Source: Mesorhizobium sp. ZC-5 (GTDB lineage: Bacteria > Pseudomonadota > Alphaproteobacteria > Rhizobiales > Rhizobiaceae). Taken from it: DNA of 64,000 nucleotides. Position numbers and translations under genes: made by a program. Below, in pieces: positions 1-64,000 of this stretch (its first letter is position 1; every line of letters begins with the position of its first letter). Under the pieces are notes generated by a model. The model did no database searches. It saw nothing but the letters and a program-made list of their open reading frames with translations, and was not told the origin of the DNA. The DNA lies in the NCBI RefSeq assembly GCF_025753855.1, contig NZ_JAOWPT010000006.1:62001-126000 (forward strand), given 5' to 3'.

Positions 1-1
1 C

Positions 2-1726
2 CAGTCGAGCGACAGCTACGCCACATGGAAGATGAATCCCTATCTGCTGGAGCGCATCGACATCCTGCGCGGCCCCTCGGGCGCGCTCTATGGCGCGTCC
101 AATCCCGGTGGCCTGATCAACATGGTCTCGAAGCGCCCCGAATTCCGCAACGGCGGCGAGGCGAGTATCGGCGTCAACGAACACGGCAACGTCTGGTCGG
201 GCATCGACGCGCAGGGCGTCAATGCTGACGGGACCCTCGCCTATCGCTTCGTGGCCACGGGCAATATCGGCGACACCGAGGTCGATTACATCGACGACGA
301 CCAACTCGCCATCATGCCTGTGATCACATGGCACCCGAGCGAGGACACCAAGCTGACGGTCTATGGCCATTACTCGAAGACCAAATCCAACAACCAGAAC
401 TTCCTGCCTTATGAAGGCACTGTCGTTGCGGCGCCCTTCGGCCACATTCGCCGCGATCTCTTCACCGGCGAGCCCGCCAACGACAAGTACGACCGCGAGC
501 AGGCGATGTTCGGCTATGAGTTCGAGCACAGCTTCAACGATCGGGTGACGGTACGCCAAAACCTGCGCTACGCGCATCTGTCGACGGATATCTACGGATC
601 TTACGGCCTCAACTGGGTAGCGCCGCCAACCTCCACCAGCGCCGAGATGGCACGTGGCAGCTACGCCTCGAATCCTGAGCTTGGGCTGTTCACGGTCGAC
701 AACCAACTCGAAGTGAAGAGCGACACCGGCCCGCTCGCCCACACGCTGCTGTTCGGCATCGACTACAAGCATTTCGACCTTGACGATTCGCAGGCGTTCG
801 GAACGGCAACCCCGTTCGACGTTCTCGATCCCACCTATGGCGGCACGTTCACGCTTCCCCCGCCGACCCTGTCGCACACGGTCCAGCAGCAGCTGGGATT
901 CTACGCGCAGGACCGCATTGAATACGACCGGCTCAATCTCGTCTTCAGCGGACGCTATGACTACGTTTCGACGGATACGGACGTCACCGGGACGCCGACG
1001 AAATTCACGGACGACGCTTTCAGCGGACGCGCCGGCATCATCTACAATTTCGACAACGGGCTATCGCCCTATGCCAGCGTCTCACGCTCCTTCCTGCCTC
1101 TGGCAGGCAAGGATGATGTGACCGGCGACGCATTCACGCCAGAGACCGCCACCCAATATGAAGCGGGCTTGCGCTATCAGCCCGATTTCCTGAACGGGGG
1201 ATATATCGGGGCAGCGGTCTTCGACCTGAGGCGCGAGAACTTCGTCACCAGCGACGGCGTGAATTTCAGCCGCCAGATCGGCAAAATCAATTCCCGCGGC
1301 TTCGAACTCGAAGCCGCGGGCTATATCACGCCCGACCTCAAGCTGACCGCCGCCTATACCTGGTACGACCTGAAGGTGAAGGAGGGCAATCCCGCCGAAA
1401 TCGGCCATACGCCGGCGGGTGTGCCCGAACAGTTCGGCTCGTTGTGGCTCGACTACGCTGTTCCCTACACGCCGTTGGAAGGGCTGAGCGTCGGTGCGGG
1501 CGTACGCTATGTCGGATCGTCCTACGTCAACAGTACCAACACGCTCGAGGTACCGGATTCGGTCGTCTTTGATGCCGCGATCCGCTACGAGAAGGAAAAT
1601 TTCGCAGCCGCCTTCAACGTGGCCAACCTCTTCGACAAGCACTACGTCGCGACCTGCAATTACGAAGGCGGCTGCTATTACGGCCAGGGGCGCGAGGCAA
1701 GCCTCACACTTACCTACAAGTGGTGA
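2..1726 (+). CDS. TonB-dependent siderophore receptor, 5' end outside window
   Basis: Outer-membrane beta-barrel receptor that takes up an iron-siderophore complex using TonB energy. The frame is open from base 2, so the signal peptide and start of the plug domain lie upstream. What is visible starts late in the plug, with the typical run RIDILRGPSGALYGASNPGG around residues 19-38 of the visible part, and ends with a barrel strand closing on an aromatic residue (TLTYKW), the normal end of this family. It is followed 54 bases later by the ATPase, permease and binding protein of a ferric-hydroxamate type importer, so all four probably work as one uptake pathway. The siderophore cannot be told from sequence alone; the FhuCDB-type neighbours favour a hydroxamate. 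Confidence 0.93.
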   Translation, partial: QSSDSYATWKMNPYLLERIDILRGPSGALYGASNPGGLINMVSKRPEFRNGGEASIGVNEHGNVWSGIDAQGVNADGTLAYRFVATGNIGDTEVDYIDDDQLAIMPVITWHPSEDTKLTVYGHYSKTKSNNQNFLPYEGTVVAAPFGHIRRDLFTGEPANDKYDREQAMFGYEFEHSFNDRVTVRQNLRYAHLSTDIYGSYGLNWVAPPTSTSAEMARGSYASNPELGLFTVDNQLEVKSDTGPLAHTLLFGIDYKHFDLDDSQAFGTATPFDVLDPTYGGTFTLPPPTLSHTVQQQLGFYAQDRIEYDRLNLVFSGRYDYVSTDTDVTGTPTKFTDDAFSGRAGIIYNFDNGLSPYASVSRSFLPLAGKDDVTGDAFTPETATQYEAGLRYQPDFLNGGYIGAAVFDLRRENFVTSDGVNFSRQIGKINSRGFELEAAGYITPDLKLTAAYTWYDLKVKEGNPAEIGHTPAGVPEQFGSLWLDYAVPYTPLEGLSVGAGVRYVGSSYVNSTNTLEVPDSVVFDAAIRYEKENFAAAFNVANLFDKHYVATCNYEGGCYYGQGREASLTLTYKW

Positions 1727-1780
1727 CCGGATGCCGCCGATGATGAACGCTCCGGCAAGGCATGCCGGAGCCGCCCGATC

Positions 1781-2575
1781 ATGAACGGCGCCGAGAAATT
1801 GCAAACCGGCTTTGCCCTTTCGGGCGCAGGACTCGTGCTCGGTGGTCGGTGCATCGTTTCTCCGCTCGATCTCGACTTGCGCTCCAACCGCATCTACGGG
1901 CTGATCGGTCCCAACGGGTCGGGCAAATCCTCGCTGCTGCGCATGATGACGCGGCAAGTGGCTCCGTCGTCCGGGCATATCCGTTACCGGGGCGAGGTCC
2001 TTCAAGGCTGGACCTCCCGCGCCTTTGCCCGTGAGGTCGCCTATCTACCGCAGCAATTGCCAGCCGGGCAGCAACTGACGGTCGGCGAACTCGTGGCGCT
2101 CGGTCGGTATCCGTGGCACGGGCCATTCCGCCGGCTTTCTGCCGACGATCGCGACAGCGTGGCCGAGGCGATCAGCATCACCGGTTTAGGAGAATTGGAA
2201 AGCCGCCTCGTGGATACGCTTTCCGGCGGCGAGCGCCAACGCGCATGGGTGGCTATGATGGTGGCTCAGGCCGGTCGTTTCCTCATCCTCGATGAGCCGA
2301 CATCCGCGCTTGACATCGGCCACCAGGCACAACTCCTCGAAGTCCTGCACGAAGTCACCGCCGCGCGCGGTCTCGGCATCGTTATGGCCTTCCACGATAT
2401 CAACATCGCAGCAAGCTTCTGTGACGAAGTACTGGCCATGCGTGACGGCGTTCTTGTTGCGATGGGCGCGCCGGCGGAAATCGTCACCGACGATGTATTG
2501 AGCGCACTTTATGGCGTTCCCATGCGCACCATGCCACATCCTGAAACACAGCGTCCGATCGGGTTCATCAGGTGA
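1781..2575 (+). CDS. Iron-siderophore ABC transporter ATP-binding protein (FhuC/FecE family)
   Basis: Cytoplasmic ATPase of an iron-siderophore importer, 264 residues, normal for the family. Visible motifs are Walker A (GPNGSGKSS), a Q-loop region, the ABC signature LSGGERQR, Walker B LILDEPTSALD and the switch histidine in AFHDIN. It begins 54 bases after the receptor gene, and its TGA overlaps the GTG start of the binding-protein gene by four bases, so translation is probably coupled. Assignment as FhuC-like rests on the neighbours (fused two-domain permease and receptor); FecE-like is the alternative. Confidence 0.93.
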   Translation: MNGAEKLQTGFALSGAGLVLGGRCIVSPLDLDLRSNRIYGLIGPNGSGKSSLLRMMTRQVAPSSGHIRYRGEVLQGWTSRAFAREVAYLPQQLPAGQQLTVGELVALGRYPWHGPFRRLSADDRDSVAEAISITGLGELESRLVDTLSGGERQRAWVAMMVAQAGRFLILDEPTSALDIGHQAQLLEVLHEVTAARGLGIVMAFHDINIAASFCDEVLAMRDGVLVAMGAPAEIVTDDVLSALYGVPMRTMPHPETQRPIGFIR

Positions 2576-3465
2576 AACGACGTACCTTTCTCGCAGGTCT
2601 CGGCGCACTGGCGGCCACGAGGGCCGAGACGGCGCCACGGCTTCCGGCGACCATAGATCGCGTGGTCTCGATTGACTGGGGTCTTGCGGAAACACTGCTT
2701 TCGTTGGGCGTCCCTCCGGTGGGCCTAGCCGAGACGCGCGGCTATAGCGAATGGGTTTCCGTTCCGCCATTGTCGGACAATGTTGTGGAAATCGGGCTGC
2801 GGTCGACGCCGAACCTCGAGATGGTCGCTTCGCTCCAGCCGGATATCATCCTGTCGACACCTCAGTTCGCCGCGATAGAGCCGGTGCTGGGGAGTATCGC
2901 TCCGGTCCTTTCGCTGGCGACCTTCACCGAAGACCTGCAGCCACTCGCAAAGGCCGAAGAAAATGCGGTCATGCTCGGGCGAATGCTCGCGCGCGAAGAT
3001 GCCGCGCGGGAGCTGATCGATGGACTAGCCTCCGATATCAAGGCGCTGCGAATGGCGGCGGGCAGGAAGGCGCGCAAGATCATCGTCGTGGCGTTCCATG
3101 ACGATCGGCATATCTGGGTCTTTACCGAAGGCAGCCTCTATGCCGATGTGATGAGCCGTGCGGGTCTCATCAATGCTTGGACGGCAACAAGCAATAGCTG
3201 GGGAATCGCCAACGCATCGGTCGATGAACTCGTCGGGCTCGAAGAAGCCGCGCTGGTCATCGTCGAGCCGGTTCCGGTATCACTCCGCCTTAAACTGCAA
3301 GCACGCGCGCCCGGCACGATGGTTGGCGAGATGGAACTCTTTCGTCCGGGCCGATACCGCATCATCCCACCCAATTGGGGTTTCGGGGGGCTGACTTCGG
3401 CGGCGCGTTTCGCGCGGGCGTTGGCAAGCCTCGACGATTTCATTCGGAGCGGCCATGCAGCGTAA
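2572..3465 (+). CDS. Iron-siderophore periplasmic binding protein (FhuD-like)
   Basis: Periplasmic binding protein that hands ferric siderophore to the inner-membrane permease. 297 residues with a GTG start overlapping the ATPase stop codon. The N-terminus KRRTFLAGLGALAA looks like a twin-arginine signal; there is no lipobox cysteine, so it is probably soluble in the periplasm, as FhuD proteins are. The body has the DRVVSIDWGLAETLLSLG and LQPDIILS segments of the class III/helical-backbone binding-protein fold. The 3' end overlaps the start of the permease gene by 11 bases. Confidence 0.88.
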   Translation: MKRRTFLAGLGALAATRAETAPRLPATIDRVVSIDWGLAETLLSLGVPPVGLAETRGYSEWVSVPPLSDNVVEIGLRSTPNLEMVASLQPDIILSTPQFAAIEPVLGSIAPVLSLATFTEDLQPLAKAEENAVMLGRMLAREDAARELIDGLASDIKALRMAAGRKARKIIVVAFHDDRHIWVFTEGSLYADVMSRAGLINAWTATSNSWGIANASVDELVGLEEAALVIVEPVPVSLRLKLQARAPGTMVGEMELFRPGRYRIIPPNWGFGGLTSAARFARALASLDDFIRSGHAA

Positions 3466-5449
3466 TATCCTGCGGCCCGCGACGGCCGGCGTGGCCATAC
3501 TGGTCACGATCGCCCTGGTCGCCTTCAACATCGATCGCATCGGCCAGGAAGCCATCGGGCAGATGCCGGACGCAACGGTCGCGAGGGACTTGTCGGACCT
3601 GCTGCTGCACTATGCCTTTTTGCCGCGGCTCGCCGTATCGCTGCTTGCTGGCGCCTCGCTGGGTCTCGCCGGCGTCCTTTTTCAGCAGGTCCTACAAAAC
3701 CCGCTGGCGGCGCCCGACACGCTTGCGGTGAGTTCGGGCGCGCAACTCGCGCTCGTCATCGGCGTACTTATGACGCCTGTCTTCAAGGCCGAACATCCGG
3801 TGTTTCTGGCGATGGCGGGCGCCTTCGTCGCGTGGGGCCTCATCGCGCTGCTCGGGACGCGACGGAGAAGCTCGACGCTGACGCTGATCCTTGCCGGCTT
3901 CATAGCCAGCTTCGCGCTCGGTGCAGTCGCCAGCCTGCTCGTGCTGTTGAACCAGGAGTACATGACGTCGCTGCTGATCTGGGGCGCCGGATCGCTGGTG
4001 CAGACCGATTGGGAGGGTGTCTGGACGCTCGGCATCTGCCTGCTGCCCGCCATAGCCATTGTCGCGGTTCTGGGCCGATCACTGCTTATCATCGGCCTCG
4101 GTGATCAGGCCGCAGGCAATCTCGGCGTCTCGCTGCGCTTCGCGAAGCCGCTTCTTCTCGCATTGGCCGTCCTCCTTTCGGCGAGCGTCGTCGCGGTGGT
4201 GGGCGTCATCGGCTTCGTCGGCCTTGCTGCGCCGCATCTGGCAAGGGTTCTCGGTGCGAATGCGTTCAAAAGCCGGCTGATCGCGTCGCCCCTTGCAGGC
4301 GCGGCGATTTTTACGCTCGTCGACCAGGTGCTCCAGGCCGCGCCCATGGAGGAGGTCAATGCCCTGCCGACCGGAGCCGTCACCGCGCTCATCGGCGCGC
4401 CGGTGCTTATTCTCCTGTTAAGACAATTGCCCGTCGTGGTGCTCGAAGGGGTTGAACCGGCCCCCCTTACCGCACGCGCGCCGGACAGACGCCTGGGCTC
4501 TGTCTTCGCCGTGCTTGCTGCGTTGTTGTTTGCGACGCTTGCCGTGGCGCTTCTCGTCGGACGTGGGCCGGACGGTTTCTATTTCGGTACGGCGTTCGAC
4601 ACCGGTTCGATCGACTGGCGCCTCCCGCGCGTCGTCGGCAGTGCGGCCGCCGGATTGGCGCTTGGCGTAGCGGGATGTTTGGTCCAGCGTCTCTTCGCGA
4701 ACCCGATGGCGAGTCCAGAAATTCTCGGCATTGGCGGTGGCGTTGCCGTCGGACTCGTCGTGGTATTGCTGATCAGCGCGCAGGCTGGCGCATCTCTCCA
4801 GTTCGGCGGTGCACTCGCCGGGGCAGCCGTTGTTACTGCTCTCGTCGTCATCCTCGGTGGTCATCGCGGGTTCTCGCCCGAGCGCCTGCTCTTGATCGGC
4901 ATCGCAATCACGGCGCTGCTCAATGCAACGACGCTGCTCTTTCTTGCACTCGGTGACCCTCGCATCGGTCAGGTTCTCGCCTGGCTGAGCGGCTCCACCT
5001 ATCGCGTGACGCCCGGGCTGGCCTTTTCGGTACTTGGCGTGGCTCTTGCGGTAATGGCATGTGCGATGCCGCTCAGCAGATGGCTGGAGATCCTCCCCTT
5101 CGGACCGGAAGTCGCCACGAGCATGGGCCTCCCCGTTGCATTCGCAAGGTTGGTCGTGGTGGCTCTGACGGCCATGGCAACGGCTGCGGCGGCTCTCATC
5201 ATCGGTCCGATGAGCTTCGTGGGACTGCTCGCGCCTCACCTTGCGGCGCAGACTGGATTGCGCCGCGCCTGGGCGCAGCTTTGCGGCGCCGCTGTCGTAG
5301 GGTCGGCGCTCGTGGTTTTCGCGGATTGGATCGGCAGGGTCATCTTCGCACCCACCGAGCTACCGGCCGGTCTGCTGGCCGTGCTGATAGGCGCCTCTAT
5401 CGTGGCTCTTGCGTCCCTTCCGACGCCGCTTAGGTCGCGTATGGAGTGA
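3455..5449 (+). CDS. Iron-siderophore ABC permease, two fused FecCD domains (FhuB-like)
   Basis: Inner-membrane permease for ferric siderophore. At 664 residues it is twice the length of a single FecCD/BtuC permease and is clearly two tandem copies: each half carries the NPLAAPDTLAV or NPMASPEILGI type motif (about residues 83 and 411) and an FVGLAAPHLAR or FVGLLAPHLAA cytoplasmic coupling motif (about residues 258 and 586). The fused two-domain form is what defines FhuB as against the split FecC/FecD pairs, which supports hydroxamate uptake. It overlaps the binding-protein gene by 11 bases and ends the operon. Confidence 0.92.
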   Translation: MQRNILRPATAGVAILVTIALVAFNIDRIGQEAIGQMPDATVARDLSDLLLHYAFLPRLAVSLLAGASLGLAGVLFQQVLQNPLAAPDTLAVSSGAQLALVIGVLMTPVFKAEHPVFLAMAGAFVAWGLIALLGTRRRSSTLTLILAGFIASFALGAVASLLVLLNQEYMTSLLIWGAGSLVQTDWEGVWTLGICLLPAIAIVAVLGRSLLIIGLGDQAAGNLGVSLRFAKPLLLALAVLLSASVVAVVGVIGFVGLAAPHLARVLGANAFKSRLIASPLAGAAIFTLVDQVLQAAPMEEVNALPTGAVTALIGAPVLILLLRQLPVVVLEGVEPAPLTARAPDRRLGSVFAVLAALLFATLAVALLVGRGPDGFYFGTAFDTGSIDWRLPRVVGSAAAGLALGVAGCLVQRLFANPMASPEILGIGGGVAVGLVVVLLISAQAGASLQFGGALAGAAVVTALVVILGGHRGFSPERLLLIGIAITALLNATTLLFLALGDPRIGQVLAWLSGSTYRVTPGLAFSVLGVALAVMACAMPLSRWLEILPFGPEVATSMGLPVAFARLVVVALTAMATAAAALIIGPMSFVGLLAPHLAAQTGLRRAWAQLCGAAVVGSALVVFADWIGRVIFAPTELPAGLLAVLIGASIVALASLPTPLRSRME

Positions 5450-5580
5450 CGAAGAAGCGGGACAGCGGAAGCACCGATAAGGAACAAGGCGAGTTTGTTT
5501 TCACTAATGGCCGACACGGCAGGTGCCGCTAAACAGCAGCGACGAGCACCATGAGGACTTGCTCTTGCTGGGCGTGACCC

Positions 5581-6492
5581 TCATGCCACTGCCGCTGTGC
5601 CGGCAGTTCCGTACGTCGATCGGTAGAGCGCCTTTTGCCGCGCCCACGCGACCATCGTATTGCGTAACAAAATCGCCACGGTAACTGGCCCGACGCCGCC
5701 GGGAACCGGGGTGATCCAGGCCGCGACCTTGGCAACATTCTCGGCATCGACATCGCCGACAATCCTCGTAGATCCGTCGCCCAGCGTTTCGGAATTGATA
5801 CCGATATCGATGACCGCCGCGCCCGGCTTCACCATACCCTCGTCGATCAGTCGCGGCCTCCCGACGGCCACGAACAGCGCATCGGCGCGCCGTGCATGCG
5901 CGGCAACTGAACGCGTCATGTGGTGGCACACGGTCACAGTCGCGCCCTCGCTCATCAGCAGGAATGCGATCGGTTTGCCGACGATCTCGGAATGGCCAAC
6001 CACGACGACCTCAAGGCCTCTCAGTTCCAGCCCCGTCGCCTTCAGCATTTCGACCGCAGCGGCGGCCGTGCAGGGCGCCAGATCAAGCTGGTTGTAGACA
6101 ATATTGCCGATCGACGCCGGATGCATGCCCTCAACGTCCTTCAGCGGGTGGACGGCTGCCTGAATGCACTTGATCGGAATGTGCGATGGAACCGGGCGCT
6201 GGATGATGATGCCAGTCACACCAGGGTCGGCATTCATGCCGTGGATGGCAGCCTCCAGCTCCGCCGTGGAGATGGCAGCGGGATAACGGCGTTCCTCGAA
6301 CGCGATGCCGGCAAGCTCCGCCTTGGTGCGCTGGTTTCGGACATATACATCGACAGCCGCCGTGTCGCCGGTGGTGATTGAGACAAGCTTCGCAGGAAAC
6401 CCTTCCTTCCGGGCCTTCATGGCCTCAGCACGAACGTTGCCGATGATACGCTGGGCGATCGGTGCGCCCTTGAGGAAGCTGGCGTCGTTCAA
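5581..6492 (-). CDS. folD: Bifunctional methylenetetrahydrofolate dehydrogenase/cyclohydrolase
   Basis: Converts 5,10-methylene-THF to 10-formyl-THF through methenyl-THF in the cytoplasm, with NADP. 303 residues, normal length. Visible family features are the VYVRNQ substrate helix with the following K (about residues 50-56), the PVPSHIP motif (the usual PLP in the family is PVP here), the conserved VVGHSEIVGKP segment and TPVPGGVGPVT near the C-terminus. It is transcribed against the flanking siderophore and cytochrome genes, with no obvious partner, so it may be a second, accessory folD rather than the housekeeping copy. A search of the rest of the genome would settle that. Confidence 0.95.
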   Translation of the reverse strand: MNDASFLKGAPIAQRIIGNVRAEAMKARKEGFPAKLVSITTGDTAAVDVYVRNQRTKAELAGIAFEERRYPAAISTAELEAAIHGMNADPGVTGIIIQRPVPSHIPIKCIQAAVHPLKDVEGMHPASIGNIVYNQLDLAPCTAAAAVEMLKATGLELRGLEVVVVGHSEIVGKPIAFLLMSEGATVTVCHHMTRSVAAHARRADALFVAVGRPRLIDEGMVKPGAAVIDIGINSETLGDGSTRIVGDVDAENVAKVAAWITPVPGGVGPVTVAILLRNTMVAWARQKALYRSTYGTAGTAAVA

Positions 6493-6755
6493 AGCGGCTC
6501 TCCTGAGGTTTCAGAATTTGCGAGGATAGAGACGCATGGGCGTTTCGGAGGCGTAATTGCGAAACGCGATGCGCTCGCTGCGACGAAGAGGTATCTGCTT
6601 CATGGTTTTCGGACCGTTCTGAGCTGGAATTCTCCATTGATGACCCCGTATTGGGAGAAAGAGGATTCCGCAGGGAAATCGAAGTTTCGCAAGGCGCAGC
6701 AGATACCCTGGATTCATGACACAATGGGCCAGGCAGCCAGGCTGACCGGTCGAAT

Positions 6756-7697
6756 ATGAACCCGCGATCGAACTTCGTGCGATTTCTGGGCCGGCACGCC
6801 GGCCTTTCGCTGTTTGTCGCGGGAGGTTTCGTCGTGCTGTTGCATCCCACCGACACGGCCTGGTGGGCAGCCCGGCTCCTGGGGCTGGCGACGCTTTTCA
6901 CCATGGCTGGGGCGCTGGCGCTGCGCCCGGCCTCCGATCGTCCGCGCTGGCACCGGTTCCTCGGCTGGGCAGCGCTTGCGGCCTTGCTCGGCCACATCGG
7001 CGTGGTCGCCGGAATGCAACCGGTGTTCTGGCGCTGGTTTACCTGGGCGGTCCCGGTCGAAATCGTCGCCGGCGTCCTGGCCGTCGCTGCCTTTGCCACC
7101 GCGCTCATAGCACAGAGCTCCAGCTGGCCGCGTCGTTGGCTTGGGCCGATCCTCGGCCATCGCATCCACCGCTTCGCCGGCTATATGCTGGCTTCCGCGG
7201 CAACCGCGCACATCGCTCTGGTTGCCGGTATCGGCATGTTCGCGGCCGTCATCATGCTTGCCGGCCTGGCGATCCTTCTGGTCGAAGGCTTTCTGCGAGA
7301 GCGGCACGGCGTCGCGCTTGTAGTGAGTCTGGCGCTGTCCGCAGCGGCCATCGCGGCACTCGCTTTCGGACCGCTGGCTGGTCCACGACTGGAGCTGCTA
7401 AGGCGATCCCCCATCGACCACGCGAATTTCCTGCATACCGATCACGGCAATCTTTCGTGCGTCGGCTGCCATCACAATTTCACCGATCGCGCAGGCAACG
7501 AGAACTGTCTGTCTTGCCACAAGCGTATCTCGACCACCGAGGCCATGCGCATTGACCGGATGTTCCACGCCTTCTGCAGCGACTGCCACCGAACCGACAA
7601 GCACGCAGGCAAGGCGTTCGGACCCATCGACGATTGCAAAGGCTGCCATGGCAAGCCAGTTGATGGGGTGATTGATCACCGACGCGGCCGTCAGTAA
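6756..7697 (+). CDS. Membrane-anchored tetraheme cytochrome c (class III/NrfH-like tail)
   Basis: Predicted inner-membrane electron carrier. The first ~205 of 313 residues hold about six hydrophobic helices with several membrane histidines, reminiscent of ferric-reductase or b-type membrane domains. The last ~80 residues should face the periplasm and carry four c-type heme motifs: CVGCH (about residue 235), CLSCH (251), CSDCH (274) and CKGCH (294), with extra histidines (HTDH, FHAF) that could be distal ligands. It sits just upstream of a caa3-type oxidase cluster and probably passes electrons toward or away from it. I do not recognise a named family member with this exact two-part layout; the membrane half has no assigned function. 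Confidence 0.8.
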   Translation: MNPRSNFVRFLGRHAGLSLFVAGGFVVLLHPTDTAWWAARLLGLATLFTMAGALALRPASDRPRWHRFLGWAALAALLGHIGVVAGMQPVFWRWFTWAVPVEIVAGVLAVAAFATALIAQSSSWPRRWLGPILGHRIHRFAGYMLASAATAHIALVAGIGMFAAVIMLAGLAILLVEGFLRERHGVALVVSLALSAAAIAALAFGPLAGPRLELLRRSPIDHANFLHTDHGNLSCVGCHHNFTDRAGNENCLSCHKRISTTEAMRIDRMFHAFCSDCHRTDKHAGKAFGPIDDCKGCHGKPVDGVIDHRRGRQ

Positions 7698-7944
7698 CCG
7701 ACGAGGAGGGGGCAAGCGCCGCCTTTTGCAGGCTACCGGACCCCTACTGGCAGCCGGACGTGAAAGAGCCGGAGCCAGACTGACTGCCGGATGAAAAACC
7801 CGCTGCCAAATCCTGATGAGAATCCTGAACCGCCGCCGCTGGCGGGTAAGGTGGAACCTTTAATGCGTTGGAGACTTCTCTGCTCATTCCGCCGCAGCCT
7901 TTCGGAGAGGGTCGAACATCGACGCACCGACGAGCAACCGTTGG
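7698..7944. other. Intergenic stretch without a supported gene
   Basis: About 250 bases between the tetraheme cytochrome and the oxidase subunit II gene. A short minus-strand frame here is Gly/Ser/Phe rich and looks like chance. No clear terminator hairpin or promoter was recognised. Confidence 0.4.
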
Positions 7945-8940
7945 GTGAGACCAAAAAATCTTGAAGCCCCATCTGGCTTCTGGAGATTGGTGCTCACCGT
8001 CGCGTGGCTATCCGGCTGCTCTGGAATTCAATCTGCAATCGACCCTGCCGGTGAAGAAGCCACGCACGTGGCAACACTATTTTGGGTGATGACGTGTGGT
8101 GGAGCGCTGATCTGGGCCGGAACCGTCGCTGTCCTTTTATATGCCGTCCGCAGACGGACACTTTACAGTGAGCCGGCCGCAAGCCGCCTAATCTTTTGGG
8201 CTGGTGCCGTGTTTCCTGCTATCACGCTGATCCTTCTCCTTGGCTATGCCTTGTGGCTGATGCCCTCGCTTCGTCCGCTCGCCCAACCGGGTGCCCCCAC
8301 GCTGCGCATCGAAGTGACCGGCAGGCAATACTGGTGGCGGGTGATTTATCGTCAGCCCGGAACCCCTCCTGTCGTTTCAGCCAACGAGATCCGTTTGCCG
8401 GTTGGCGAGCGTGTCGAATTCACGCTCAAAAGCGACGACGTCATCCATTCCTTCTGGATTCCCGCGCTGGGCGGCAAGATGGACATGATCCCCGGACGGG
8501 AGAACCGTCTATCGCTGCGAGCGACGAAGCCGGGAACCTTCCGCGGCCCCTGTACGGAATTTTGCGGGACTTCGCATGCGCTGATGGCGTTTTCCGCCGT
8601 TGCCATGGAGCCTGCCGAGTTCCGGCAATGGCTCGCCGGGCAGCACGTGCCATCGGCGGGGGCGACAGGGACCGGAGCGAGACTTTTTATCCGTCACGGC
8701 TGCGGTGCATGCCATGCCGTTGCGGGGACGGAAGCGACGGGCATGCTTGGCCCCGACCTGTCACATCTCGGATCGCGCGAAACACTTGGCGCCGGCATCT
8801 TGCCCAACAGCCAGGACAATATCGCCCGCTTCATCGCCGAGCCCGACGTCATCAAGCCGGGGGTACAGATGCCGGGGTTCGACATGCTGCCACCGGACGA
8901 CATCGAGGCTATCGCGTCCTGGCTCAAGGGGCTCAAATGA
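7945..8940 (+). CDS. coxB: Cytochrome c oxidase subunit II with fused cytochrome c domain (caa3 type)
   Basis: Subunit II of a heme-copper terminal oxidase, accepting electrons through CuA. 331 residues from a GTG start at 7945; a TTG at 7990 is an alternative. The N-terminus ends in a lipobox-like LSGC (Cys about 25), so it may be a lipoprotein, followed by two membrane helices. The cupredoxin part shows the CuA ligand cluster CTEFCGTSH with the downstream M, and the C-terminus carries one heme c motif CGACH near residue 250, the hallmark of caa3 oxidases. The stop codon overlaps the ctaD start (ATGA), so the two are translationally coupled. Confidence 0.93.
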   Translation: MRPKNLEAPSGFWRLVLTVAWLSGCSGIQSAIDPAGEEATHVATLFWVMTCGGALIWAGTVAVLLYAVRRRTLYSEPAASRLIFWAGAVFPAITLILLLGYALWLMPSLRPLAQPGAPTLRIEVTGRQYWWRVIYRQPGTPPVVSANEIRLPVGERVEFTLKSDDVIHSFWIPALGGKMDMIPGRENRLSLRATKPGTFRGPCTEFCGTSHALMAFSAVAMEPAEFRQWLAGQHVPSAGATGTGARLFIRHGCGACHAVAGTEATGMLGPDLSHLGSRETLGAGILPNSQDNIARFIAEPDVIKPGVQMPGFDMLPPDDIEAIASWLKGLK

Positions 8941-11453
8941 GCGCGCCCGCCAAGAAACTGCCGAAAGCCGACCTCGAAGCACAGGCGGAGCGGCTGCGGG
9001 CGGTATGGGCCAATCCCACCGGCTGGCGCTATTGGACGACAGTCAACAATACTCAGATCGGCCTGTGGTACGCTTCAACCGCTTTCGCCTTCATGCTGTT
9101 CGCCGGTGTCCTGGCCCTGATCGTGCGTGCCCAGCTTGCGGTTCCCGACAACGATCTCGTTTCGGCCGATTTCTACAACCAGGCCTTCACCCTGCACGGC
9201 ACGGTGATGATGTTCCTATTTGCCGTGCCCATATTCGAGGCGGTGGCGATCTTCCTGCTGCCGCCGATGCTTGGCGCGCGCGAACTGCCGTTCCCAAGGC
9301 TCGGGGCCTTCGGCTTCTGGAGTTTTTTCCTCGGCGGCACCTTCGTCTGCGGCTCGATCTTTTTCAATGCCGCGCCGTCGTCCGGCTGGTTCATGTACCC
9401 ACCGCTCGCCACCGACAAGGAACTCTCGGGCATCGGGGCCGACATCTGGCTGCTCGGCCTTTCGTTCATCGAGGTCGCCTCGATCGCCGCAGCCGTTGAG
9501 CTGATAGTCGGCATCATGAAATGCCGCGCGCCAGGCATGCGGATCAACCTGATGCCGCTTTTCGCGTGGTACCTGCTGATCGTCGCCGGCATGATCCTGT
9601 TCGCCTTTCCGCCGCTGATCGCCGGCGACATCCTGTTCGAGATGCAGCGCATGTTCGACTGGCCGTTCTTCGATCCGGCCCGTGGCGGCGATCCGCTTCT
9701 GTGGCAGCACCTGTTCTGGATCTTCGGCCATCCCGAGGTCTACATCATCTTCCTGCCGGCCATTGCGCTGATGGCGATGATCGTGCCGACATTTTCGCAG
9801 CGCCCGATCGTGGGCTATTCCTGGATCGTGCTGGCCGCCGTCGGCACCGGGTTCCTGTCCTTCGGCCTGTGGGTGCATCACATGTTCGCAACAGGCCTGC
9901 CGCAGATTTCGCTCGCCTTCTTCTCGGCAGCCTCGGAAGCTGTGGCGATTCCAACGGCGGTGCAGATCTTCGTCTTCATCGCCACCATGCTGGCCGGCCG
10001 CGTCATCTTCTCGACGCCGATGCTGTTTGGAACCGGCGGCATCGCCATCTTCATTCTTGGTGGGCTGACCGGGGTGATGGTGGCGCTGGCTCCCTTCGAC
10101 TGGCAGGCGCACGACACCTATTTCGTCGTTGCACACCTCCACTACGTGCTGATCGGTGGCATGCTGTTTCCCGTCATTGCGGGCATTTATTATTATTACC
10201 CGCTGATCGACGCGAAGCATTTGTCCGACCGGATGGGCCGGAGTGCCTTCTGGCTGATGTTCGTCGGCTTCAACGTCGCCTTCTTCCCTATGCATCTGGC
10301 CGGTTTGCGCGGCATGCCGCGCCGCGTCTTCACCTATCCGGCGGATGTGGGCTGGGATTGGATGAACCTGCTCTCCACTGTTGGCGCGTTTGTCCTGGCG
10401 TTCGGTGTGCTGGTGGTCGTCGTCGATATTCTTCGGCCGAAGCACCGACAAAACAGAGGTGAACAAAATCCATGGAATGCGGGTACGCTGGAATGGATTT
10501 CCGAACCGGAGGAAAATTGGGGCGTGCGCTCCATCCCACATGTCGAAAGCCGCTATCCGCTCTGGGACCAGAAAAATCTTGCCCGAGACGTCAACGACGG
10601 GCGCTTCTATCTGCCAGACGCCGAGGAGGGCAGGCGCGAGGGCTTGATCACCTCGGTGCTCGATGGCGACCCGATGCAGGTATTGCGCGTCGGTGGCACC
10701 TCGTACGTCGCCATTTTTTCTGCCGTCTCGCTCGGTGCAGCGTTCATCGCGCTTACCTTCCACTGGTGGATCGCCACGGCGGTTTCGGCCATCGTCTGCT
10801 TCTGCGCCATCCTCTATTGGCTGTGGACCGGCACGGCGGAAATTCCCGAAAAGCCTGCCAAGGACGTCGGGTTGGGCTTGACCCTGCCACTCTATGCCTC
10901 AGGTCCGGCCTCTGTCGGCTGGTGGGCAATGTTCATCACCATGGTCGGCGATAGCACTGCTTTTGCCAGCCTGGTTTTCGGTTACTTTTTCTACTGGACG
11001 ATTCATCCGGATTTCACCGCCGGCATCGCGGGACCGGGCATGCCATGGCCGATGACTTCTGCAGTGCTGTTCCTTACGGCTTGGGCGGCAACGTTCGCCG
11101 CCCGGCAACTCAACGCCAGAGGTTTCGTCGCCGGCATGCGTATTGTGCTGCTGCTCGGCCTGATGCTGACGCTTGTTGCGTCGGCTGCCGGGTTCGCAGG
11201 GCCGTGGTCTCACGGCATGGACCCGACCGCGCATGTCTATCCGGCGATTGTCTGGGTTTTGGTGATCTGGGTGCTGGCGCATGCGGCGGTCGGCGCGGTG
11301 ATGCAGGCCTATTGCCTGGCGCGCAGCTTCGCGGGACGGCTGACGCCGGTCTACGACATGGATATCCGCAATATCGCCCTCTACTGGCATTTCATGGCAA
11401 TCACCGCCGCGATCGCCTTCGCCGTCATCGGTCTTTTCCCGGAAGCGGTGTGA
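8937..11453 (+). CDS. ctaD: Cytochrome c oxidase, fused subunit I and III
   Basis: Catalytic subunit of the oxidase with subunit III attached, 838 residues. The subunit I part has the heme a histidine in TLHGTVMMF, the CuB/tyrosine motif GHPEVYIIF of A1-type oxidases, the CuB pair VHHMF and the AHLHYVLIGG heme a3/a ligands. After about residue 620 the sequence turns into a subunit III-like helical domain (VGWWAMFITMVGD ... AVGAVMQAYCL). The ATG at 8937 is chosen because it overlaps the coxB stop as ATGA and matches the family N-terminus; the frame is open much further upstream but that part lies inside coxB. Fused CoxAC proteins are known in other bacteria. Confidence 0.95.
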   Translation: MSAPAKKLPKADLEAQAERLRAVWANPTGWRYWTTVNNTQIGLWYASTAFAFMLFAGVLALIVRAQLAVPDNDLVSADFYNQAFTLHGTVMMFLFAVPIFEAVAIFLLPPMLGARELPFPRLGAFGFWSFFLGGTFVCGSIFFNAAPSSGWFMYPPLATDKELSGIGADIWLLGLSFIEVASIAAAVELIVGIMKCRAPGMRINLMPLFAWYLLIVAGMILFAFPPLIAGDILFEMQRMFDWPFFDPARGGDPLLWQHLFWIFGHPEVYIIFLPAIALMAMIVPTFSQRPIVGYSWIVLAAVGTGFLSFGLWVHHMFATGLPQISLAFFSAASEAVAIPTAVQIFVFIATMLAGRVIFSTPMLFGTGGIAIFILGGLTGVMVALAPFDWQAHDTYFVVAHLHYVLIGGMLFPVIAGIYYYYPLIDAKHLSDRMGRSAFWLMFVGFNVAFFPMHLAGLRGMPRRVFTYPADVGWDWMNLLSTVGAFVLAFGVLVVVVDILRPKHRQNRGEQNPWNAGTLEWISEPEENWGVRSIPHVESRYPLWDQKNLARDVNDGRFYLPDAEEGRREGLITSVLDGDPMQVLRVGGTSYVAIFSAVSLGAAFIALTFHWWIATAVSAIVCFCAILYWLWTGTAEIPEKPAKDVGLGLTLPLYASGPASVGWWAMFITMVGDSTAFASLVFGYFFYWTIHPDFTAGIAGPGMPWPMTSAVLFLTAWAATFAARQLNARGFVAGMRIVLLLGLMLTLVASAAGFAGPWSHGMDPTAHVYPAIVWVLVIWVLAHAAVGAVMQAYCLARSFAGRLTPVYDMDIRNIALYWHFMAITAAIAFAVIGLFPEAV

Positions 11454-11839
11454 TGGTTTGGCGTTTCCTCCCCCCGCAAGTCGAATCGCTGTGGACGCTG
11501 TTCACCGCACCCGTGGTATGGGCCATTCATTTCCTGATTTGCTACGTTGGAGCGGCGGTCTTTTGCGCGAAGCCTGGTTTGTTCGATGTCGACTTTGGTG
11601 CGGTGCGGGCAGGCATCGCTTTCGCTACACTGCTTGCCCTTTCAGCGATCCTGCTGGCCGGCATACTCGCCTGGCGGCAATGGGGGTTCGGAGCCGGCGA
11701 CCCACCGCATGACGACCCAACCCGGCACGACCGCGGGCTGTTCCAGGGGTTCGCTACGCTGTTGCTTGCCGGGCTCAGTTTCATCGCGGTGATCATGACG
11801 GCGCTGCCGGCGCTGTTCGTGACGGGGTGCCTGCGATGA
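11453..11839 (+). CDS. Small three-helix membrane protein of the oxidase operon
   Basis: 128-residue integral membrane protein with three hydrophobic helices (about residues 10-35, 48-70, 97-122) and a charged loop DPPHDDPTRHDRG between the second and third. The start overlaps the ctaD stop (TGATG) and its own stop overlaps ctaG, so it is made with the oxidase. By position it could be a small accessory subunit or assembly factor; I do not recognise the family, and no metal-binding motif stands out. Confidence 0.82.
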   Translation: MVWRFLPPQVESLWTLFTAPVVWAIHFLICYVGAAVFCAKPGLFDVDFGAVRAGIAFATLLALSAILLAGILAWRQWGFGAGDPPHDDPTRHDRGLFQGFATLLLAGLSFIAVIMTALPALFVTGCLR

Positions 11840-12501
11840 AGCGGAGTTGTTTTGCCCTGGGCGTTGCAGTGCTCGCTCTGGTCTGGCTCGGACCTCTGCT
11901 GACTGCTTGGCGAGAATCCTTCGCCGCCCACATGCTGGCGCATATGGGCGTGGTGGCAATCGCCGCGCCGCTGATCGCGCTGGGGATTGCACCGCCCGTC
12001 ATCTGCCTACCGGCATCTTCTCCCCGTAAGCGGCGAGAAGAACGCTCGTTGCCTCTGTTACTCTCCCTCCCCATTGTCGCCTCGCTTGTCGAACTCATCG
12101 TCGTCTGGGGCTGGCATGTGCCAGCGGCGCGGTCGTGGGTGGAGACCTCGACCTTTGCAACCGCCTTCGAACAGGCCACGTTCCTCGCCGCCGGCCTGTT
12201 CCTCTGGCTTTCCTGTCTTTCGAGCGGCTCCGCTGCTGCCTCGGCTCACCGCGCGGCAGGTGCCTTCGGGCTGCTTTTGACCACGGTCCACATGACGCTG
12301 CTGGGTGCATTGCTGGCACTGAGCCCACGGCCGCTCTACGGGCTCGGCGAAGTGACTTGCTTCACCTTGACACTCGACGCCGCGCAAGATCAGCAACTTG
12401 GTGCCGTTATCATGCTGTTCGTCGGAGCGGCGGTCTATCTCGCCGGCGGGGTAACTCTCCTTGCGAGGCTGCTTGCCTTGCCTGCGCGGAGGGCCGCGTG
12501 A
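11836..12501 (+). CDS. ctaG: Cytochrome c oxidase assembly protein, caa3_CtaG family
   Basis: Membrane protein of about 221 residues with several helices, matching the CtaG type found in caa3 operons. Such proteins are needed for maturation of caa3 oxidase, probably of its copper centres. Visible features are AAHMLAHMGVVAIAAPLIALG near residues 33-53 and the VVWGWHVPAA helix with its conserved W/H, then a TTVHMTLLGALL helix. The ATG at 11836 overlaps the preceding stop as ATGA; a GTG nine bases upstream is possible but breaks that coupling pattern. Distinct from the unrelated CtaG/Cox11 family. Confidence 0.85.
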   Translation: MKRSCFALGVAVLALVWLGPLLTAWRESFAAHMLAHMGVVAIAAPLIALGIAPPVICLPASSPRKRREERSLPLLLSLPIVASLVELIVVWGWHVPAARSWVETSTFATAFEQATFLAAGLFLWLSCLSSGSAAASAHRAAGAFGLLLTTVHMTLLGALLALSPRPLYGLGEVTCFTLTLDAAQDQQLGAVIMLFVGAAVYLAGGVTLLARLLALPARRAA

Positions 12502-13586
12502 TGCATGTTGACTGGAAACATATTGCCATAGCGCTGGCCATCCTGCCCGTCGCCGCGCTGCTCTTTGCCTGGATCGGCTTCTTCAATGTCGGCGCATCGA
12601 GCGGGCACTGGAAGATCACCGACTGGTTCCTGCATTTTGCCATGCGATCGGCAGTGCGCACTTACGCGCTTTCTGTCGACGTGCCGGAGAAGTTGCCACA
12701 CCACACCCTCCAGCCAGCTGCCGGTCATTTCGCGCGCGGCTGCGCCATCTGCCACGGCGCACCGGGCGAACCACGCTCGCCTGCGGTGCTGCGCATGCTG
12801 CCGCAGCCGCCCGCCCTCGCGGAAAGGGTCGGAGAATGGAACGACGCAGAGCTGTTCCGTATCGTCAAGCATGGTATTCGTTTCACGGGCATGCCGGCCT
12901 GGCCAAGCCAGGCACGCGACGATGAGGTCTGGGCGATGGTCGCTTTCTTGCGTGACCTGCCGGCGATGGATGAGCGCACTTATCGCGATCTCGCTTATGG
13001 CGACCCTGCAGACCCGGCGCTGCACCCGGTTGATTTCGGTCAAAGCCTGGCCGAATGTGTGCGTTGTCACGCCGCCGACGGTCTCGGGCGCAGCGCTGCG
13101 ACGCCGATCCTCGCCGGCCAGAGCGAGGCCTATCTCATCCAAAGCCTGAGAGCCTATGCGGAAGGGAGACGGCAAAGCGGCGTCATGGCACTGCCAGCCA
13201 CCGCGGTCGATGCAGCACTGCTGCGCGATCTGGCGCAACACTTCGCTGCCTTGCCATCAAGGAAGCCTGATAGGATTCATCACGATCCGGCGCTTATGCG
13301 ACGCGGCGAGGAAGTTGCGCGCATTGGTATTCCTGCAGCCAAGGTGCCGGCTTGCCTGGGCTGCCACGGCGGACGAGAGCGCAATCCGCTCTACCCCAGG
13401 ATCGCCGGCCAGCCTGCCGAATACATCGCTGTTCAGCTTGACCTGTTCCGCCATGGCAAGCGCGGCGGCACTGAGTTCAGCCATCTGATGACCGATGCCG
13501 CGAAAGGGCTGAGCGACACCGACATCGCAGCCCTGGCAGCCTATTTCTCAACTTTGCGTCAAGCGCCTGCAACCGGAGCGCCATGA
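12501..13586 (+). CDS. Membrane-anchored triheme cytochrome c
   Basis: 361-residue protein with one N-terminal membrane anchor (about residues 8-30) and three class I cytochrome c domains, each with a heme motif: CAICH (about residue 83), CVRCH (about 188) and CLGCH (about 292). Likely methionine ligands are in FTGMPAW and later segments. Starts on TGATG overlap with ctaG. It resembles the multidomain cytochromes that deliver electrons to terminal oxidases or act as the subunit of a PQQ dehydrogenase; the sorbosone-dehydrogenase-like gene directly downstream makes the second role plausible. Inference from context. Confidence 0.87.
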   Translation: MHVDWKHIAIALAILPVAALLFAWIGFFNVGASSGHWKITDWFLHFAMRSAVRTYALSVDVPEKLPHHTLQPAAGHFARGCAICHGAPGEPRSPAVLRMLPQPPALAERVGEWNDAELFRIVKHGIRFTGMPAWPSQARDDEVWAMVAFLRDLPAMDERTYRDLAYGDPADPALHPVDFGQSLAECVRCHAADGLGRSAATPILAGQSEAYLIQSLRAYAEGRRQSGVMALPATAVDAALLRDLAQHFAALPSRKPDRIHHDPALMRRGEEVARIGIPAAKVPACLGCHGGRERNPLYPRIAGQPAEYIAVQLDLFRHGKRGGTEFSHLMTDAAKGLSDTDIAALAAYFSTLRQAPATGAP

Positions 13587-13623
13587 CTCGCGTTGCAGTT
13601 CTGTAACGTATCGAGGATCCTTC

Positions 13624-14955
13624 ATGAAAAAGCTGCTGATCGCCCTGGTGGTTCTGGTCATTGTGGCCGTCGCGGCCGGTTTCGGAGTCGTATACCTGTC
13701 ACGCCACGAAGCCACGGTACCCATTGAGCAGACCTACGGTCCCGACCCGACGCTGGCAGAGCCCAGTCCGGAATGGCTGCCTAGCGTCAATGTCGCCGAG
13801 GCAACGCCTTGGCCAGAAGGCACGATGCCTACCGCCGGGCAGGGCATGGCGGTAAACGAATTTGCAGCCGGGCTCGATCATCCGCGTTGGCTGCATGTTC
13901 TGCCCAACGGTGATGTGCTGGTAGCCGAAAGCAACGCGCCGCCGAAACCGGATCAGGGCTTCTCATTCCGCGGCTTCTTCACCGACCTGTTCCAAAGCCA
14001 GGCAGGCGCGGAAACCAAAAGCGCCAACCGCATCTCGCTGTTGCGCGACCAGGACGGCGACGGTGTCGCCGAGACCAAGACGGCGTTCCTGAGCGGCCTG
14101 AACTCGCCTTTCGGAATGATGCTGCTTGATGGAAAAATCTATGTCGCCAATGCCGACGCCATCGTCGGCTTCCCCTATCAGGATGGCGCGACGGAGATCA
14201 CAGCGCCGGCCGAGAAGATCGTCGATCTGCCGGCAGGCCGCAATCATCACTGGACCAAGGACGTCATCGCCAGCCAGGACGGCACCAAGCTCTATGTCAC
14301 GGTTGGATCCAACTCCAACATCGGCGAGAACGGTATGGACGAAGAAGAGGGCCGTGCGGCCGTCCATGAGTTCGACCTGGCCACGCGACAGATGCGGCTC
14401 TTCGCTTCCGGCCTGCGCAATCCCAACGGCCTGTCCTGGCAGCCGGACAGCAGTGAGCTATGGGTGGTCGTCAACGAGCGTGACGAGATCGGGTCCGATC
14501 TCGTGCCCGACTACATGACCTCGGTGCAGGACGGCGGCTTCTACGGCTGGCCCTACAGCTGGTATGGCCAGCATGTGGACGAACGTGTCGACCCGCAGAA
14601 CCCGCAACTGGTCGCCAGCGCCCTCAAGCCCGACTATGCCCTTGGACCACACACCGCTTCACTGGGGCTCACCTTCAACACTGGCGATCTGTTCGGCCCT
14701 GCAATGAGGAATGGCGCTTTCGTTGGCCAGCATGGTTCGTGGAACCGCATCCCGCGTAGCGGTTACAAAGTGATTTTCGTGCCTTTCGCCAACGGTGAGC
14801 CATCCGGTCCACCACAGGATATCCTGACCGGCTTCCTCAGTGGCGACGACAAGGCGCTCGGCCGGCCGGTGGGCGTGGCCATCGACGGGAGCGGGGCGCT
14901 GCTGGTTGCGGACGATGTCGGCAATAAGGTCTGGAGAGTAGTGCCTTCATCCTGA
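13624..14955 (+). CDS. Sorbosone/glucose dehydrogenase-family beta-propeller protein
   Basis: 443 residues with an N-terminal membrane anchor (MKKLLIALVVLVIVAVAAG) and a soluble-sugar-dehydrogenase type propeller: GLDHPRWLHVLPNGDVLVAE, GLRNPNGLSWQPDSSELWVVVNERDEIG and GFYGWPYSWYGQH blades are visible. Family members (L-sorbosone dehydrogenase) use PQQ in the periplasm. It lies 37 bases after the triheme cytochrome and on the same strand as the whole oxidase set, so electrons from its substrate could go cytochrome to oxidase. The substrate is unknown, and many family members have no proven activity. Confidence 0.85.
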   Translation: MKKLLIALVVLVIVAVAAGFGVVYLSRHEATVPIEQTYGPDPTLAEPSPEWLPSVNVAEATPWPEGTMPTAGQGMAVNEFAAGLDHPRWLHVLPNGDVLVAESNAPPKPDQGFSFRGFFTDLFQSQAGAETKSANRISLLRDQDGDGVAETKTAFLSGLNSPFGMMLLDGKIYVANADAIVGFPYQDGATEITAPAEKIVDLPAGRNHHWTKDVIASQDGTKLYVTVGSNSNIGENGMDEEEGRAAVHEFDLATRQMRLFASGLRNPNGLSWQPDSSELWVVVNERDEIGSDLVPDYMTSVQDGGFYGWPYSWYGQHVDERVDPQNPQLVASALKPDYALGPHTASLGLTFNTGDLFGPAMRNGAFVGQHGSWNRIPRSGYKVIFVPFANGEPSGPPQDILTGFLSGDDKALGRPVGVAIDGSGALLVADDVGNKVWRVVPSS

Positions 14956-15129
14956 AATGCCTTAGCGCTCTGGAATTTACGCAAGTCCGCCCTGGCCGCC
15001 GACGTCCACGTTCCTGGTGCAGCTAATAGCGGCAACCGCGACCGAAAGGTTGAGTGTCAGCAATGTCTGCTGAGAACAATCGTTCAACGCGGCTTGGCTC
15101 CCTTATCGATGCGCTGCTCAGCGCGGCCG

Positions 15130-15444
15130 CTACCGGTCGACGAGAATCTTGCATATCGCCACCCGGTCAGGCTTCTCGATCAGGAACTGGTCGTCGCGCG
15201 GCAGTAGGCGTACCTTGGTCGGCTCGCCCTTGGTAAAGGCGCGCATCCTCTCCATATCGCTCCAGTAGGAGATGAAGGTGAACCAAGTTTCCTCATCGCG
15301 ATCCTCGCGGAAGAGCTGGAAGCCGAGCGCGGTCTCCTGCAATGGCGGGATGCCGCCGGCGCGGAGGTAAGGCTCGTACTCGTCGGCGTCGGCGCGCCGG
15401 GTGCGAGCGCGCCAGATGCGCGCAAGAGTCGGCTCGGTCGCCAT
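15130..15444 (-). CDS. Antibiotic-biosynthesis-monooxygenase-fold protein
   Basis: 104-residue ABM-like ferredoxin-fold protein, similar to small quinol or heme monooxygenase-like proteins. Visible features are an N-terminal ARIWRARTRR strand, EYEPYLRAGGIPPLQE and DEETWFTFISYW with conserved aromatics. A good ribosome-binding site (AAAGGAG) lies upstream of ATG 15444. The next gene upstream on this strand is a clear tandem paralog broken by a frameshift. Substrate unknown; many such proteins are of uncertain activity. Confidence 0.8.
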   Translation of the reverse strand: MATEPTLARIWRARTRRADADEYEPYLRAGGIPPLQETALGFQLFREDRDEETWFTFISYWSDMERMRAFTKGEPTKVRLLPRDDQFLIEKPDRVAICKILVDR

Positions 15445-15474
15445 GTCGTTCTCCTTTGTTCGTAGGTACGGCGG

Positions 15475-15799
15475 TCAGCGCAGGCCCCGCACGTCGACCA
15501 GGATGTGGTGGACATCAATGCGCTTGGGCAGCTCGATCAACAGCTCGGGGTCGCGGTCGAGATGATGGACTTCAGTCGGGTCGCCCTTGGTGAACTCGGT
15601 CATCGCTTCCACGTCCGCCCAGTAGGAGATGGTGGTGAACCACGTCTCCTCGTCGCGGTCTTCGCGTAGTAGCTGCACGCCGAGCGCGGTCTTCTCGAGC
15701 GGCGGAACGCCTTCCTTGCGGTTATAGGCCTCGTACTCGTCGGCGTGGTCGCGGCGGGTGCGCCCGCAAGATGCGAGCGATGGTCGGTTTGGTCGGCAT
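15475..15799 (-). pseudogene. Tandem paralog of the ABM-fold gene, frameshifted near its start
   Basis: From ATG 15799 (preceded by AAAGGAG) the frame reads MPTKPTIARILRA, then the homologous continuation TRRDHADEYEAYNRKEG is found in the next frame and runs to the stop at 15475. Compared with the downstream paralog, which has ARIWRARTRR, one arginine codon is reduced to a single base near 15760, a loss of two bases. Everything after that (DEETWFTTISYWADVE) is well conserved, so the lesion is recent or is a sequencing error. Confidence 0.8.
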
Positions 15800-15814
15800 G
15801 ACAGTCTCCTTTCT

Positions 15815-16390
15815 TTAGGCAATAGCAGGGTCGCACCGGCTCCGGAGCACGGCGCGGCCGTCAGGCATGATGTCGGGCGAGGAAGTCGCGGACCAGCGCA
15901 GCACCGCGTCGAAATGAGTCTCAAGTAGCCAATGGCCCGCGTCCGTCAGTAGATGCAGTTCGGCGTCGGGCAGGTCGCGATGATAGGCCCGCGCGGACCC
16001 GGCTGGCATGTAGCCGTCCTCTGGACCCCAGATAATCAGTGTCGGCGGGCGGTGCTCGCGCAGCCAGGCTTGGTAGCGCGGAAACCAGGCGAGGTTATCC
16101 TCAAGCTTCTCCATCAGACCGACAGCGACCTTGCGGCGGACGGGCGTGTTCATCAGCGGCCAGTGCAGCTTCCAAAGCTCCGGCGGCACGCGCGTAGTAA
16201 CGTCGTCCGCCACTTCGCCGACAAACTCGGCGGAAGCCTTCCTCACTCACCGCGTCCTCGAGTGGGCAATGATTCTCTGGCGTCTTGTCGGCCCAATAGG
16301 TCTTTATCGCCTCGTACTTCGGACCGAGCACATCTTCGTAGATATCCCCGTTCTGGATGATCAGTGCGGCGATCCGCTTGGAGCAACTCA
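15815..16390 (-). pseudogene. Alpha/beta hydrolase remnant (haloalkane-dehalogenase-like), frameshifted and 5'-truncated
   Basis: Pieces of an alpha/beta hydrolase appear in two frames. The 5' piece reads RIAALIIQNGDIYEDV and KYEAIKTYWADKTPEN (16380-16270), the segment that follows the nucleophile in this family. The 3' piece (16246-15815) has PPTLIIWGPEDGYMPAG with the acidic catalytic residue and a final DAGHWLLE histidine. The nucleophile elbow and N-terminal third are missing, and the middle changes frame near 16240. The gene is dead as it stands. It lies head-on against a LysE fragment at about 16390. Confidence 0.72.
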
Positions 16391-16397
16391 GAAAGTG

Positions 16398-16570
16398 ACG
16401 GGCGTGTGGGTGCTAGGGACCTATGCGGTGCTGTCGGGTAGCATCGGTTCTTGGATCATGACGCGGCCCTGCATGATGCGATGGCAGCAGCGGATCGCGG
16501 GTTTATTTATTATGGGCCTTGGGTTTCGAAATGGCCCTCGGGGGCGGAACCCAAAATTTTCGAATATTCA
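16398..16570 (+). pseudogene. C-terminal fragment of a LysE-family exporter
   Basis: The plus strand encodes GVWVLGTYAVLSGSIGSW followed by RWQQRIAGLFIMGLGFR, which matches the last helix and the R.....G..I.GLG.R end of LysE/RhtB amino-acid exporters. No start codon or earlier helices are present; the sequence to the left belongs to the hydrolase remnant on the other strand, so the junction at about 16390-16398 is a deletion or insertion scar. Based on pattern recognition only. Confidence 0.5.
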
Positions 16571-16578
16571 AGACCTCA

Positions 16579-16603
16579 GGAACCGATGGCCATCGAGGGG
16601 ATT
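16579..16603 (+). promoter_or_regulatory. RpoE2/EcfG-like promoter for katE
   Basis: GGAAC at 16579-16583, 18 bases, then TT at 16602-16603, which fits the GGAAC-N18/19-TT consensus of the rhizobial general stress sigma factor. It lies 50 bases before the katE start. Assigned by motif and position only. Confidence 0.55.
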
Positions 16604-16652
16604 ATGAGAGACGTGCGAACCGCACGCGATCCTGATCCCCGAAGGAAAGCAA

Positions 16653-18764
<2,112 letters not shown>

Positions 18765-18840
18765 CGCAGTCCGGCGCGATGTCGTGTCATCGTATGCAGA
18801 TGGCGGCAATAATCCCTCCAACCCGTAAAGGGCACCGTTG

Positions 18841-19476
18841 ATGGCCGCTCAGAACTTGGTGCACGGGGTTCTCGGGGAGACATGCCTGCATCTTTGTGTC
18901 GACATGCAGCGCCTTTTTGCGCCTGGCGGACCGTGGGCCGTGCCATGGGCGCAAAAGGTGTTGCCTGCAATTGAGGAGTTGGTAGCGTTGCATCCGCAGC
19001 GGACACTATTTACGCGCTTCCTTCCCGCCGCTGGGCCAGGCGACGGCCCGGGGATGTGGGCGCATTATTATCGTCGCTGGGCCGAAGTCACTCTTGCCAA
19101 AATGGATATCGGTCTCGTTGAGTTGATGCCTTGCCTGGCGCGTTTCGTGCCGCCGGCTAAAGTTCTCGATAAGCACGTTTATTCGCCGTGGATGGAAGGG
19201 CGACTCGACGCGATGCTGACTGGTTCGGGAATCGACTCGCTGGTTGTCACGGGTGCCGAAACCGACGTGTGCGTCCTCGCTACGGTGCTCGGGGCGATCG
19301 ATCGGGGCTTTCGCGTCGTCCTGGTCACCGACGCAATCTGCAGTTCGGCCGATCAGACCCATGATGCGCTGATGGAACTCTATCGCTCGCGATTCAGCGA
19401 GCAGGTTGAGGCGGTTTCGACCGAAGAGGTCCTGAAAAACTGGCATTCATCAGCGTCGCCAGGGAGGCCAACATGA
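18841..19476 (+). CDS. Isochorismatase-family cysteine hydrolase
   Basis: 211-residue hydrolase of the nicotinamidase/isochorismatase fold. The catalytic triad can be placed: Asp in LCVDMQRLF (about residue 21), Lys in LDKHVYSPW (about 111) and the nucleophile Cys in GAETDVCVLATV (about 145). The ATG at 18841 is chosen over a TTG one codon upstream. It overlaps the downstream DUF6766 gene by four bases (ATGA), so the two are probably co-translated. Substrate unknown; the family covers nicotinamide, isochorismate, ureidoacrylate and others. Confidence 0.85.
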   Translation: MAAQNLVHGVLGETCLHLCVDMQRLFAPGGPWAVPWAQKVLPAIEELVALHPQRTLFTRFLPAAGPGDGPGMWAHYYRRWAEVTLAKMDIGLVELMPCLARFVPPAKVLDKHVYSPWMEGRLDAMLTGSGIDSLVVTGAETDVCVLATVLGAIDRGFRVVLVTDAICSSADQTHDALMELYRSRFSEQVEAVSTEEVLKNWHSSASPGRPT

Positions 19477-20111
19477 AGAGGTTTGTGCGGAACAATGGGC
19501 TGACGATTGTCCTAGTGGCAATGTTTCTGCTAAGTGTCCTTGGCATGATCTGGTCGGGCCACGCGGCCCACAACGACGACTTGCGCGAGCACGGCTCGCC
19601 TGCGTCTGGCTTGCTCGCCTATCTGGCAAGCGGCAGCTTCCTCTCGGCGCTGTTTGAAAACTGGGAAAGCGAATTCCTGCAAATGTCGGCGTACGTGATG
19701 CTAACCGCAATGCTGTTCCAGCGTGGCTCAGCCGAATCTCGTGACCCGGATGATCCGGACCGCCCTGGCGATGAGCTGCCGGCAGCCACTCGAAAGCGCA
19801 ATCCAATTTTGTCATGGTTTTATTCTTATTCGCTGGGGTGCTCGCTGGCCCTGCTGTTCGCCTTTTCATTTGCCTTGCACTGGTGGGCGAGTTGGGCCGC
19901 AGCGAACGAGGACGCACTTCGGCACGGCGGTGAACTACAATCGCCGGGAGATTACCTCCTCGACGCACAGCTGTGGTTCGAGTCCTTCCAGAATTGGCAA
20001 TCAGAGTTCATGTCGACGGCCGTTCTTGTGGTGCTGTCGGTTTTTTTGCGTCACCAAGGCTCGCCGGAATCCAAACCCGTCGGTGCCGCAAATGCCGAAA
20101 CCGGCGCATAA
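19473..20111 (+). CDS. DUF6766-family membrane protein
   Basis: 212-residue membrane protein with four hydrophobic helices in two similar halves: each half has a helix, a loop of the type NWESEFLQMSAYVMLT or NWQSEFMSTAVLVVLS, and a hydrophilic end (FQRGSAES, LRHQGSPES). This internal duplication matches DUF6766, a family of unknown role. The gene overlaps the isochorismatase-like gene by four bases and lies in the katE-yciF stress region, which suggests a stress-linked envelope role, but nothing in the sequence gives an activity. Confidence 0.82.
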   Translation: MKRFVRNNGLTIVLVAMFLLSVLGMIWSGHAAHNDDLREHGSPASGLLAYLASGSFLSALFENWESEFLQMSAYVMLTAMLFQRGSAESRDPDDPDRPGDELPAATRKRNPILSWFYSYSLGCSLALLFAFSFALHWWASWAAANEDALRHGGELQSPGDYLLDAQLWFESFQNWQSEFMSTAVLVVLSVFLRHQGSPESKPVGAANAETGA

Positions 20112-20135
20112 GCATCTGCGAGCGCGGCAGGCAAT

Positions 20136-20490
20136 TCATTCCTCGTCGGCTATGCGCCGGTACTGGAAACGATCGCGAATAAAGTCGTTGAAGAAGCGGC
20201 CCTTTGCAAAAGCGTTGCGAAACGCATCATATGTCTCAGGCGGAACCCCATCGTAATCATAGCGTCTGCCGCTCGTTACAAACCACACGGAGAGGATTCT
20301 GGTGTCCGGATCGATCGTACTCGGATCTGCGGATCGTAGTCGAGGGCACGAGTTCTTTCACACGAGCGACATCGGCTGACAATTGGGTTTTAAGCCGAGT
20401 CGTTTCTTTCTCATGAGAGCCCTGCCACAGCCTTTGCTCAAGTTGGCTTCCTGCATGTGAGGTATATCGCCGGCCATTGGATGCGGACAA
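20136..20490 (-). pseudogene. KTSC-domain protein gene broken by a 4-bp duplication
   Basis: On the minus strand one frame gives VPSTTIRRSEYD (about 20358-20323) and the next gives PDTRILSVWFVTSGRRYDYD, VPPETYDAFRNA and GRFFNDFIRDRF up to the stop at 20136. Together these make a complete KTSC domain, a short domain of unknown function. The frames join exactly if one copy of a tandem CGAT (20309-20318, reading GATCGATC) is removed. A longer N-terminal extension up to about 20490 is open but may not be coding. Confidence 0.75.
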
Positions 20491-20713
20491 ATTCCAGAGC
20501 TGGGGATATTTCCCTTTCAGCGTTCCGTCACCTTTCGCCGAATTTCAGCCACGCTAGTTCTGCCAGCTTGCGCCATACCGGCGCTCAAGGCATGCGCCGC
20601 GGCGCGGGGATGTTTGCGAATAAGAATTCCCAGAGCACGTACTGCGCCCGCCCCTTCGTATAACGGTCTCTTTTAGTTGAAATCAGCAACTGGCAAGAAG
20701 GAGAAAGGGTTCC
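20491..20713. other. Intergenic region before the iron-permease-like gene
   Basis: About 220 bases between the broken KTSC gene and the next promoter. Only short chance frames are present; no RNA gene or repeat was recognised. Confidence 0.4.
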
Positions 20714-20738
20714 GGAACCAAAACGCTGGCCCGGTGTT
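20714..20738 (+). promoter_or_regulatory. RpoE2/EcfG-like promoter, start codon 9 bases after the -10
   Basis: GGAAC at 20714-20718, 18 bases, TT at 20737-20738. The ATG of the next gene is at 20747 in the context TGGGCGATGAA. Transcription would begin at or within a few bases of the ATG, so the mRNA should be leaderless or nearly so. The same arrangement recurs at 29294-29327. Confidence 0.6.
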
Positions 20739-20746
20739 TTTGGGCG

Positions 20747-21100
20747 ATGAACAACCTCCTCTTCCGTCTCGCCGATTTTCTCTCCAAACCGCCCGGCTTT
20801 TACTTAATTCTCGCTCTGATGGCCGTGTGCACGGCACTGGTTCCTCTTGGCTGGACAGACGTCGTGACCTACGCGCTGTCTGTTGCTGCAATCGTCATTA
20901 CCGGCGTGGTGCTTATTCAGGGTTACCGGGACACATCGGCGATCCATGCCAAATTGGATGAGATCGTCGTTGCGCTCAACGAAACCCGCAACGATGTCGT
21001 TGGCCTCGAGCACGACGATCCCAAGCAGATATCCAAAACGGTAAAACGCCTGGAGAGTGAGGCAGCCGAGGCTGCAAGCAGGACTCAAACGGAAGCTTAA
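20747..21100 (+). CDS. Small membrane protein, low-affinity iron permease family (copy 1)
   Basis: 117 residues: an amphipathic start (MNNLLFRLADFLSKPPGFY), two membrane helices (about residues 20-40 and 43-65), a conserved RDTSAIHAKLDEIVVALNETRNDVVGLEHDDP segment and a charged tail. This matches the short low-affinity iron permease family (PF04120 type) found in soil bacteria; transport activity is unproven in bacteria. A close paralog is encoded on the other strand at 24091-24438. The start agrees with the paralog. Expression probably depends on the stress promoter just upstream. Confidence 0.8.
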   Translation: MNNLLFRLADFLSKPPGFYLILALMAVCTALVPLGWTDVVTYALSVAAIVITGVVLIQGYRDTSAIHAKLDEIVVALNETRNDVVGLEHDDPKQISKTVKRLESEAAEAASRTQTEA

Positions 21101-21118
21101 ATTTCAAGAAGTCGGTCG

Positions 21119-21332
21119 ATGCCGCGCTACTTTTCAAGGTGACAAATTCCGATCCGGTCGCGGGCGTTTGATTTTGGCGGATCGGGCGGCAGCCTGGAAT
21201 GAAGCTATGAGAGCGTGCGGAGATATGATCTCCGACGGACATTTGAAAATGGGCGCCGGCTGGAGAATGGAGGTCTGGGATGAGGAGGGTCCCATCTTCG
21301 TTGTGCGGGTCGATGCACATGAACTTTTTTGA
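21119..21332 (+). pseudogene. DUF6894-like small protein gene, frameshifted
   Basis: ATG at 21119 begins MPRYF, the usual start of DUF6894-type small proteins, but the frame closes after seven codons. The homologous continuation AAAWNEAMRACGDMISDG ... WRMEVWDEEGPIFVVRV is intact in another frame up to the stop at 21332. At least two indels, near 21135 and near 21170, separate the pieces. It lies 18 bases after the iron-permease-like gene and may once have been the second gene of that operon. Confidence 0.6.
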
Positions 21333-21366
21333 TGCGGCAATAAAATCAGTCGCACCAAAAGACTTG

Positions 21367-21391
21367 GGAACATGTTGCGTGCGGCGGTGTT
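21367..21391 (+). promoter_or_regulatory. RpoE2/EcfG-like promoter for the YciF-type gene
   Basis: GGAAC at 21367-21371, 18 bases, TT at 21390-21391, ending about 54 bases before the GTG start at 21445. Confidence 0.58.
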
Positions 21392-21444
21392 AACCAAGGC
21401 CTCATAGTCGCGAGGCTCCACTAAAACCCCAAAGGGAGACGACC

Positions 21445-21963
21445 GTGGCAACCACCAAGAAAAACTCGACGAAAGGTCTTGAGGATCTGTTCCTGGATAG
21501 CCTGAAGGACATCTACTACGCCGAAAAAAAGATCGTGAAAGCGCTGCCGAAGATGGCGAAGGCTGCGGAGGGGGAGGAAGTCGCGGCGGCTTTCGAGAAA
21601 CACCTCGCTGAAACCGAAGCCCAGGTAGAAAGACTCGAACAGGTTTTCGAATTGCTCGGCAAGCCGGCGCGCGGCAAGACCTGCCCTGCGATCGACGGTA
21701 TCCTGGAAGAAGGCTCTGAAATTCTGGAAGAATACAAGGGCGCTCCCGGCCTCGATGCCGGTCTGGTAGCGGCCGCGCAAGCCGTGGAACACTATGAAAT
21801 TGCTCGCTACGGCACGCTCATCACCTGGGCCAAGCAACTCGGCCTGACCGACGCCGCTGAGCTACTGAAAGCCACCTTGGCTGAAGAAGAAGTCACCGAT
21901 GAAGCATTGTCAGCCTTGGGCGAAGGCGGCGTAAACGAACGGGCAATGCGGGAAGCTGCCTGA
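21445..21963 (+). CDS. Ferritin-like YciE/YciF-family (DUF892) stress protein
   Basis: 172-residue four-helix ferritin-like protein. Visible metal-ligand type residues of the family are in ELL-like helices: LFLDSLKDIYYAEKKIVK, FEKHLAETEAQVERL, AQAVEHYEIARYGTL and TLAEEEVTDEAL. DUF892 proteins are typical general-stress products and may oxidise or hold iron. The GTG start is supported by an AAGGGAG ribosome-binding site; a stress promoter lies upstream and a strong terminator follows. C-terminus is complete. Confidence 0.9.
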   Translation: MATTKKNSTKGLEDLFLDSLKDIYYAEKKIVKALPKMAKAAEGEEVAAAFEKHLAETEAQVERLEQVFELLGKPARGKTCPAIDGILEEGSEILEEYKGAPGLDAGLVAAAQAVEHYEIARYGTLITWAKQLGLTDAAELLKATLAEEEVTDEALSALGEGGVNERAMREAA

Positions 21964-21982
21964 TCTTAGGGGCTAGACGACC

Positions 21983-22015
21983 GCCCCGCTACCGAAAGGT
22001 GGCGGGGCATTTTTG
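21983..22015 (+). terminator. Rho-independent terminator after the YciF-type gene
   Basis: An 11-bp stem (GCCCCGC arm, one G-U pair) with a GAAA tetraloop at 21983-22008, followed by a short T run, 20 bases after the stop codon. Confidence 0.85.
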
Positions 22016-22189
22016 CGATTTGGCAGATATACGCTCCGTTTGAGAAATGTTGGTTGAGGAATGCACTGTCATCCAGCGGTCCATCGATCGATGGCGCGAC
22101 GCCGGCCGGGGAATTCGTCGCGGGCGCTGGGTCCCACTCACTTCATGAGTCACCCGCCTCTAATCTAACATCAATGCAATGTGCAGAAG

Positions 22190-22357
22190 AGATTCACGAC
22201 GGAACCCGTCCCGTTGAGTGTTCGGATCGCCTGTAGTGTCTAACGGTCGTCCATGGTTTCGCCCCAGCTGCTTACAATCGACAGCAAGATGCCAGTCATT
22301 GCCCATCCTCGCCTTGGCAATGGCAATCTCGCGCCAGATTTCTGCGGCGATTGTCAT
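22190..22357 (-). pseudogene. Decayed copy of the small gene at 29327-29539
   Basis: Minus-strand translation gives AEIWREIAIAKARMGN in one frame and then, one frame over, SIVSSWGETMDDR, a stop, and LQAIRTLNGTGS. These align with AEIEREIALALAKFGDD, AIVCSWGDTMDDR and LAGLRKLNRTGS of the intact gene at 29327. One indel and one in-frame stop make this copy dead. Shows that this small family was duplicated within the island. Confidence 0.68.
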
Positions 22358-22459
22358 TTAGAGATGAATGATTGCCTGACCACCCCTGGCGACAGAATAA
22401 CCGCGAAGCCTATGTGTTCCAGAACCCGAATCGAAACAGACCGGTGCTTGCCACATCCC

Positions 22460-22717
22460 TCATCGCGATGCGATCTGCAAGTTGGCATAATTCAAGGTGT
22501 CAGCGCCCGCCCGCTCATCGAGAACCACGGCATACCCCAAGCATACGGCCGCCTTCAATATTTCGTTCGCCATGTCTCCATCAGTCGAGACGAAATCTCC
22601 TGACAAAACTCGGAGCTCCTCCACCGCTTGTGATGTCGATATCACCTTTCTATTGGAGCCGCCGCGAGCACAAATGCGGACCACCTGAAGAACATCAATA
22701 TTCTCGAACGGGCCCAT
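22460..22717 (-). CDS. Conserved-looking small protein, unknown function
   Basis: 85 residues from ATG 22717, chosen for the strong GAGGAGA ribosome-binding site just upstream. The protein is soluble and acidic: MGPFENIDVLQVVRI, VISTSQAVEELRVLSGDF and EILKAAVCLGYAVVLDERAG. The layout loosely recalls short DUF982-type rhizobial proteins, but the match is too weak to assign. It follows the gene at 22770-23088 by 52 bases on the same strand and probably shares its stress promoter. Confidence 0.6.
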   Translation of the reverse strand: MGPFENIDVLQVVRICARGGSNRKVISTSQAVEELRVLSGDFVSTDGDMANEILKAAVCLGYAVVLDERAGADTLNYANLQIASR

Positions 22718-22769
22718 GCCAATCTCCTCAAACGCGGGGTGTTGGAGCTCGGTTTCTTGTCCAGGCTTG

Positions 22770-23088
22770 TCATCGCGCAACTGACCGGTTTTCTGGCCAC
22801 TTTCCCGCCAAGCGCTGCTCAAAAACTCTATTTTGACTGTGGGGGGGCACGGCCAAAGAAGGGTTGGCTACTTTCATTCTCGATCCGACCTGCGCCATCT
22901 CACCATTCGAATAGACGACAACGTCGCCTCGCGGGGGAAATCCAGCGCGTGCTGTTGGTTTCGAATCGAATACTCCGGCGTTGCCGAGAAAGAAGGCGGC
23001 CAGCGTCATGAGTATAGTCAAAGCGAGACCGGCGACGCATCCTCCACCCAGCTGGATATTATCATCTTGGAAGTTGTATCGTCTCATG
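22770..23088 (-). CDS. Small single-helix membrane protein behind a repeated stress leader
   Basis: 105 residues from ATG 23088: a short polar start (MRRYNFQDDNIQLGGG), one membrane helix (about residues 17-38) and a polar periplasmic or cytoplasmic tail. I recognise no family. The open frame continues upstream but that part overlaps the two-hairpin leader element, so the internal ATG is preferred. It is the first gene after the promoter at 23230-23254. The C-terminal third may be chance extension. Confidence 0.5.
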
Positions 23089-23113
23089 CTTTTGCCATTC
23101 CGAAAACAAAGGG

Positions 23114-23176
23114 GCTCGCCGACCGAAGCCGGCGAGCAAATTCCATGCGCGAGAAGGGACGTTACCGCACATGGAA
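23114..23176 (-). repeat. Two-hairpin leader element, copy 1
   Basis: Read on the minus strand: an outer hairpin with arms TTCCATG/CATGGAA (23141-23176), then a strong hairpin GCTCGCCGG/CGGCGAGC with a TTCG-type loop (23114-23137), then a T-rich stretch and the start codon at 23088. The same element occurs at 24467-24523 and 28885-28946, each time just upstream of a minus-strand gene. Probably part of the mRNA leader. Confidence 0.75.
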
Positions 23177-23229
23177 TTCTTCTGAATCTGGTCAGGTCGC
23201 CGACGGCCATAGAGAATTTACATAGAGTA

Positions 23230-23305
23230 AATTCGCGGAGCTAAACCAAGTTCCGGTTCATTCGCTGCATCAGACCAATGCGTGTCATGATGGGACTTTA
23301 GTCCC
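23230..23305 (-). promoter_or_regulatory. RpoE2/EcfG-like promoter with upstream GACCAA/TTGGTC dyad, copy 1
   Basis: On the minus strand GGAAC is at 23254-23250, then 18 bases, then TT (23231-23230). Upstream of it (23273-23303) is a 31-base imperfect dyad with arms GACCAA and TAGTC. Both blocks recur at 24577-24655 and 29114-29195 with the same spacing. Confidence 0.6.
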
Positions 23306-23389
23306 TGGTCGGTGGACTTCAGACAGCAGAGCATGCGATAGGGACCATCATGTTCGGCTGCTTGGGCCTTGCGGGGTTGAGCGTGCGGC

Positions 23390-23640
23390 CGACGAAGGAT
23401 CTCTTGGGTGCTGGGTGCGGTCCGGCTGGTCAGAGCTATGTCTCGCCTTTGCTTGTCCGCGCGCCAGCTGACGGACCTTTCAACACTTCTCAATCGCCCA
23501 TCACCGATCCGCTCCCGGACCTGACGGCCCACGAGCGCCAGGTGCTGGACTCGTCGCCAATGGCGTCGGCAACAAGTGCATCGGACTGGAGCTCGATCTC
23601 CACGAGAAGACGGTGAAAGACCACCTGACGCGCGTCTTCA
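23390..23640 (+). pseudogene. Remnant of a LuxR-type response regulator
   Basis: Pieces in several frames match the regulator at 27772: GQSYVSPLL, DLTAHERQVLD, then GLELDLHEKTVKDHLTRVFT, aligned with GQTYVSPLL, ELTARERQVLE and GLELELHEKTVKHHLSRIFT. The receiver domain is absent and there are at least two frame changes. A dead duplicate of the island's own regulator. Confidence 0.72.
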
Positions 23641-23655
23641 CCAGCTGGGCGCGTT

Positions 23656-24090
23656 GATGCCGCTTTTCGACGTGAGCCATTACCCGAGCAGCCAGCTTCA
23701 TAATCAGGGTGGCCCAGCCACGATGCCCGATCCATGGCGGCGTTCTTCGAAGATTTGGTGAAGGGCTGTCCATAAATCTCCGCTGGCGGTCCCGTTGAAG
23801 CGCATCGTGCTGCTCCAAAGCGAGGAAACGCCCCTAGCGACACCTGCCTATGTTGGCTGGATGTTGGAAAACGAAGAAGCTAAATTCTCAGGCTGTGCGA
23901 GGCCGCAGGCGTAGACGGAACAGAACATTGCCGCCATAGGCTCGCTGCGAACCCGAAAGTTCCCTGGAGAAGCACAGTGTGACTTTGAAGCACGCGAAGG
24001 CGTGATCACTTCTACCGGTCCTTACGCACAGGTGCGATGGTGCTGCGCGTGCATTCCTTGCATTATTCGCGGCGCGAAAGGGCTGAATAG
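23656..24090. other. 435-base stretch without a supported gene
   Basis: Only short frames without family resemblance or good ribosome-binding sites. Probably further decayed sequence between the regulator remnant and the iron-permease-like gene. Confidence 0.4.
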
Positions 24091-24438
24091 TTAGTCCCCG
24101 GGTCTTTCTCTCGCCGCGTTAGCCTCTCTTTCGAGGCGCTTGATGGTCTCCGTAATCTTGTCAGGATCGTCGTGTTCGAGGCCGACCACATCATTTCGGG
24201 TTTGCTCAAGCGCGACGATGATCTCATCCAGCTTGGCATGGATTGCGGCGGTGTCACGGAAACCTTGAATAAGCACGACACCGGTAACCATGATCGCGGC
24301 TACCGACAGGGCGTATGTGACTACATCTGTCCAGCCGAACGGGACCAGCGCCGTGCAGATAGCCATCACGACTAAGACAGTGTAGAAGCCAGGCGGTTTG
24401 GATAAGAACTCCGCGATGCGGAAAAGCACGTTGTCCAT
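24091..24438 (-). CDS. Small membrane protein, low-affinity iron permease family (copy 2)
   Basis: 115 residues, close paralog of the protein at 20747-21100: MDNVLFRIAEFLSKPPGFY, two membrane helices, then RDTAAIHAKLDEIIVALEQTRNDVVGLEHDDPDK and a charged tail. A GGTGGAG ribosome-binding site precedes ATG 24438. Unlike copy 1, whose mRNA should be leaderless, this copy has a ~135-base leader holding the two-hairpin element. Function as iron permease is by family name only. Confidence 0.82.
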   Translation of the reverse strand: MDNVLFRIAEFLSKPPGFYTVLVVMAICTALVPFGWTDVVTYALSVAAIMVTGVVLIQGFRDTAAIHAKLDEIIVALEQTRNDVVGLEHDDPDKITETIKRLEREANAARERPGD

Positions 24439-24466
24439 CGTCTAGCTCCACCGACTAAAGAAAGGA

Positions 24467-24523
24467 CTCGCCGGCCGAAACCGGCGAGCAATACCATGCG
24501 CAGATGGGCAGCACTGCGCATGG
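24467..24523 (-). repeat. Two-hairpin leader element, copy 2
   Basis: Arms CCATGCGCAG/CTGCGCATGG (24494-24523) and CTCGCCGG/CCGGCGAG (24467-24488), both perfect. Ends 29 bases before the start codon of the gene at 24438. A further GCCGGCCTAAGCCGG hairpin lies just upstream in the transcript. Confidence 0.8.
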
Positions 24524-24576
24524 GGTTCTAAGCGCCGGCCTAAGCCGGAGTGCATAGAAGATTTCAGTTCCAAGTG

Positions 24577-24655
24577 AATTCGGAGAGCTTGATGGCGTTC
24601 CGGTCTCTCTCCCCCTTCAGACCAATGCCTCTTGGGATAGGACTTTGGTCCGACG
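24577..24655 (-). promoter_or_regulatory. RpoE2/EcfG-like promoter with GACCAA/TTGGTC dyad, copy 2
   Basis: Minus-strand GGAAC at 24601-24597, 18 bases, TT at 24578-24577. Upstream dyad GACCAA/TTGGTC at 24620-24650, 31 bases end to end, as in the other two copies. Confidence 0.65.
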
Positions 24656-24659
24656 TCAG

Positions 24660-25410
24660 GAGCAGCATTCGACAGGGGAATTGGCTTTCCGATCGCGCGA
24701 AGGATCAATTATTCTCAATCGACACGCGGGGATCTCACTCGCGTCTCGCCTCTTTCAGAGCGCTGCCTTAACATTCGGTCGCAAATCGTGGGGCTGGTGA
24801 AGGAAGTTCAGCCGTGGGAAGCCGAAACCTTAAGGTAGCGACGGGGCGGCGGCGAACTTGCCGCCTCGACCAGTTACAGGCCGGTGACACCTGTCAGCGC
24901 GCTGTCTTTGTCTTCTTGCCGTGGCGGGCCTTACGCCAGCGCTTTGACGGACGATCTCAAGGACGGCAACTCTGGTAACATGGGATGGCGACATCGACGA
25001 ACGGGCGGGTTCTTCGTGGGAGATCTTCACGAGGCCAGAGAGTCTGTCGTAGCCGAGCATCTTGACGGTCCGAGCGTTTGAGAGAGGGCGTCGTTTCCCA
25101 TCCGGCAAAAAACTCGCTGCCGTGGAGTTCATTGCCGGGTCATCTCCCTATGCGCGGCTCACACAGCGGGACGTTTTCGAAGACAAGTCAAACGGTCATT
25201 ATTTTTCTGACAAACCGTCCGGGCTGACTGCATAAAGCGGGCGAGATCTGATAGTGTCTCGATACGACGCCTTAACAGCTGCCGCCATCATGAGTGTTTT
25301 GGCCCGGAGTTGCGTTTGCGGGCTATTTGCGCCGGTTGGCTTGGCTGAAAATTCTACCTGAGACACTCCCCGAATTCCCACCGACACTCAACTCGAAGGT
25401 TGCCCAATGT
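24660..25410. other. 750-base region with no firmly supported gene
   Basis: The longest candidate is a minus-strand frame 24830-25132 (100 codons; TVKMLGYDRLSGLVKISHEEP then low-complexity Arg-rich sequence). It has no clear ribosome-binding site and no family match that I can name. The rest shows no repeats or RNA genes. Confidence 0.35.
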
Positions 25411-25414
25411 CGTG

Positions 25415-25439
25415 GGAACGATTGTCACGAGCACGAGTT
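25415..25439 (+). promoter_or_regulatory. RpoE2/EcfG-like promoter for the DUF1236 gene at 25478
   Basis: GGAAC 25415-25419, 18 bases, TT 25438-25439, about 40 bases before the ATG, with an ATCGGAGGAG ribosome-binding site between. Confidence 0.6.
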
Positions 25440-25477
25440 AGCCTCGCGAAGGGACTTCGATCGGAGGAGATTTTCCG

Positions 25478-26212
25478 ATGAAAGGCATGATCGTAAAAAC
25501 TGCACTTGCTCTTGCTTTGAGCGCCGGGGCATCAGTGGCAATCGCGCAAACTGACCAGCCCCAGATCCTGAAGAAGAAGCCGGGTCAGCAGACAGAGCAA
25601 CAGATGCCGTCTAAGGGCGCAGAAAAGCAGCCGGGCACCGCTGCCGAGGGGCAGGCCGGCACCGAACCGATGAAGAAGCCGGGCGAGCAAACCGAGGGCC
25701 AGGCTCAGGCTCCCGCCGAGCAAAAAACGCCTGCCACCGAGGAGAAGACGGGTTCGGACGCGACGAAGCCTGACCAGCAGAAGGAAGGCCAGGCACAGGT
25801 TCCTGCCGAGGAAGGCACACAGCAGGATGGAACCGCGGCCGACCAGCAGGCCGATCAGCCCAAGACAGAGGGAACGGCTGAGACCGAGCAGAAGCCAGCG
25901 CCGACCGATAATACTGCTGAGACGCCCGCGCAGCCGTCGGATGAAACCACGGCGAGCGTCGATGTCACGGTCGAGCAGAAGACCGAAATTAAGCAGGTCA
26001 TCACCGAAACCAAGGTGGAGCCGGTACGTGACATCGACGTGGATATCTCGGTCGGCGTCGCCGTCCCCAGAACGATCGAGGTTCACCAGCTTCCACCCCG
26101 CATTATCGAAATCGTTCCTGCCTACAGGAATTATGTCTACTTCGTTCTTGCAGACGGGCGGATCGTCATTCTGGAGCCGGACACTTACGAGATCGTTGTT
26201 ATCCTGGTTTAG
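25478..26212 (+). CDS. Secreted Gln/Pro/Thr-rich protein with C-terminal DUF1236 domain
   Basis: 244 residues: a signal peptide (MKGMIVKTALALALSAGASVAIAQ), a long low-complexity linker of repeated Q/E/K/A/P blocks (KKPGQQTEQQ, KKPGEQTEGQ, PDQQKEGQ; residues ~25-160), then a compact domain with PRTIEVHQLPPRIIEIVP and YVYFVLADGRIVILEPDTYEIVVIL. The end matches DUF1236, a small envelope domain frequent in rhizobia and of unknown role. The strong ribosome-binding site and stress promoter make the start secure. A second DUF1236 protein without the linker is at 31834-32160. Confidence 0.85.
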   Translation: MKGMIVKTALALALSAGASVAIAQTDQPQILKKKPGQQTEQQMPSKGAEKQPGTAAEGQAGTEPMKKPGEQTEGQAQAPAEQKTPATEEKTGSDATKPDQQKEGQAQVPAEEGTQQDGTAADQQADQPKTEGTAETEQKPAPTDNTAETPAQPSDETTASVDVTVEQKTEIKQVITETKVEPVRDIDVDISVGVAVPRTIEVHQLPPRIIEIVPAYRNYVYFVLADGRIVILEPDTYEIVVILV

Positions 26213-26374
26213 CCAGTCCGATTGGTGAGGGCGGCGTTTAAGCGCCGCCCCTTTCCTGCGTATTGGATGGGGGACAATCAGGCGTTCAGGCGCAACCCGA
26301 AGCGCTGTCGCCCGTTATTCGGGGGCGACAAACACCCACGCGGCTGCTTGGTGCAGCCTTCCGGCGGAGCGCTG

Positions 26375-27763
26375 ATGACCGCTTTATCCACACTTGCTGC
26401 AAGGGCCGAGTTGCGAAGGAACTGGCCGACATGGTCGCTCGCCGCCCAGTTTCTTGTCGTGGGCGCGGCAACATCCGTTCTCGCAATGTTATTCGTCGGC
26501 CTGGTCGTGTCTCACCTCATCCAATCCGCTATTACCAAGAATGCCGGTGCGACGACCGCCCTTTATGTCGACAGCGTCATCGCGCCCATCCTGCCGGACA
26601 TGCGGACAGCCGACGTTCTCGATGATTCGGTTGAACGTGCCCTCGACGAGACGATGCAGCAGAGTGCGTTGGGAGGCAGCATTCGCTTTTTCCGGCTCTG
26701 GAGCGACGACAATCGAGTTCTTTACACGCACGGCGGGGGACCGACGTCGACGCGCCTGCCGGACGACGACGCGCTCCGTACTGCAGCCGGGGGCAACGTC
26801 GTGACGCGCTATCATGACCGGAACGTCTCCGATGCGCCGCGGCTGGAGGTCTATTATCCGCTGCTGGAGCCATGGACTGGCGAGGTCATCGCTGTGGCCG
26901 AACTGCATGAGACGGCAGCCGACCTTGAGCATGAGCTCGATGAGGCGCGACTGAGAAGCTGGGCCGCTGTCGCGCTCGTCACCACCACCTTCTTTCTCAT
27001 TTTGTGGGCGATCGTGATCCGGGGCAGCCGAACAATCGACGCGCAAAGTGTGGCGCTCCGTGAGCGCGTCGGCGAACTGTCGAATCTGCTATCGCGGAAC
27101 AGCGAACTCAACGCACGGCTACATCGCGCTTCGGAGCGCGCCACGGCCTTCAACGAGCAATATCTGAGACGGCTCGGCGCTGAACTTCACGACGGTCCTG
27201 CCCAACTTATCGCGCTCGCCGCGCTGCGGCTGGACAGCCCCGCCCTGTCGAGCGGAGCCGGCTCGAAGCGGGTTCGTGATCGGGAACTCGGCGCGATGAA
27301 GTCAAACCTCGACGAGGCCCTGCGCGACATACGCAACATCTGCACCGGCCTTGTCCTTCCCCATATCGAGGCGGCCGAACTGCAGGAGATTCTGGAGCGC
27401 GCAGTGCGAGCCCACGAGCAGCGGACTGACGTGCGCGTTGCTTTAGCAACCTCAGGTGCGAGCCCAACGATGGCACCGGCCGCGAAGATCTGTGTGTACA
27501 GGTTCGTACAGGAAGGGCTGAACAACGGCTTCCGGCATGCCAGGGGGGTAGGGCAAGCGGTTCGACAGACCTATGAGGACGGGTGGCTGACAGTCAATGT
27601 CATCGACCGTGGCGACGGCTTCGATCCGAAGGCAGCGGGCTTGCGAAATCTCGGCCTTATCGGATTGCGCGAGCGGATCGAAAGCCTCGGCGGCAAATTT
27701 GACGTCAGTTCCTCGCACAAGGGAACCATCCTGGAAATGACGCTGTTTCTTGAAAGTGATTGA
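26375..27763 (+). CDS. Sensor histidine kinase, NarX/DegS-like (HisKA_3 type)
   Basis: 462 residues from ATG 26375 (GGCGGAG upstream; an in-frame GTG at 26222 is less likely). One membrane helix at about 22-50, a periplasmic sensor of ~145 residues without a recognised fold, a second helix at about 196-217, a coiled linker, then the dimerisation box RRLGAELHDGPAQ with phospho-accepting His 272. The ATPase part has EGLNNGFRHA (N box, about 380), GDGFDP and GLIGLRERIESLGG. Its stop is nine bases before the regulator ATG, so the two form a two-component pair. Confidence 0.9.
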   Translation: MTALSTLAARAELRRNWPTWSLAAQFLVVGAATSVLAMLFVGLVVSHLIQSAITKNAGATTALYVDSVIAPILPDMRTADVLDDSVERALDETMQQSALGGSIRFFRLWSDDNRVLYTHGGGPTSTRLPDDDALRTAAGGNVVTRYHDRNVSDAPRLEVYYPLLEPWTGEVIAVAELHETAADLEHELDEARLRSWAAVALVTTTFFLILWAIVIRGSRTIDAQSVALRERVGELSNLLSRNSELNARLHRASERATAFNEQYLRRLGAELHDGPAQLIALAALRLDSPALSSGAGSKRVRDRELGAMKSNLDEALRDIRNICTGLVLPHIEAAELQEILERAVRAHEQRTDVRVALATSGASPTMAPAAKICVYRFVQEGLNNGFRHARGVGQAVRQTYEDGWLTVNVIDRGDGFDPKAAGLRNLGLIGLRERIESLGGKFDVSSSHKGTILEMTLFLESD

Positions 27764-27771
27764 GAGATCTG

Positions 27772-28425
27772 ATGCAAACTGTCGGCGTAGCCATTATCGA
27801 TGATCATCCGCTGTTTAGAGAAGGCGTGGCGCGCAGCCTGATAGAGTCCGGACGCTTTGCTGTCCTGGGCGAGGGCGGAAGCTGCGACGATGCGTTGCGC
27901 ATTGCGCGGAACAAGCGGCCGGATATTCTGTTGCTCGACCTATCCATGCCAGGAGGCGGACTGCAAGCGATCACCGCGGTACGCCAGATCATCCCCGACC
28001 AGAAGATCGTTGTCCTGACGGTCTCAGAGGTCAGTGATGACGTCGTGCAAGCGCTAAAGGACGGTGTTGAAGGTTACGTGCTCAAGGGGGTCGGCTCGAA
28101 GGCTCTATTGGAAGTGCTGGGCGCTGTGGCGGCTGGCCAGACGTATGTTTCGCCTTTGTTGTCGGCGCGCTTGTTGACGGACCTTTCCACACGTCTCAAT
28201 CAGCCTGACGCGGATCCGCTCGCAGAGCTGACGGCACGGGAGCGCCAAGTGCTGGAGCTAGTTGCCTATGGCCTCAGCAACAAGCGTGTCGGATTGGAAC
28301 TCGAGCTTCACGAAAAGACGGTGAAACACCACCTGTCACGCATTTTCACCAAGCTGAAGGTTAGCAACAGGACGGAGGCGGCGATGATTCTGCGCGATGC
28401 AAAGGATCACGGCAAGCCTCACTAA
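27772..28425 (+). CDS. LuxR/NarL-family response regulator
   Basis: 217 residues: receiver domain with the acidic pair in IIDDHPLF, phospho-acceptor Asp 56 in LLLDLSMPG and Lys in YVLKGVGS, then a LuxR helix-turn-helix (LTARERQVLELVAYGLSNKRVGLELELHEKTVKHHLSRIF). The ATG at 27772 is preferred to a TTG overlapping the kinase stop. Partner of the kinase at 26375. A decayed copy of its C-terminal half lies at 23390-23640. The GACCAA/TTGGTC dyads upstream of three island promoters are candidate targets, which is only a guess. The gene ends in a four-base overlap with the convergent gene 28422-28790. Confidence 0.9.
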   Translation: MQTVGVAIIDDHPLFREGVARSLIESGRFAVLGEGGSCDDALRIARNKRPDILLLDLSMPGGGLQAITAVRQIIPDQKIVVLTVSEVSDDVVQALKDGVEGYVLKGVGSKALLEVLGAVAAGQTYVSPLLSARLLTDLSTRLNQPDADPLAELTARERQVLELVAYGLSNKRVGLELELHEKTVKHHLSRIFTKLKVSNRTEAAMILRDAKDHGKPH

Positions 28426-28790
28426 CGCTGCAGGGATTCGAGCCTTTCGCGATCGGCGCGCGATGCGCGGCGATTAACGATAATGCGCCCTTTGTTGTCC
28501 TTCATAATGTAGCGGCCACGAACGACACTCTCTTCCAAGCCGTTGCTATGCTTTACCACCGCCGCCGTCGTGCCCAAGGGTGCTGCAGGCGATTTCGTAT
28601 TGGCAGTGCCGTTTGACTTGGCGCTACCCTTTCCACCAAGGCCACCGTTTCCGTTGCCATTGTTGCCGCTGTTGTTTCCATTCCCTTTCCCATTGTCTTT
28701 GGCGCTTGCGGACTGGGTCCAGAGAGGTGCCGCCAACGCAGTGACAGCCGTAAGCGACAGAAAAAGCAGGGTTGATCTGCGTGTAAGCAT
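28422..28790 (-). CDS. Small secreted Gly/Asn-rich protein
   Basis: 122 residues: signal peptide (MLTRRSTLLFLSLTAVTALAAPLWTQSASA), a Gly/Asn/Lys low-complexity stretch (residues ~33-63), then a small conserved-looking domain VVRGRYIMKDNKGRIIVNRRASRADRERL. No named family recognised. It has the third copy of the two-hairpin leader upstream (28885-28946) and a stress promoter at 29114-29139. Tail-to-tail overlap of four bases with the response regulator gene. Confidence 0.75.
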   Translation of the reverse strand: MLTRRSTLLFLSLTAVTALAAPLWTQSASAKDNGKGNGNNSGNNGNGNGGLGGKGSAKSNGTANTKSPAAPLGTTAAVVKHSNGLEESVVRGRYIMKDNKGRIIVNRRASRADRERLESLQR

Positions 28791-28884
28791 GTTTCATCTC
28801 CGCATCTTCAGCAACGAATGCGTCCAACGGGCGTTATGCGACAGTCGGGCTGGCCGTGGTGACCCGATGAACCATAATAAGTTT

Positions 28885-28979
28885 GCTCGCCAGCCGAAAC
28901 CGGCGAGCTTACCGTGCGCAGGAAGGGACGTTAGCTACGCATGGTAATATCGGACGCCGGCTGAACACGCCGGCGTCCG
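28885..28979 (-). repeat. Two-hairpin leader element, copy 3, with an extra hairpin
   Basis: GCTCGCC.../GGCGAGC hairpin at 28885-28908 and TACCGTGCG/CGCATGGTA at 28910-28946, followed on the upstream side by an 11-bp perfect hairpin CGGACGCCGGC/GCCGGCGTCCG (28951-28979). Lies about 95 bases before the start codon at 28790. Confidence 0.75.
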
Positions 28980-28998
28980 TGGGATCGTCAACCCAAAG

Positions 28999-29076
28999 CT
29001 ATACCCATCGTGGCGATGCCAAGGCAACCAGCAGCGACCCAAGCAGCCAGCGGGCCTGATAAACGCTCTTGTCCAT
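28999..29076 (-). CDS. 25-residue hydrophobic peptide in the leader of the gene at 28790
   Basis: ATG 29076 is preceded by a strong GGGGAGG ribosome-binding site and lies about 38 bases after the predicted -10. The peptide MDKSVYQARWLLGSLLVALASP... would form a single short membrane helix. Either a genuine small membrane protein or a leader peptide that affects the hairpins downstream. Could also be a truncated remnant of a longer gene. Confidence 0.5.
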   Translation of the reverse strand: MDKSVYQARWLLGSLLVALASPRWV

Positions 29077-29113
29077 GATCGCCTCCCCGCTAATACTATT
29101 TCCATAGCAATGA

Positions 29114-29195
29114 AATTCGATTGGCTGGATACCGGTTCCGGTTTTCCTTCCCCTTCCGACCAATGCCTCTTCAGTTAAGACTTTGGTCCGATGTG
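29114..29195 (-). promoter_or_regulatory. RpoE2/EcfG-like promoter with GACCAA/TTGGTC dyad, copy 3
   Basis: Minus-strand GGAAC at 29139-29135, 19 bases, TT at 29115-29114. Dyad GACCAA/TTGGTC at 29158-29188. Here the dyad also lies upstream of the plus-strand promoter at 29294, so it could serve both directions. Confidence 0.6.
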
Positions 29196-29293
29196 AGGGG
29201 TAAGCGAATGGCAGATTACAGAAATTCCGTCGCCGACCGATCGTCCCGCACCCGCTGCAATGACGGTTATCGCAGTTGCGCTAGTACACTGGC

Positions 29294-29318
29294 GGAACTA
29301 TTACGATCCGCTAATGTT
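29294..29318 (+). promoter_or_regulatory. RpoE2/EcfG-like promoter, start codon 9 bases after the -10
   Basis: GGAAC 29294-29298, 18 bases, TT 29317-29318, ATG at 29327 in the context TGGGCGATGAA, the same as at 20747. Predicts a leaderless or nearly leaderless mRNA. Confidence 0.6.
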
Positions 29319-29326
29319 ATTGGGCG

Positions 29327-29539
29327 ATGAAGAACAACAATATCGTTCCTTTCAAAGTCGCGAGCCAGGCAGAGATCGAACGCGAAATAGCGCTTGCCCT
29401 CGCCAAGTTCGGGGACGACAACATCGAAGTCATGGCAATTGTGTGCAGCTGGGGCGATACGATGGATGACCGACAGGTCCTGGCCGGGCTGCGCAAGCTG
29501 AACCGAACGGGATCGTCGTTCGACGACGTTGCCGACTGA
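29327..29539 (+). CDS. Small soluble protein, unknown function
   Basis: 70 residues, mixed charge, predicted helical start (VASQAEIEREIALALAKFGDDN), a hydrophobic strand (VMAIVCSWGD) and MDDRQVLAGLRKLNRTG. No family recognised, but a decayed homolog exists at 22190-22357, which shows it is a real gene family. The start codon lies nine bases after a stress promoter -10. Confidence 0.68.
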   Translation: MKNNNIVPFKVASQAEIEREIALALAKFGDDNIEVMAIVCSWGDTMDDRQVLAGLRKLNRTGSSFDDVAD

Positions 29540-29634
29540 TCATGGCCGTGCGGCGTTTCCAAGGTTGGGTCAGGATGACATTACAGAAGAAGCGCATCTC
29601 GTCATGAGACACGACGCTTTGTTGGTTGCCGGGA

Positions 29635-30427
29635 TTATCGGCGTAATGGTCGGCATTGCGGGGCGGTGCGGGAATTGAAGCCCGTTCCGACGCCACCGAC
29701 ATAGACCAGCCGTTCATTCTTGGCCGTCGCAAGAAGCAGGCTTCCGACCCCGCCGTAGCTGCCGCCTGGCTCATAGCCAATGACGATGAACTCGTCGCTA
29801 TTGATGCACTTGGTCTTGACCCATTCCTCGCGCCGGCCGGAGCGGTACGGGCTGTCCCGCCGCTTCGACACGACACCTTCGAGGCCGAAAGCGCACGCCT
29901 GCTTTAGGATCTCGCCCGGATCGCCCTCAATGGCATCGCTGAAAACGATGCCCAACGGCGGCAGGCTGCCGAGAAGATGACGTAGCCTGCCGCGGCGCTC
30001 GGTGAGCGGGAGATCGCGGAGGTTCTCGCCATTCACCAGGGGAAGGTCAAAGACGGCGAGCATGATGGAATGCCGGTCACCGCCACGGCCAAGCGCGCGT
30101 TGTAGCAGGTTGAAGTGCGACATCCCCTGCGGATCGGCCACAAAGGCCTCTCCGTCGATCATGACGTCTTTTGCCTTCAGTTGCGACACCGCCTTGACGA
30201 TCGACGGGAACTCGTTCGTCCAGTCATGCAAGTTGCGGGTGAGCACTCGGACCTTGCCGCCGATCAGGTAGACACCGATGCGGTAGCCATCCCATCCATT
30301 TGATCTCGTGCAGCCAGTTCGGTCCTTCCGGCACTTTGTCGACGAGCGTCGGATGCATCGGCGGCACCATGCCTGCGGGAACGCTGGCCTTGTCGCGAGC
30401 GCTGGCGCTTCGCCTGGCCCATTTCAT
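29635..30427 (-). pseudogene. ATP-dependent DNA ligase (LigD ligase-domain type), frameshifted at the active-site motif
   Basis: The N-terminal frame (ATG 30427) reads MHPTLVDKVPEGPNWLHEIKW, where the nucleotidyl-transfer lysine motif KxDGYR should follow. The rest, GYR-like then VRVLTRNLHDWTNEFPSIV, MIDGEAFVAD, GLEGVVSKRRDSPYRSGRREEWVKTKC and EFIVIGYEPGG, is in another frame to the stop at 29635. Removing one copy of a tandem ATGG at about 30290-30298 restores EIKWDGYRIG. The C-terminal OB-fold also ends early after VGTGFNSRTA. Such stand-alone ligases act in Ku-dependent end joining; this one is not functional as read. Confidence 0.8.
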
Positions 30428-30452
30428 ACGTCGGCTCTCGGCGGCTGTGTAA

Positions 30453-30770
30453 GATGCTCCGGTCGGACATCAGGCCCCTCACGACCGGAGCCCCCTGCCT
30501 CCTGCATGGGGGGTGGGCGGAGGCAGCGGCCTCTATCTGTCAGTCCGTGACGAGGATCTGGCAATACACTTGGGGTCATAGATGGCAGAGCGGCGCGACA
30601 TCAAAAAGAGAGATGCTCCAGTCGGATAGGGCCTGTTCTATCGCGACCAGAGCACCCTCGAGTGCCCCCCGCGCGGAATTACGAGAGATTATATTGTTGG
30701 GAGCATTGGCCTATCTGACGCCCGCATCGGCAAACTAGCAATACAACTGTGGGTATAGGGCGGAGCGTGT
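30453..30770. repeat. Diverged tandem repeat, two units of about 150 bases
   Basis: Unit 1 (30453-30595) and unit 2 (30612-30770) both start GATGCTCC(G/A)GTCGGA, continue with CGACC(G/A)GAGC, which makes a hairpin with the first block, and end with GCAATACA ... GGGT-ATAG and GAGCG. No gene is supported in 30428-31076. Could be two related small RNAs or a duplicated regulatory block. Confidence 0.5.
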
Positions 30771-31076
30771 AAGCCCTTAGTGAACTTCAGCCAAGCCAAC
30801 CGGCAAGGCCGGCGAGCAAATAGACAGCAAACGTGTCGGCGCGTAAAAATTGCCCTACCGTTTTTTGAGCAACATATTTTGTTTATGCACCTTGGCGCGG
30901 CGGCAAACCGTCTTCGGCCAAATCCGATGCGGCAGGGTTTCAGTCAACCGTTGCCGCGCCCACTCATCGTACCCTAGCGGTTCTCAGGGCCGGCATTTCC
31001 CTTGAACTTCACGCGATAAGGATCAATATTCCGTTCTCGGCACCGCTCGTCTTATAGTGCTTTTCGGGCACTCTAG

Positions 31077-31316
31077 ATGGTTATCTCAAGGGCTGCATCT
31101 GCCGCCGGCGTCTTCGAGCCAGAAGACTTGGGCATTCTGCAACGTATTTTCGATCAGGCTTGCAAAGCTCGTGGGTACGCGCGCGGCAGCGCGGAAGCGG
31201 AGGCTTTGGCGGCGGAAATCGTTAGTCTTTTCGGTAACGGTATTGTCAACGAAGGCGCCTTGTATACGGAGCTTGGCCTGAACGCGTCGAAGGAGAAGTC
31301 GTCACAGCGCCGCTGA
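31077..31316 (+). CDS. Conserved small protein of rhizobial type, unknown function
   Basis: 79 residues, acidic and helical: MVISRAASAAGVFEPEDLGILQRIFDQACKARGY ... AEALAAEIVSLFGNGIVNEGALYTEL. I recall similar short proteins in rhizobia, without a known role; the recollection is not a database result. No promoter motif of the RpoE2 type was found upstream. Soluble, no signal peptide. Confidence 0.7.
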   Translation: MVISRAASAAGVFEPEDLGILQRIFDQACKARGYARGSAEAEALAAEIVSLFGNGIVNEGALYTELGLNASKEKSSQRR

Positions 31317-31791
31317 AAAGCGACTTAGGCACAATTGCCTCTTTGGGGCACGTCCCCGAATAATCCGAGCACCCGCCGAACATGGAACCATCCCATCATG
31401 AAACGTTTGACGGTGGGTTTGGAGACGGTTGTGCCCAAAGAACCAGAAGAGCTTCGCTTCCTCCTGAAGATTTTCAGAGAGGACTACGGCGGTATCCGCG
31501 AAACGCCAATATGGGCCTGTCCGACACCTACCACCCATTAAGCACCGACTTGGGCCGCCTGGAGCAAGCGCAGCACATTAGGCAGCGGGTGAGCTTGCCT
31601 CCTTCGATTGATGTTCCGGCTCTCGCGGGAGAACTAACCGCATCTGGGGGAAAGACCCATCGACCAAACCGATCACACGGAACCCGCTCGATTGAGGGAT
31701 CTCGGAATCCTTCAGCGTGATTTAGGACAGTGCTCGGCGCATCCAGGATTTCAGTACAGCAGATCCCTCGTCATCGCGTTATAACGCGGTC
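31317..31791. other. 475-base stretch without a supported gene
   Basis: Short plus-strand frames at 31335 and 31382 overlap one another and have neither ribosome-binding sites nor family resemblance. Nothing else recognised apart from a CGCGTTATAACGCG palindrome at about 31774-31788. Confidence 0.4.
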
Positions 31792-31825
31792 GGCCCGCTG
31801 CCAACCAGAGGTATGGCAGCGGGCC
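31792..31825 (-). terminator. Strong hairpin at the end of the DUF1236 gene
   Basis: Perfect 11-bp stem GGCCCGCTGCC/GGCAGCGGGCC with a 12-base loop, directly after the stop codon of the minus-strand gene at 31834. No T run, so termination strength is uncertain. Confidence 0.55.
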
Positions 31826-31833
31826 GCCCCCCG

Positions 31834-32160
31834 TCACTCATAAACCTTGACGATTTTCCGTGTGCTAGGTTCGACGAGAACCGTCTTGTTGTCGACGACA
31901 ACATACCGGTATTTCACGTCGGGAACGTCTTCGAAAGTATGAAGCTCTACAGTTTCCGGGAGCGTAGAGCCGATGTTCAGTTCCACGCCCGGTACTGAAA
32001 TCGACGCGAGGGGTTTCTTCTTAACGTACTCGCGGATCACCGTGTCCTGCTCCGGTGCGATGACAACGTCTTGGGCGCTCGTCAAGGCTGCGCTGGCGCA
32101 CAACATCACGCCGGCGAGTGAAGGGAATAGAAGAGATTTTTTCATGTTGATAATTTTCAT
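31834..32160 (-). CDS. Secreted DUF1236-domain protein
   Basis: 108 residues from ATG 32160, chosen for the GGGAGA ribosome-binding site; an in-frame ATG at 32193 would lie almost on the promoter -10. Signal peptide MKKSLLFPSLAGVMLCASAALTSAQ, then a DUF1236 domain: VIREYVKKKPLASISVPG, ELNIGSTLPETVELHTFEDVP and YRYVVVDNKTVLVEPSTRKIVKVYE. Second DUF1236 protein of the island (the other, at 25478, has a long linker). Envelope location predicted; role unknown. Confidence 0.85.
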   Translation of the reverse strand: MKIINMKKSLLFPSLAGVMLCASAALTSAQDVVIAPEQDTVIREYVKKKPLASISVPGVELNIGSTLPETVELHTFEDVPDVKYRYVVVDNKTVLVEPSTRKIVKVYE

Positions 32161-32194
32161 CGGAATTTCTCCCGTTAAGTCCCTTCGCGCCATT

Positions 32195-32219
32195 AACTCA
32201 TGGAGAGCAACGTGGTTCC
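32195..32219 (-). promoter_or_regulatory. RpoE2/EcfG-like promoter for the DUF1236 gene at 32160
   Basis: Minus-strand GGAAC at 32219-32215, 18 bases, TT at 32196-32195, about 35 bases before the start codon. Confidence 0.6.
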
Positions 32220-32258
32220 TCGCCAGTGCTACCGCTGCGCCTCGTGGCTGAGAATCCG

Positions 32259-32400
32259 TCAGAGCACGGCGATCGGTTCGATCATGCTCGGCAGATCGTA
32301 GGGCTGCTTATCCGTGGCCGAGGTGTTGATCTCCAGGCCGACGCGGTAGAATTCCAAGACGTCATTGAGATTGTCGTGCAACAGGTGCTTGGCGTCCCTG
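32259..32400 (-). pseudogene. C-terminal fragment of an unidentified protein
   Basis: An uninterrupted minus-strand frame of about 45 codons ends at a TGA at 32259 and reads DAKHLLHDNLNDVLEFY then LEINTSATDKQPYDLPSMIEPIAVL. It looks like genuine protein sequence rather than noise, but has no start codon and meets the dehydrogenase fragment head-on near 32395. I do not recognise the family. Confidence 0.35.
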
Positions 32401-32874
32401 GCGGCGATGATGCTTTGCGCGGCGCTGGCGGGCATGGGCTACGGAGCCGCGGGTGTGCGTATTGCCCATGCCTGCTCCTATCCGATCGCAACCCAAACCC
32501 AAGTGTATAAATCGCCAGACTATCCGTCAGACCATCCATTCATTCCACACGGATTCGCAGTTGCCATCACGGCGCCGGCGGTGTTTCGGTTTACCTTCGA
32601 TTCTGCGCCCGACAGGCATCTGCAGGCTGCAAATATCTTGTCCGGCGCAGATATGTCTCAAAAAGGACGTGAGGCGTTGCCGATGGCCATCGCCGAATTC
32701 ATGATGAAGGTGTCGGCTCCTTGCGGGCTCGAATGCGTCGGGTATGGGGCTTCCGATCTTGATGGGCTGGTCTCTGGCGCAGCCGATCAAACGAGATTGC
32801 TGGATCTCGGTCCCAAGCCGGTCGTCCGTTCCGATCTTTTGGAAATCTTCAAAACGTCCATGCGGATCCAGTAG
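32389..32874 (+). pseudogene. C-terminal part of an iron-containing alcohol dehydrogenase (hydroxyacid-oxoacid transhydrogenase type)
   Basis: About 160 residues matching the second half of HOT-type group III alcohol dehydrogenases: LAGMGYGAAGVRIAHACSYPI (metal-site helix; the usual His of LPHALSYP is kept as IAHACSYP), DHPFIPHGFAVAITAPAVFRFT (second metal His in PHG), then GLECVGYGASDLDGLV and a normal end. The N-terminal NAD-binding half is missing; the sequence left of 32389 belongs to something else. An ATG at 32365 lies in frame but cannot make a working enzyme. Confidence 0.75.
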
Positions 32875-33000
32875 CCGTCCAACTTGATCTCGTTCACCCA
32901 ACTCGGCCTGCCCGGCGCCTGTCGACGAACGTGTGGTGCATCGGCGGCATGGCCGGCCCGCCTGGCCCTTGGCGTGAGCGCTTCGGCTGATCGACTTCAT
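32855..33000 (-). pseudogene. 5' remnant of a second LigD-type DNA ligase
   Basis: From ATG 33000 the minus strand reads MKSISRSAHAKGQAG, then MPPMHHTFVD and, after a frame change, PSWVNEIKLDGYWIRMDVL, the active-site lysine motif KLDGY of ATP-dependent ligases. It resembles the start of the ligase pseudogene at 30427 (MKWARRSASARDK ... MPPMHPTLVD). The remnant runs into the 3' end of the dehydrogenase fragment on the other strand near 32860. Confidence 0.65.
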
Positions 33001-33016
33001 TCGCCGGGTCCCAATA

Positions 33017-33325
33017 TCACATCTGATCATTATAGGGCTTTTTCGTCTGCCCGACGGATTTTGCCAGATCCGAGAACGATTGCACGCTGGTTTCTGATTG
33101 GCCCAGGTTGGCCTGCTGGAGGAAGCGCAGAGGGAAGCAGACAGCATCGCGATTGGAAGGAGAAAGATCCTCGTAGACGCGTTCGTCCCCGGTGATTGAA
33201 GCCTCCGCGGTTCGCAACGCGCGGTCTATCTCATCAATCGAAAGGATTCCCTTGTGGACCAGCACATTGTTGATTGAAGCCACAGCCATAAGCAGCCCCT
33301 CAACTTGAAGATTCGCTACGTTCAT
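33017..33325 (-). CDS. Small soluble protein, unknown function
   Basis: 102 residues from ATG 33325, with an AAGGAGTGA ribosome-binding site. Sequence MNVANLQVEGLLMAVASINNVLVHKGILSIDEIDRALRTAEASI suggests a helical domain, followed by NRDAVCFPLRFLQQANLGQ. No family name known to me. It follows the gene 33330-33590 by four bases, so it should be co-transcribed from the stress promoter at 33639. Confidence 0.72.
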   Translation of the reverse strand: MNVANLQVEGLLMAVASINNVLVHKGILSIDEIDRALRTAEASITGDERVYEDLSPSNRDAVCFPLRFLQQANLGQSETSVQSFSDLAKSVGQTKKPYNDQM

Positions 33326-33329
33326 TCGA

Positions 33330-33590
33330 TCACTCCTTGACGTATGCTCCCGCCTGCCGGCCGCTTTTTGGAGCTTTCGCATCCTTTGAATGCTCGGCGA
33401 CGGCAGGACCGGCGCCGCTGACTTTGGCCGGGTCAGGGCTGGGTGACGAGCGATCACCTGTTTTTTGTATTTTGGAAGCGTTTGCAGCTTTGCTCGGTTT
33501 GCCAGAGGAGGGCGAGTCGTTTGAAAATCCGTCTTGGGTGTCCGCGTCGACCTTGGCCGGCATAAGCCCGGTGTGCGATTTCTTTCTCAT
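33330..33590 (-). CDS. Small Ser/Lys/Pro-rich, probably disordered protein
   Basis: 86 residues from ATG 33590, with GGGAAGGAG upstream. Almost entirely polar and low complexity: MRKKSHTGLMPAKVDADTQD, SSGKPSKAANASKIQKTGDR, SSPSPDPAKVSG. No hydrophobic core or signal peptide, so likely disordered or a desiccation/osmotic-stress type protein (inference). First gene of a pair with 33017-33325, and 25 bases after a predicted stress -10. Confidence 0.7.
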   Translation of the reverse strand: MRKKSHTGLMPAKVDADTQDGFSNDSPSSGKPSKAANASKIQKTGDRSSPSPDPAKVSGAGPAVAEHSKDAKAPKSGRQAGAYVKE

Positions 33591-33614
33591 CGTTTTCTCC
33601 TTCCCTGAAGCAGA

Positions 33615-33639
33615 AACACGCAGGCATAAGCTCTGTTCC
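33615..33639 (-). promoter_or_regulatory. RpoE2/EcfG-like promoter for the pair 33590/33325
   Basis: Minus-strand GGAAC 33639-33635, 18 bases, TT 33616-33615. Confidence 0.6.
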
Positions 33640-33815
33640 GCGCCTGGACGCAGAATTGACGAATCGGGCCGAGTCATTGGGGAGTCCGCGTCTGCAGCGA
33701 GCACCGCATGACCGCAGAGCTTGGGTGGGGGGCGCGGCCTTCCGCTATCGCGCGCCATGCCGCGCTGCGAGGGCAGGCGGCACGATGACTTCGAAAGAGC
33801 GCTGAGGCGCGCTCT

Positions 33816-35147
33816 TCAGCCGCTGTTATCCTGCAGGCGATCGATATCCACGAGAAAGCGCGCGCGGTGCGCGAGCGCGTTCGCGACCGAGTCGGTAAGT
33901 GCGGGCGGAAAGCCTTTCGGCAGCGCGTTGAGGACTTCGGCGAGACGAGGTTCTGCGCTGACGGCGAGATCTTCGAACAGAGCCTTCATCGCCGGCTTGC
34001 CGATGCCGGCAAGGGCCGCCGTCTGCATGAAGTGCCGCGGCATGATGTTATGAATAGCATAGTGCCGGTTCTTGCCGACAGACATGGCCAGCTTGAATTT
34101 CTTGCGCGATATCTGGTTGGCGTCGAGACTGGGCTGCGCTGTCAGCACATCGTAGAGCGGGGTCAGCCGGTAGCGCCCGCCCGGCGTCAGGAAGATGCTG
34201 AAGTTTTTGGCGTGGCCGTCGGTCGCGGCGATCAGCCAGAAAATAACATTCGCCCGCATGAAGGCCATGATGTCTTCATCTGGCGTGTCGCTGCCCTTGA
34301 GCAACTCGATGATCGCAGGCAGGCCGGGGCCGCCATCCGACTGGTATTTGCGTGTCGGCGGTACAGACAGGGCCTGGCAGCAATCCTCCTGCGGCACGCG
34401 CAGGAGGCGGCCGTCGCGCGCCCATAGCCGGTCAAAGCGCTGCACGACAAGCGTGCGCCTGTCCCCGAAATCCGCAATCTCCGCCTTTGCGGCGGGAACG
34501 CCGAAAGCTTCGAGCAACTTCAGGCAAAGATACTCGTTCTCGACGCTGTTCGAGAGGTCGATGCCGTTCGGCAGTTGGCCTATCTGTGGCTTCAGGATGT
34601 GGGTGGTGGCGGTCGTGCCGACCGGCTTGAACCAACACCCATCCTGCCGTAGCAGCGCGGTCTTCTCCTGCGCGCCGGCAATCGAGATGCGGAAGTCCTC
34701 GTCATCATCGAGACCGAGAGGAGCAGCGGCTAAATTCCTGATCATATCCGCCACCTCGAGGTCGCTGACGGGCTTGCCGTCGATCGCGCCGGGACGGCCG
34801 GGGTCGATTCCATCTGGGAGAAACTGCAGCGCCCCGACGCAGTCATGCCCGAGGACTGAGAGCATGCTGTAGGCATCCGTACCATCCGCTCCCACGCGCT
34901 CGGCGACGCGCTTGCGGATGGAGTCGTCGTCGGGAAGCAGGTTGTCGAAGACGTTGATCACGCGCGCGCCGACATAGCGGTCTTCGCGCAAGGGTAGCGA
35001 CAGCGAAACCGGGAAGGTGCCGTGCCAGTCAAGCCATTCCTTTGCATATTGGAAATCAACGGCGCCCGTGGCTTGTCGGCGCAGCACGCCGACAAGCCGA
35101 CCGTTCTGGAAGATGTTGAGCGGAACATGGGCGGGGCGCCTTGCCAT
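33816..35147 (-). CDS. hipA: HipA-family serine/threonine kinase toxin
   Basis: 443 residues. N-terminal couple domain (PLNIFQNGRLVGVLRR, SLSLPLREDRYVGARVINVFDNLLPD), then the kinase with the autophosphorylation-loop motif RISIAGAQEKTALL (about residues 158-171), FDR-type core (VVQRFDRLWARDGRL), the catalytic loop ATDGHAKNFSIFL and metal-binding LTPLYDV. HipA toxins phosphorylate glutamyl-tRNA synthetase or other targets and cause dormancy. ATG 35147 overlaps the hipB stop (TGATG), so toxin and antitoxin are translated together. Confidence 0.93.
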   Translation of the reverse strand: MARRPAHVPLNIFQNGRLVGVLRRQATGAVDFQYAKEWLDWHGTFPVSLSLPLREDRYVGARVINVFDNLLPDDDSIRKRVAERVGADGTDAYSMLSVLGHDCVGALQFLPDGIDPGRPGAIDGKPVSDLEVADMIRNLAAAPLGLDDDEDFRISIAGAQEKTALLRQDGCWFKPVGTTATTHILKPQIGQLPNGIDLSNSVENEYLCLKLLEAFGVPAAKAEIADFGDRRTLVVQRFDRLWARDGRLLRVPQEDCCQALSVPPTRKYQSDGGPGLPAIIELLKGSDTPDEDIMAFMRANVIFWLIAATDGHAKNFSIFLTPGGRYRLTPLYDVLTAQPSLDANQISRKKFKLAMSVGKNRHYAIHNIMPRHFMQTAALAGIGKPAMKALFEDLAVSAEPRLAEVLNALPKGFPPALTDSVANALAHRARFLVDIDRLQDNSG

Positions 35148-35401
35148 CAAAACAGGTCCTCGATATCAGCGGCGCTGCCCTTGCTGCGCGGGCGCACCAC
35201 AAGTTCGAGGCCAAGGGCCGAGAGCGCGGCCATGAGCGTGCGAAGCTGGACGGCAGGTTCCCCAGCTTCAAGGCGGGACACCGTGCCCTGGCGCAGGTGG
35301 ATGTGGGCGCCTACCGCGCCTTGCGTAAGGCCGGCATGCTTGCGAGCCCGGCGCAGGATGGCGCCGAGTTGTTTTTCGTTGCGGGCGATTTGTTCGGTCA
35401 T
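35147..35401 (-). CDS. hipB: HipB-family antitoxin, XRE helix-turn-helix
   Basis: 84 residues from ATG 35401 (GGTTCTCCC region with GGGAG-like complement upstream). Contains an XRE helix-turn-helix: QLGAILRRARKHAGLTQGAVGAHIHLRQGTVSRLEAGEPAVQLRTLMAALSALGLEL, the normal HipB layout, and a short C-terminal tail. It binds its own promoter and neutralises HipA. The frame is open further upstream but that part overlaps the operator repeats. Confidence 0.9.
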   Translation of the reverse strand: MTEQIARNEKQLGAILRRARKHAGLTQGAVGAHIHLRQGTVSRLEAGEPAVQLRTLMAALSALGLELVVRPRSKGSAADIEDLF

Positions 35402-35422
35402 CGGGAGAACCTCCGATACCAA

Positions 35423-35511
35423 TATACGTAATCGCGTATACAAAAGCAATATACTGGTTTGCGTATAAAACAATACTATGCGAATTCGCGTATAATCCAG
35501 ACATATACGCG
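35423..35511. promoter_or_regulatory. hipBA operator with repeated TATACGCG half-sites
   Basis: Half-sites TATACG (35423), CGCGTATA (35433), GCGTATA (35461), CGCGTATA (35487) and TATACGCG (35504) form two inverted pairs and a lone site in 90 bases directly upstream of hipB. This is the expected arrangement for cooperative HipB autoregulation; the region is AT-rich and must also hold the promoter. Confidence 0.75.
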
Positions 35512-35576
35512 ATGCCGTGTGAGTCTCGCCTATAGACAGGGGAGGGTAAACGATACATTGGAACAAAACAGGAAAC

Positions 35577-37685
35577 GTGGTTCTGTCAGGAACCTTCCTC
35601 CAGCCGATTCGCCTCATGTCTGTCGCCTATTTCGAGAACCTGAATATGGAACAGCGCCGCGCGGTGGAGCACGGCGTTGCTATCTCTGACGGAGCAGACG
35701 GCGGCCCGCTTCTGATCATCGCCGGCGCAGGATCGGGAAAGACAAACACGCTGGCTCATCGGGTCGGTCATCTGATTGTCAATGGCGCCGATCCGCGCCG
35801 TATTCTGCTGATGACGTTCTCCAGGCGCGCCGCAAGTGAGATGGCGCAGCGGGTCGAGCGCATCTGCGGCCAGGTCCTGGGTACCAATGCCGGTATCATG
35901 ACGGATGCACTGACCTGGGCCGGCACCTTCCATGGAATTGGTGCACGGCTGTTGCGCCACTACGCCGAGCAGATAGGCCTTGATCCCGCCTTCACCATTC
36001 ATGACCGAGAAGACAGCGCCGACCTGATGAACCTCGCTCGGCACGAGCTTGGCTTTTCCAGGATGGAAAGCCGGTTTCCCACAAAGGCTACCTGTCTCAC
36101 GATATACTCGCGCGCCGTCAATTCAGAACGACCGATCGAGGAGGTTCTTGGCAGCTTCTTTCCGTGGTGTGCGGGCTGGAACAGCCAACTGCGCGCACTG
36201 TTTGCCGCTTACGTGGAAGCCAAGCAGGCGCAGAACGTTCTCGATTACGACGACCTGCTGCTTTACTGGGCGCAGACCGTCAGCGACCCGATGCTTGCCG
36301 ACGATATCGGCGGTCGCTTCGACCATGTACTGGTCGATGAATATCAGGACACCAATCGTCTCCAGGCTTCAATCCTCATGGCTTTGAAACCGGACGGCCG
36401 CGGCCTCACGGTCGTCGGTGACGATGCGCAGTCGATTTATTCGTTCCGTGCAGCCTGCGTGCGCAACATCCTCGATTTCCCGGCTGCGTTCAGCCCCCCC
36501 GCTGCAATTGTGACGCTCGACCGCAACTATCGCTCGACCCAGCCGATCCTTGCCGCAGCCAACGGCGTGATCGAGATGGCGGCAGAGCGGTTCACAAAAA
36601 ACCTTTGGAGCGAACGCCAGTCGGCCGAGCGGCCGCGGATCGTAACCGTGCGCGACGAAACCGAGCAGGCCCGCTACATCGTCCAACAGGTCCTGGAAAA
36701 CCGCGAGGTTGGGACCACGCTGAGGCAGCAGGCAGTGCTCTTCAGGACGTCAAGCCACAGCGGACCACTGGAGGTCGAATTGACCCGGCGAAACATCCCC
36801 TTCGTCAAGTTCGGTGGTCTGAAGTTCCTCGACAGCGCTCATGTAAAGGACATGCTGGCCGTGCTGCGTTTTGCGCAAAACCCGCGCGATCGCGTTGCCG
36901 GTTTCAGGCTAATGCAATTGCTCCCAGGTGTCGGACCAACGTCTGCGCAGCGGATTCTTGATGCGATGACCGACCAGCCGGAACCATTGAGAGCGTTGAC
37001 CGGAATGCCAATGCCTCCCCGCGTCGGCGATAGCTGGCAAGGGTTTGTCGACATGCTTGAGCAACTTCGCTCGGGCAAGGCCGGATGGCCGGCAGAGATC
37101 GAGCAGGCGCGACGCTGGTATGAGCCACATCTCGAACGCATCCACGAGGATGCAACAGTCCGCAAGGCCGATCTCGTCCAGCTTGAGCAGATCGCGGCGG
37201 GATATCCGTCTCGCGAACGGTTTCTGACCGAGCTGACGCTGGATCCGCCCACTGCTACGAGCGATCAATCAGGTATTCCAAATCTGGACGAGGACTATCT
37301 GATCCTCTCGACGATCCATTCCGCTAAGGGGCAGGAGTGGAAGTCCGTGTTCGTGCTCAACACGGTGGATGGGTGCATTCCTTCGGATTTGGGTGTCGGC
37401 ACCACAGCCGACCAGGAGGAGGAACGGCGCCTGTTATATGTTGCCATGACGCGGGCGAAGGACAGCCTGCACCTCATCACGCCACAGCGCTTCTTCACGC
37501 ATGGTCAGAACGCGCGAGGCGATAGGCATGTCTATGCAGCCCGCACCCGCTTTATCCCGGCCAGCCTGCTGGAGCTTTTCGAGTGTTGTGCGTGGCCAGT
37601 CGTTGCAGTCGGCCAGACCGCGCGGTCGGATGTCCGGCAGCCTCGACTTGACGTCCGCGCGCAGATGCGGGGGATGTGGCGGTAA
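35577..37685 (+). CDS. UvrD/PcrA-like superfamily 1 DNA helicase
   Basis: 702 residues (GTG 35577; ATG 35616 is the main alternative). All SF1A helicase motifs are present: Walker A AGAGSGKTNTLAHR, Ia TFSRRAASEM, II VDEYQDTN, III GDDAQSIYSFR, IV LDRNYRS, V STIHSAKGQEWKSVFVL and VI VAMTRAKDSLHL. A 3'-5' helicase, shorter than housekeeping UvrD, so probably an accessory repair or island-borne helicase. It is divergent from hipBA across the operator region and ends in noncoding or decayed sequence. Confidence 0.92.
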   Translation: MVLSGTFLQPIRLMSVAYFENLNMEQRRAVEHGVAISDGADGGPLLIIAGAGSGKTNTLAHRVGHLIVNGADPRRILLMTFSRRAASEMAQRVERICGQVLGTNAGIMTDALTWAGTFHGIGARLLRHYAEQIGLDPAFTIHDREDSADLMNLARHELGFSRMESRFPTKATCLTIYSRAVNSERPIEEVLGSFFPWCAGWNSQLRALFAAYVEAKQAQNVLDYDDLLLYWAQTVSDPMLADDIGGRFDHVLVDEYQDTNRLQASILMALKPDGRGLTVVGDDAQSIYSFRAACVRNILDFPAAFSPPAAIVTLDRNYRSTQPILAAANGVIEMAAERFTKNLWSERQSAERPRIVTVRDETEQARYIVQQVLENREVGTTLRQQAVLFRTSSHSGPLEVELTRRNIPFVKFGGLKFLDSAHVKDMLAVLRFAQNPRDRVAGFRLMQLLPGVGPTSAQRILDAMTDQPEPLRALTGMPMPPRVGDSWQGFVDMLEQLRSGKAGWPAEIEQARRWYEPHLERIHEDATVRKADLVQLEQIAAGYPSRERFLTELTLDPPTATSDQSGIPNLDEDYLILSTIHSAKGQEWKSVFVLNTVDGCIPSDLGVGTTADQEEERRLLYVAMTRAKDSLHLITPQRFFTHGQNARGDRHVYAARTRFIPASLLELFECCAWPVVAVGQTARSDVRQPRLDVRAQMRGMWR

Positions 37686-37862
37686 AGAAGACGCGTTTGA
37701 TCCGGCGGCTCCTGATCGTTGCATTCCGTGTTTCAGGATGAGCAAGGATCGTCAAGCTCTTGACCAGCTGGGTGGTGTATTCCCGTTCTTGGGCTGGCAA
37801 AAAGGCTCAGGGTTACCGATGCGGTGGTGTTGAGGCAAAGGCCGTCTGGGATTTATGTCCAT
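37686..37862. other. Short noncoding interval after the helicase
   Basis: No supported gene, repeat or RNA. Separates the helicase from the protein fragment on the other strand. Confidence 0.35.
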
Positions 37863-38099
37863 CAGAGGGGCAAGTTCGCCTTTTCAATCGCGACAAACAC
37901 GCTGGCCCAGCGAAGCTGATGGGTTCGCGCTGCAGTGACGGCGGCGGCGAGCACCGGACATTCTCCCTCCGCCGGCATGGCTTCACGCAGGTCCGGCTGG
38001 TGGCTGCGCAGGATATTCACCGCCTCGGGGAAGCATGCCAGTGTGGTCTTCGCAGACGCTGCCTTTGCGACACAACCGTGAACGCTAAATCTCCACCAC
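37863..38099 (-). pseudogene. Truncated gene, C-terminal ~75 codons, family unknown
   Basis: A minus-strand frame without start codon but with clear protein character: ASAKTTLACFPEAVNILRSH then QPDLREAMPAEGECPVLAAAV and THQLRWASVFVAIEKANLPL, stop at 37863. A TAG closes the frame at 38100. It looks like the C-terminal end of a small soluble rhizobial protein; I cannot name it. Confidence 0.45.
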
Positions 38100-38280
38100 T
38101 AACGAATGTCGAAGTCGTCTGCCGCCGTATATCCTCCAACCCCAACGGCCTGACAGTAAGAGGGAAAAGACTCGGTGATAGGCGAGACTTGAGTAAATTC
38201 AGGTCGGAGTGCCCCCTTCGCACGACACAAGGACGAGACCTCTTTCATGCACGGGCGATCCGACAAACGATCAGATCGCT

Positions 38281-38568
38281 ATGGCAAAGTTAGGTGACAA
38301 CGGCAGGAAAGGAATCGCGGCGTGTCAATCGCAGTCGCAAGCGCAAGGCTTTTCCCGTCTCATCTCCACATTAAGGCAGCGGCCGTCATCACTGGATGCT
38401 GGCAATTGTGAATGCAACATCAGTGGGGAATCCGTCGAGACGAGCGTCCCCGACCAGCCCAATAGTCATCCGACCAATCTTCCAGATGATTTTCAGCGGC
38501 GACTGATGGTCTCGCTTGCAAAGCGAGCCGCCCGCGAGGACTATGAGCGATCATTGCGCGAGGGATAA
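38281..38568 (+). CDS. Possible small gene directly upstream of the recombinase
   Basis: 95 codons from ATG 38281; the stop TAA is three bases before the recombinase ATG, so translation could be coupled. The C-terminal third (DDFQRRLMVSLAKRAAREDYERSLREG) looks like real helical protein, the first part is Ser/Gln-rich and less convincing. May be a short accessory protein of the recombinase module or a fragment. Confidence 0.4.
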   Translation: MAKLGDNGRKGIAACQSQSQAQGFSRLISTLRQRPSSLDAGNCECNISGESVETSVPDQPNSHPTNLPDDFQRRLMVSLAKRAAREDYERSLREG

Positions 38569-38571
38569 CAT

Positions 38572-40263
38572 ATGGCACGCGCCGCGATTTATGCTCGTTT
38601 CTCAACAAACCTCCAATCCGATCGCTCCATTGACGATCAGGTGACGCTCTGCCGCGCCTATGCAATCCAGAACGGCTATGACGTTGCGAAAGTCTACATG
38701 GATGCGGCCAAGTCTGGCGCGTCCATGCACAATCGCGACGGCATCCGCGACCTGATGGCTGACGCCATGATGGGCCAGTTCGAGGTCGTGATTGTTGAGG
38801 CTCTGGACCGCTTGTCGCGCGACATGGAAGACCTCGCCGGAATCAGCAAGCGGCTAAAGTTTTTGGATATCGATCTCGTCGGTGTCCATGACGGGAAGGC
38901 GAGCACGGTCACCGTTGGCCTTCGCGGGCTCGTCGGCCAATTGTTTCGGGAGGACAACGCGCACAAGGTTCGGCGCGGCCTAGCCGGGCGCGTGGCACAG
39001 GGACTTTCTGGAGGCGGGCAGGCTTATGGTTACCGGCCCGATCCGCTGAGCAAGGGTAAGATGTTGATCGTTGAAGATGAGGCCGAAGTCATCCGTCGTG
39101 TTTTTCGCGAATACGCCGATGGCCTATCGCCCCGCCAAATCGCTTACGGCCTGAACAAGGACCGTGTCGCACCGCCGCGGGACGGCGAGCGTTGGAACGC
39201 TTCCACGATCATCGGTTCTGCCAAACGCGCCAACGGTATCCTGCATAACAGTCTCTATGTCGGCATACGCACCTGGAATCGGGTCACGATGATAAAGGAC
39301 CCAGACACGGGCAGGCGCGTAAGCAGGCCAAATCCTGAAAGTGAATGGAAGCGAGTACATGTTTCAGAGCTTCGCATTGTTCCGCAAGACCTATGGGAGC
39401 TCGCGCAAGGTGCACGCCGGCAGCGTGTCACGCCAGAAGTCGCTTCAAAAATGCGTAGGCCGAAGCGGCTCCTGTCGGGTCTGTTAAAGTGCGGTGCGTG
39501 CGGCGCGGGAATGTCTACCATGGGAGCCGACAAAACCGGAAGGGTTCGGGTCCGATGCACCGCTGCACATGAGAGTGGGACGTGTCCGGACCCTCGCACC
39601 TTCTATCTCGATACGGTCGAAAAATTAGTAGTTGGAAGCCTCGTAGCCAAACTGCGTTCGCACGAGAATCTGGCGACCTACATCGCCGCTTATCAGGAGG
39701 AGCGGCAACGGCTGATCGGCGACAAAGCGGCGAAGCGCATCAAGTTTGAGCGCGACTTAGAAGTCGCCAAACGGGAAATGTCCCGCATCGTCGATCAGAT
39801 TGCCAAGGGCATTGTGGAAGGTGAGGAAGTGGCCGATGAGATCAAGGCCATCCGGGAGCGCCGGAAGGGCATTGAAGCCGAACTGGCGGTGCAGCCCGAA
39901 GTCGAGAAAGCCGTGACTTTTCTACCAGCCGCAGCGCAACGATTCGAACGCGCGATGCGCGACTTGCACGAAGCATTCAGGGCGGGTGGAGTCGCGGGGA
40001 TCAGCGAAAGCGCTGGTTTCCTTAGGGAAATCGTGTCTACGGCCACGCTCTTCCGCAAGGGAGACGGAACCGGCGTCGAGGTCGAGGTTAGAGGCCACTT
40101 AAAAGGCCTCCTTTCCAGTCAAACTACTGCAAAGACTGGTGAGGGGATTGATGGGCGCCGAGGACCGCTACAAACGGTCCCCGCCACGAACATAGCCCGC
40201 ACAAAGTTGTGGGGATCGATGGTAGCGGGAGAGGGACTTGAACCCCCGACCCCAGGATTATGA
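38572..40263 (+). CDS. Large serine recombinase (site-specific integrase)
   Basis: 563 residues. N-terminal resolvase domain with the nucleophile serine in AIYARFSTNLQSDRS (Ser 11), the DRLSRD motif (about residue 79) and E-helix; then a recombinase domain (GYRPDPLSKGKML ... YADGLSPRQIAYGLN) and a zinc ribbon CGACGAGMS ... RCTAAHESGTCPD, followed by a coiled-coil region (REMSRIVDQIAKG to RRKGIEAEL). Such enzymes integrate and excise mobile elements without host factors. The final codons (VAGEGLEPPTPGL) are read from the complement of the tRNA-Met 3' end, so the element is inserted at or next to that tRNA. Confidence 0.9.
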   Translation: MARAAIYARFSTNLQSDRSIDDQVTLCRAYAIQNGYDVAKVYMDAAKSGASMHNRDGIRDLMADAMMGQFEVVIVEALDRLSRDMEDLAGISKRLKFLDIDLVGVHDGKASTVTVGLRGLVGQLFREDNAHKVRRGLAGRVAQGLSGGGQAYGYRPDPLSKGKMLIVEDEAEVIRRVFREYADGLSPRQIAYGLNKDRVAPPRDGERWNASTIIGSAKRANGILHNSLYVGIRTWNRVTMIKDPDTGRRVSRPNPESEWKRVHVSELRIVPQDLWELAQGARRQRVTPEVASKMRRPKRLLSGLLKCGACGAGMSTMGADKTGRVRVRCTAAHESGTCPDPRTFYLDTVEKLVVGSLVAKLRSHENLATYIAAYQEERQRLIGDKAAKRIKFERDLEVAKREMSRIVDQIAKGIVEGEEVADEIKAIRERRKGIEAELAVQPEVEKAVTFLPAAAQRFERAMRDLHEAFRAGGVAGISESAGFLREIVSTATLFRKGDGTGVEVEVRGHLKGLLSSQTTAKTGEGIDGRRGPLQTVPATNIARTKLWGSMVAGEGLEPPTPGL

Positions 40264-40296
40264 TTCCCGTGCTCTAACCAACTGAGCTACCCCGCC
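40220..40296 (-). tRNA. tRNA-Met (anticodon CAT)
   Basis: 77 bases with a CCA end. 5' GGCGGGG pairs with the acceptor 3' arm, D-arm AGCTCAGTTGGTTAGAGC, anticodon loop ATCATAA with anticodon CAT, T-arm GGGGGTTCAAGTCCC. The elongator-type acceptor stem (G1-C72 paired) argues against initiator tRNA. Overlaps the last 44 bases of the serine recombinase gene on the other strand. Confidence 0.93.
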
Positions 40297-40515
40297 ATCC
40301 GGTCAACGCTGCGTCGGTTGAGCCGCGAGATTGCCGCGGGCCCACCGGCCAGCGCCGAGGTCGCGCGGATATAAGGTTGCGATGCCAAAGCTGTCAAGCG
40401 TTGTAAGAGGCGGTTCCGGCGACAAGATGCCGGTTCCCCGGCACGCAGCCGCGCGGGGTTGAGTTCCATCCTCCGCATCGTTATGTCTCCGCCACGCATT
40501 TTGGTTATGGGATTG

Positions 40516-41469
40516 ATGAAACCGCGCATCGCCGTTCTTGGTTGCGGCTATTGGGGCAGCAACCACATCCGCACGCTCAAGTCGCTTGGCGTTCTTCACG
40601 CGGTCTCCGACGCCAACCGTGCGCGCGCCGAGGGTTTCGCCAGCGAGCAGGAATGCCTGGCGATCGATCCTGACGAGATTTTCTCTCGCTCCGACGTCGA
40701 TGCCATCGTGATGGCGCTGCCGCCGCAGTTCCACGCGGAATGCGCCATCAAGGCGGTCGAAAACGGCAAGGACGTGCTTGTCGAGAAGCCGATCGCCCTT
40801 ACGGTGGACGATGCCAAGCGCGCGGTGGCGGCGGCGGAAGCAAACAAGCGCATCTTCATGGTCGGCCACGTGTTGCGCTTCCATCCCGCCTTCGAGAAGC
40901 TCAAGCAGCTGATCGACAGCGGTGAACTCGGCGAGATCAAATACATCCACTCGCACCGGCTGGGGCTCGGAAAGTTTCATACCGAAAACGACGCGCTGTG
41001 GGACCTGGCGCCGCACGATCTGTCGATGATCCTTGCCATCACGGGCACAGAGCCGGTCGAGATTCGGGGCGAGGGCGCAGCACTGCTCGACCACCTCAGC
41101 GATTTCGCGCATCTCCACATGCGCTTTCCCAATGGGCTGAGAAGCCATCTTTTCACGTCACGGCTCAACCCCTACCGCGAACGCCGGCTGACGGTGGTCG
41201 GCACCAAGGCGATGGCGGTGTTCGACGACGTCGAGCCGTGGGATCGCAAGCTCGCCGTCTACCGTCACGCTGTATGGCAGGACAGCGGCCAGTGGGCGTT
41301 CACCCAGAATGAGCCGTCCTATCTGCCGGTCGAGGAAGGCATGCCGCTGACGCGCGAACTGCAGCATTTCCTGTCGTGCATCGAGACCCGCGAGCCGCCG
41401 CGCACCAGCGGCGAGGAAGGCATTTCCGTGCTTCAGATACTGACCGCGGGCACCGTCATGCACGACTGA
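40516..41469 (+). CDS. Gfo/Idh/MocA-family oxidoreductase
   Basis: NAD(P)-dependent sugar dehydrogenase-type enzyme, 317 residues. Rossmann start MKPRIAVLGCGYWGSNHIRTLKSLG with the G-x-G-x-x-G variant, then the EKPIALTVDDAKRAVAAAE motif (Lys about 95, catalytic in the family) and the H-x-x-D-type DLAPHDLSMILAI. The closest general type is the UDP-hexuronic acid 3-dehydrogenase/WlbA-like group, so surface polysaccharide precursor synthesis is possible. ATG 40507 (MGLMKPR) is an alternative start. It is followed by a palindromic repeat. Confidence 0.85.
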   Translation: MKPRIAVLGCGYWGSNHIRTLKSLGVLHAVSDANRARAEGFASEQECLAIDPDEIFSRSDVDAIVMALPPQFHAECAIKAVENGKDVLVEKPIALTVDDAKRAVAAAEANKRIFMVGHVLRFHPAFEKLKQLIDSGELGEIKYIHSHRLGLGKFHTENDALWDLAPHDLSMILAITGTEPVEIRGEGAALLDHLSDFAHLHMRFPNGLRSHLFTSRLNPYRERRLTVVGTKAMAVFDDVEPWDRKLAVYRHAVWQDSGQWAFTQNEPSYLPVEEGMPLTRELQHFLSCIETREPPRTSGEEGISVLQILTAGTVMHD

Positions 41470-41490
41470 CCGGTCGCGGTCAGCCTTCAG

Positions 41491-41597
41491 CTAATGCATG
41501 TCGCCCGAAAGTGTCCTCGGTTTCGGATAACGACATGCATCAAATCAAAGAATCTGAAGCGCAGCCGCCGAATCCTGTTCGGCGCGACGCGCTTTAG
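41491..41597. repeat. Intergenic palindromic repeat, full copy A
   Basis: Starts TAATGCATGTCGCCCGA and returns as CGACATGCATCA, giving a 12-bp stem with an inner CCGAAA/TTTCGG pairing; the second half (AAGCGC ... GCGCGACGCGCTT) is another hairpin. Copy B is at 62813-62917, and the first ~20 bases recur at 45955-45975. Confidence 0.85.
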
Positions 41598-41612
41598 AAT
41601 GAACCTTTTCGA

Positions 41613-42803
41613 TCATTCCGCCGGAATGTGCGCGGGCATCGCCGCCAGCCGGCTGAGCATCGCCTCCGCTTCGGCGCCCCGCTCGGAGCGCTCGATGAAG
41701 CCGCCGCCGAACACGCGCGCCTCGTCTCCGTCATCGTCGTAGAGGACGCAGGCCTGGCCGGGCGCAATGCCGGATTCGCCGTCCACCAGTTCGACCCATG
41801 CGCGGCCGGCATGCTGGTGCAGCACCGCGGGCCGCGGCGGCCGCGTCGAACGCACCTTGGCGAACAGTTCGAGCCCTTCTGCGGGAATATCCTTCAGGCT
41901 GACATCGCCCAGCCAGTTCATGGCGCGCAGGAAGATCTTGTGGGTCTCCAGCGCTTCGCGCGGACCGACGACGACGCGGGCGCGCTCGGCGTCGAGATGC
42001 ACGACATAGAGCGGCTCGCCCGACGCAATGCCGATGCCGCGCCGCTGACCGATCGTGTAGCGCAAGATGCCCTCATGGCGGCCAAGCACGCGGCCGTCGA
42101 TATGGACGATGTCGCCCGGAGAGGCCGCCTGCGGCTTCAGCTTGGCGATGATGTCCGAATACTTGCCCTGCGGCACGAAGCAGATGTCCTGGCTGTCGGC
42201 CTTCGCGGCGACGGTGAGGCCCATTTCCTCGGCCACCGCACGCACGGCCGGCTTCGACATGCCGCCGAGGGGAAAGCGCAGGTAGTCGATCTGTTCCTGG
42301 GTGGTGGCAAACAGGAAGTAGCTCTGGTCGCGGTCGGCGTCGACCGGGCGATAGAGCGCCCGGTGCGCACCGATGGCGCGGCTGCGAATATAATGGCCGG
42401 TGGCCAGCGCGTCGGCGCCGAGCTCGCGGGCGGTGGCGAGCAGATCGGCGAACTTGACGGTCTGGTTGCACGACACGCAAGGGATCGGCGTCTCGCCCGA
42501 GACGTAGCTTTCGGCGAACGGGTCGATCACCGCCTTGCGGAAGCGCTCCTCGTAATCGAGCACGTAGTGCGGGATGCCGAGCGTTTCGGCGACACGCTGC
42601 GCGTCGGCGATGTCCTGGCCGGCGCAGCAGGAGCCGGTGCGATGGGTAGCCGCGCCATGATCGTAGAGCTGCAGCGTCACGCCGACGACATCGTAGCCCT
42701 CGCGCTTCAAAAGGCCGGCAACGACGGACGAATCGACACCGCCCGACATCGCAACGACGATGCGGGTCTCTTCAGGGCGTCCCGGAAGGTCCAGGCTGTT
42801 CAT
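41613..42803 (-). CDS. mnmA: tRNA-specific 2-thiouridylase
   Basis: Transfers sulfur to U34 of tRNAs for Lys, Glu and Gln. 396 residues. PP-loop [17 protein letters not shown] at the N-terminus, the first catalytic Cys in [13 protein letters not shown] (about residue 109), the second in [14 protein letters not shown] (about 210) and a C-terminal barrel with GQRRGIGI and [11 protein letters not shown]. Start ATG 42803. Stand-alone, between two plus-strand genes, as often in Rhizobiales. Confidence 0.95.
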
Positions 42804-43121
42804 GATCTCAAATTTCCGCGGTTCGGAGTCCGGGCTTCATGCCAATGCCGGCAATATAGGTCAAGCGCCGGGGAAGCGCCACCATTGCGGGAAAGCCAAT
42901 GGCGGTGACCGATCGGACCAGCGCTTCCGGCGGTTGCAAGGGATCGCTTGCCCAGCGAACGGTTGCATAAAAACTGAATTGAAATGGAACATGAATGCTA
43001 ACAGCCGCTTCACTATCCTTAACTATCATTACCTTTCGCTTACCAAGCGCTTAGGCAATTTTTAAAGCCATCGCGTTATGGTGAACGTGATTGGGTCTTT
43101 GAGTTTTGTGTAGAGAGTAGA
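42804..43121. other. Intergenic region upstream of sciP
   Basis: About 320 bases between divergent mnmA and sciP. The right half is AT-rich and contains TTAACTATCATTACC and CTTACC elements that recall CtrA half-sites; no GANTC site was seen. No gene supported. Confidence 0.45.
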
Positions 43122-43397
43122 ATGACCGATCTGGTTAGACCGCGAGTCAAATATGTTATTGGGCCCGACGGCAGTCCGCTTACGATTGCCGATCTGCCGC
43201 CGACGAACACACGACGCTGGGTTATCCGGCGCAAGGCGGAAGTCGTTGCAGCCGTGCGTGGCGGGCTGCTCAGCCTTGACGAGGCATGCCAGCGCTACAA
43301 GCTGACGGTCGAGGAATTCCTCTCCTGGCAGGCATCCATCGACGAATATGGACTTGCCGGCCTGCGCACCACACGCATCCAGCAATACAGGCACTGA
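43122..43397 (+). CDS. sciP: CtrA inhibitor SciP (DUF1153)
   Basis: 91-residue helix-turn-helix protein that in Caulobacter binds CtrA and blocks CtrA-activated transcription in G1 cells. The sequence shows the conserved N-terminal YVIGPDGSPLTIADLPP, the basic RRWVIRRKAEVVAAV and the helix-turn-helix LLSLDEACQRYKLTVEEFLSWQ. Length and motifs match DUF1153 throughout. Its presence with ctrA and chpT in the same 6.5 kb fits a Rhizobiales cell-cycle region. Confidence 0.93.
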   Translation: MTDLVRPRVKYVIGPDGSPLTIADLPPTNTRRWVIRRKAEVVAAVRGGLLSLDEACQRYKLTVEEFLSWQASIDEYGLAGLRTTRIQQYRH

Positions 43398-43413
43398 GGG
43401 GACACGGGTCCGG

Positions 43414-44283
43414 TCAGGAAGCCGCCGCTGCCGGACCGCCTCCCATGTCCACGATCATCTGACCGAATGCCTGGGCCGCCGGCGTCTTGCCGTTGGCGCT
43501 CCAGACAAGCGTGAAATTGCCGCTTGGCAGCCTCGGCAGGCCATAGTGGCCGTCGACGATTTTCATTCCCGGCTCCACCTCTTCCCGGGTCAGTGCCGTG
43601 ATGGCGAGCCCCGCCTGCACCGCCGCGCGAATGCCGTGCGGGCTCGGCGAGGTGAAAACCGTGTGCCACTCGACCGGCGTTTCGCCGAGCGCATCCAGCC
43701 CGACATGCCGGTTGACGCATCCCGGCAGCGACAGCGCCAGGGGCAGCGGTTCATCCTCGGCCGCCTCGAACGTGTCGGACGCAACCCAGACGAAGTCCGC
43801 CGTTCTCAGCACCGTGCCGACATCGTCGTCCTTGGCCGTCGACATCACCACGCCGAGATCGAGTTCGCCGGCATGGACCATCTTGCGCAGGTCGAGATAG
43901 GTGCTGACATGCACGTCGAGCCGGACGCCGGGGAAGGCGCGGGCGAAGCGGCGCAGCAGGATGGGCAGCCGATCGCCGAGGAAAGGCTCCGGCACCCCGA
44001 CCCGCACCACGCCTGACACCGGCGACGGCCGGAAGCGGCCGGCCAGCGCATCGAGCATCTGCAGGATCTGCTGGGCATGGCGCAGGAAATCCTCGCCATC
44101 TTCCGTAAGCGTCAGGCTGCGCGTCGTGCGGTGAAGCAGCGGCCGGCCCACCTGCTCCTCCAGCCGGCGGATCTGATGGCTGATCGCGGATTGCGTCAGA
44201 TGCAGCTGCCGCGCCGCACGCGAAAAGCCGCCGGCTTCCTTCACGGCAACGAAAGCGCGAAGCAGGGTGGGGTCGAAGTCCAT
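43414..44283 (-). CDS. LysR-family transcriptional regulator
   Basis: 289 residues with an N-terminal winged helix (LLRAFVAVKEAGGFSRAARQLHLTQSAISHQIRRLEEQVGRPLLHRTTRSLTLT) and a periplasmic-binding-protein-like effector domain. It is divergent from a DHA2-family exporter with 132 bases between, so it most likely controls that exporter in response to an unknown ligand. Ends 16 bases from the sciP stop, convergent. Confidence 0.92.
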   Translation of the reverse strand: MDFDPTLLRAFVAVKEAGGFSRAARQLHLTQSAISHQIRRLEEQVGRPLLHRTTRSLTLTEDGEDFLRHAQQILQMLDALAGRFRPSPVSGVVRVGVPEPFLGDRLPILLRRFARAFPGVRLDVHVSTYLDLRKMVHAGELDLGVVMSTAKDDDVGTVLRTADFVWVASDTFEAAEDEPLPLALSLPGCVNRHVGLDALGETPVEWHTVFTSPSPHGIRAAVQAGLAITALTREEVEPGMKIVDGHYGLPRLPSGNFTLVWSANGKTPAAQAFGQMIVDMGGGPAAAAS

Positions 44284-44285
44284 TC

Positions 44286-44306
44286 GATTAATGACAACCC
44301 ATAATC
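44286..44306. promoter_or_regulatory. Candidate LysR-type binding site
   Basis: An interrupted dyad ATTA ... TAAT (T-N11-A type) lies within 25 bases of the regulator start codon, in the shared promoter region with the exporter. Confidence 0.45.
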
Positions 44307-44415
44307 AGTGCGATGAAGTTAAATCATTTCTATCATGAGTGATGCGCGCCTACAAGCACGGCTCCGATGCGGCGGCAGGCTATTCGCCGCCCAGGCCAGC
44401 CTGAGAAAGAGCCCG

Positions 44416-45957
44416 ATGATCCCCCTCGACAAAAACACGATTGCCCTTGTTGCCGTCTGCCTCGCCGCGCTGATGTTCGGCCTCGAAATCTCGAGCGTGC
44501 CGGTGATCCTGCCGATCCTCGAAAGGGAGATGGGTGCCGGTTTCAGCGACCTGCAATGGATCATGAACGCCTACACCATCGCCTGCACCACCGTGCTGAT
44601 GGCGACCGGAACGCTGGCCGACCGCTATGGCCGCAAGCGCATTTTCGTTTTCAGCCTGGCGCTGTTCGGCGTCACGTCCCTGCTTTGCGGCCTCGCCGAA
44701 AATGCGGCGGTGCTGATTGTCGCGCGGTTCCTGCAAGGCATGGGCGGTGGCGCCATGCTGATCTGTTCGATTGCCATTCTCTCGCATCAGTTCCGCGAGG
44801 GCGGCGAGCGCGCCAGGGGCTTTGCGATATGGGGCGTCATCAGCGGCATCGGCCTCGGTTTCGGCCCCATCATCGGCGGCATGATCGTTGCCGCTGCGGG
44901 CTGGCCGTGGGTTTTCCTGGTCCACGTTCCGCTGACCGTGCTGACGCTCCTGCTTGTCGTTGCCGGCGTGGGCGAATCCAGCGATCCGGAGGCGGAAAGG
45001 CTGGATGTCGCCGGCATCGTCACCTTGTCGGTGGCGGTCTTCGGGCTGGTTTATTTCATCACCCAGGGCCCCGAACTCGGCTTTTCCAGCGCCGCCGCGA
45101 TCGGCATCCTTGCCGTTTCGGTGCTTGCCTTCATCCTGTTCGTCTGCGCCGAAAAGCTCAACGCGCGTCCGATGTTCGACTTCTCCGTCTTCCGGATCCG
45201 CAATTTCTCCGGCGCCATCGTCGGCTGCGTCGGCATGAATTTCAGCTTCTGGCCGTTCATGATCTATTTGCCGATCTATTTTCAGGTCGGACTGGGTTAC
45301 GACGCCGTGGCCACGGGCCTGTCGCTGCTGGCCTATACGCTGCCGACGCTGATACTGCCGCCGTTGGCCGAGCGGCTGGCGCTGCGTTATCAGCCGCGCA
45401 TCGTCATTCCGGCCGGCCTTGCCACCATCGGCCTGGGCTTCATGCTGATGCGATACGGGAGCAGCGTCGAGCAGGCCAGCTGGCTGACGATGCTGCCCGG
45501 TTGCCTGATGGCCGGGATCGGGCTCGGCATAACCCACACGCCGGTAACCAACACGACCACCGGCTCCGTTCCGGGCTCCCGCTCCGGCATGGCCAGCGGC
45601 ATCGACATGAGCGCGCGGCTGATCACGCTCGCCATCAACATAGCCGCGATGGGTTTTGTCCTGCGCGAAGGCATTTTGGCCCATTTGCGCGGTGCGCTCG
45701 CCGCGTCCGTCGAGCCCGCCCGCCTGCAATCGGCCGCCGAAAAGATCGCCGCGGGCGACGTGACATCGCTTGCGCAAAATCTGCCTGAGCTGTCGTTGCT
45801 GGATACACCTGGAGCCGTCGTCCATGCGGCGCTCGTGAACGGCTTTGGCTGGGTGATGCTCTACGGCGGCATCGGGGTCTGGGTGCTGGCCGCGCTCAGC
45901 TTCGCGATCTTCGGCCGGTCCGCTAACGTCGCACCTCAGGAATGCCGGGCAGGCTAA
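44416..45957 (+). CDS. MFS drug exporter, DHA2 (EmrB/QacA) family
   Basis: 513 residues from ATG 44416 with about 14 membrane helices, the number of the DHA2 family. Motif A GTLADRYGRKRIF (about residues 67-79), motif C-like GLGFGPIIGGMI, and an N-terminal helix with the acid in LMFGLEISSVPVIL. An upstream in-frame ATG at 44335 gives a polar extension not typical of the family. Probably proton-driven efflux of toxic compounds, controlled by the divergent LysR regulator. The stop codon TAA is the first three bases of a palindromic repeat fragment. Confidence 0.9.
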   Translation: MIPLDKNTIALVAVCLAALMFGLEISSVPVILPILEREMGAGFSDLQWIMNAYTIACTTVLMATGTLADRYGRKRIFVFSLALFGVTSLLCGLAENAAVLIVARFLQGMGGGAMLICSIAILSHQFREGGERARGFAIWGVISGIGLGFGPIIGGMIVAAAGWPWVFLVHVPLTVLTLLLVVAGVGESSDPEAERLDVAGIVTLSVAVFGLVYFITQGPELGFSSAAAIGILAVSVLAFILFVCAEKLNARPMFDFSVFRIRNFSGAIVGCVGMNFSFWPFMIYLPIYFQVGLGYDAVATGLSLLAYTLPTLILPPLAERLALRYQPRIVIPAGLATIGLGFMLMRYGSSVEQASWLTMLPGCLMAGIGLGITHTPVTNTTTGSVPGSRSGMASGIDMSARLITLAINIAAMGFVLREGILAHLRGALAASVEPARLQSAAEKIAAGDVTSLAQNLPELSLLDTPGAVVHAALVNGFGWVMLYGGIGVWVLAALSFAIFGRSANVAPQECRAG

Positions 45958-45975
45958 TGCATGTCGCCCGAAACA
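45955..45975. repeat. Truncated copy C of the palindromic repeat
   Basis: TAATGCATGTCGCCCGAAA, matching the first 19-20 bases of the repeat at 41491 and 62813, starting exactly on the exporter stop codon. Confidence 0.65.
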
Positions 45976-45981
45976 TGCGCT

Positions 45982-46437
45982 TCAGGACGCGGCCGATGGC
46001 GTGCGCTTGACAAGTGCGGATGCTGTTGCCGTCAGCAGCACCGACGCCGCGAAAAACCACAGGCCGGGCTTGGTGAAGGCGGTTGCCAGCCCGCTGGTCT
46101 TGGCCGCGAAGATCACCAGCGCCACCAGCAACACGTCCAGCATCGACCAGTTGGAAAGCATCCGGAACCAGCCCGGGACGGCGGTTTCAGGTCGCCCATA
46201 GGCGGCGTTGTGCAGCAATGCGAGCTTCATGGCGGGAAACGCGATCGAAAAAAGCCCGACGGTCGCGGCAAGCAGCCAGTCGCCGCCGGCCCACAAGGCG
46301 GCGACCATCCCGACCAGCGACGGCTCGTCGGTGAAGAAGAACAGCCGTTCGACATGAATGAGCGGCAGGGCGATGCCGAAGGCAAAGCAGACCGAGGCAA
46401 GAAACAGAATCGGAGGCAACAGGCGCCGCATCGGCAA
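45982..46437 (-). CDS. Paraquat-inducible protein A-like membrane protein
   Basis: 151 residues with four membrane helices: PPILFLASVCFAFGIALPLI, MVAALWAGGDWLLAATVGLFSIAFPAMKL, WSMLDVLLVALVIFAA and a final helix. The P...K segment FPAMKL and WSMLDV are typical of PqiA domains, usually duplicated in PqiA; here there is one short domain. PqiA proteins help lipid traffic across the envelope with MCE proteins; no pqiB is nearby. Confidence 0.8.
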   Translation of the reverse strand: MPMRRLLPPILFLASVCFAFGIALPLIHVERLFFFTDEPSLVGMVAALWAGGDWLLAATVGLFSIAFPAMKLALLHNAAYGRPETAVPGWFRMLSNWSMLDVLLVALVIFAAKTSGLATAFTKPGLWFFAASVLLTATASALVKRTPSAAS

Positions 46438-46612
46438 GCTATAGCGAAGGATCGTGCCGCGAAGAAGCGGCTGCCGCTGCGCTTTTTCCCTGGAGCAGTG
46501 GGTCGTCCGGCTCGCCGCCCGGAAAAGCGTGGCGCGCCTGCGCCGGCTTGGACGAGGTAAATGCGGTACGTCAGACGACTGCGATGCGGGAAGGATTATC
46601 CGGCTGCGTGGG

Positions 46613-46990
46613 TCAGCCGATCATCGCGTTGCGGCCGTCGGTGCCTGTTTCGCGCATCTTGCTGTCCCGCGATTCCAGCATTTCCGCCTTGGACAGCTCC
46701 GCTTCAGCTTCGGCAAGTATGGATTCGGCGGCACTTTTCTGCTGTGCGAGGTCAAATTGGGAGTTCTTGAGATTGTCTCGCCGCAACCGGGCCGCTTTTG
46801 CGAAGGTCGGATAGGCGAAATGGTTCATGTCGGTGATGCCGGCCTTCTTCTCTTCGGCGACGATCTGCACCTCCAGCTCGGTGGCCATGCGGTCGAATTC
46901 AGCGATCATCATGTCGAGCTGCATGAGCTGACGGCGTTTCTCGCTGACCTGAAATTGCTTCAGCCGAACGAGGTTCTCACGTGACTTCAT
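46613..46990 (-). CDS. FliJ-like flagellar export/coiled-coil protein
   Basis: 125 residues, almost wholly coiled coil: MKSRENLVRLKQFQVSEKRRQLMQLDMMIAEFDRMATELEVQIVAEEKK and FAKAARLRRDNLKNSQFDLAQQKSAAESILAEAEAEL. Pattern, length and place next to ctrA match the FliJ-type protein of Rhizobiales, a chaperone escort in flagellar type III export. ATG 46990 is chosen; an upstream ATG at 47005 adds MEYRD. Divergent from ctrA. Confidence 0.75.
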   Translation of the reverse strand: MKSRENLVRLKQFQVSEKRRQLMQLDMMIAEFDRMATELEVQIVAEEKKAGITDMNHFAYPTFAKAARLRRDNLKNSQFDLAQQKSAAESILAEAEAELSKAEMLESRDSKMRETGTDGRNAMIG

Positions 46991-47436
46991 GTCTCGGTAC
47001 TCCAACGCAGTTACTCAGGCCTACCGGCCGCAACTCACTTCCGACACCGCACCGTCCCCGACTTCACCGCTTTTACGGACCACTTGGGAAACAAATTCCT
47101 AAGATTCTGGTCCTTTGGTAACCATTCGTTTACGGGCATTGTTAATCATACGCGTCAGGACTTAAGGCAGGGTAAAAATTCAAGTTCGACGGGTGGGTGC
47201 CAAAAACCAGGTTCCAGAGTCAAATAGTCTGGTTTGTTAATGTAGCGCGTTAACGTCTGGTCGATGCGATTCATCATTAGATTCAAGAGGGTGTGGCCAC
47301 GAGCTGAAAAATCTGATATCGCTTGTCAGGCGGAATTAGATTTTGTTAACCATTCGGTGGCAGCCTCCGATTCAAGGCAATCACTGCGCCGGTCCGGATC
47401 CGCGAAAATGGTCCGGTCGCAGAAAAGGGGAATGAA
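46991..47436 (+). promoter_or_regulatory. ctrA promoter region with GANTC and CtrA-type sites
   Basis: 445 bases without a gene. Four GATTC sites (47103, 47268, 47280, 47369) are CcrM methylation targets and typical of ctrA promoters controlled by GcrA. CtrA-like half-sites TTAACCAT (47346), TAACCATTCG (47119) and TTAATCAT (47140) suggest autoregulation. The pair TTAA-N9-TTAA near 47237 has atypical spacing. Confidence 0.65.
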
Positions 47437-48132
47437 ATGCGCGTTCTGCTGATTGAAGACGACAGTGCAACCGCACAAAGCATCGAATTGATGCTGAAAT
47501 CGGAGAGCTTCAACGTCTATACGACCGACCTCGGCGAAGAGGGGGTCGATCTTGGAAAACTCTACGATTACGACATTATTCTCCTCGACCTGAACCTTCC
47601 GGACATGTCGGGCTACGAAGTGCTCCGCACGCTGCGTCTTTCCAAGGTGAAGACGCCGATCCTGATCCTTTCCGGCATGGCCGGCATCGAGGACAAGGTG
47701 CGCGGGCTTGGTTTCGGCGCCGACGACTACATGACGAAGCCGTTCCACAAGGACGAACTGGTCGCCCGCATCCATGCCATCGTGCGCCGCTCGAAGGGAC
47801 ATGCCCAGTCGGTCATCACGACCGGCGACCTGATCGTCAATCTCGACGCCAAGACCGTCGAAGTCGGCGGCCAGCGGGTGCATCTGACCGGCAAGGAATA
47901 CCAGATGCTGGAGCTGCTCTCGCTCCGCAAGGGGACCACGCTGACCAAGGAAATGTTCCTCAACCATCTCTATGGCGGCATGGACGAGCCCGAACTGAAG
48001 ATCATCGACGTCTTCATCTGCAAGCTGCGCAAGAAGCTTGATGCGGCTTCCGGCGGCCAGAATTACATCGAAACGGTGTGGGGCCGCGGCTACGTGCTGC
48101 GCGAGCCGGAAGAAATTCGCGAAAGCGCCTGA
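47437..48132 (+). CDS. ctrA: Cell-cycle master regulator CtrA
   Basis: 231-residue OmpR-type response regulator. Receiver: [20 protein letters not shown], phospho-acceptor Asp 51 in [15 protein letters not shown], and Lys in [11 protein letters not shown]; winged helix: [34 protein letters not shown] and [15 protein letters not shown]. Sequence is nearly canonical for alphaproteobacterial CtrA, including the short C-terminal tail ending in EIRESA (Ala at the end is a ClpXP-recognised feature in Caulobacter). Activates flagellar and division genes; phosphorylated through ChpT, which is encoded nearby, and inhibited by SciP at 43122. Confidence 0.97.
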
Positions 48133-48155
48133 TAGAGAATAGTGAATAGTGAATA

Positions 48156-48187
48156 CAAAAGGGTGGCCAAGAGCCACCCTTTTGTTT
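48156..48187. terminator. Bidirectional terminator between ctrA and the CheY-like gene
   Basis: Perfect 12-bp stem CAAAAGGGTGGC/GCCACCCTTTTG with a five-base loop, flanked by A and T runs so it can act in both directions between convergent genes. Outer TAGTGAATAGTGA and TCACTACTCA repeats extend the symmetry. Confidence 0.85.
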
Positions 48188-48204
48188 CTAGCACTACTCA
48201 CTAC

Positions 48205-48570
48205 TCACGCCGCCTGAAGCGCGCGGAACCGTTCCAGTAGTTGCGGCCGGTTGAACGGCTTCAACAGGTATCCCTGGGCGCCGGCACGCTTGGCGCGCAT
48301 GATCGCGCCGATGTCGACTTCGGTGAGGCAGATGACGATCTGGGGTTTCACCGGCGCGTCGAAAGCGCGGGCCCGCCGGATGAATTCGATTGCCGACATG
48401 TCGGGCAGGGTGCCGTCGACCACGATGATGTCGGGCATCTCAAGCGAGCACATCTCCAGGGCGTCGTAACCGGACGCGGCTTCGATGATGATCATGTCCG
48501 ACCCGCCGAGAATACGCTTGGCGACCTTGCGGATCACGCTTGAATCGTCGACGAACATGCAGCGTTTCAT
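48205..48570 (-). CDS. Single-domain CheY-like response regulator
   Basis: 121 residues, receiver domain only: MKRCMFVDDSSVIRKVAKRIL (DD pair), phospho-acceptor Asp in IIVVDGTLPDMS (about residue 53), CLTEVD and YLLKPFNRPQ (Lys about 104). No output domain. It lies between ctrA and chpT on the chpT strand, so it may be part of the same phosphorelay or a motility regulator; CpdR/DivK roles are not supported by specific residues. Confidence 0.88.
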   Translation of the reverse strand: MKRCMFVDDSSVIRKVAKRILGGSDMIIIEAASGYDALEMCSLEMPDIIVVDGTLPDMSAIEFIRRARAFDAPVKPQIVICLTEVDIGAIMRAKRAGAQGYLLKPFNRPQLLERFRALQAA

Positions 48571-48798
48571 TTCCCGTCCTTCCTGCGACCCGACCGAGCC
48601 GGAAACGTTCGGGCGGCATGACCCAACGTATCCATTTCATGTAAAGAACCAGAAAATCGGAAATATAAAGTTTTCAGAAAAGCGGCAGTGCATCTTTTCG
48701 GCAGTTTTTCTCAAAAAACTTGGTCCAAAGCGCATCGCGCCGAAATAAGATTCGGCGGCCGCTTCAGCAGGCCGGCATCACCTGAATATCAACACACC
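48571..48798. other. AT-rich intergenic interval between chpT and the CheY-like gene
   Basis: About 230 bases with locally lower GC; it should contain the CheY-like gene promoter. No gene or hairpin with clear meaning. Confidence 0.35.
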
Positions 48799-49428
48799 TT
48801 ATGAAGCCGTCAGCACGATTTCTTCCGCGGTTGCACGGATCGAGATCGTCATTCCTGCTTCGCGCGCTAGGAGCAGCGTGTAGTAGGGCTGCACCGCATG
48901 CGCGTCGATGGCTTCTTCCGGCTTGTTGCCGGAATGCATCTCGAGGAACTTCGGCGGCACGCGCACCATCGGGCCGCTCGCGGCAAGCGTGAACTTCGGC
49001 TCGGTCTCGACATTTTCAAGCGTTACCGTGATCTTGCCGCCGCGCGGGATCGCGCCGTTGGCGATGAGGATCAGGTTGAGCAGCAGCTTGACCTTGTTTT
49101 TCGGCAACAGCGCGCGACCGCCGTTCCAGATCAGTTCGGGCTTCTCGTTCTTGAGGAACGCGATGGCAACGGCTTCGGCGTCGCCTGTATCGATCAGCAT
49201 ACCGGCCGAACCGGCGGCGCCGAAAGCAATGCGTGCGAATTGCAGTCTGGCCGACGCGTTGCGGGCGCTTGTGCGGATCAGGTTCATGGCGTCCTCGTCG
49301 GCGCCGCCTTCGTCGAGCAGTTCCAGTCCGTTGTTGATCGCACCGACGGGAGAAATGATGTCATGGCAGACACGGCTGCACAAAAGTGCGGCCAGGTCCG
49401 GCGCGGAAAGCGTGAAAAGCTCAGCCAT
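48799..49428 (-). CDS. chpT: Histidine phosphotransferase ChpT
   Basis: 209 residues. N-terminal dimerisation/phosphotransfer helix with the phospho-His in LLCSRVCHDIISPVGAINNGLELL (about residue 22), followed by a degenerate ATPase-like domain (ENVETEPKFTLAASG) without ATP-binding boxes, as in ChpT. It passes phosphate from CckA to CtrA and CpdR. Position near ctrA fits. Confidence 0.92.
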   Translation of the reverse strand: MAELFTLSAPDLAALLCSRVCHDIISPVGAINNGLELLDEGGADEDAMNLIRTSARNASARLQFARIAFGAAGSAGMLIDTGDAEAVAIAFLKNEKPELIWNGGRALLPKNKVKLLLNLILIANGAIPRGGKITVTLENVETEPKFTLAASGPMVRVPPKFLEMHSGNKPEEAIDAHAVQPYYTLLLAREAGMTISIRATAEEIVLTAS

Positions 49429-49773
49429 TTCTCAAATGTCCCCGCAGTTCCTAAATAGCGTTTGGTCTGGACCGCTGCGCCAAACCCGGCGAATCATATT
49501 TTCGCGTAAACCGCAATCTGGTTATACAGCGCGCGGACAGGCATCAAGAAAACCCGATTAAAATCGTCTCGAAACGATTCGTTCCCTTAAATTTTCGTGT
49601 ACGTCACCGGCAGCGCGGAAACTTGGGCCCTCGAACTGCCATGTTCATGTGGGAGCTTAATGGTTGAAAAAGGATTACGGCCTAGGTTTGCCGTGATGTG
49701 CCGAATCAAGCGACCGCAGAGTCGCGGGGCGGCAGGGCGTCGGCGGATGTGCTCCCGGACGGAGATTGGAAGC
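49429..49773. other. Divergent promoter region between chpT and the EipA gene
   Basis: 345 bases without a convincing gene; the open frame upstream of the eipA ATG has no family match. One GATTC site near 49578 and an AT-rich block with CGATTAAAATCG. A CtrA-controlled promoter would be expected by analogy with Brucella, but no full TTAA-N7-TTAA box was seen. Confidence 0.4.
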
Positions 49774-50355
49774 ATGTTTCCCAGACTAAACAACCGGACC
49801 TATTTCCGGATGATCACGGCATCGCTCGCCGTTTTTGCATTTCTCGCCTTTTCGTCATCCGCATCCCGCGCTGAACAATATACCGCGCAGGAGATTGTCG
49901 ACGCCGGACATTCGTTCTTTGGCGCGACATCCGGCGGTTTGGCGTCGCTGGTGGAAAAAGCGTTCGCGTCCTACGGCTTGCCGAACGGTTATGTCCTGGG
50001 CGAGGAAGGATCAGGCGCCATCATCGGCGGGCTGACCTACGGCGAAGGCATGCTCTACACGAAGAATGCCGGCGACCACAAAGTGTTCTGGCAGGGCCCG
50101 TCGCTCGGCTTCGACTGGGGCGGCCAGGGTTCCCGTTCGATGATCCTGGTCTACAATCTCGACGATACGAACAACCTCTACAGACGGTTTGTCGGCGTTG
50201 CCGGCTCGGCCTATGTCGTGGCCGGACTTGGGTTCAACGTCCTGAAGCATGACAACATGCTTCTGGTTCCGATCCGTACCGGCGTCGGCGCCCGGCTGGG
50301 GGTCAATGTCGGCTATCTGAAACTCACCGAAACACCGACCTGGAATCCGTTCTGA
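49774..50355 (+). CDS. eipA: Envelope integrity protein EipA (DUF1134)
   Basis: 193 residues from ATG 49774: signal peptide (ITASLAVFAFLAFSSSASRAEQ) and a DUF1134 domain with GLPNGYVLGEEGSGAIIGGLTYGEG, VFWQGPSLGFDWGGQGSR, MILVYNLDD and GVGARLGVNVGYLK. In Brucella the DUF1134 protein EipA is periplasmic, required for envelope integrity, and regulated by CtrA. The nearness of ctrA and chpT is in keeping with that. Confidence 0.88.
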   Translation: MFPRLNNRTYFRMITASLAVFAFLAFSSSASRAEQYTAQEIVDAGHSFFGATSGGLASLVEKAFASYGLPNGYVLGEEGSGAIIGGLTYGEGMLYTKNAGDHKVFWQGPSLGFDWGGQGSRSMILVYNLDDTNNLYRRFVGVAGSAYVVAGLGFNVLKHDNMLLVPIRTGVGARLGVNVGYLKLTETPTWNPF

Positions 50356-50482
50356 ACACGCACTCTGGCATTGTTTCGCGCCGCCGCTACTTGACTCCGG
50401 CAGGTACGGCGGGCGATGCGGCTCTGGATTTGGCGCTGCGTCTCAATCGAAGACGTCTGCCGCGCGGAACGGGTGAGTTCAC

Positions 50483-51616
50483 GTGATCCAGTCGACGCTG
50501 TTTTTCATTCTCGGCTTTTTGTGCGCCGGCTTTCTGGCGCTGATGGTGGCGCCAGCCATCTGGCGGCGGGCGGTCTCACTGACGCGCAAGCGCATCGAGG
50601 CGTCGATGCCATTGACGCTGAACGAGATGCAGGCGGAAACCGACCGGGCGCGCGCCGAGGCCGCGATGTCCATCCGGCGGCTCGAAATCAGCGTGAAAGC
50701 GCTGAAGGAAAAGGCCGCGAACCAGCTGATCGAGCTCAACCGGAACCGCGAAGAACTCAGGCGTCTCACCGACGAAGCCGGCGGCAAGTCCAGTCTGTTG
50801 GCCGGTCTGGAAGCCAGGATGCCTGACTTGCAGACCCGGCTGCGCGAGCGGGAAGAGCAGGTGGCAACCCTTTCCAAACAGCTGATCGAGGCCGACGAGC
50901 GGATCGAAAAACAGGCATCGGAACTGAGGAAGCTTGGCCAGACCTATGAGGAGGCGACATTCCTCTCCAGCAGCCGGCAGATCGAGATAGCCGGGCGCGA
51001 GTCCGAGATCGAGCGGATTTCGATCGAGACGTCGCGACTGCGCAGCCAGCGCAAGGACATGGAACGCCGCCTGGAAGAGGCGACGACGGAAAGCCAGGCG
51101 CTCGAAGACAGCTTGAAAAGCGAGCGCAAGCGCAGCGCCGATCTCGAGGCAACGCTTGAGCAGCGGGAGCGCGAATTGTCGCGTCTGCGCCAGGCGCGGG
51201 AGGGCGTGGCGGGTAACGAAAACGACCCCGCGTCGAAACCCGGCGAGCGGGCCAAGGCCCGTTCCGGCGATGGGCAAGCCGACGACAGGCTGGCGCAATT
51301 GTCGGCGGAACGCGACCGGCTTGAAAGCCGCCTGACCATCCTGACGCGCGAGAACAAGAAGCTGCGCGGCGGGGCTTCGCAGAACGGCAATGGCGCAGGG
51401 GCGCCGGACGACAGTGCGTCGCTGCGCGAACAGATTCACCAGCTGGCGGCCGAGGTGGTGAACCTGACCGCCAAACTCGATGGTGCCGATTCGCCGATCC
51501 GCAAGGCCCTGTCGATGCCGTCGGCCGACGGTCCCGAAGGCAGCGCGCCCGGAAGCAGGATCGCCAGCCTCGCCGATCGCATCCGCGCCCTCCAGAAGGC
51601 GGCTGCCGGCGATTGA
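50483..51616 (+). CDS. Membrane-anchored coiled-coil protein
   Basis: 377 residues from a GTG start. One N-terminal membrane helix (about residues 5-28), then from residue 40 to ~270 an almost unbroken heptad-rich coiled coil (NEMQAETDRARAEAAMSIRR, LEARMPDLQTRLREREEQVATLSKQLIEADERIEKQ, SRLRSQRKDMERRLEEATTES), a polar linker and a short helix LREQIHQLAAEVVNLTAKLDG. Similar proteins are conserved in Rhizobiales without an assigned role; a structural or scaffold function in the envelope is plausible. Confidence 0.8.
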   Translation: MIQSTLFFILGFLCAGFLALMVAPAIWRRAVSLTRKRIEASMPLTLNEMQAETDRARAEAAMSIRRLEISVKALKEKAANQLIELNRNREELRRLTDEAGGKSSLLAGLEARMPDLQTRLREREEQVATLSKQLIEADERIEKQASELRKLGQTYEEATFLSSSRQIEIAGRESEIERISIETSRLRSQRKDMERRLEEATTESQALEDSLKSERKRSADLEATLEQRERELSRLRQAREGVAGNENDPASKPGERAKARSGDGQADDRLAQLSAERDRLESRLTILTRENKKLRGGASQNGNGAGAPDDSASLREQIHQLAAEVVNLTAKLDGADSPIRKALSMPSADGPEGSAPGSRIASLADRIRALQKAAAGD

Positions 51617-51641
51617 GCCGGACCGCCCAAACGCTTCCCGC

Positions 51642-52439
51642 CTAATCCTGGCGAAGCCGGTGCAAGGCGATGGCCGATGCGGCGGCGACGTTGAGGCTGT
51701 CGAAGCCTTCCGCCATCGGTATCCGCGCGGTTTTCAACCGCTTCAGCAGGGCATCCGGCAGGCCTTCGCCTTCCGTTCCCAGAAACAGCGCCATCCGGTT
51801 CGACGGTTTTACATCGCGGATATCGATCGCTCCTCCCGGCGACAGCGCAATCTGCTCGAATTCTTGCCGCGATAGTGCCGTCGCGAGTTCCTGCGCGCCG
51901 GCGCCGGCGGCGAACGGCACCTTGAGCACCGCGCCGACCGAGACGCGGATCGCCTTGCGGTAGAGCGGATCGCAACTGGTGTCGTCGAGCAGGACTGCAT
52001 CAGCGCCGAAAGCCGCGGCATTCCTGAAGATGGCGCCCATGTTGTCGTGATTGGAGATGCCGACCAGCGCGACCACCAGGGCTTTGGCGGGCAACGTCGC
52101 CAGCAGTTCTTCGACCGGCAGCGGATCGCGTTTCCTGCCTATCGCCAGGATGCCGCGATGGATGTGGAAGCCGGCGATGGCGTCCATGACGGCGCCGGAG
52201 GCCACGTAAAGTGGCAGGTTCCGCGGCGCATGGCGCAAGGTGTCGGCCAGTCCGGCAAGCCGGTTTTCCAGCACGAGGACGGATTCAGCCTCGAAACGCC
52301 GCGCCGCAAAAAGCACGTTGAGCACCACCTTGCCTTCGGCCACGAAGCGCCCTTGCCGGCCGGCAAGATCGCGTTCGCGCACGTCGCGGTAGGCGGCGAC
52401 GCGCGGATCGTCGGGATCGTCGATGCGGATCGGGTGCAT
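51642..52439 (-). CDS. SpoU/TrmH-family RNA 2'-O-methyltransferase
   Basis: 265 residues. N-terminal L30e-like substrate-binding part (FVAEGKVVLNVLFAARRFEAESVLV) and a knotted SPOUT domain with motif 1 GISNHDNMGAIFRNAAAFGADAVLL, motif 2 RMALFLGTEGEGLPDALL and motif 3 DSLNVAAASAIALHRL. Methylates rRNA or tRNA; the exact target cannot be read from sequence. Confidence 0.9.
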   Translation of the reverse strand: MHPIRIDDPDDPRVAAYRDVRERDLAGRQGRFVAEGKVVLNVLFAARRFEAESVLVLENRLAGLADTLRHAPRNLPLYVASGAVMDAIAGFHIHRGILAIGRKRDPLPVEELLATLPAKALVVALVGISNHDNMGAIFRNAAAFGADAVLLDDTSCDPLYRKAIRVSVGAVLKVPFAAGAGAQELATALSRQEFEQIALSPGGAIDIRDVKPSNRMALFLGTEGEGLPDALLKRLKTARIPMAEGFDSLNVAAASAIALHRLRQD

Positions 52440-52519
52440 TTATCTCCATCCACCCGGCATATATGCCGGAGGGAAGCCGGTGCCGGACGTCGGGAGATGG
52501 GCCTCGCTTCAGCCGAAGG

Positions 52520-52867
52520 TCAAGAGCGGACCGCGGCAAGGGCTGGCCTTGCCGGCTTCTTTTCTTCCTCGGTATCGCCGAAGATGTCGTCCAGCGTCAG
52601 GAACAGGCGGCGCACCTCGACCGACTTGCAGCTGTAGTAGATCATCTGCCGGTCGCGACGGGTCTCCACGAGTTGCAGGCTGCGCAGCTTGGCGAGATGC
52701 TGGGAAAGCGCCGACTGGCTCAGCGACACCTTTTCCGCGATGGCGCCGACCGACAGCTCGCTCTCAAGGAGATGGCTCATGATCGCCAGCCGCTTGCTGT
52801 TGCCCAGCAAGGTCAAAAACTCGGCCGCCTTGTCAGCGTTCCGGATCAGCTCTTTGGAAATCATCAA
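52520..52867 (-). CDS. ArsR-family winged-helix regulator
   Basis: 115 residues: KAAEFLTLLGNSKRLAIMSHLLESELSVGAIAEKVSLSQSALSQHLAKLRSLQLVETRRDRQMIYYSCKS, a typical ArsR/SmtB fold. The metal-binding ELCVCDL motif is not present (ELSVGAI instead), so it is more likely of the redox or persulfide-sensing BigR-like kind or an unrelated effector type. No obvious partner gene beside it. Confidence 0.87.
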   Translation of the reverse strand: MMISKELIRNADKAAEFLTLLGNSKRLAIMSHLLESELSVGAIAEKVSLSQSALSQHLAKLRSLQLVETRRDRQMIYYSCKSVEVRRLFLTLDDIFGDTEEEKKPARPALAAVRS

Positions 52868-53023
52868 ACCCCCATGCTTCTTCTCTCAATCGGGCGCTAG
52901 GGGGCAATAGCACCTGAAAGTTGCAACCTGTCCGCGCGTATATGCACGACCTCGAATACAGGTATCACATTGCAACCTAATCACTTTCGTTCAAAGCACA
53001 AGTCAGCCAAAACGCACTTTTCA

Positions 53024-53803
53024 TCACATCTGCGGAGCGCTCTCGGCGAGTTTCCGGCGGCCGGCTGCGGCAAGTTCGACCAGGACTTTGCGAAGATCCC
53101 GGGCATCGGCCAGCGGCTCCGGGAAGAACAGGCGCCGCGTTTCGTCGCCGGCCGCCAGGTCCAGTCCGTCCGCGTCGATGCCGGTGATGCGCCAGCTTGC
53201 TTCGCCGGCGCCGCAAAAAGCCCGCGCATACACGGAAATCGCGTCAACGTGGTCGCTATTCATGTGTTCAACCGCCGATTGCTCCGATTCGGCAAGGTTT
53301 TGCGCGACGGACGTTTCGGCAACCAGGTCGGAGCGGCCGAGAAGATAAGCCTTGCCGAAGCCGCCATTCAGGCTGGCGCGCGCGGGCTCCAGCCGGAAGA
53401 AATGGAAATCGCCAAGCCCGGCATAGAGTTTCGCCTTGGGATGGCGGTTCAGATAACGCCGCTCGGCCCGCGCCCGCTCGGTCGTCTCCGTCTGCAGTTG
53501 TAACGCATTGCAAGAAATCGTGATTCTGGGATGGGCGAGCGGATCGCCCTTTCCGGGCTCGCCGACCAGCAGCGAGCAGCGCGAATCGGCGATCAGCGCC
53601 CTTGTATGGGAGGAGAGCATCGAGACGAGAATCAGCGGCGTTCCGTCGATATCGGTGGCGGTGCCGACGCGGCTCGCCAGCGGCGCGCCGGTCTCGGGAT
53701 CGAGCACCGCGATCGCCCCGTAGCGTGCCGTGCGGATCAGCGTCCTGGCGAGGCGGATCGCTTCCGCGTCGGTCTCGCGGATGACGTCTTTTTTCTTTTC
53801 CAC
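53024..53803 (-). CDS. HugZ-like heme utilisation/pyridoxamine-phosphate-oxidase-fold protein
   Basis: 259 residues. Split-barrel FMN-binding-like domain (ARTLIRTARYGAIAVLDPETGAPLASRVGTATDIDGTPLILVS, then CSLLVGEPGKGDPLAHPRIT) and a C-terminal DUF2470-type domain with EQSAVEHMNSDHVDAISVYARAF. This layout is that of HugZ/HutZ proteins, some of which degrade heme. Catalytic role here unproven. Confidence 0.85.
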   Translation of the reverse strand: MEKKKDVIRETDAEAIRLARTLIRTARYGAIAVLDPETGAPLASRVGTATDIDGTPLILVSMLSSHTRALIADSRCSLLVGEPGKGDPLAHPRITISCNALQLQTETTERARAERRYLNRHPKAKLYAGLGDFHFFRLEPARASLNGGFGKAYLLGRSDLVAETSVAQNLAESEQSAVEHMNSDHVDAISVYARAFCGAGEASWRITGIDADGLDLAAGDETRRLFFPEPLADARDLRKVLVELAAAGRRKLAESAPQM

Positions 53804-53838
53804 GCCGGCTCCATCAAATGATGAGATATTTACTCCAG

Positions 53839-55008
53839 TTAATCACCGATAACCCCCGACCGCGCAAGCGCCGATGTGGCTTCCGCGTCCAGGCCAAACC
53901 GCTCGAGAGCGGCCGCAAGGCTTTGCGGGCCGGGCTCGGATGGATGGGAAACCTCGCCTGGCGTGCGCGAGAATCGCGGCGCCGGCGCCGGGCGCCGCAG
54001 GCTTCCCGCCATCACATGGGTCTGCCGCGCCTGGGCATGCGGATGGTCCGGCGCCTCAGCCAGCGACAGCACCGGTGCGACACAGGCATCGGTCGGCTCG
54101 AAGATCGCCGCCCATTCGTCGCGGGTCTTCTGCCCGATGCGCGCGACGATTGCCGCTCGCATCTCGTCCCACAGCGTCGCGTCATATTGCGCGGCCGCGA
54201 ATTTATCGTCGAGTGGCAAAAGCCGCGCGAATTCGGCGAAGAATTGCGGCTCCAGGCAGGCCACCGCGACATGCCGGCCGTCGGCGGTCTCATAGGTGTC
54301 GTAGAACGGCGTGCCGGAATCGAGCAGGTTCACGCCCCGGCGGTCCTTCCAGAAGCCGGTCGCCAGGAAGCTGAAGAAGGGGGCCGCCAGCATCGAGGCG
54401 CCGTCGATCATCGCGGCGTCCACCACCTGGCCCTTGCCCGAGTGCGAGCGCTCGAACAGTGCCGCCAGCATGCCCATGATCAGGAACATGGTGCCGCCGC
54501 CATAGTCGGCGGCGAGGTTGAGTGGCGGCACCGGCCTGCCGTCCTTCGGGCCGATCGCGTGCAGGACGCCGGAATAGGCGAGGTAGGTGAGGTCGTGGCC
54601 GGCACGCGCGCTGAGCGGCCCGTCCTGGCCGAAGCCGGTCATGCGGCCGTAGATCAGCCGCGGATTGCGCGCCATTGCCTCGGCCGGCCCGAGCCCCAGC
54701 CGCTCCATCACGCCTGGCCTGAAACCCTCGACCAGCAGGTCCGCCTTTTCGATCAGGTCGAGCATCAGCTCGATGCCCTCCGGCCGCTTCAGGTGAACCT
54801 TGACGACGTCGCGGCCGTGGCGGTCGAGGTCATAGTCCGGCGGCACGACGAGAAACGGCTTGCCGCTCTCCTTGCGCTCGATGCGGACGACATCGGCGCC
54901 GAGTTCGGACAGCATCAGCCCGGCCAGCGGCACCGGCCCGAGCCCCGCCATCTCGATGATTTTCAAGCCGGCGAGAGGGCCGGGTTTTTGTGCCGGTTGC
55001 TTGTTCAT
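53839..55008 (-). CDS. CaiB/BaiF CoA-transferase, alpha-methylacyl-CoA racemase type
   Basis: 389 residues from ATG 55008. Family III CoA-transferase fold: GLKIIEMAGLGPVPLAGLMLSELGADVVRIER at the N-terminus, DLIEKADLLVEGFRPGVMERLGLG, YGRMTGFGQDGPLSARAGHDLTYLA (the His/Asp positions used by racemases, about residues 118-150) and DAAMIDGAS. The GHDLTY motif fits Amacr rather than formyl-CoA transferases. The SDR gene upstream suggests fatty or branched acyl-CoA breakdown. An extended start at 55089 is possible but overlaps a repeat. Confidence 0.87.
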   Translation of the reverse strand: MNKQPAQKPGPLAGLKIIEMAGLGPVPLAGLMLSELGADVVRIERKESGKPFLVVPPDYDLDRHGRDVVKVHLKRPEGIELMLDLIEKADLLVEGFRPGVMERLGLGPAEAMARNPRLIYGRMTGFGQDGPLSARAGHDLTYLAYSGVLHAIGPKDGRPVPPLNLAADYGGGTMFLIMGMLAALFERSHSGKGQVVDAAMIDGASMLAAPFFSFLATGFWKDRRGVNLLDSGTPFYDTYETADGRHVAVACLEPQFFAEFARLLPLDDKFAAAQYDATLWDEMRAAIVARIGQKTRDEWAAIFEPTDACVAPVLSLAEAPDHPHAQARQTHVMAGSLRRPAPAPRFSRTPGEVSHPSEPGPQSLAAALERFGLDAEATSALARSGVIGD

Positions 55009-55049
55009 GTTGCGTTTGCTTGCCATCGACCGCGCGCAGATGGTGCAGT

Positions 55050-55202
55050 ATCCCCTCTCCGGTTTGCTTCGCAAACCACCTCTCCCCATTTCATGGGGCG
55101 AGGAACCGCTGCAGCGATGCCGGCGCCTCTCCAGCTTGGGTTCCTCGCCCCCGCAAGGCGGGGGAGAGGTGGCTCGGGGGAAGCCCGAGACGGAGAGGGG
55201 GT
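55050..55202. repeat. Large imperfect inverted repeat of the CCTCTCC/GGAGAGG type
   Basis: Arms CCCCTCTCCG near 55050 and CGGAGAGGGG near 55192, with inner pairs CACCTCTCCCC/GGGGAGAGGTG and further small hairpins. Lies in the 245 bases between the CoA-transferase and SDR genes. A half copy is at 58261-58327. Confidence 0.75.
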
Positions 55203-55253
55203 ATTTTTCGATCCATTGCCTGCCTTAACGGAAAGACCGCTGGCCGCACCGTA

Positions 55254-56015
55254 TCACTTCGGCGCCATGCGGATCGCGCCATCGAGTCGGATCGTTTCGC
55301 CGTTCAGCATCTGGTTCTCGACGATGTGCAGCGCGAGTGCTGCATATTCCGACGGTTCGCCGAGCCGCGACGGGAACGGCACGGCGGCACCCAGCGAATC
55401 CTGCACCTCCTGCGGCATGCCCGCCATCATCGGCGTCTTGAAGATGCCGGGCGCGATGGTGACGACGCGGATGCCGGAGCGCGCCAGGTCGCGCGCCACC
55501 GGCAGCGTCATGCCCACCACGCCGCCCTTCGACGACGCATAGGCGGCCTGGCCGATCTGCCCGTCGAAGGCGGCCACGCTCGCCGTGTTGACGACGACAC
55601 CGCGCTCGCCGCTCTCCAGCGGCTCCAGTTTCTGGGTGCGGTCGGCGACGAGCCGGATCATGTTGAAGGTGCCGATGAGGTTGACCTCGATCACCTTGCG
55701 GTAGGTATCGAGCGGATGCGGGCCGTCCTTGCCCAGCGTCTTGGCGCCGATGGCGATGCCGGCGCAATTGACCAGGATGCGCGGCTCGCCAAGCCTTTTC
55801 GCCACCTCGGCCACCGCCGCCTCGGCACCCTCGGCGCTCGACACGTCGCATTTGACCGCGATGCCGCCAATATCGGCGGCGACCCTCTCGGCATTCTCGA
55901 CGCCGACATCGAGCACCGCCACCTTCGCTCCCTTCGCGGCAAGCGCCCTGGCGGTCGCCTCGCCCAACCCCGACCCGCCGCCGGTAACGATCGCGATATG
56001 GCCTGATGGGTTCAT
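55254..56015 (-). CDS. Short-chain dehydrogenase, 3-hydroxyacyl-CoA dehydrogenase type
   Basis: 253 residues from ATG 56015 with a GGAGGAGCG ribosome-binding site. SDR motifs: [15 protein letters not shown] (cofactor loop), NCAGIAIG, the catalytic Ser region [12 protein letters not shown] and [13 protein letters not shown] (Tyr-x-x-x-Lys). Resembles type II HSD10-like 3-hydroxyacyl-CoA dehydrogenases, consistent with the acyl-CoA racemase-like neighbour. Confidence 0.9.
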
Positions 56016-56199
56016 TTTTACGCTCCTCCGGGTGATGGGTTTGTCCGTTGCGGATAGCGTATGCGGAAGGAGGAGGGAAGGGTGGTGACGTTGGTGTGGG
56101 GAAGGGGTGCTCAGCTTGCAGGCACTATAGACATAGTAAGCCATTCTTGATCTTATAAAAATCTGTAAAGTGAAGTAGAGGTGAAGAGGGTGGGGGATA

Positions 56200-56928
56200 A
56201 TGCGTTCAACGACCGTTTGCACGATTTTTATCTACTTTGTATCGAGCGAAATCTCATTTGCGGAATGCTCGTTAGAGAATTTTGATAAAACGTTGCCTCG
56301 AGCGATTAGCAGCGACGTTGATTCTCCCGATGGGAATTTTACTTGGTCCTCCGACTTTGATCGGAAGGACGGTCTTAGCTGGGTGTGGAATTATATAAAG
56401 AACACACACGCAAGTTCTGATCTTAATGTGTCTTGGCCGAAGGCGGGCTTAGAGCAATCTTTTGTAAAGCCGCTTCCCCATGGAGAAACGTTCTGCGCAG
56501 AATATCCGGTCACGGGACTTGAGGATAACGATATCGACGACGACGCACCTATTACTTATGGAGCCAGAAATACCAAGCAACGAGCTGCCGTTTATGCAAA
56601 AAAAGAAACCGCTGAGCTGGATTCCCGGCGGTTCATAAGTAAGATTTCTTCCGCTTATAGAAATGATGATGGATTGGTAAAGCCGATTGAAATTGAGGTG
56701 TCATACGCCGTCAAAGACGGAATAATAGAAGAGATTAACATATTAAGCCAAGATAACTTGTATGTTTCAATAGGCGCATACCAAAACGTCTGGTCGGAAG
56801 CAACTTATGATAGCTTAATTGGTGTTGCAAAATCTCAAGATATCGATTTTATCATCGAACCGCTTGCAAAATTTGCTAAAGGAGATGTTTCAAAGGATTT
56901 TTACACCAATTTAAAAAGATCCAAATGA
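56200..56928 (+). CDS. Orphan secreted protein in AT-rich DNA
   Basis: 242 residues with a probable signal peptide ([18 protein letters not shown]). The mature part is polar with [59 protein letters not shown] and [20 protein letters not shown]. No family recognised. Codon use is AT-rich, very unlike both flanks, a sign of horizontal gain. No promoter identified. Confidence 0.65.
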
Positions 56929-57081
56929 GCCTGCGATATTTGTGAAAGGAACGATAAAAGAATTTGGGATTGGCGAAAAAATATTGTCCACAAAGCGTCA
57001 GCAATTAGTGATATTTGACGAGAAACAGAGCCCTATACTCGCCTCGTACGTCACACTCCCTGTAACAGCTTTTTCTCCACA

Positions 57082-57435
57082 ATGACCATTATGGACTTTA
57101 CGATCGCTGGGAGTCTCTCCGCTGCTGGGCTAGTAATGTCAAACCTCGGCTTGACCGTCCCTGCTGGCTTTGAAGCCCTTCATTTCATTAGTGCAACTGC
57201 GATGGCAAGCGGATATGTGGTTGGAAGAGAATTATCAAACAAGACATACTCATTTATAAAGGCGCCAGTGATGGTATTTTTTCTTTCTATAGTTTCTTGT
57301 TTATGCTGTTTGTTATATTACTTTTCTATTAGTTATCTATCTCCAGGAATTTTTGCAACAATTGTACTATCTGCTTTAAGTTTTTTTACTTTTTTCCCGT
57401 TTTCACTATTACTTTCCATGGCCCGTTCGAGATAA
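57082..57435 (+). CDS. Orphan small membrane protein in AT-rich DNA
   Basis: 117 residues (ATG 57082; ATG 57091 is also possible) with four hydrophobic segments: FTIAGSLSAAGLVMSNLGLTV, FISATAMASGYVVG, VMVFFLSIVSCLCCLLYYF and ATIVLSALSFFTFFPFSLLLS. No family recognised. Same low-GC composition as the gene at 56200, so probably gained together. Confidence 0.55.
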   Translation: MTIMDFTIAGSLSAAGLVMSNLGLTVPAGFEALHFISATAMASGYVVGRELSNKTYSFIKAPVMVFFLSIVSCLCCLLYYFSISYLSPGIFATIVLSALSFFTFFPFSLLLSMARSR

Positions 57436-57794
57436 CGTTTCGTGCATACCCCTTAAGCGAGCGAGCTACATCGCTCTGCCTGAAAGAAAGCCTGCCTGAA
57501 AGAAATTATCAGCATCCAGGAATTTTTCCTCTTTTCCGCTTTTCAACCGCCCTTGCCATCGTCCTCTACAACTTGAGGAGTAGAAGGAATGCAGCGATCG
57601 AGAAACCGGGCCCCAAGCCCCCGCTACCTGTGGCGCCATCTCCACCGCGCCGTACTGCGGCTGCTGTGACCTGCCAAGTCTGCTGTTAGGTAACCACTCA
57701 CCGCATCGCCAAGCTTTCCAGTAACGAACGTTCCGTCTTGGCGGTGAAGCGCGAACCCGCTAGGAACGAAGCCCCTCCCTTACATGGCCATGGC
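57436..57794. other. 360 bases without a supported gene
   Basis: Transition from the AT-rich insert back to normal composition; includes a direct repeat GCCTGAAAGAAA near 57478 and 57490. No gene, RNA or terminator recognised with confidence. Confidence 0.4.
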
Positions 57795-58139
57795 ATGACA
57801 CAGAAAACGACGGCAGCGGCTCTTCTCCTGACGGCGGCAATCGCTGGATGCACCACGTCGCCGGCCGATTATGCAACCGCACTGCCCAGCCAGGACCCGA
57901 AATGGCTGTCGCCCGAATGCCAGGAAATCCGGATGGCGGCGGCGGGCTACGCGGGCGGGGAACGGCCGCTCTACTGGTCGGCCGGCGCGCTGCTCGGCCC
58001 GTACGGGCTCGCCATCGTTGCGGCCGGCAAGGACCATCAGGCAAAGCAGAGAAAGCTGTTCGTCCGCGACATGCACCTGAAATGCTCGAGCCAGCCATTG
58101 CCGAAAGAGCTGGCGTCGGTCAGCCCGCCCGGCGCATAG
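57795..58139 (+). CDS. Small lipoprotein
   Basis: 114 residues from ATG 57795: lipoprotein signal MTQKTTAAALLLTAAIAGCTTS with the lipobox IAGC (Cys 19). The mature part has SPECQEIRMAAAGYAGGERPLYWSAGALLGPYGLAIVAAGK, a Gly-rich hydrophobic stretch that may insert in the membrane, and a basic tail. No family name known to me. An open frame upstream to 57738 lacks signal character. Confidence 0.72.
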   Translation: MTQKTTAAALLLTAAIAGCTTSPADYATALPSQDPKWLSPECQEIRMAAAGYAGGERPLYWSAGALLGPYGLAIVAAGKDHQAKQRKLFVRDMHLKCSSQPLPKELASVSPPGA

Positions 58140-58260
58140 GCCGAAGGCCGTCAAGCGCGCTGAAGTGCCAGAAAATCACAGGAGAGGGGCCCGAGAGCTG
58201 CCGGAAGCTTTCCTTCGGTCAGCAGCCGGTCAGGATTTTCTCCTTGTTTGTCCACGTCCC

Positions 58261-58327
58261 TCCAGCCTGGGTTCCTCGCCCCCACGAATGTGGGGGAGGT
58301 GTCGAGTGAAGCGAGACGGAGAGGGGG
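58261..58327. repeat. Half copy of the CCTCTCC/GGAGAGG palindrome
   Basis: TCCTCGCCCCCAC...GTGGGGGAGGTG hairpin followed by CGGAGAGGGGG, matching the right half of the repeat at 55050-55202. Confidence 0.65.
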
Positions 58328-58465
58328 TCGCATGCTCTCAACCTGTACGTCGCTGCGCCCGCTGTCAGCACTTGTCAGGAATGTTTTCCCAAGGCTTATC
58401 CACCCCCCTTCAGGCGCCCGGCATAATCCTCGCCAGTTTGCATGGGCAAGAAGGAAACGCGGACG

Positions 58466-59410
58466 ATGGACTGGACCCTGGCGATCGAGAGGAACACGGA
58501 GGCGCTGAAGCGCATCCTGGCCACGCTCGTCGCCATGGCGGAACTCGGAGGACAGTTTACTTTGTTTCCGCGGAAAAGCGCGCTGCCTCAGGGTCCGGCT
58601 CTGGCGGAAAAAAGTAAACTGTCCCCTGCATTTACCCTGCCGCGCCATCTCCACACCGCCGTGCTCCGCCTGCTGCGGCCCGCCGAGGCTGCGACACGGC
58701 GGCTCATCATCGTGGCCGCGCGTGGCATCGTCATGCCGCCGCCGTCGCCGCCCCGCCCGCGCAAGGCGAAGCCCGCGCCGACCATCCTGCGCAACGGCGT
58801 CGGCACCGGCATCGTGATGCCGGTTGGCTTTCCTGGACCCCTATCGCTCAAGCGGGCGGGGGGCGCCGACGTTTCAGTATACCCCTCCCCCTTGAGGGGA
58901 GGGGTAAGGGGTGGGGGTAGGGACGCATCTGCTCGGCCGCTCGCCCTCCCCCTGTTCGACCGGCTGCCGCGCTGGCATAGCCACCCACGCCGCCCTATCG
59001 CCAAAAGCGTGCCGCGCATCTCGGTGCCCGGCTACACCACGCCATCTCCCATCGTGCCCCGGCGTCCGCCCATGCCAAACGACCCGGTCGACGCCACGCG
59101 CCTCGGCCTGCGGTTCGCGGCACTGGCATCTGCCCTCGACGACCTGCCGCGCCAGGCAAACCGCTTCGCCCGCTGGCGGGCGCGCCGCGATGCGATCATC
59201 GCACAGGACAGAAACCCCGATGTCGCCGCGCCAACCGGAGAAACCCGTCGCAGCCGCCCACATCGCATCTGGCCGCTGCGCCCCGGCAGGCCGCCCGGCC
59301 AGCACCCCAGGCAGGGCCGGAAAAAATCCCGCCACGAGGTCCACGAAATCCTGAAAGACCTGCACGGCCTCGCCTTCGACGTGCTGGAGGAGCGCCGCGA
59401 TACTTCGTGA
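58466..59410 (+). CDS. Pro/Arg-rich protein with repeats inserted in frame
   Basis: 314 residues from ATG 58466. Starts MDWTLAIERNTEALKRILATLVAMAELGG, then an insert coming from a palindromic repeat (58551-58623), then PRHLHTAVLRLLRPAEAATRRLIIVAARGIV, a Pro/Arg linker, a second repeat-derived piece (YPSPLRGGVRGGG, 58879-58920) and a C-terminal PNDPVDATRLGLRFAALASALDDLPRQANRFARW ... EVHEILKDLHGLAFDVLEE. It looks like a mesorhizobial protein of unknown role; the repeats keep the frame open. Convergent with the adenylate cyclase gene, one base apart. Confidence 0.65.
   Translation: MDWTLAIERNTEALKRILATLVAMAELGGQFTLFPRKSALPQGPALAEKSKLSPAFTLPRHLHTAVLRLLRPAEAATRRLIIVAARGIVMPPPSPPRPRKAKPAPTILRNGVGTGIVMPVGFPGPLSLKRAGGADVSVYPSPLRGGVRGGGRDASARPLALPLFDRLPRWHSHPRRPIAKSVPRISVPGYTTPSPIVPRRPPMPNDPVDATRLGLRFAALASALDDLPRQANRFARWRARRDAIIAQDRNPDVAAPTGETRRSRPHRIWPLRPGRPPGQHPRQGRKKSRHEVHEILKDLHGLAFDVLEERRDTS
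58551..58623. repeat. Palindromic repeat inside a coding region
   Basis: GACAGTTTACTTT ... TTTCCGC and the complementary GCGGAAA ... AAAGTAAACTGTC form a near-perfect 19-20 bp inverted repeat around a 30-base core. Its 73 bases plus flanks are read as about 26 amino acids in frame. Confidence 0.8.
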
Positions 59411-59411
59411 C

Positions 59412-61181
59412 TTACTGTTCCCTTAGCCCCGCCTTGCGCAACGCGCCGAGATAGCGGTCCATGATCGCCGGGTCCTTCCAGGGAACCCCGGCGCGGGTGC
59501 TGGCGATGGTCGTGCCCGGTGCTACGGCGAGCAGGCCTTCGAGCGCGGCTTCAGCCTTCGCGGCATCGCCCTTTTGGCCGTAGCTCGCGGCAAGCAGCCG
59601 GTGCGCGGTGGGAAAATCCGGCTGCTGATGAATGGACTTCAGGGCCCATTCGGCGGCCTCCTCGTAGCGCTCCTCGGAAAATTCGGCGAGGCCGAAGAAC
59701 GCATAGGTCCAGCAGTTGGCGGGGTCGCGCGGGCTGAGCCGCAGCGCCCGGGTCAGGTACTCGCGCGCCTTGGCGCCCTCGGAGGTGAAGGCGTAGTAGC
59801 CGCCGCCCCACATATAGGGGAAGGCGAGGTTGGCGTTGAGCCGGAGCGCGGTTTCCAGCCGGCGCGGGGCGTCGTCGAAATCGCGCGTGAACAAGGTCAC
59901 CACGCCGAGGATTGTGTGGGCCTCGGCGTCGCGCGGGTCGATCTCGACCGCCGCGCGGGCCATCTCGTGGGCGCTGGCCAGCGATTTCAGCGGGTTGCCG
60001 CTCCAGCCGTAAAGCACATCCCAGATGTCGCACATGGCATGCACGACGCGGGCCCGGGCCATTCGGGGATCGAGCCCGATCGCCTGGGTGGCAAATTTCT
60101 TCGCCTCGGCGCTGTCCTCCACGGTCAGCCGCCAGGCGTGCCAGTTGGCGCGCATGACCAGATCCCAGGCGCCCATGCCGGCCGGGTCCCTGCGGCGGGC
60201 GCGCTGCATTTCCGCGCCGATGAGTTCGGGCGCCACGACGCCGACGATGCTGGTGGTGATCTCGTCCTGGACGGTGAAGATGTCGTCGAGTTCGCGGTCG
60301 TAGCGCTCGGCCCAGACGTGGTTGCCGGTGCTGGCATCGATCAGCTGGGCGGTGATGCGCACCCGGCTGCCGCCCTTGCGCACCGAGCCTTCGAGCACGT
60401 AGCGGACGCCGAGTTCGCCGGCCACCTGCTTCACGTCGACGGGTTTGCCCTTGTAGGTAAAGGTCGAGTTGCGGGCGGTGACGAAGAACGCCTGGTTGCG
60501 CGCCAGCTCGGTGATGATGTCCTCGGAAATGCCGTCGGCGAAATATTCCTGGTCGCGCTCGGGGCTCATGTCCTGGAACGGCAGCACGGCGATCGCCGGC
60601 TTGACGGCGCCGGAAGAACCGGCCGGCTGGCTCTCCATGCTGTCGGCCATGATCTCCAGGCGGACGCGGTAGATGCGGACCGGCTTGCGGATGTTCTTCA
60701 CCTGCTGCTCTCCAAGATTGTCGAAGGCGATGTCGAGCTTGCCGACCACCTGTTCGAACACGCTGGCGGAAATGAAGATGCCGCCGGGCTCGGCCAGCGC
60801 CTCGAGGCGCGCCGCGATGTTGACGCCGTCGCCAAGGATGTCGTCGCCGTCGATCACGATGTCGCCGAGGTTGATGCCGGCACGATATGCGATGCGATGC
60901 TGGCGCGGCACCTTTGCCTCGAGCCTGGCGATGCCGCGCTGGATGCGCACCGCGCATTCGAGCGCGTCGACGACGCTGCCGAATTCGACCAGGAGACCGT
61001 CGCCCATGGTCTTGGCGATGCGGCCGGAATGTTCCTTCAGGACCGGGTCGATGACCTCCCGGCGATGAACCTTCTGGCGGGCGATGGTGCCGGCTTCGTC
61101 GGCTTCCATGTGCCTGGAGTAGCCGACCATGTCGATTGCCAGCACCGCGGCGAGCCTGCGTACCACGCGATCGGTGGGCAA
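59412..61181 (-). CDS. Class III adenylate/guanylate cyclase with TolB-like and TPR regions
   Basis: 589 residues in three parts. Residues 1-180: class III cyclase domain (VLAIDMVGYSRHMEADE, TMGDGLLVEFGSVVDALECAV, GINLGDIVIDGDDILGDGVNIAARLE). Residues ~200-330: TolB-like segment (IAVLPFQDMSPERDQEYFADGISEDIITELARN ... RYVLEGSVRKGG). Residues ~370-589: TPR repeats. Soluble, no membrane helix. This architecture is abundant in Mesorhizobium and relatives; it makes cAMP (or cGMP) in response to an unknown signal. Confidence 0.92.
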   Translation of the reverse strand: MPTDRVVRRLAAVLAIDMVGYSRHMEADEAGTIARQKVHRREVIDPVLKEHSGRIAKTMGDGLLVEFGSVVDALECAVRIQRGIARLEAKVPRQHRIAYRAGINLGDIVIDGDDILGDGVNIAARLEALAEPGGIFISASVFEQVVGKLDIAFDNLGEQQVKNIRKPVRIYRVRLEIMADSMESQPAGSSGAVKPAIAVLPFQDMSPERDQEYFADGISEDIITELARNQAFFVTARNSTFTYKGKPVDVKQVAGELGVRYVLEGSVRKGGSRVRITAQLIDASTGNHVWAERYDRELDDIFTVQDEITTSIVGVVAPELIGAEMQRARRRDPAGMGAWDLVMRANWHAWRLTVEDSAEAKKFATQAIGLDPRMARARVVHAMCDIWDVLYGWSGNPLKSLASAHEMARAAVEIDPRDAEAHTILGVVTLFTRDFDDAPRRLETALRLNANLAFPYMWGGGYYAFTSEGAKAREYLTRALRLSPRDPANCWTYAFFGLAEFSEERYEEAAEWALKSIHQQPDFPTAHRLLAASYGQKGDAAKAEAALEGLLAVAPGTTIASTRAGVPWKDPAIMDRYLGALRKAGLREQ

Positions 61182-61284
61182 AACTGTTCCTCGCTGAAAC
61201 GCACCGGCACCTGTTTACGTCCCCGGCAGGCCCAAGTCCATGCGGCAGCACCGGGCCGACCCGAATATGCTTGACGGGAAACGT

Positions 61285-62271
61285 TCAGCCTTGCGTGGCC
61301 TGGCGCAACTCGCCGGGCACCACGCCGAGATGCGCCGCGAACTGGCGCCGGAAATGGCTGAGGTTTTCGAAGCCGATCGACCAGGCGATCTCGCGCACCG
61401 GCAGGCGGGTGGTCATCAAGAGCCGCTTGGCGAGTTCGATGCGCCGCGCCAGGATATATTGATGCGGCGCCAGCCCGGTCGCCTTCTTGAAGCAGCGCAC
61501 CAGATGGCAGGGGCTGAGCCGCGCCAGTCCGGCGAGGTCGTCGAGGCTGATCTGTTCGGCAAGGTTGTCCTCGATAAAGCCGGCCAGCCTCTGGAGCAGC
61601 CGGGCGTCCATGCGGGCGCCGGCGAAGCGCGACCGGCCAGGCTCGATGCCGTATTGCAGCGTCAGAAGCCGCTCGGCCAGGATATGCGCCAGCCAGGCCG
61701 CTTCGGTATCGCAGAGTTCCAGGCCGCCCATGCAGGCGCGCCGCAACACATGGGCGACACCGAGCACCACGGGATCGCGGCCGAACTCGAGCGATGCCTG
61801 GCCTTGCAGGGTCGGCTGCAGTTCGAAGTCAGTAATGCCGGCAGCGCGCGCCGCGTCGGCCAGCAATGCCGGCGACGGGTACATCTCCAGCGTGTCGCTG
61901 TATTCGCCGACATGCAGCAGCGTCGTCGGCTCGGCGCCGACCACATACATGGAGCCCGGCGGTGCGTCGATGCGATGTGTCCTGCCGGCATGCTCGAGCG
62001 CTACCGCGGAATGGGAGGAGAACACCACCTCGATGCGGTTGGCGCGGGTGGGTGCTGCGCCATCGAACGGCGGCAGCCAGGAATACTCGACCTCAAGCGC
62101 GGGCCAGCGAAGGTTGATCCGCCGCGATCCCTTCAGCACCTGCTCGACGTCGACGGCCTTCATGGGGCTTTCGATGAAGCCATTTCGTGTGACCTCTTTC
62201 CTGTCGACGACAACCGGCATCCGCCTGCCGGCTGACGACAAAAACAGACCTCCCGCGCGCGGCGGCACCAT
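61285..62271 (-). CDS. AraC-family transcriptional regulator
   Basis: 328 residues as the longest frame; ATG 62220 (MPVVVDRKEV) is a reasonable later start. N-terminal sensing domain without named motif, C-terminal double helix-turn-helix: DLAGLARLSPCHLVRCFKKATGLAPHQYILARRIELAKRLL and PVREIAWSIGFENLSHFRRQFAAHLGVVPGELRQ. Divergent from the DUF417 gene, whose expression it probably controls. Confidence 0.9.
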   Translation of the reverse strand: MVPPRAGGLFLSSAGRRMPVVVDRKEVTRNGFIESPMKAVDVEQVLKGSRRINLRWPALEVEYSWLPPFDGAAPTRANRIEVVFSSHSAVALEHAGRTHRIDAPPGSMYVVGAEPTTLLHVGEYSDTLEMYPSPALLADAARAAGITDFELQPTLQGQASLEFGRDPVVLGVAHVLRRACMGGLELCDTEAAWLAHILAERLLTLQYGIEPGRSRFAGARMDARLLQRLAGFIEDNLAEQISLDDLAGLARLSPCHLVRCFKKATGLAPHQYILARRIELAKRLLMTTRLPVREIAWSIGFENLSHFRRQFAAHLGVVPGELRQATQG

Positions 62272-62332
62272 GGCATATTCAAAAGCATTTCGTCACGGTC
62301 CGATTTTGCGAAGTTCAAGACTGGTCACCGAC

Positions 62333-62815
62333 ATGGATGCATCGAAATCACAGGACGCCCCGGAAGCAGCCGGCACCCTGCAGCGTCTCGGCCGCGGCAT
62401 CGCGCTGGCAGGCGTCGTACTGCCGCTGCTGCTGATCGGCGGGCTGAAATTCACCGCGGTCGAGATCGAAGGGCTGAAGCCGCTGATCGGCGGTACGCCC
62501 TGGCTGGCCTGGATGTACCCGGTATTCGGCGAGGCGGGCGCCTCGTATTTCCTCGGCGTGGTCGAGATCGCCACGGCGCTGCTTTTGATCGCGTCACCAT
62601 GGTCGGCACGCGCCGCAGTAGCGGGCGGGTTGCTCGCCGCCATCACCTTCCTCGTCACCTGCTCGATCATGGTCGCGCTGCCGATCTGGGAGCCGAAGGC
62701 CGGAGGGTTTCCGGCGCTCGGCTTCCTCGGCCAGTTCCTGATCAAGGACATCGCACTGCTCGGCATCTCGCTTGTGGTGCTGGGCGAGGGGTTGGCGCGG
62801 CTGAAAGCACGCTGA
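62333..62815 (+). CDS. DUF417 (YkgB-type) membrane protein
   Basis: 160 residues from ATG 62333 (an earlier ATG at 62270 overlaps the regulator start). Four membrane helices: GIALAGVVLPLLLIGGLKFTAVEIEGLKPLI, PVFGEAGASYFLGVVEIATALLLIAS, AGGLLAAITFLVTCSIMVAL and LGFLGQFLIKDIALLGISLVVL. The FTAVEIEGLKPLIGGTPWLAW motif is typical of DUF417, a family linked in some bacteria to chlorine-stress response. The stop TGA is the first three bases of the palindromic repeat copy B. Confidence 0.85.
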   Translation: MDASKSQDAPEAAGTLQRLGRGIALAGVVLPLLLIGGLKFTAVEIEGLKPLIGGTPWLAWMYPVFGEAGASYFLGVVEIATALLLIASPWSARAAVAGGLLAAITFLVTCSIMVALPIWEPKAGGFPALGFLGQFLIKDIALLGISLVVLGEGLARLKAR

Positions 62816-62917
62816 TGCATGTCGCCCGAGGGTCCCCCGGTTTCGGGGCAACGACATGCATCAAATCAAGGAATCCGAAGCGCGGCTGGTGAATCCTGTT
62901 CGGCGCGACGCGCTTAG
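62813..62917. repeat. Intergenic palindromic repeat, full copy B
   Basis: Same element as 41491-41597: TGATGCATGTCGCCCGA ... CGACATGCATCA stem, then AAGCGC ... GCGACGCGCTTAG. Begins on the DUF417 stop codon and ends at the methyltransferase stop codon. Confidence 0.85.
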
Positions 62918-63750
62918 GGGCGCCGCGCCGTCACGATCCAGCACGCGGCGCCGAGAAAGACACCATCCGGCGTTTCATAGTCCTTCAGCGTCTTGCGGAT
63001 TTCGGCGAAGGCCGCCTCGGCCTTGTCCGGATGCTTGCGGACCAGGCTGCCGACACCGCCCATCCTGAAGATCTCCATCACCTCGTCGAGGTCGCCGCCG
63101 CCGGTCCTCATGTCGAGCGGAGAAATCGCGATATCGGAAAACCCGGCATGCGAGAGAACCGACCGCGTGTGGTCCGGTTCGGCGAACGAGAAGGTGCTGG
63201 ATGGTGTGGGCGGCTGCGTTCCGATGGTGCGGAATGCCGCCTGGAGCGGCACGGTTACCCATTCCACCTCGTCGCGGGTGCGCCAGCAGACGAAGGCAAG
63301 GCGTCCGCGGGGTTTCAGCGCTCGGCCGAGATTGGCGAAGGCGGCGATGGCGTCCTCGAAGAACATGACGCCGAAGCGCGAGAAAATGCCATCGAATTGT
63401 TCGCCGCCGAAATCGAAGGTCTGCGCGTCGGCCTCGATGAAACGGACATTGGGGAGGTTTGCCGCGGCGGCGTGGTCGCGGGCCACCGCGAGCATCGGCG
63501 CGGAAATATCGGCGCCAAGCACGGACCCCTGAGGCCCGACCGCCCGCGCCAACTCCAGCGTCGCGTGTCCGCAACCACAGCCGACATCGATCAGCCGCTC
63601 ACCGGGTTGCGGGGCAAGCGCATCCATAGCGCGCTCGCCAAGCGGGGCCACCTCGCGTTCCAGCGCCGCCTGCAGCCGGATCCATGCCGGTGCACCGACC
63701 TCGGTCCAGTAGGCGATTTCCTCGGCATTGGGTTTGGGCGCATCGGCCAT
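62914..63750 (-). CDS. Class I SAM-dependent methyltransferase
   Basis: 278 residues. Motif I RLIDVGCGCGHATLELARAVGP, post-I GADISAPMLAVARDHAAAANLPNVRF, motif II AQTFDFGGEQFDGIFSRFGVMFFED and motif III RALKPRGRLAFVCWR are all present, as in the UbiE/methyltransferase-11 group. Substrate unknown. The gene ends inside the edge of repeat copy B. Confidence 0.9.
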   Translation of the reverse strand: MADAPKPNAEEIAYWTEVGAPAWIRLQAALEREVAPLGERAMDALAPQPGERLIDVGCGCGHATLELARAVGPQGSVLGADISAPMLAVARDHAAAANLPNVRFIEADAQTFDFGGEQFDGIFSRFGVMFFEDAIAAFANLGRALKPRGRLAFVCWRTRDEVEWVTVPLQAAFRTIGTQPPTPSSTFSFAEPDHTRSVLSHAGFSDIAISPLDMRTGGGDLDEVMEIFRMGGVGSLVRKHPDKAEAAFAEIRKTLKDYETPDGVFLGAACWIVTARRP

Positions 63751-63824
63751 TCGGCGTTCCTCCTCCAGGGCCGGCGGAAGATGCGCGAGCGAAATTCATA
63801 AGGCAAGCGGTGGGCGGGCAGGCC

Positions 63825-64000
63825 TTATTCTTCCGGCTCCGTGGTGAATTGCAGCGGGTAACCCTTCGCCTTGCCGGCCTCGGTGGCGCGGGTGGCCTTG
63901 GTTTCGGCGACGTCCCTGGTGAACACCGCGACGACGCAGACGCCGCGCCGGTGCGCGGTGATCATGATCTTGTGCGCCAGATCCTCGCCGACGTGGAATT
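63825..64000 (-). CDS. clpS: ATP-dependent Clp protease adaptor ClpS, N-terminus outside window
   Basis: The last 58 codons: EFHVGEDLAHKIMITAHRRGVCVVAVFTRDVAETKATRATEAGKAKGYPLQFTTEPEE. This is the C-terminal half of ClpS (AHRRGVCVV for the MLxVHxxGxxxxG helix, TRDVAETK, and the final LQFTTEPE). ClpS delivers N-end-rule substrates to ClpAP. Rhizobia often have two clpS genes; which this is cannot be told. Confidence 0.88.
   Translation of the reverse strand, partial: FHVGEDLAHKIMITAHRRGVCVVAVFTRDVAETKATRATEAGKAKGYPLQFTTEPEE

Follow-up and report, generated by a model that had tools for sequence, protein, structure and literature searches.

What is the two-hairpin element that stands three times within one 6-kb locus of Mesorhizobium sp. 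ZC-5, each time on the minus strand and upstream of a gene on that strand? The first-pass annotation of the window (the whole 64-kb stretch of DNA analysed here) had described a shared mRNA leader in front of three unrelated stress genes, resembling a mobile or duplicated cis-regulatory RNA. We located all three copies, c23, c24, and c28, on the minus strand where that annotation had placed them, together with the genes behind them.

23143..23174, minus strand: hairpin 1 of c23, loop UAACGUCCCUUC
23114..23137, minus strand: hairpin 2 of c23, terminator-like, tail CCCTTTGTTT
22770..23087, minus strand: gene behind c23, 105-aa protein without Pfam or NCBIfam match
24494..24523, minus strand: hairpin 1 of c24, stem intact, loop diverged (UGCUGCCCAU)
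24466..24489, minus strand: hairpin 2 of c24, terminator-like, tail CCTTTCTTTA
24091..24438, minus strand: gene behind c24, low-affinity iron permease-like protein (PF04120)
28912..28944, minus strand: hairpin 1 of c28, loop CUAACGUCCCUUC
28885..28908, minus strand: hairpin 2 of c28, followed by 10 nt that hold 4 T
28422..28790, minus strand: gene behind c28, Gly/Asn-rich protein P0002 without Pfam match

Each copy folds better than its shuffled counterparts, with energies of -40.7, -40.5, and -34.2 kcal/mol for c23, c24, and c28 (z -4.8, -4.4, and -3.7; 0 of 200 shuffles folding as well in each case). The hairpin-2 pattern derived from the copies has three matches in the window against 0.00 expected, and the plain hairpin-2 palindrome with up to three mismatches likewise three against 0.27. 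Stems are kept while some loops differ, as annotated: c24 retains perfect stems and has lost its loop. The T-rich stretch reported after the hairpins is clear in c23 and c24 and weaker in c28. Gaps of 26, 27 (28 if counted from 24467), and 94 nt separate hairpin 2 from the ATG, within the 25–95 bases originally given. The genes are indeed unrelated, and P0002 looks secreted as judged by eye; the products do not mark them as stress genes, two lacking a Pfam match and the third belonging to PF04120. Model searches of the 6.34-Mb genome, in which the R1 match for c23 spans 23105-23179 at 89.3 bits, found no further real copy; the one other match, at G000:C6:181646, is weak (22.9 bits) and lies in sequence that reads as coding.

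The family extends well beyond this strain. In total, 31 copies from 24 genomes or records came out of model, plasmid, and small-ORF searches; they cover 11 genus-level groups and, in addition, Mesorhizobium japonicum pMLb and Nitratireductor thuwali. Copies were retained if they had two hairpins and a GTCCC-like loop; c24 was retained for its place. A first listing of 37 matches yielded 9 copies, the 28 dropped being 11 loci taken for ordinary terminators or chance matches, c24 read on its reverse strand, G000:C6:181646, and 15 that were dropped uninspected. From the next listing of 29 matches 22 were retained and seven dropped (L049, L050, L075, L077, L078, L082, and L084), and from a further 13, 11 were retained and L092 (ambiguous) and L093 dropped. 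Among six plasmid loci, L096 and L098 were retained, L097, L101, and (its loop lost) L099 are degenerate copies, and L100 is without the element. The RNA was present at 4 of 18 new small-ORF loci inspected, two of these four scoring only 29–31 bits. A GTDB pattern scan for the leader returned five loci, of which only L039 (M. albiziae) is real; L035–L038 were rejected because no hairpins could be seen by eye. The c23 and c24 leaders found no match in BLAST against plasmids, and plasmid searches with three other members gave no useful named example. With a family member as query, a 32-nt match to a plasmid of the arsenite-oxidising bacterium NT-25 was also seen.

Is the conserved entity a known RNA? 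Rfam 15 at gathering thresholds reports only a tRNA in the whole window; at E<=5 it gives only a weak sR53 match, away from the element, in 22700-29400, and no match at the element in relatives L044, L045, L047, and L051. This negative covers the window and four relatives out of the 24 genomes or records, and it agrees with the earlier opinion that no described family fits. The element is apparently an RNA family described nowhere.

The annotation had proposed looking for compensatory changes in relatives. From a sequence-only MAFFT alignment of the 31 copies RNAalifold recovers both hairpins, and in 17 of the 19 pairs both partners have changed; 91.9% of cells are paired and 97 are double-change cells, values reached by 0 of 500 shuffles, and slid controls are 28.7–45.7% paired. 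The hairpin-1 loop is GUCCCUUCC exactly in 25 of 31 copies and holds GUCCC in 30, a constancy that is inflated because model searches supplied most copies and those having the loop were retained; its core averages 1.81 bits per position, the stem arms 1.05 and 1.11. The loop criterion has no bearing on promoter grammar, gene order, or the four copies found via the peptide. Hairpin 2 appears intrinsic-terminator-like: T residues within 10 nt past it average 4.26, against 1.88 in flanking sequence, over the 31 copies, and the tail is uneven, with at least 5 T in 10 in 11 copies and at most 3 in another 11.

A promoter upstream of each copy had also been claimed, and a common architecture was found before all three, in which a response-regulator-type box is separated by exactly 18 nt from GGAAC. 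Two adjoining plus-strand genes encode a candidate regulator pair.

23273..23304, minus strand: response-regulator-type box of c23, GGACTAAAGTC-N12-GCATTGGTC
23250..23254, minus strand: GGAAC of c23, an EcfG-like -35 element by presumed sigma factor
24620..24651, minus strand: response-regulator-type box of c24
24597..24601, minus strand: GGAAC of c24
29158..29189, minus strand: response-regulator-type box of c28
29135..29139, minus strand: GGAAC of c28
26222..27763, plus strand: sensor histidine kinase (HisKA_3, HATPase_c), a conserved neighbour in relatives
27763..28425, plus strand: NarL/LuxR-type response regulator, proposed binder of the boxes

Across the family, a NarL/LuxR-type box stands at set spacing before an EcfG-like GGAAC in 27 of 31 copies, compared with 1 of 3100 shuffles. 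The box has the form GGACYWARGTC-N12/13-GCAWTGGTC. The spacing is 18–19 nt in 23 copies and 8–9 nt in four; the pattern is missing from G092 (box-like sequence, no GGAAC), G691c, G152, and G030. By eye, GGAAC is followed by N16-nGTT in several relatives and by nnTT in the window copies. Judged against the EcfG-type consensus, the recurrence of box and GGAAC points to EcfG. In those 27 copies the element lies behind the promoter on the same strand, at distances from GGAAC that vary between copies.

Both stems are inverted repeats and three copies crowd into 6 kb, and so the element might be read as DNA-level palindromes (operator sites) or a mobile-element repeat rather than as RNA. Against this stand the absence of any real copy elsewhere in the genome, the location of 27 of 31 copies behind the box-GGAAC promoter and on its strand, and an excess of G-U over A-C cells (49 versus 9, counted from the covariation tables). 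Because G-U cells outnumber A-C cells, it is this strand, as RNA, that pairs. We consider a DNA-level origin very improbable, and a mobile repeat in particular is disfavoured: duplication before unrelated genes was borne out, while the supposed mobility was not, since the three genome copies all sit in one locus and go with their promoter.

The relatives also reveal what usually accompanies the RNA. An ORF of 28–30 aa, for which computation gives a coding signature and which would encode a membrane-like peptide, is intact upstream of the RNA in 18 of 31 copies, broken in five (c28, L096, L091, L095, and L051), and absent in eight (c23, c24, M. albiziae copy A, L069, L074, L086, L044, and L045), as judged by eye. 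Three such peptides have no Pfam match at E<=1, and one has no NCBIfam match at E<=0.1. A remnant lies in the window.

28999..29076, minus strand: frameshifted remnant of the 30-aa ORF family (MDKSVYQARWLLG...), match G000:C6:91026-91076, E 1.2e-8

The window copies, two without the ORF and one with it broken, thus look derived, and because the RNA persists even with the small ORF broken or missing, it is selected on its own. Calling the element an mRNA leader suits these derived copies better than the family, since in relatives the element mostly follows a 28–30-aa ORF and often precedes one gene family. A leader peptide within hairpin 1 was rejected: the frame opened by the ATG of c28 is only three codons long, and no ATG is present in M. 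albiziae copy A.

The element could also be a processing or stability element, namely a site for RNase E or an RNA-binding protein, located between the small ORF and the downstream gene and setting the stoichiometry of the two, with the loop as the protein-binding site. The position after an intact ORF in 18 copies fits this reading, the constancy of the loop would suit a protein, and the small protein CcaF1 acts with RNase E in CcsR maturation (PMC10253847). A terminator-like tail would however be unneeded, and the RNA persists in copies without an upstream small ORF. We regard this reading as improbable.

Does the RNA act in cis, on the gene behind it? As a cis-acting leader or intercistronic attenuator, hairpin 2 would be a conditional terminator and hairpin 1 with its loop a sensor or a site for a read-through factor. 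Short gaps to the ATG, the terminator-like hairpin 2, and the copying of the element with its promoter to other genes are all compatible with such a role. So is the gene order: the most frequent downstream gene found in relatives is a P0002 homologue, and in 12 of 28 places examined the element precedes this Gly/Asn-rich protein gene, convergent with the response regulator and kinase. Gaps of 26 and 27 nt are too short to hold a further promoter, so expression of the c23 and c24 genes from here would require polymerase to read through hairpin 2; such passage, with a same-strand gene right behind, also fits a cis role. On the other side, shuffled loops paired with the downstream start region as well as the real ones did: over 28 copies with hand-chosen starts, the real loops averaged -7.9 kcal/mol and the shuffled ones -8.2 (mean z 0.10; z below -2 in 1 of 28, G326 at -2.3), a lack of signal that argues for trans or protein recognition. 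Among 31 copies, a comparison of hairpin 1 and the preceding 80 nt with their mononucleotide shuffles brought out no conserved anti-terminator (z -0.30 on average, below -2 in 2 of 31). Distances to GGAAC and to the ATG vary, and the loop stays mostly constant while downstream genes differ. Because neither loop-RBS pairing nor a conserved anti-terminator was found, the cis-acting leader is not favoured and seems to us rather unlikely; of the label cis-regulatory RNA, it is the structured element that stands.

Most likely, the element is a stress-induced small RNA, or else an RNA from the 3' end of the small ORF; its C-rich loop would pair in trans, and its terminator would be leaky. The basis is computational (structure, covariation, loop constancy, promoter grammar, gene order, and the small-ORF coding signature), and from it we infer the acting sigma factor and regulator, transcript ends, termination, trans pairing, and targets. 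Transcription would start at the EcfG-type promoter, probably activated by the adjacent two-component system via the box, which precedes the -35 element by 18–19 nt or by a helical turn less. Termination at hairpin 2 would release many transcripts as a short stress-induced RNA, which in relatives often carries the 30-aa ORF for a membrane-like peptide and may therefore have a dual function. In trans, the most likely pairing partners of the exposed loop are GGAAGGGAC-like, purine-rich ribosome-binding regions in target mRNAs, and leaky termination would allow co-expression of the downstream gene. Taken as a whole, this explanation, with its EcfG-type promoter, short stress RNA, trans-pairing loop, and leaky terminator, strikes us as somewhat more probable than its negation. 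The uneven T tail, the lost loop of c24 beside its perfect stems, and the degenerate copies weigh against it. GGAAGGGA-N3-10-ATG sites number 30 versus 7 for the reversed pattern in the own genome; since the excess is equal in G040, a genome without the element (33 versus 6), no target signal was found.

Several known systems offer parallels. Staphylococcal Rsa-type RNAs carry a UCCC loop motif, and their C-rich loop binds Shine-Dalgarno regions; the loops are alike, while the organism is unrelated and the architecture different. Intrinsic attenuators and 5' leader terminators likewise place a terminator-like hairpin right before a gene, but an alternative anti-terminator was not found for the element in its 31 copies. 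The cuckoo or CcsR RNAs (CIN1 locus), with their CCUCCUCCC loop, and SmelA075/SmelA099 are alphaproteobacterial like the element. SmelA075/SmelA099 of S. meliloti are hairpins with variable stems and anti-Shine-Dalgarno-like C-rich loops, including the CCUCCUCCC loop (PMC3927594), and the CcsR locus combines an RpoHI/RpoHII stress promoter, a small ORF, and then RNAs and a Rho-independent terminator, the RNAs being co-transcribed with the small protein (PMC10253847). The element differs from both groups in its GUCCCUUCC loop (CCUCCUCCC occurs in 0 of 31 elements) and in having one loop hairpin instead of several, and from cuckoo/CcsR in its apparently EcfG-like promoter with response-regulator box and its 30-aa membrane-like ORF without Pfam match, where theirs is DUF1127. 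GsrN depends on EcfG and has a C-rich loop that pairs with katG mRNA; EcfG promoter, exposed C-rich loop, and stress context are alike (PMC5869019). GsrN-like RNAs typically lie near phyR/nepR/ecfG (C. crescentus excepted), whereas the locus of the element holds a NarL-type regulator pair, and the element often has a small ORF attached and a gene behind.

More speculatively, and short of what we would call probable, the family may be a dual-function Hyphomicrobiales stress RNA in which one promoter yields a trans-acting RNA with a C-rich loop as well as a membrane-like peptide of 30 aa, a NarL-type regulator is helically phased (18–19 or 8–9 nt) to the -35 element that a general-stress ECF sigma factor reads, and new genes have received copies of the RNA half and its promoter without the peptide. 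The findings add a structured RNA family, apparently undescribed and strongly covarying, and a conserved 30-aa protein family without a Pfam model. Because some copies have the RNA but no peptide and others the peptide but no RNA, each half can be tested separately, and the near-constant nine-base loop provides a direct handle for target finding. The promoter grammar, in turn, would link the general stress sigma factor of root-nodule and soil bacteria with a two-component system.

The first-pass annotation had placed one two-hairpin leader at three minus-strand sites before unrelated genes, and both the sites and the unrelatedness of the downstream genes were borne out. The three copies and a gene fragment that adjoins two of them are as follows.

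23114-23174, minus strand: copy c23, before a gene for a 105-aa protein
24466-24523, minus strand: copy c24, before a low-affinity iron permease-like gene (PF04120)
28885-28944, minus strand: copy c28, before the gene for the Gly/Asn-rich protein P0002
23423-23643, plus strand: response-regulator gene fragment (C-terminal part), copies of 28130-28351, 81-86% alike, adjoining c23/c24

In each copy, hairpin 1 has ten pairs around a loop of 10-13 bases, with one mismatch in c28, and hairpin 2 has ten GC-rich pairs, a closing UUCG loop, and a T-richer stretch behind. The folding energies lie 3.7 to 4.8 standard deviations under those of shuffled sequences. In the 6.34-Mb genome, BLAST and covariance-model searches recovered these three copies; of two extra 22.9-bit matches, both rejected, one is the reverse strand of c24 and the other has the look of a coding region.

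The aligned upstream regions of the three copies have a second block in common, GGACYAAAGTC-N12-GCATTGGTC followed after 18 nt by GGAAC, and this promoter is part of the unit. The fragment at 23423-23643, which has the same orientation as the intact response-regulator gene, suggests that a local duplication of the regulator-to-promoter block gave rise to c24 and c23. The window copies look like derived forms: c24 has perfect stems and has lost the loop sequence, c28 retains a frameshifted version of the small upstream ORF found with the element, and c23 and c24 are devoid of it. By eye, a third GC-rich hairpin (GGACGCCGGCG...GCCGGCGTCC, 28952-28978, minus strand) sits between this broken ORF and hairpin 1 of c28, and a GCCGGC...GCCGGC stem occurs likewise in copy B of Mesorhizobium albiziae (L040, 16263-16280).

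Beyond the window, M. albiziae DSM 21822 (G002), of the same genus, carries the element twice, once ahead of the c23-gene orthologue and once ahead of the c28-gene orthologue; at a distant c23-gene orthologue (G093, 68% identity), neither promoter nor RNA was seen by eye. Three covariance models, built successively and run on overlapping sets of 251, 395 and 397 genomes, together with two named plasmid records and four copies reached via the small ORF, brought the total to 31 copies in 24 genomes or records. These are G000 (the window's own genome), G002, G030, G035, G073, G092, G098, G111, G126, G152, G154, G165, G184, G219, G241, G245, G276, G283, G295, G322, G326 and G691, which represent 11 genus-level groups of one family, and the plasmids M. 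japonicum pMLb and N. thuwali p1536_1. The majority of searched genomes have no copy.

The search for compensatory changes proposed at first pass was carried out on these 31 copies, and both structure and compensation emerged. RNAalifold recovered the same two hairpins from a sequence-only alignment, 17 of the 19 base pairs have at least one sequence changed on both sides, and none of 500 shuffles reached the pairing and compensation values; sliding the partners, as a control, abolished the pairing signal. The first four copies alone gave no covariation signal (one double-change pair, with 234 of 500 shuffles as good). As G-U cells outnumber A-C cells by 49 to 9 in the stem table, the element appears to pair as RNA on this strand, with the qualification that the models favour G-U, so the search may explain part of the asymmetry. 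Constancy is highest in the loop core. Hairpin 2 varies in sequence and keeps its shape, with T enriched downstream. This T tail is uneven, with at least five T in 10 nt in 11 of the 31 copies and at most three in another 11.

In relatives, GGAAC leads through N16 to nGTT, an arrangement that we take to be an EcfG-type promoter; window copies read nnTT in place of nGTT. A NarL/LuxR response-regulator-type box precedes GGAAC at set spacings in 27 of the 31 copies (shuffles, 1/3100). The distance is 18-19 nt in 23 copies and 8-9 nt in four (L106, L111, L112 and L130), about one helical turn less, which suggests a face-of-helix contact between regulator and polymerase. At up to three mismatches, the window's genome holds the three exact window sites plus one 3-mismatch site; at up to two, 20 of 395 family genomes hold a site. 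Eleven of these loci were printed and read by eye: one belongs to M. albiziae, six stand in front of Gly/Ser/Asn-rich proteins that look secreted, two in front of DUF1236-like proteins, and two in front of neither kind. Because no hairpins were seen at the ten printed loci outside the genus, the promoter is more widely distributed than the RNA; two unprinted loci (both G295) do carry hairpins.

Gene order was compared at 28 places, 26 of them kept copies and two close to contig ends. A homologue of the c28 product follows the element in 12 and there faces, in convergent orientation, homologues of the response regulator and kinase found in the window. The small ORF, M(D/E)(K/N)SVYQARWLL... (28-30 aa), lies upstream of the RNA and by eye is intact in 18 of the 31 copies, broken in five and absent from eight; it is intact at seven of those 12 places. 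It looks coding, as synonymous exceeds non-synonymous difference in 91 of 92 pairs. The peptide has no match in Pfam or NCBIfam, and the ORF is absent from the PLSDB gene tables, themselves incomplete, of four annotated plasmid records. Of 318 family genomes, 37 have a match to its profile at E<=0.01, and the RNA was found at 4 of 18 new printed loci. Six EARWIL/EARWLI variants (L136, L137, L138, L142, L145 and L147) have neither RNA nor a match to R3, the third covariance model. They form a second class of 30-aa ORFs, behind GGAAC sequences and by eye boxless; at L137, L145 and L147 the ORF is apparently followed by a further small gene that resembles one for a membrane protein. In M. japonicum, box and GGAAC are followed by a broken small ORF, the RNA, a 36-aa ORF and, last, a low-affinity iron permease gene of the same kind as the c24 gene.

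If served by the element's promoter, the c23 or c24 gene is readable only through hairpin 2. The idea of a cis-acting leader, also from the first pass, found no backing in two models: neither pairing of the loop with the start region (28 copies) nor anti-terminator pairing gave a signal. Trans pairing or a protein better explains the constancy of the loop, because it is nearly unchanged whatever gene follows. GsrN (PMC5869019) and the CcsR/cuckoo-type RNAs (PMC10253847, PMC3927594) combine a C-rich loop with a stress promoter and a terminator, an outline that the element, with its terminator-like hairpin 2, resembles; the portions examined of a Mesorhizobium huakuii small-RNA paper (PMC5596092) do not contain the element.

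Several observations stand beside these. C-rich-loop hairpins lie right before terminators at L050 (1501-1579), L078 (124-204), L049 (1501-1573) and L092 (1501-1581), at the apparent 3' termini of other genes (R3 scores, 34.8 to 47.1 bits), and may be an independent, more general 3'-UTR RNA theme. The Brucella small RNA BASRCI27 has a match below threshold in L047 (1172-1314, minus; 44 bits, gathering 59.8, E 5.7e-7), on the strand of the element and some 190 nt further downstream. The neighbourhood of the element looks like a stress region, with a long catalase, an isochorismatase domain protein, DUF6766 and DUF1236 (16653-20111 and 31834-32193). The window further holds a second iron permease-like gene (PF04120; 20714-21100, plus) with GGAAC-N16-TGTT just before the ORF start and, by eye, neither box nor hairpins. 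A HipA-like gene (33816-35150, minus) and a large serine recombinase ORF (38572-40263, plus), the latter overlapping at its end a tRNA match (40223-40296), point to a possible integrated-element boundary.

Full-text literature searches with the loop, written as RNA, and with two stretches of the peptide returned only unrelated papers, all of them for the loop. Among papers listed, in a library that leaves out most subscription titles, on cuckoo RNA, CIN1, EcfG small RNAs, Rhizobiales anti-Shine-Dalgarno loops, DUF1236 and stress, LuxR-EcfG-Mesorhizobium and dual-function RNAs, no title or abstract start describes the element. It is a real RNA family of a known kind, apparently new, and one that is tied to a promoter grammar and a small protein.
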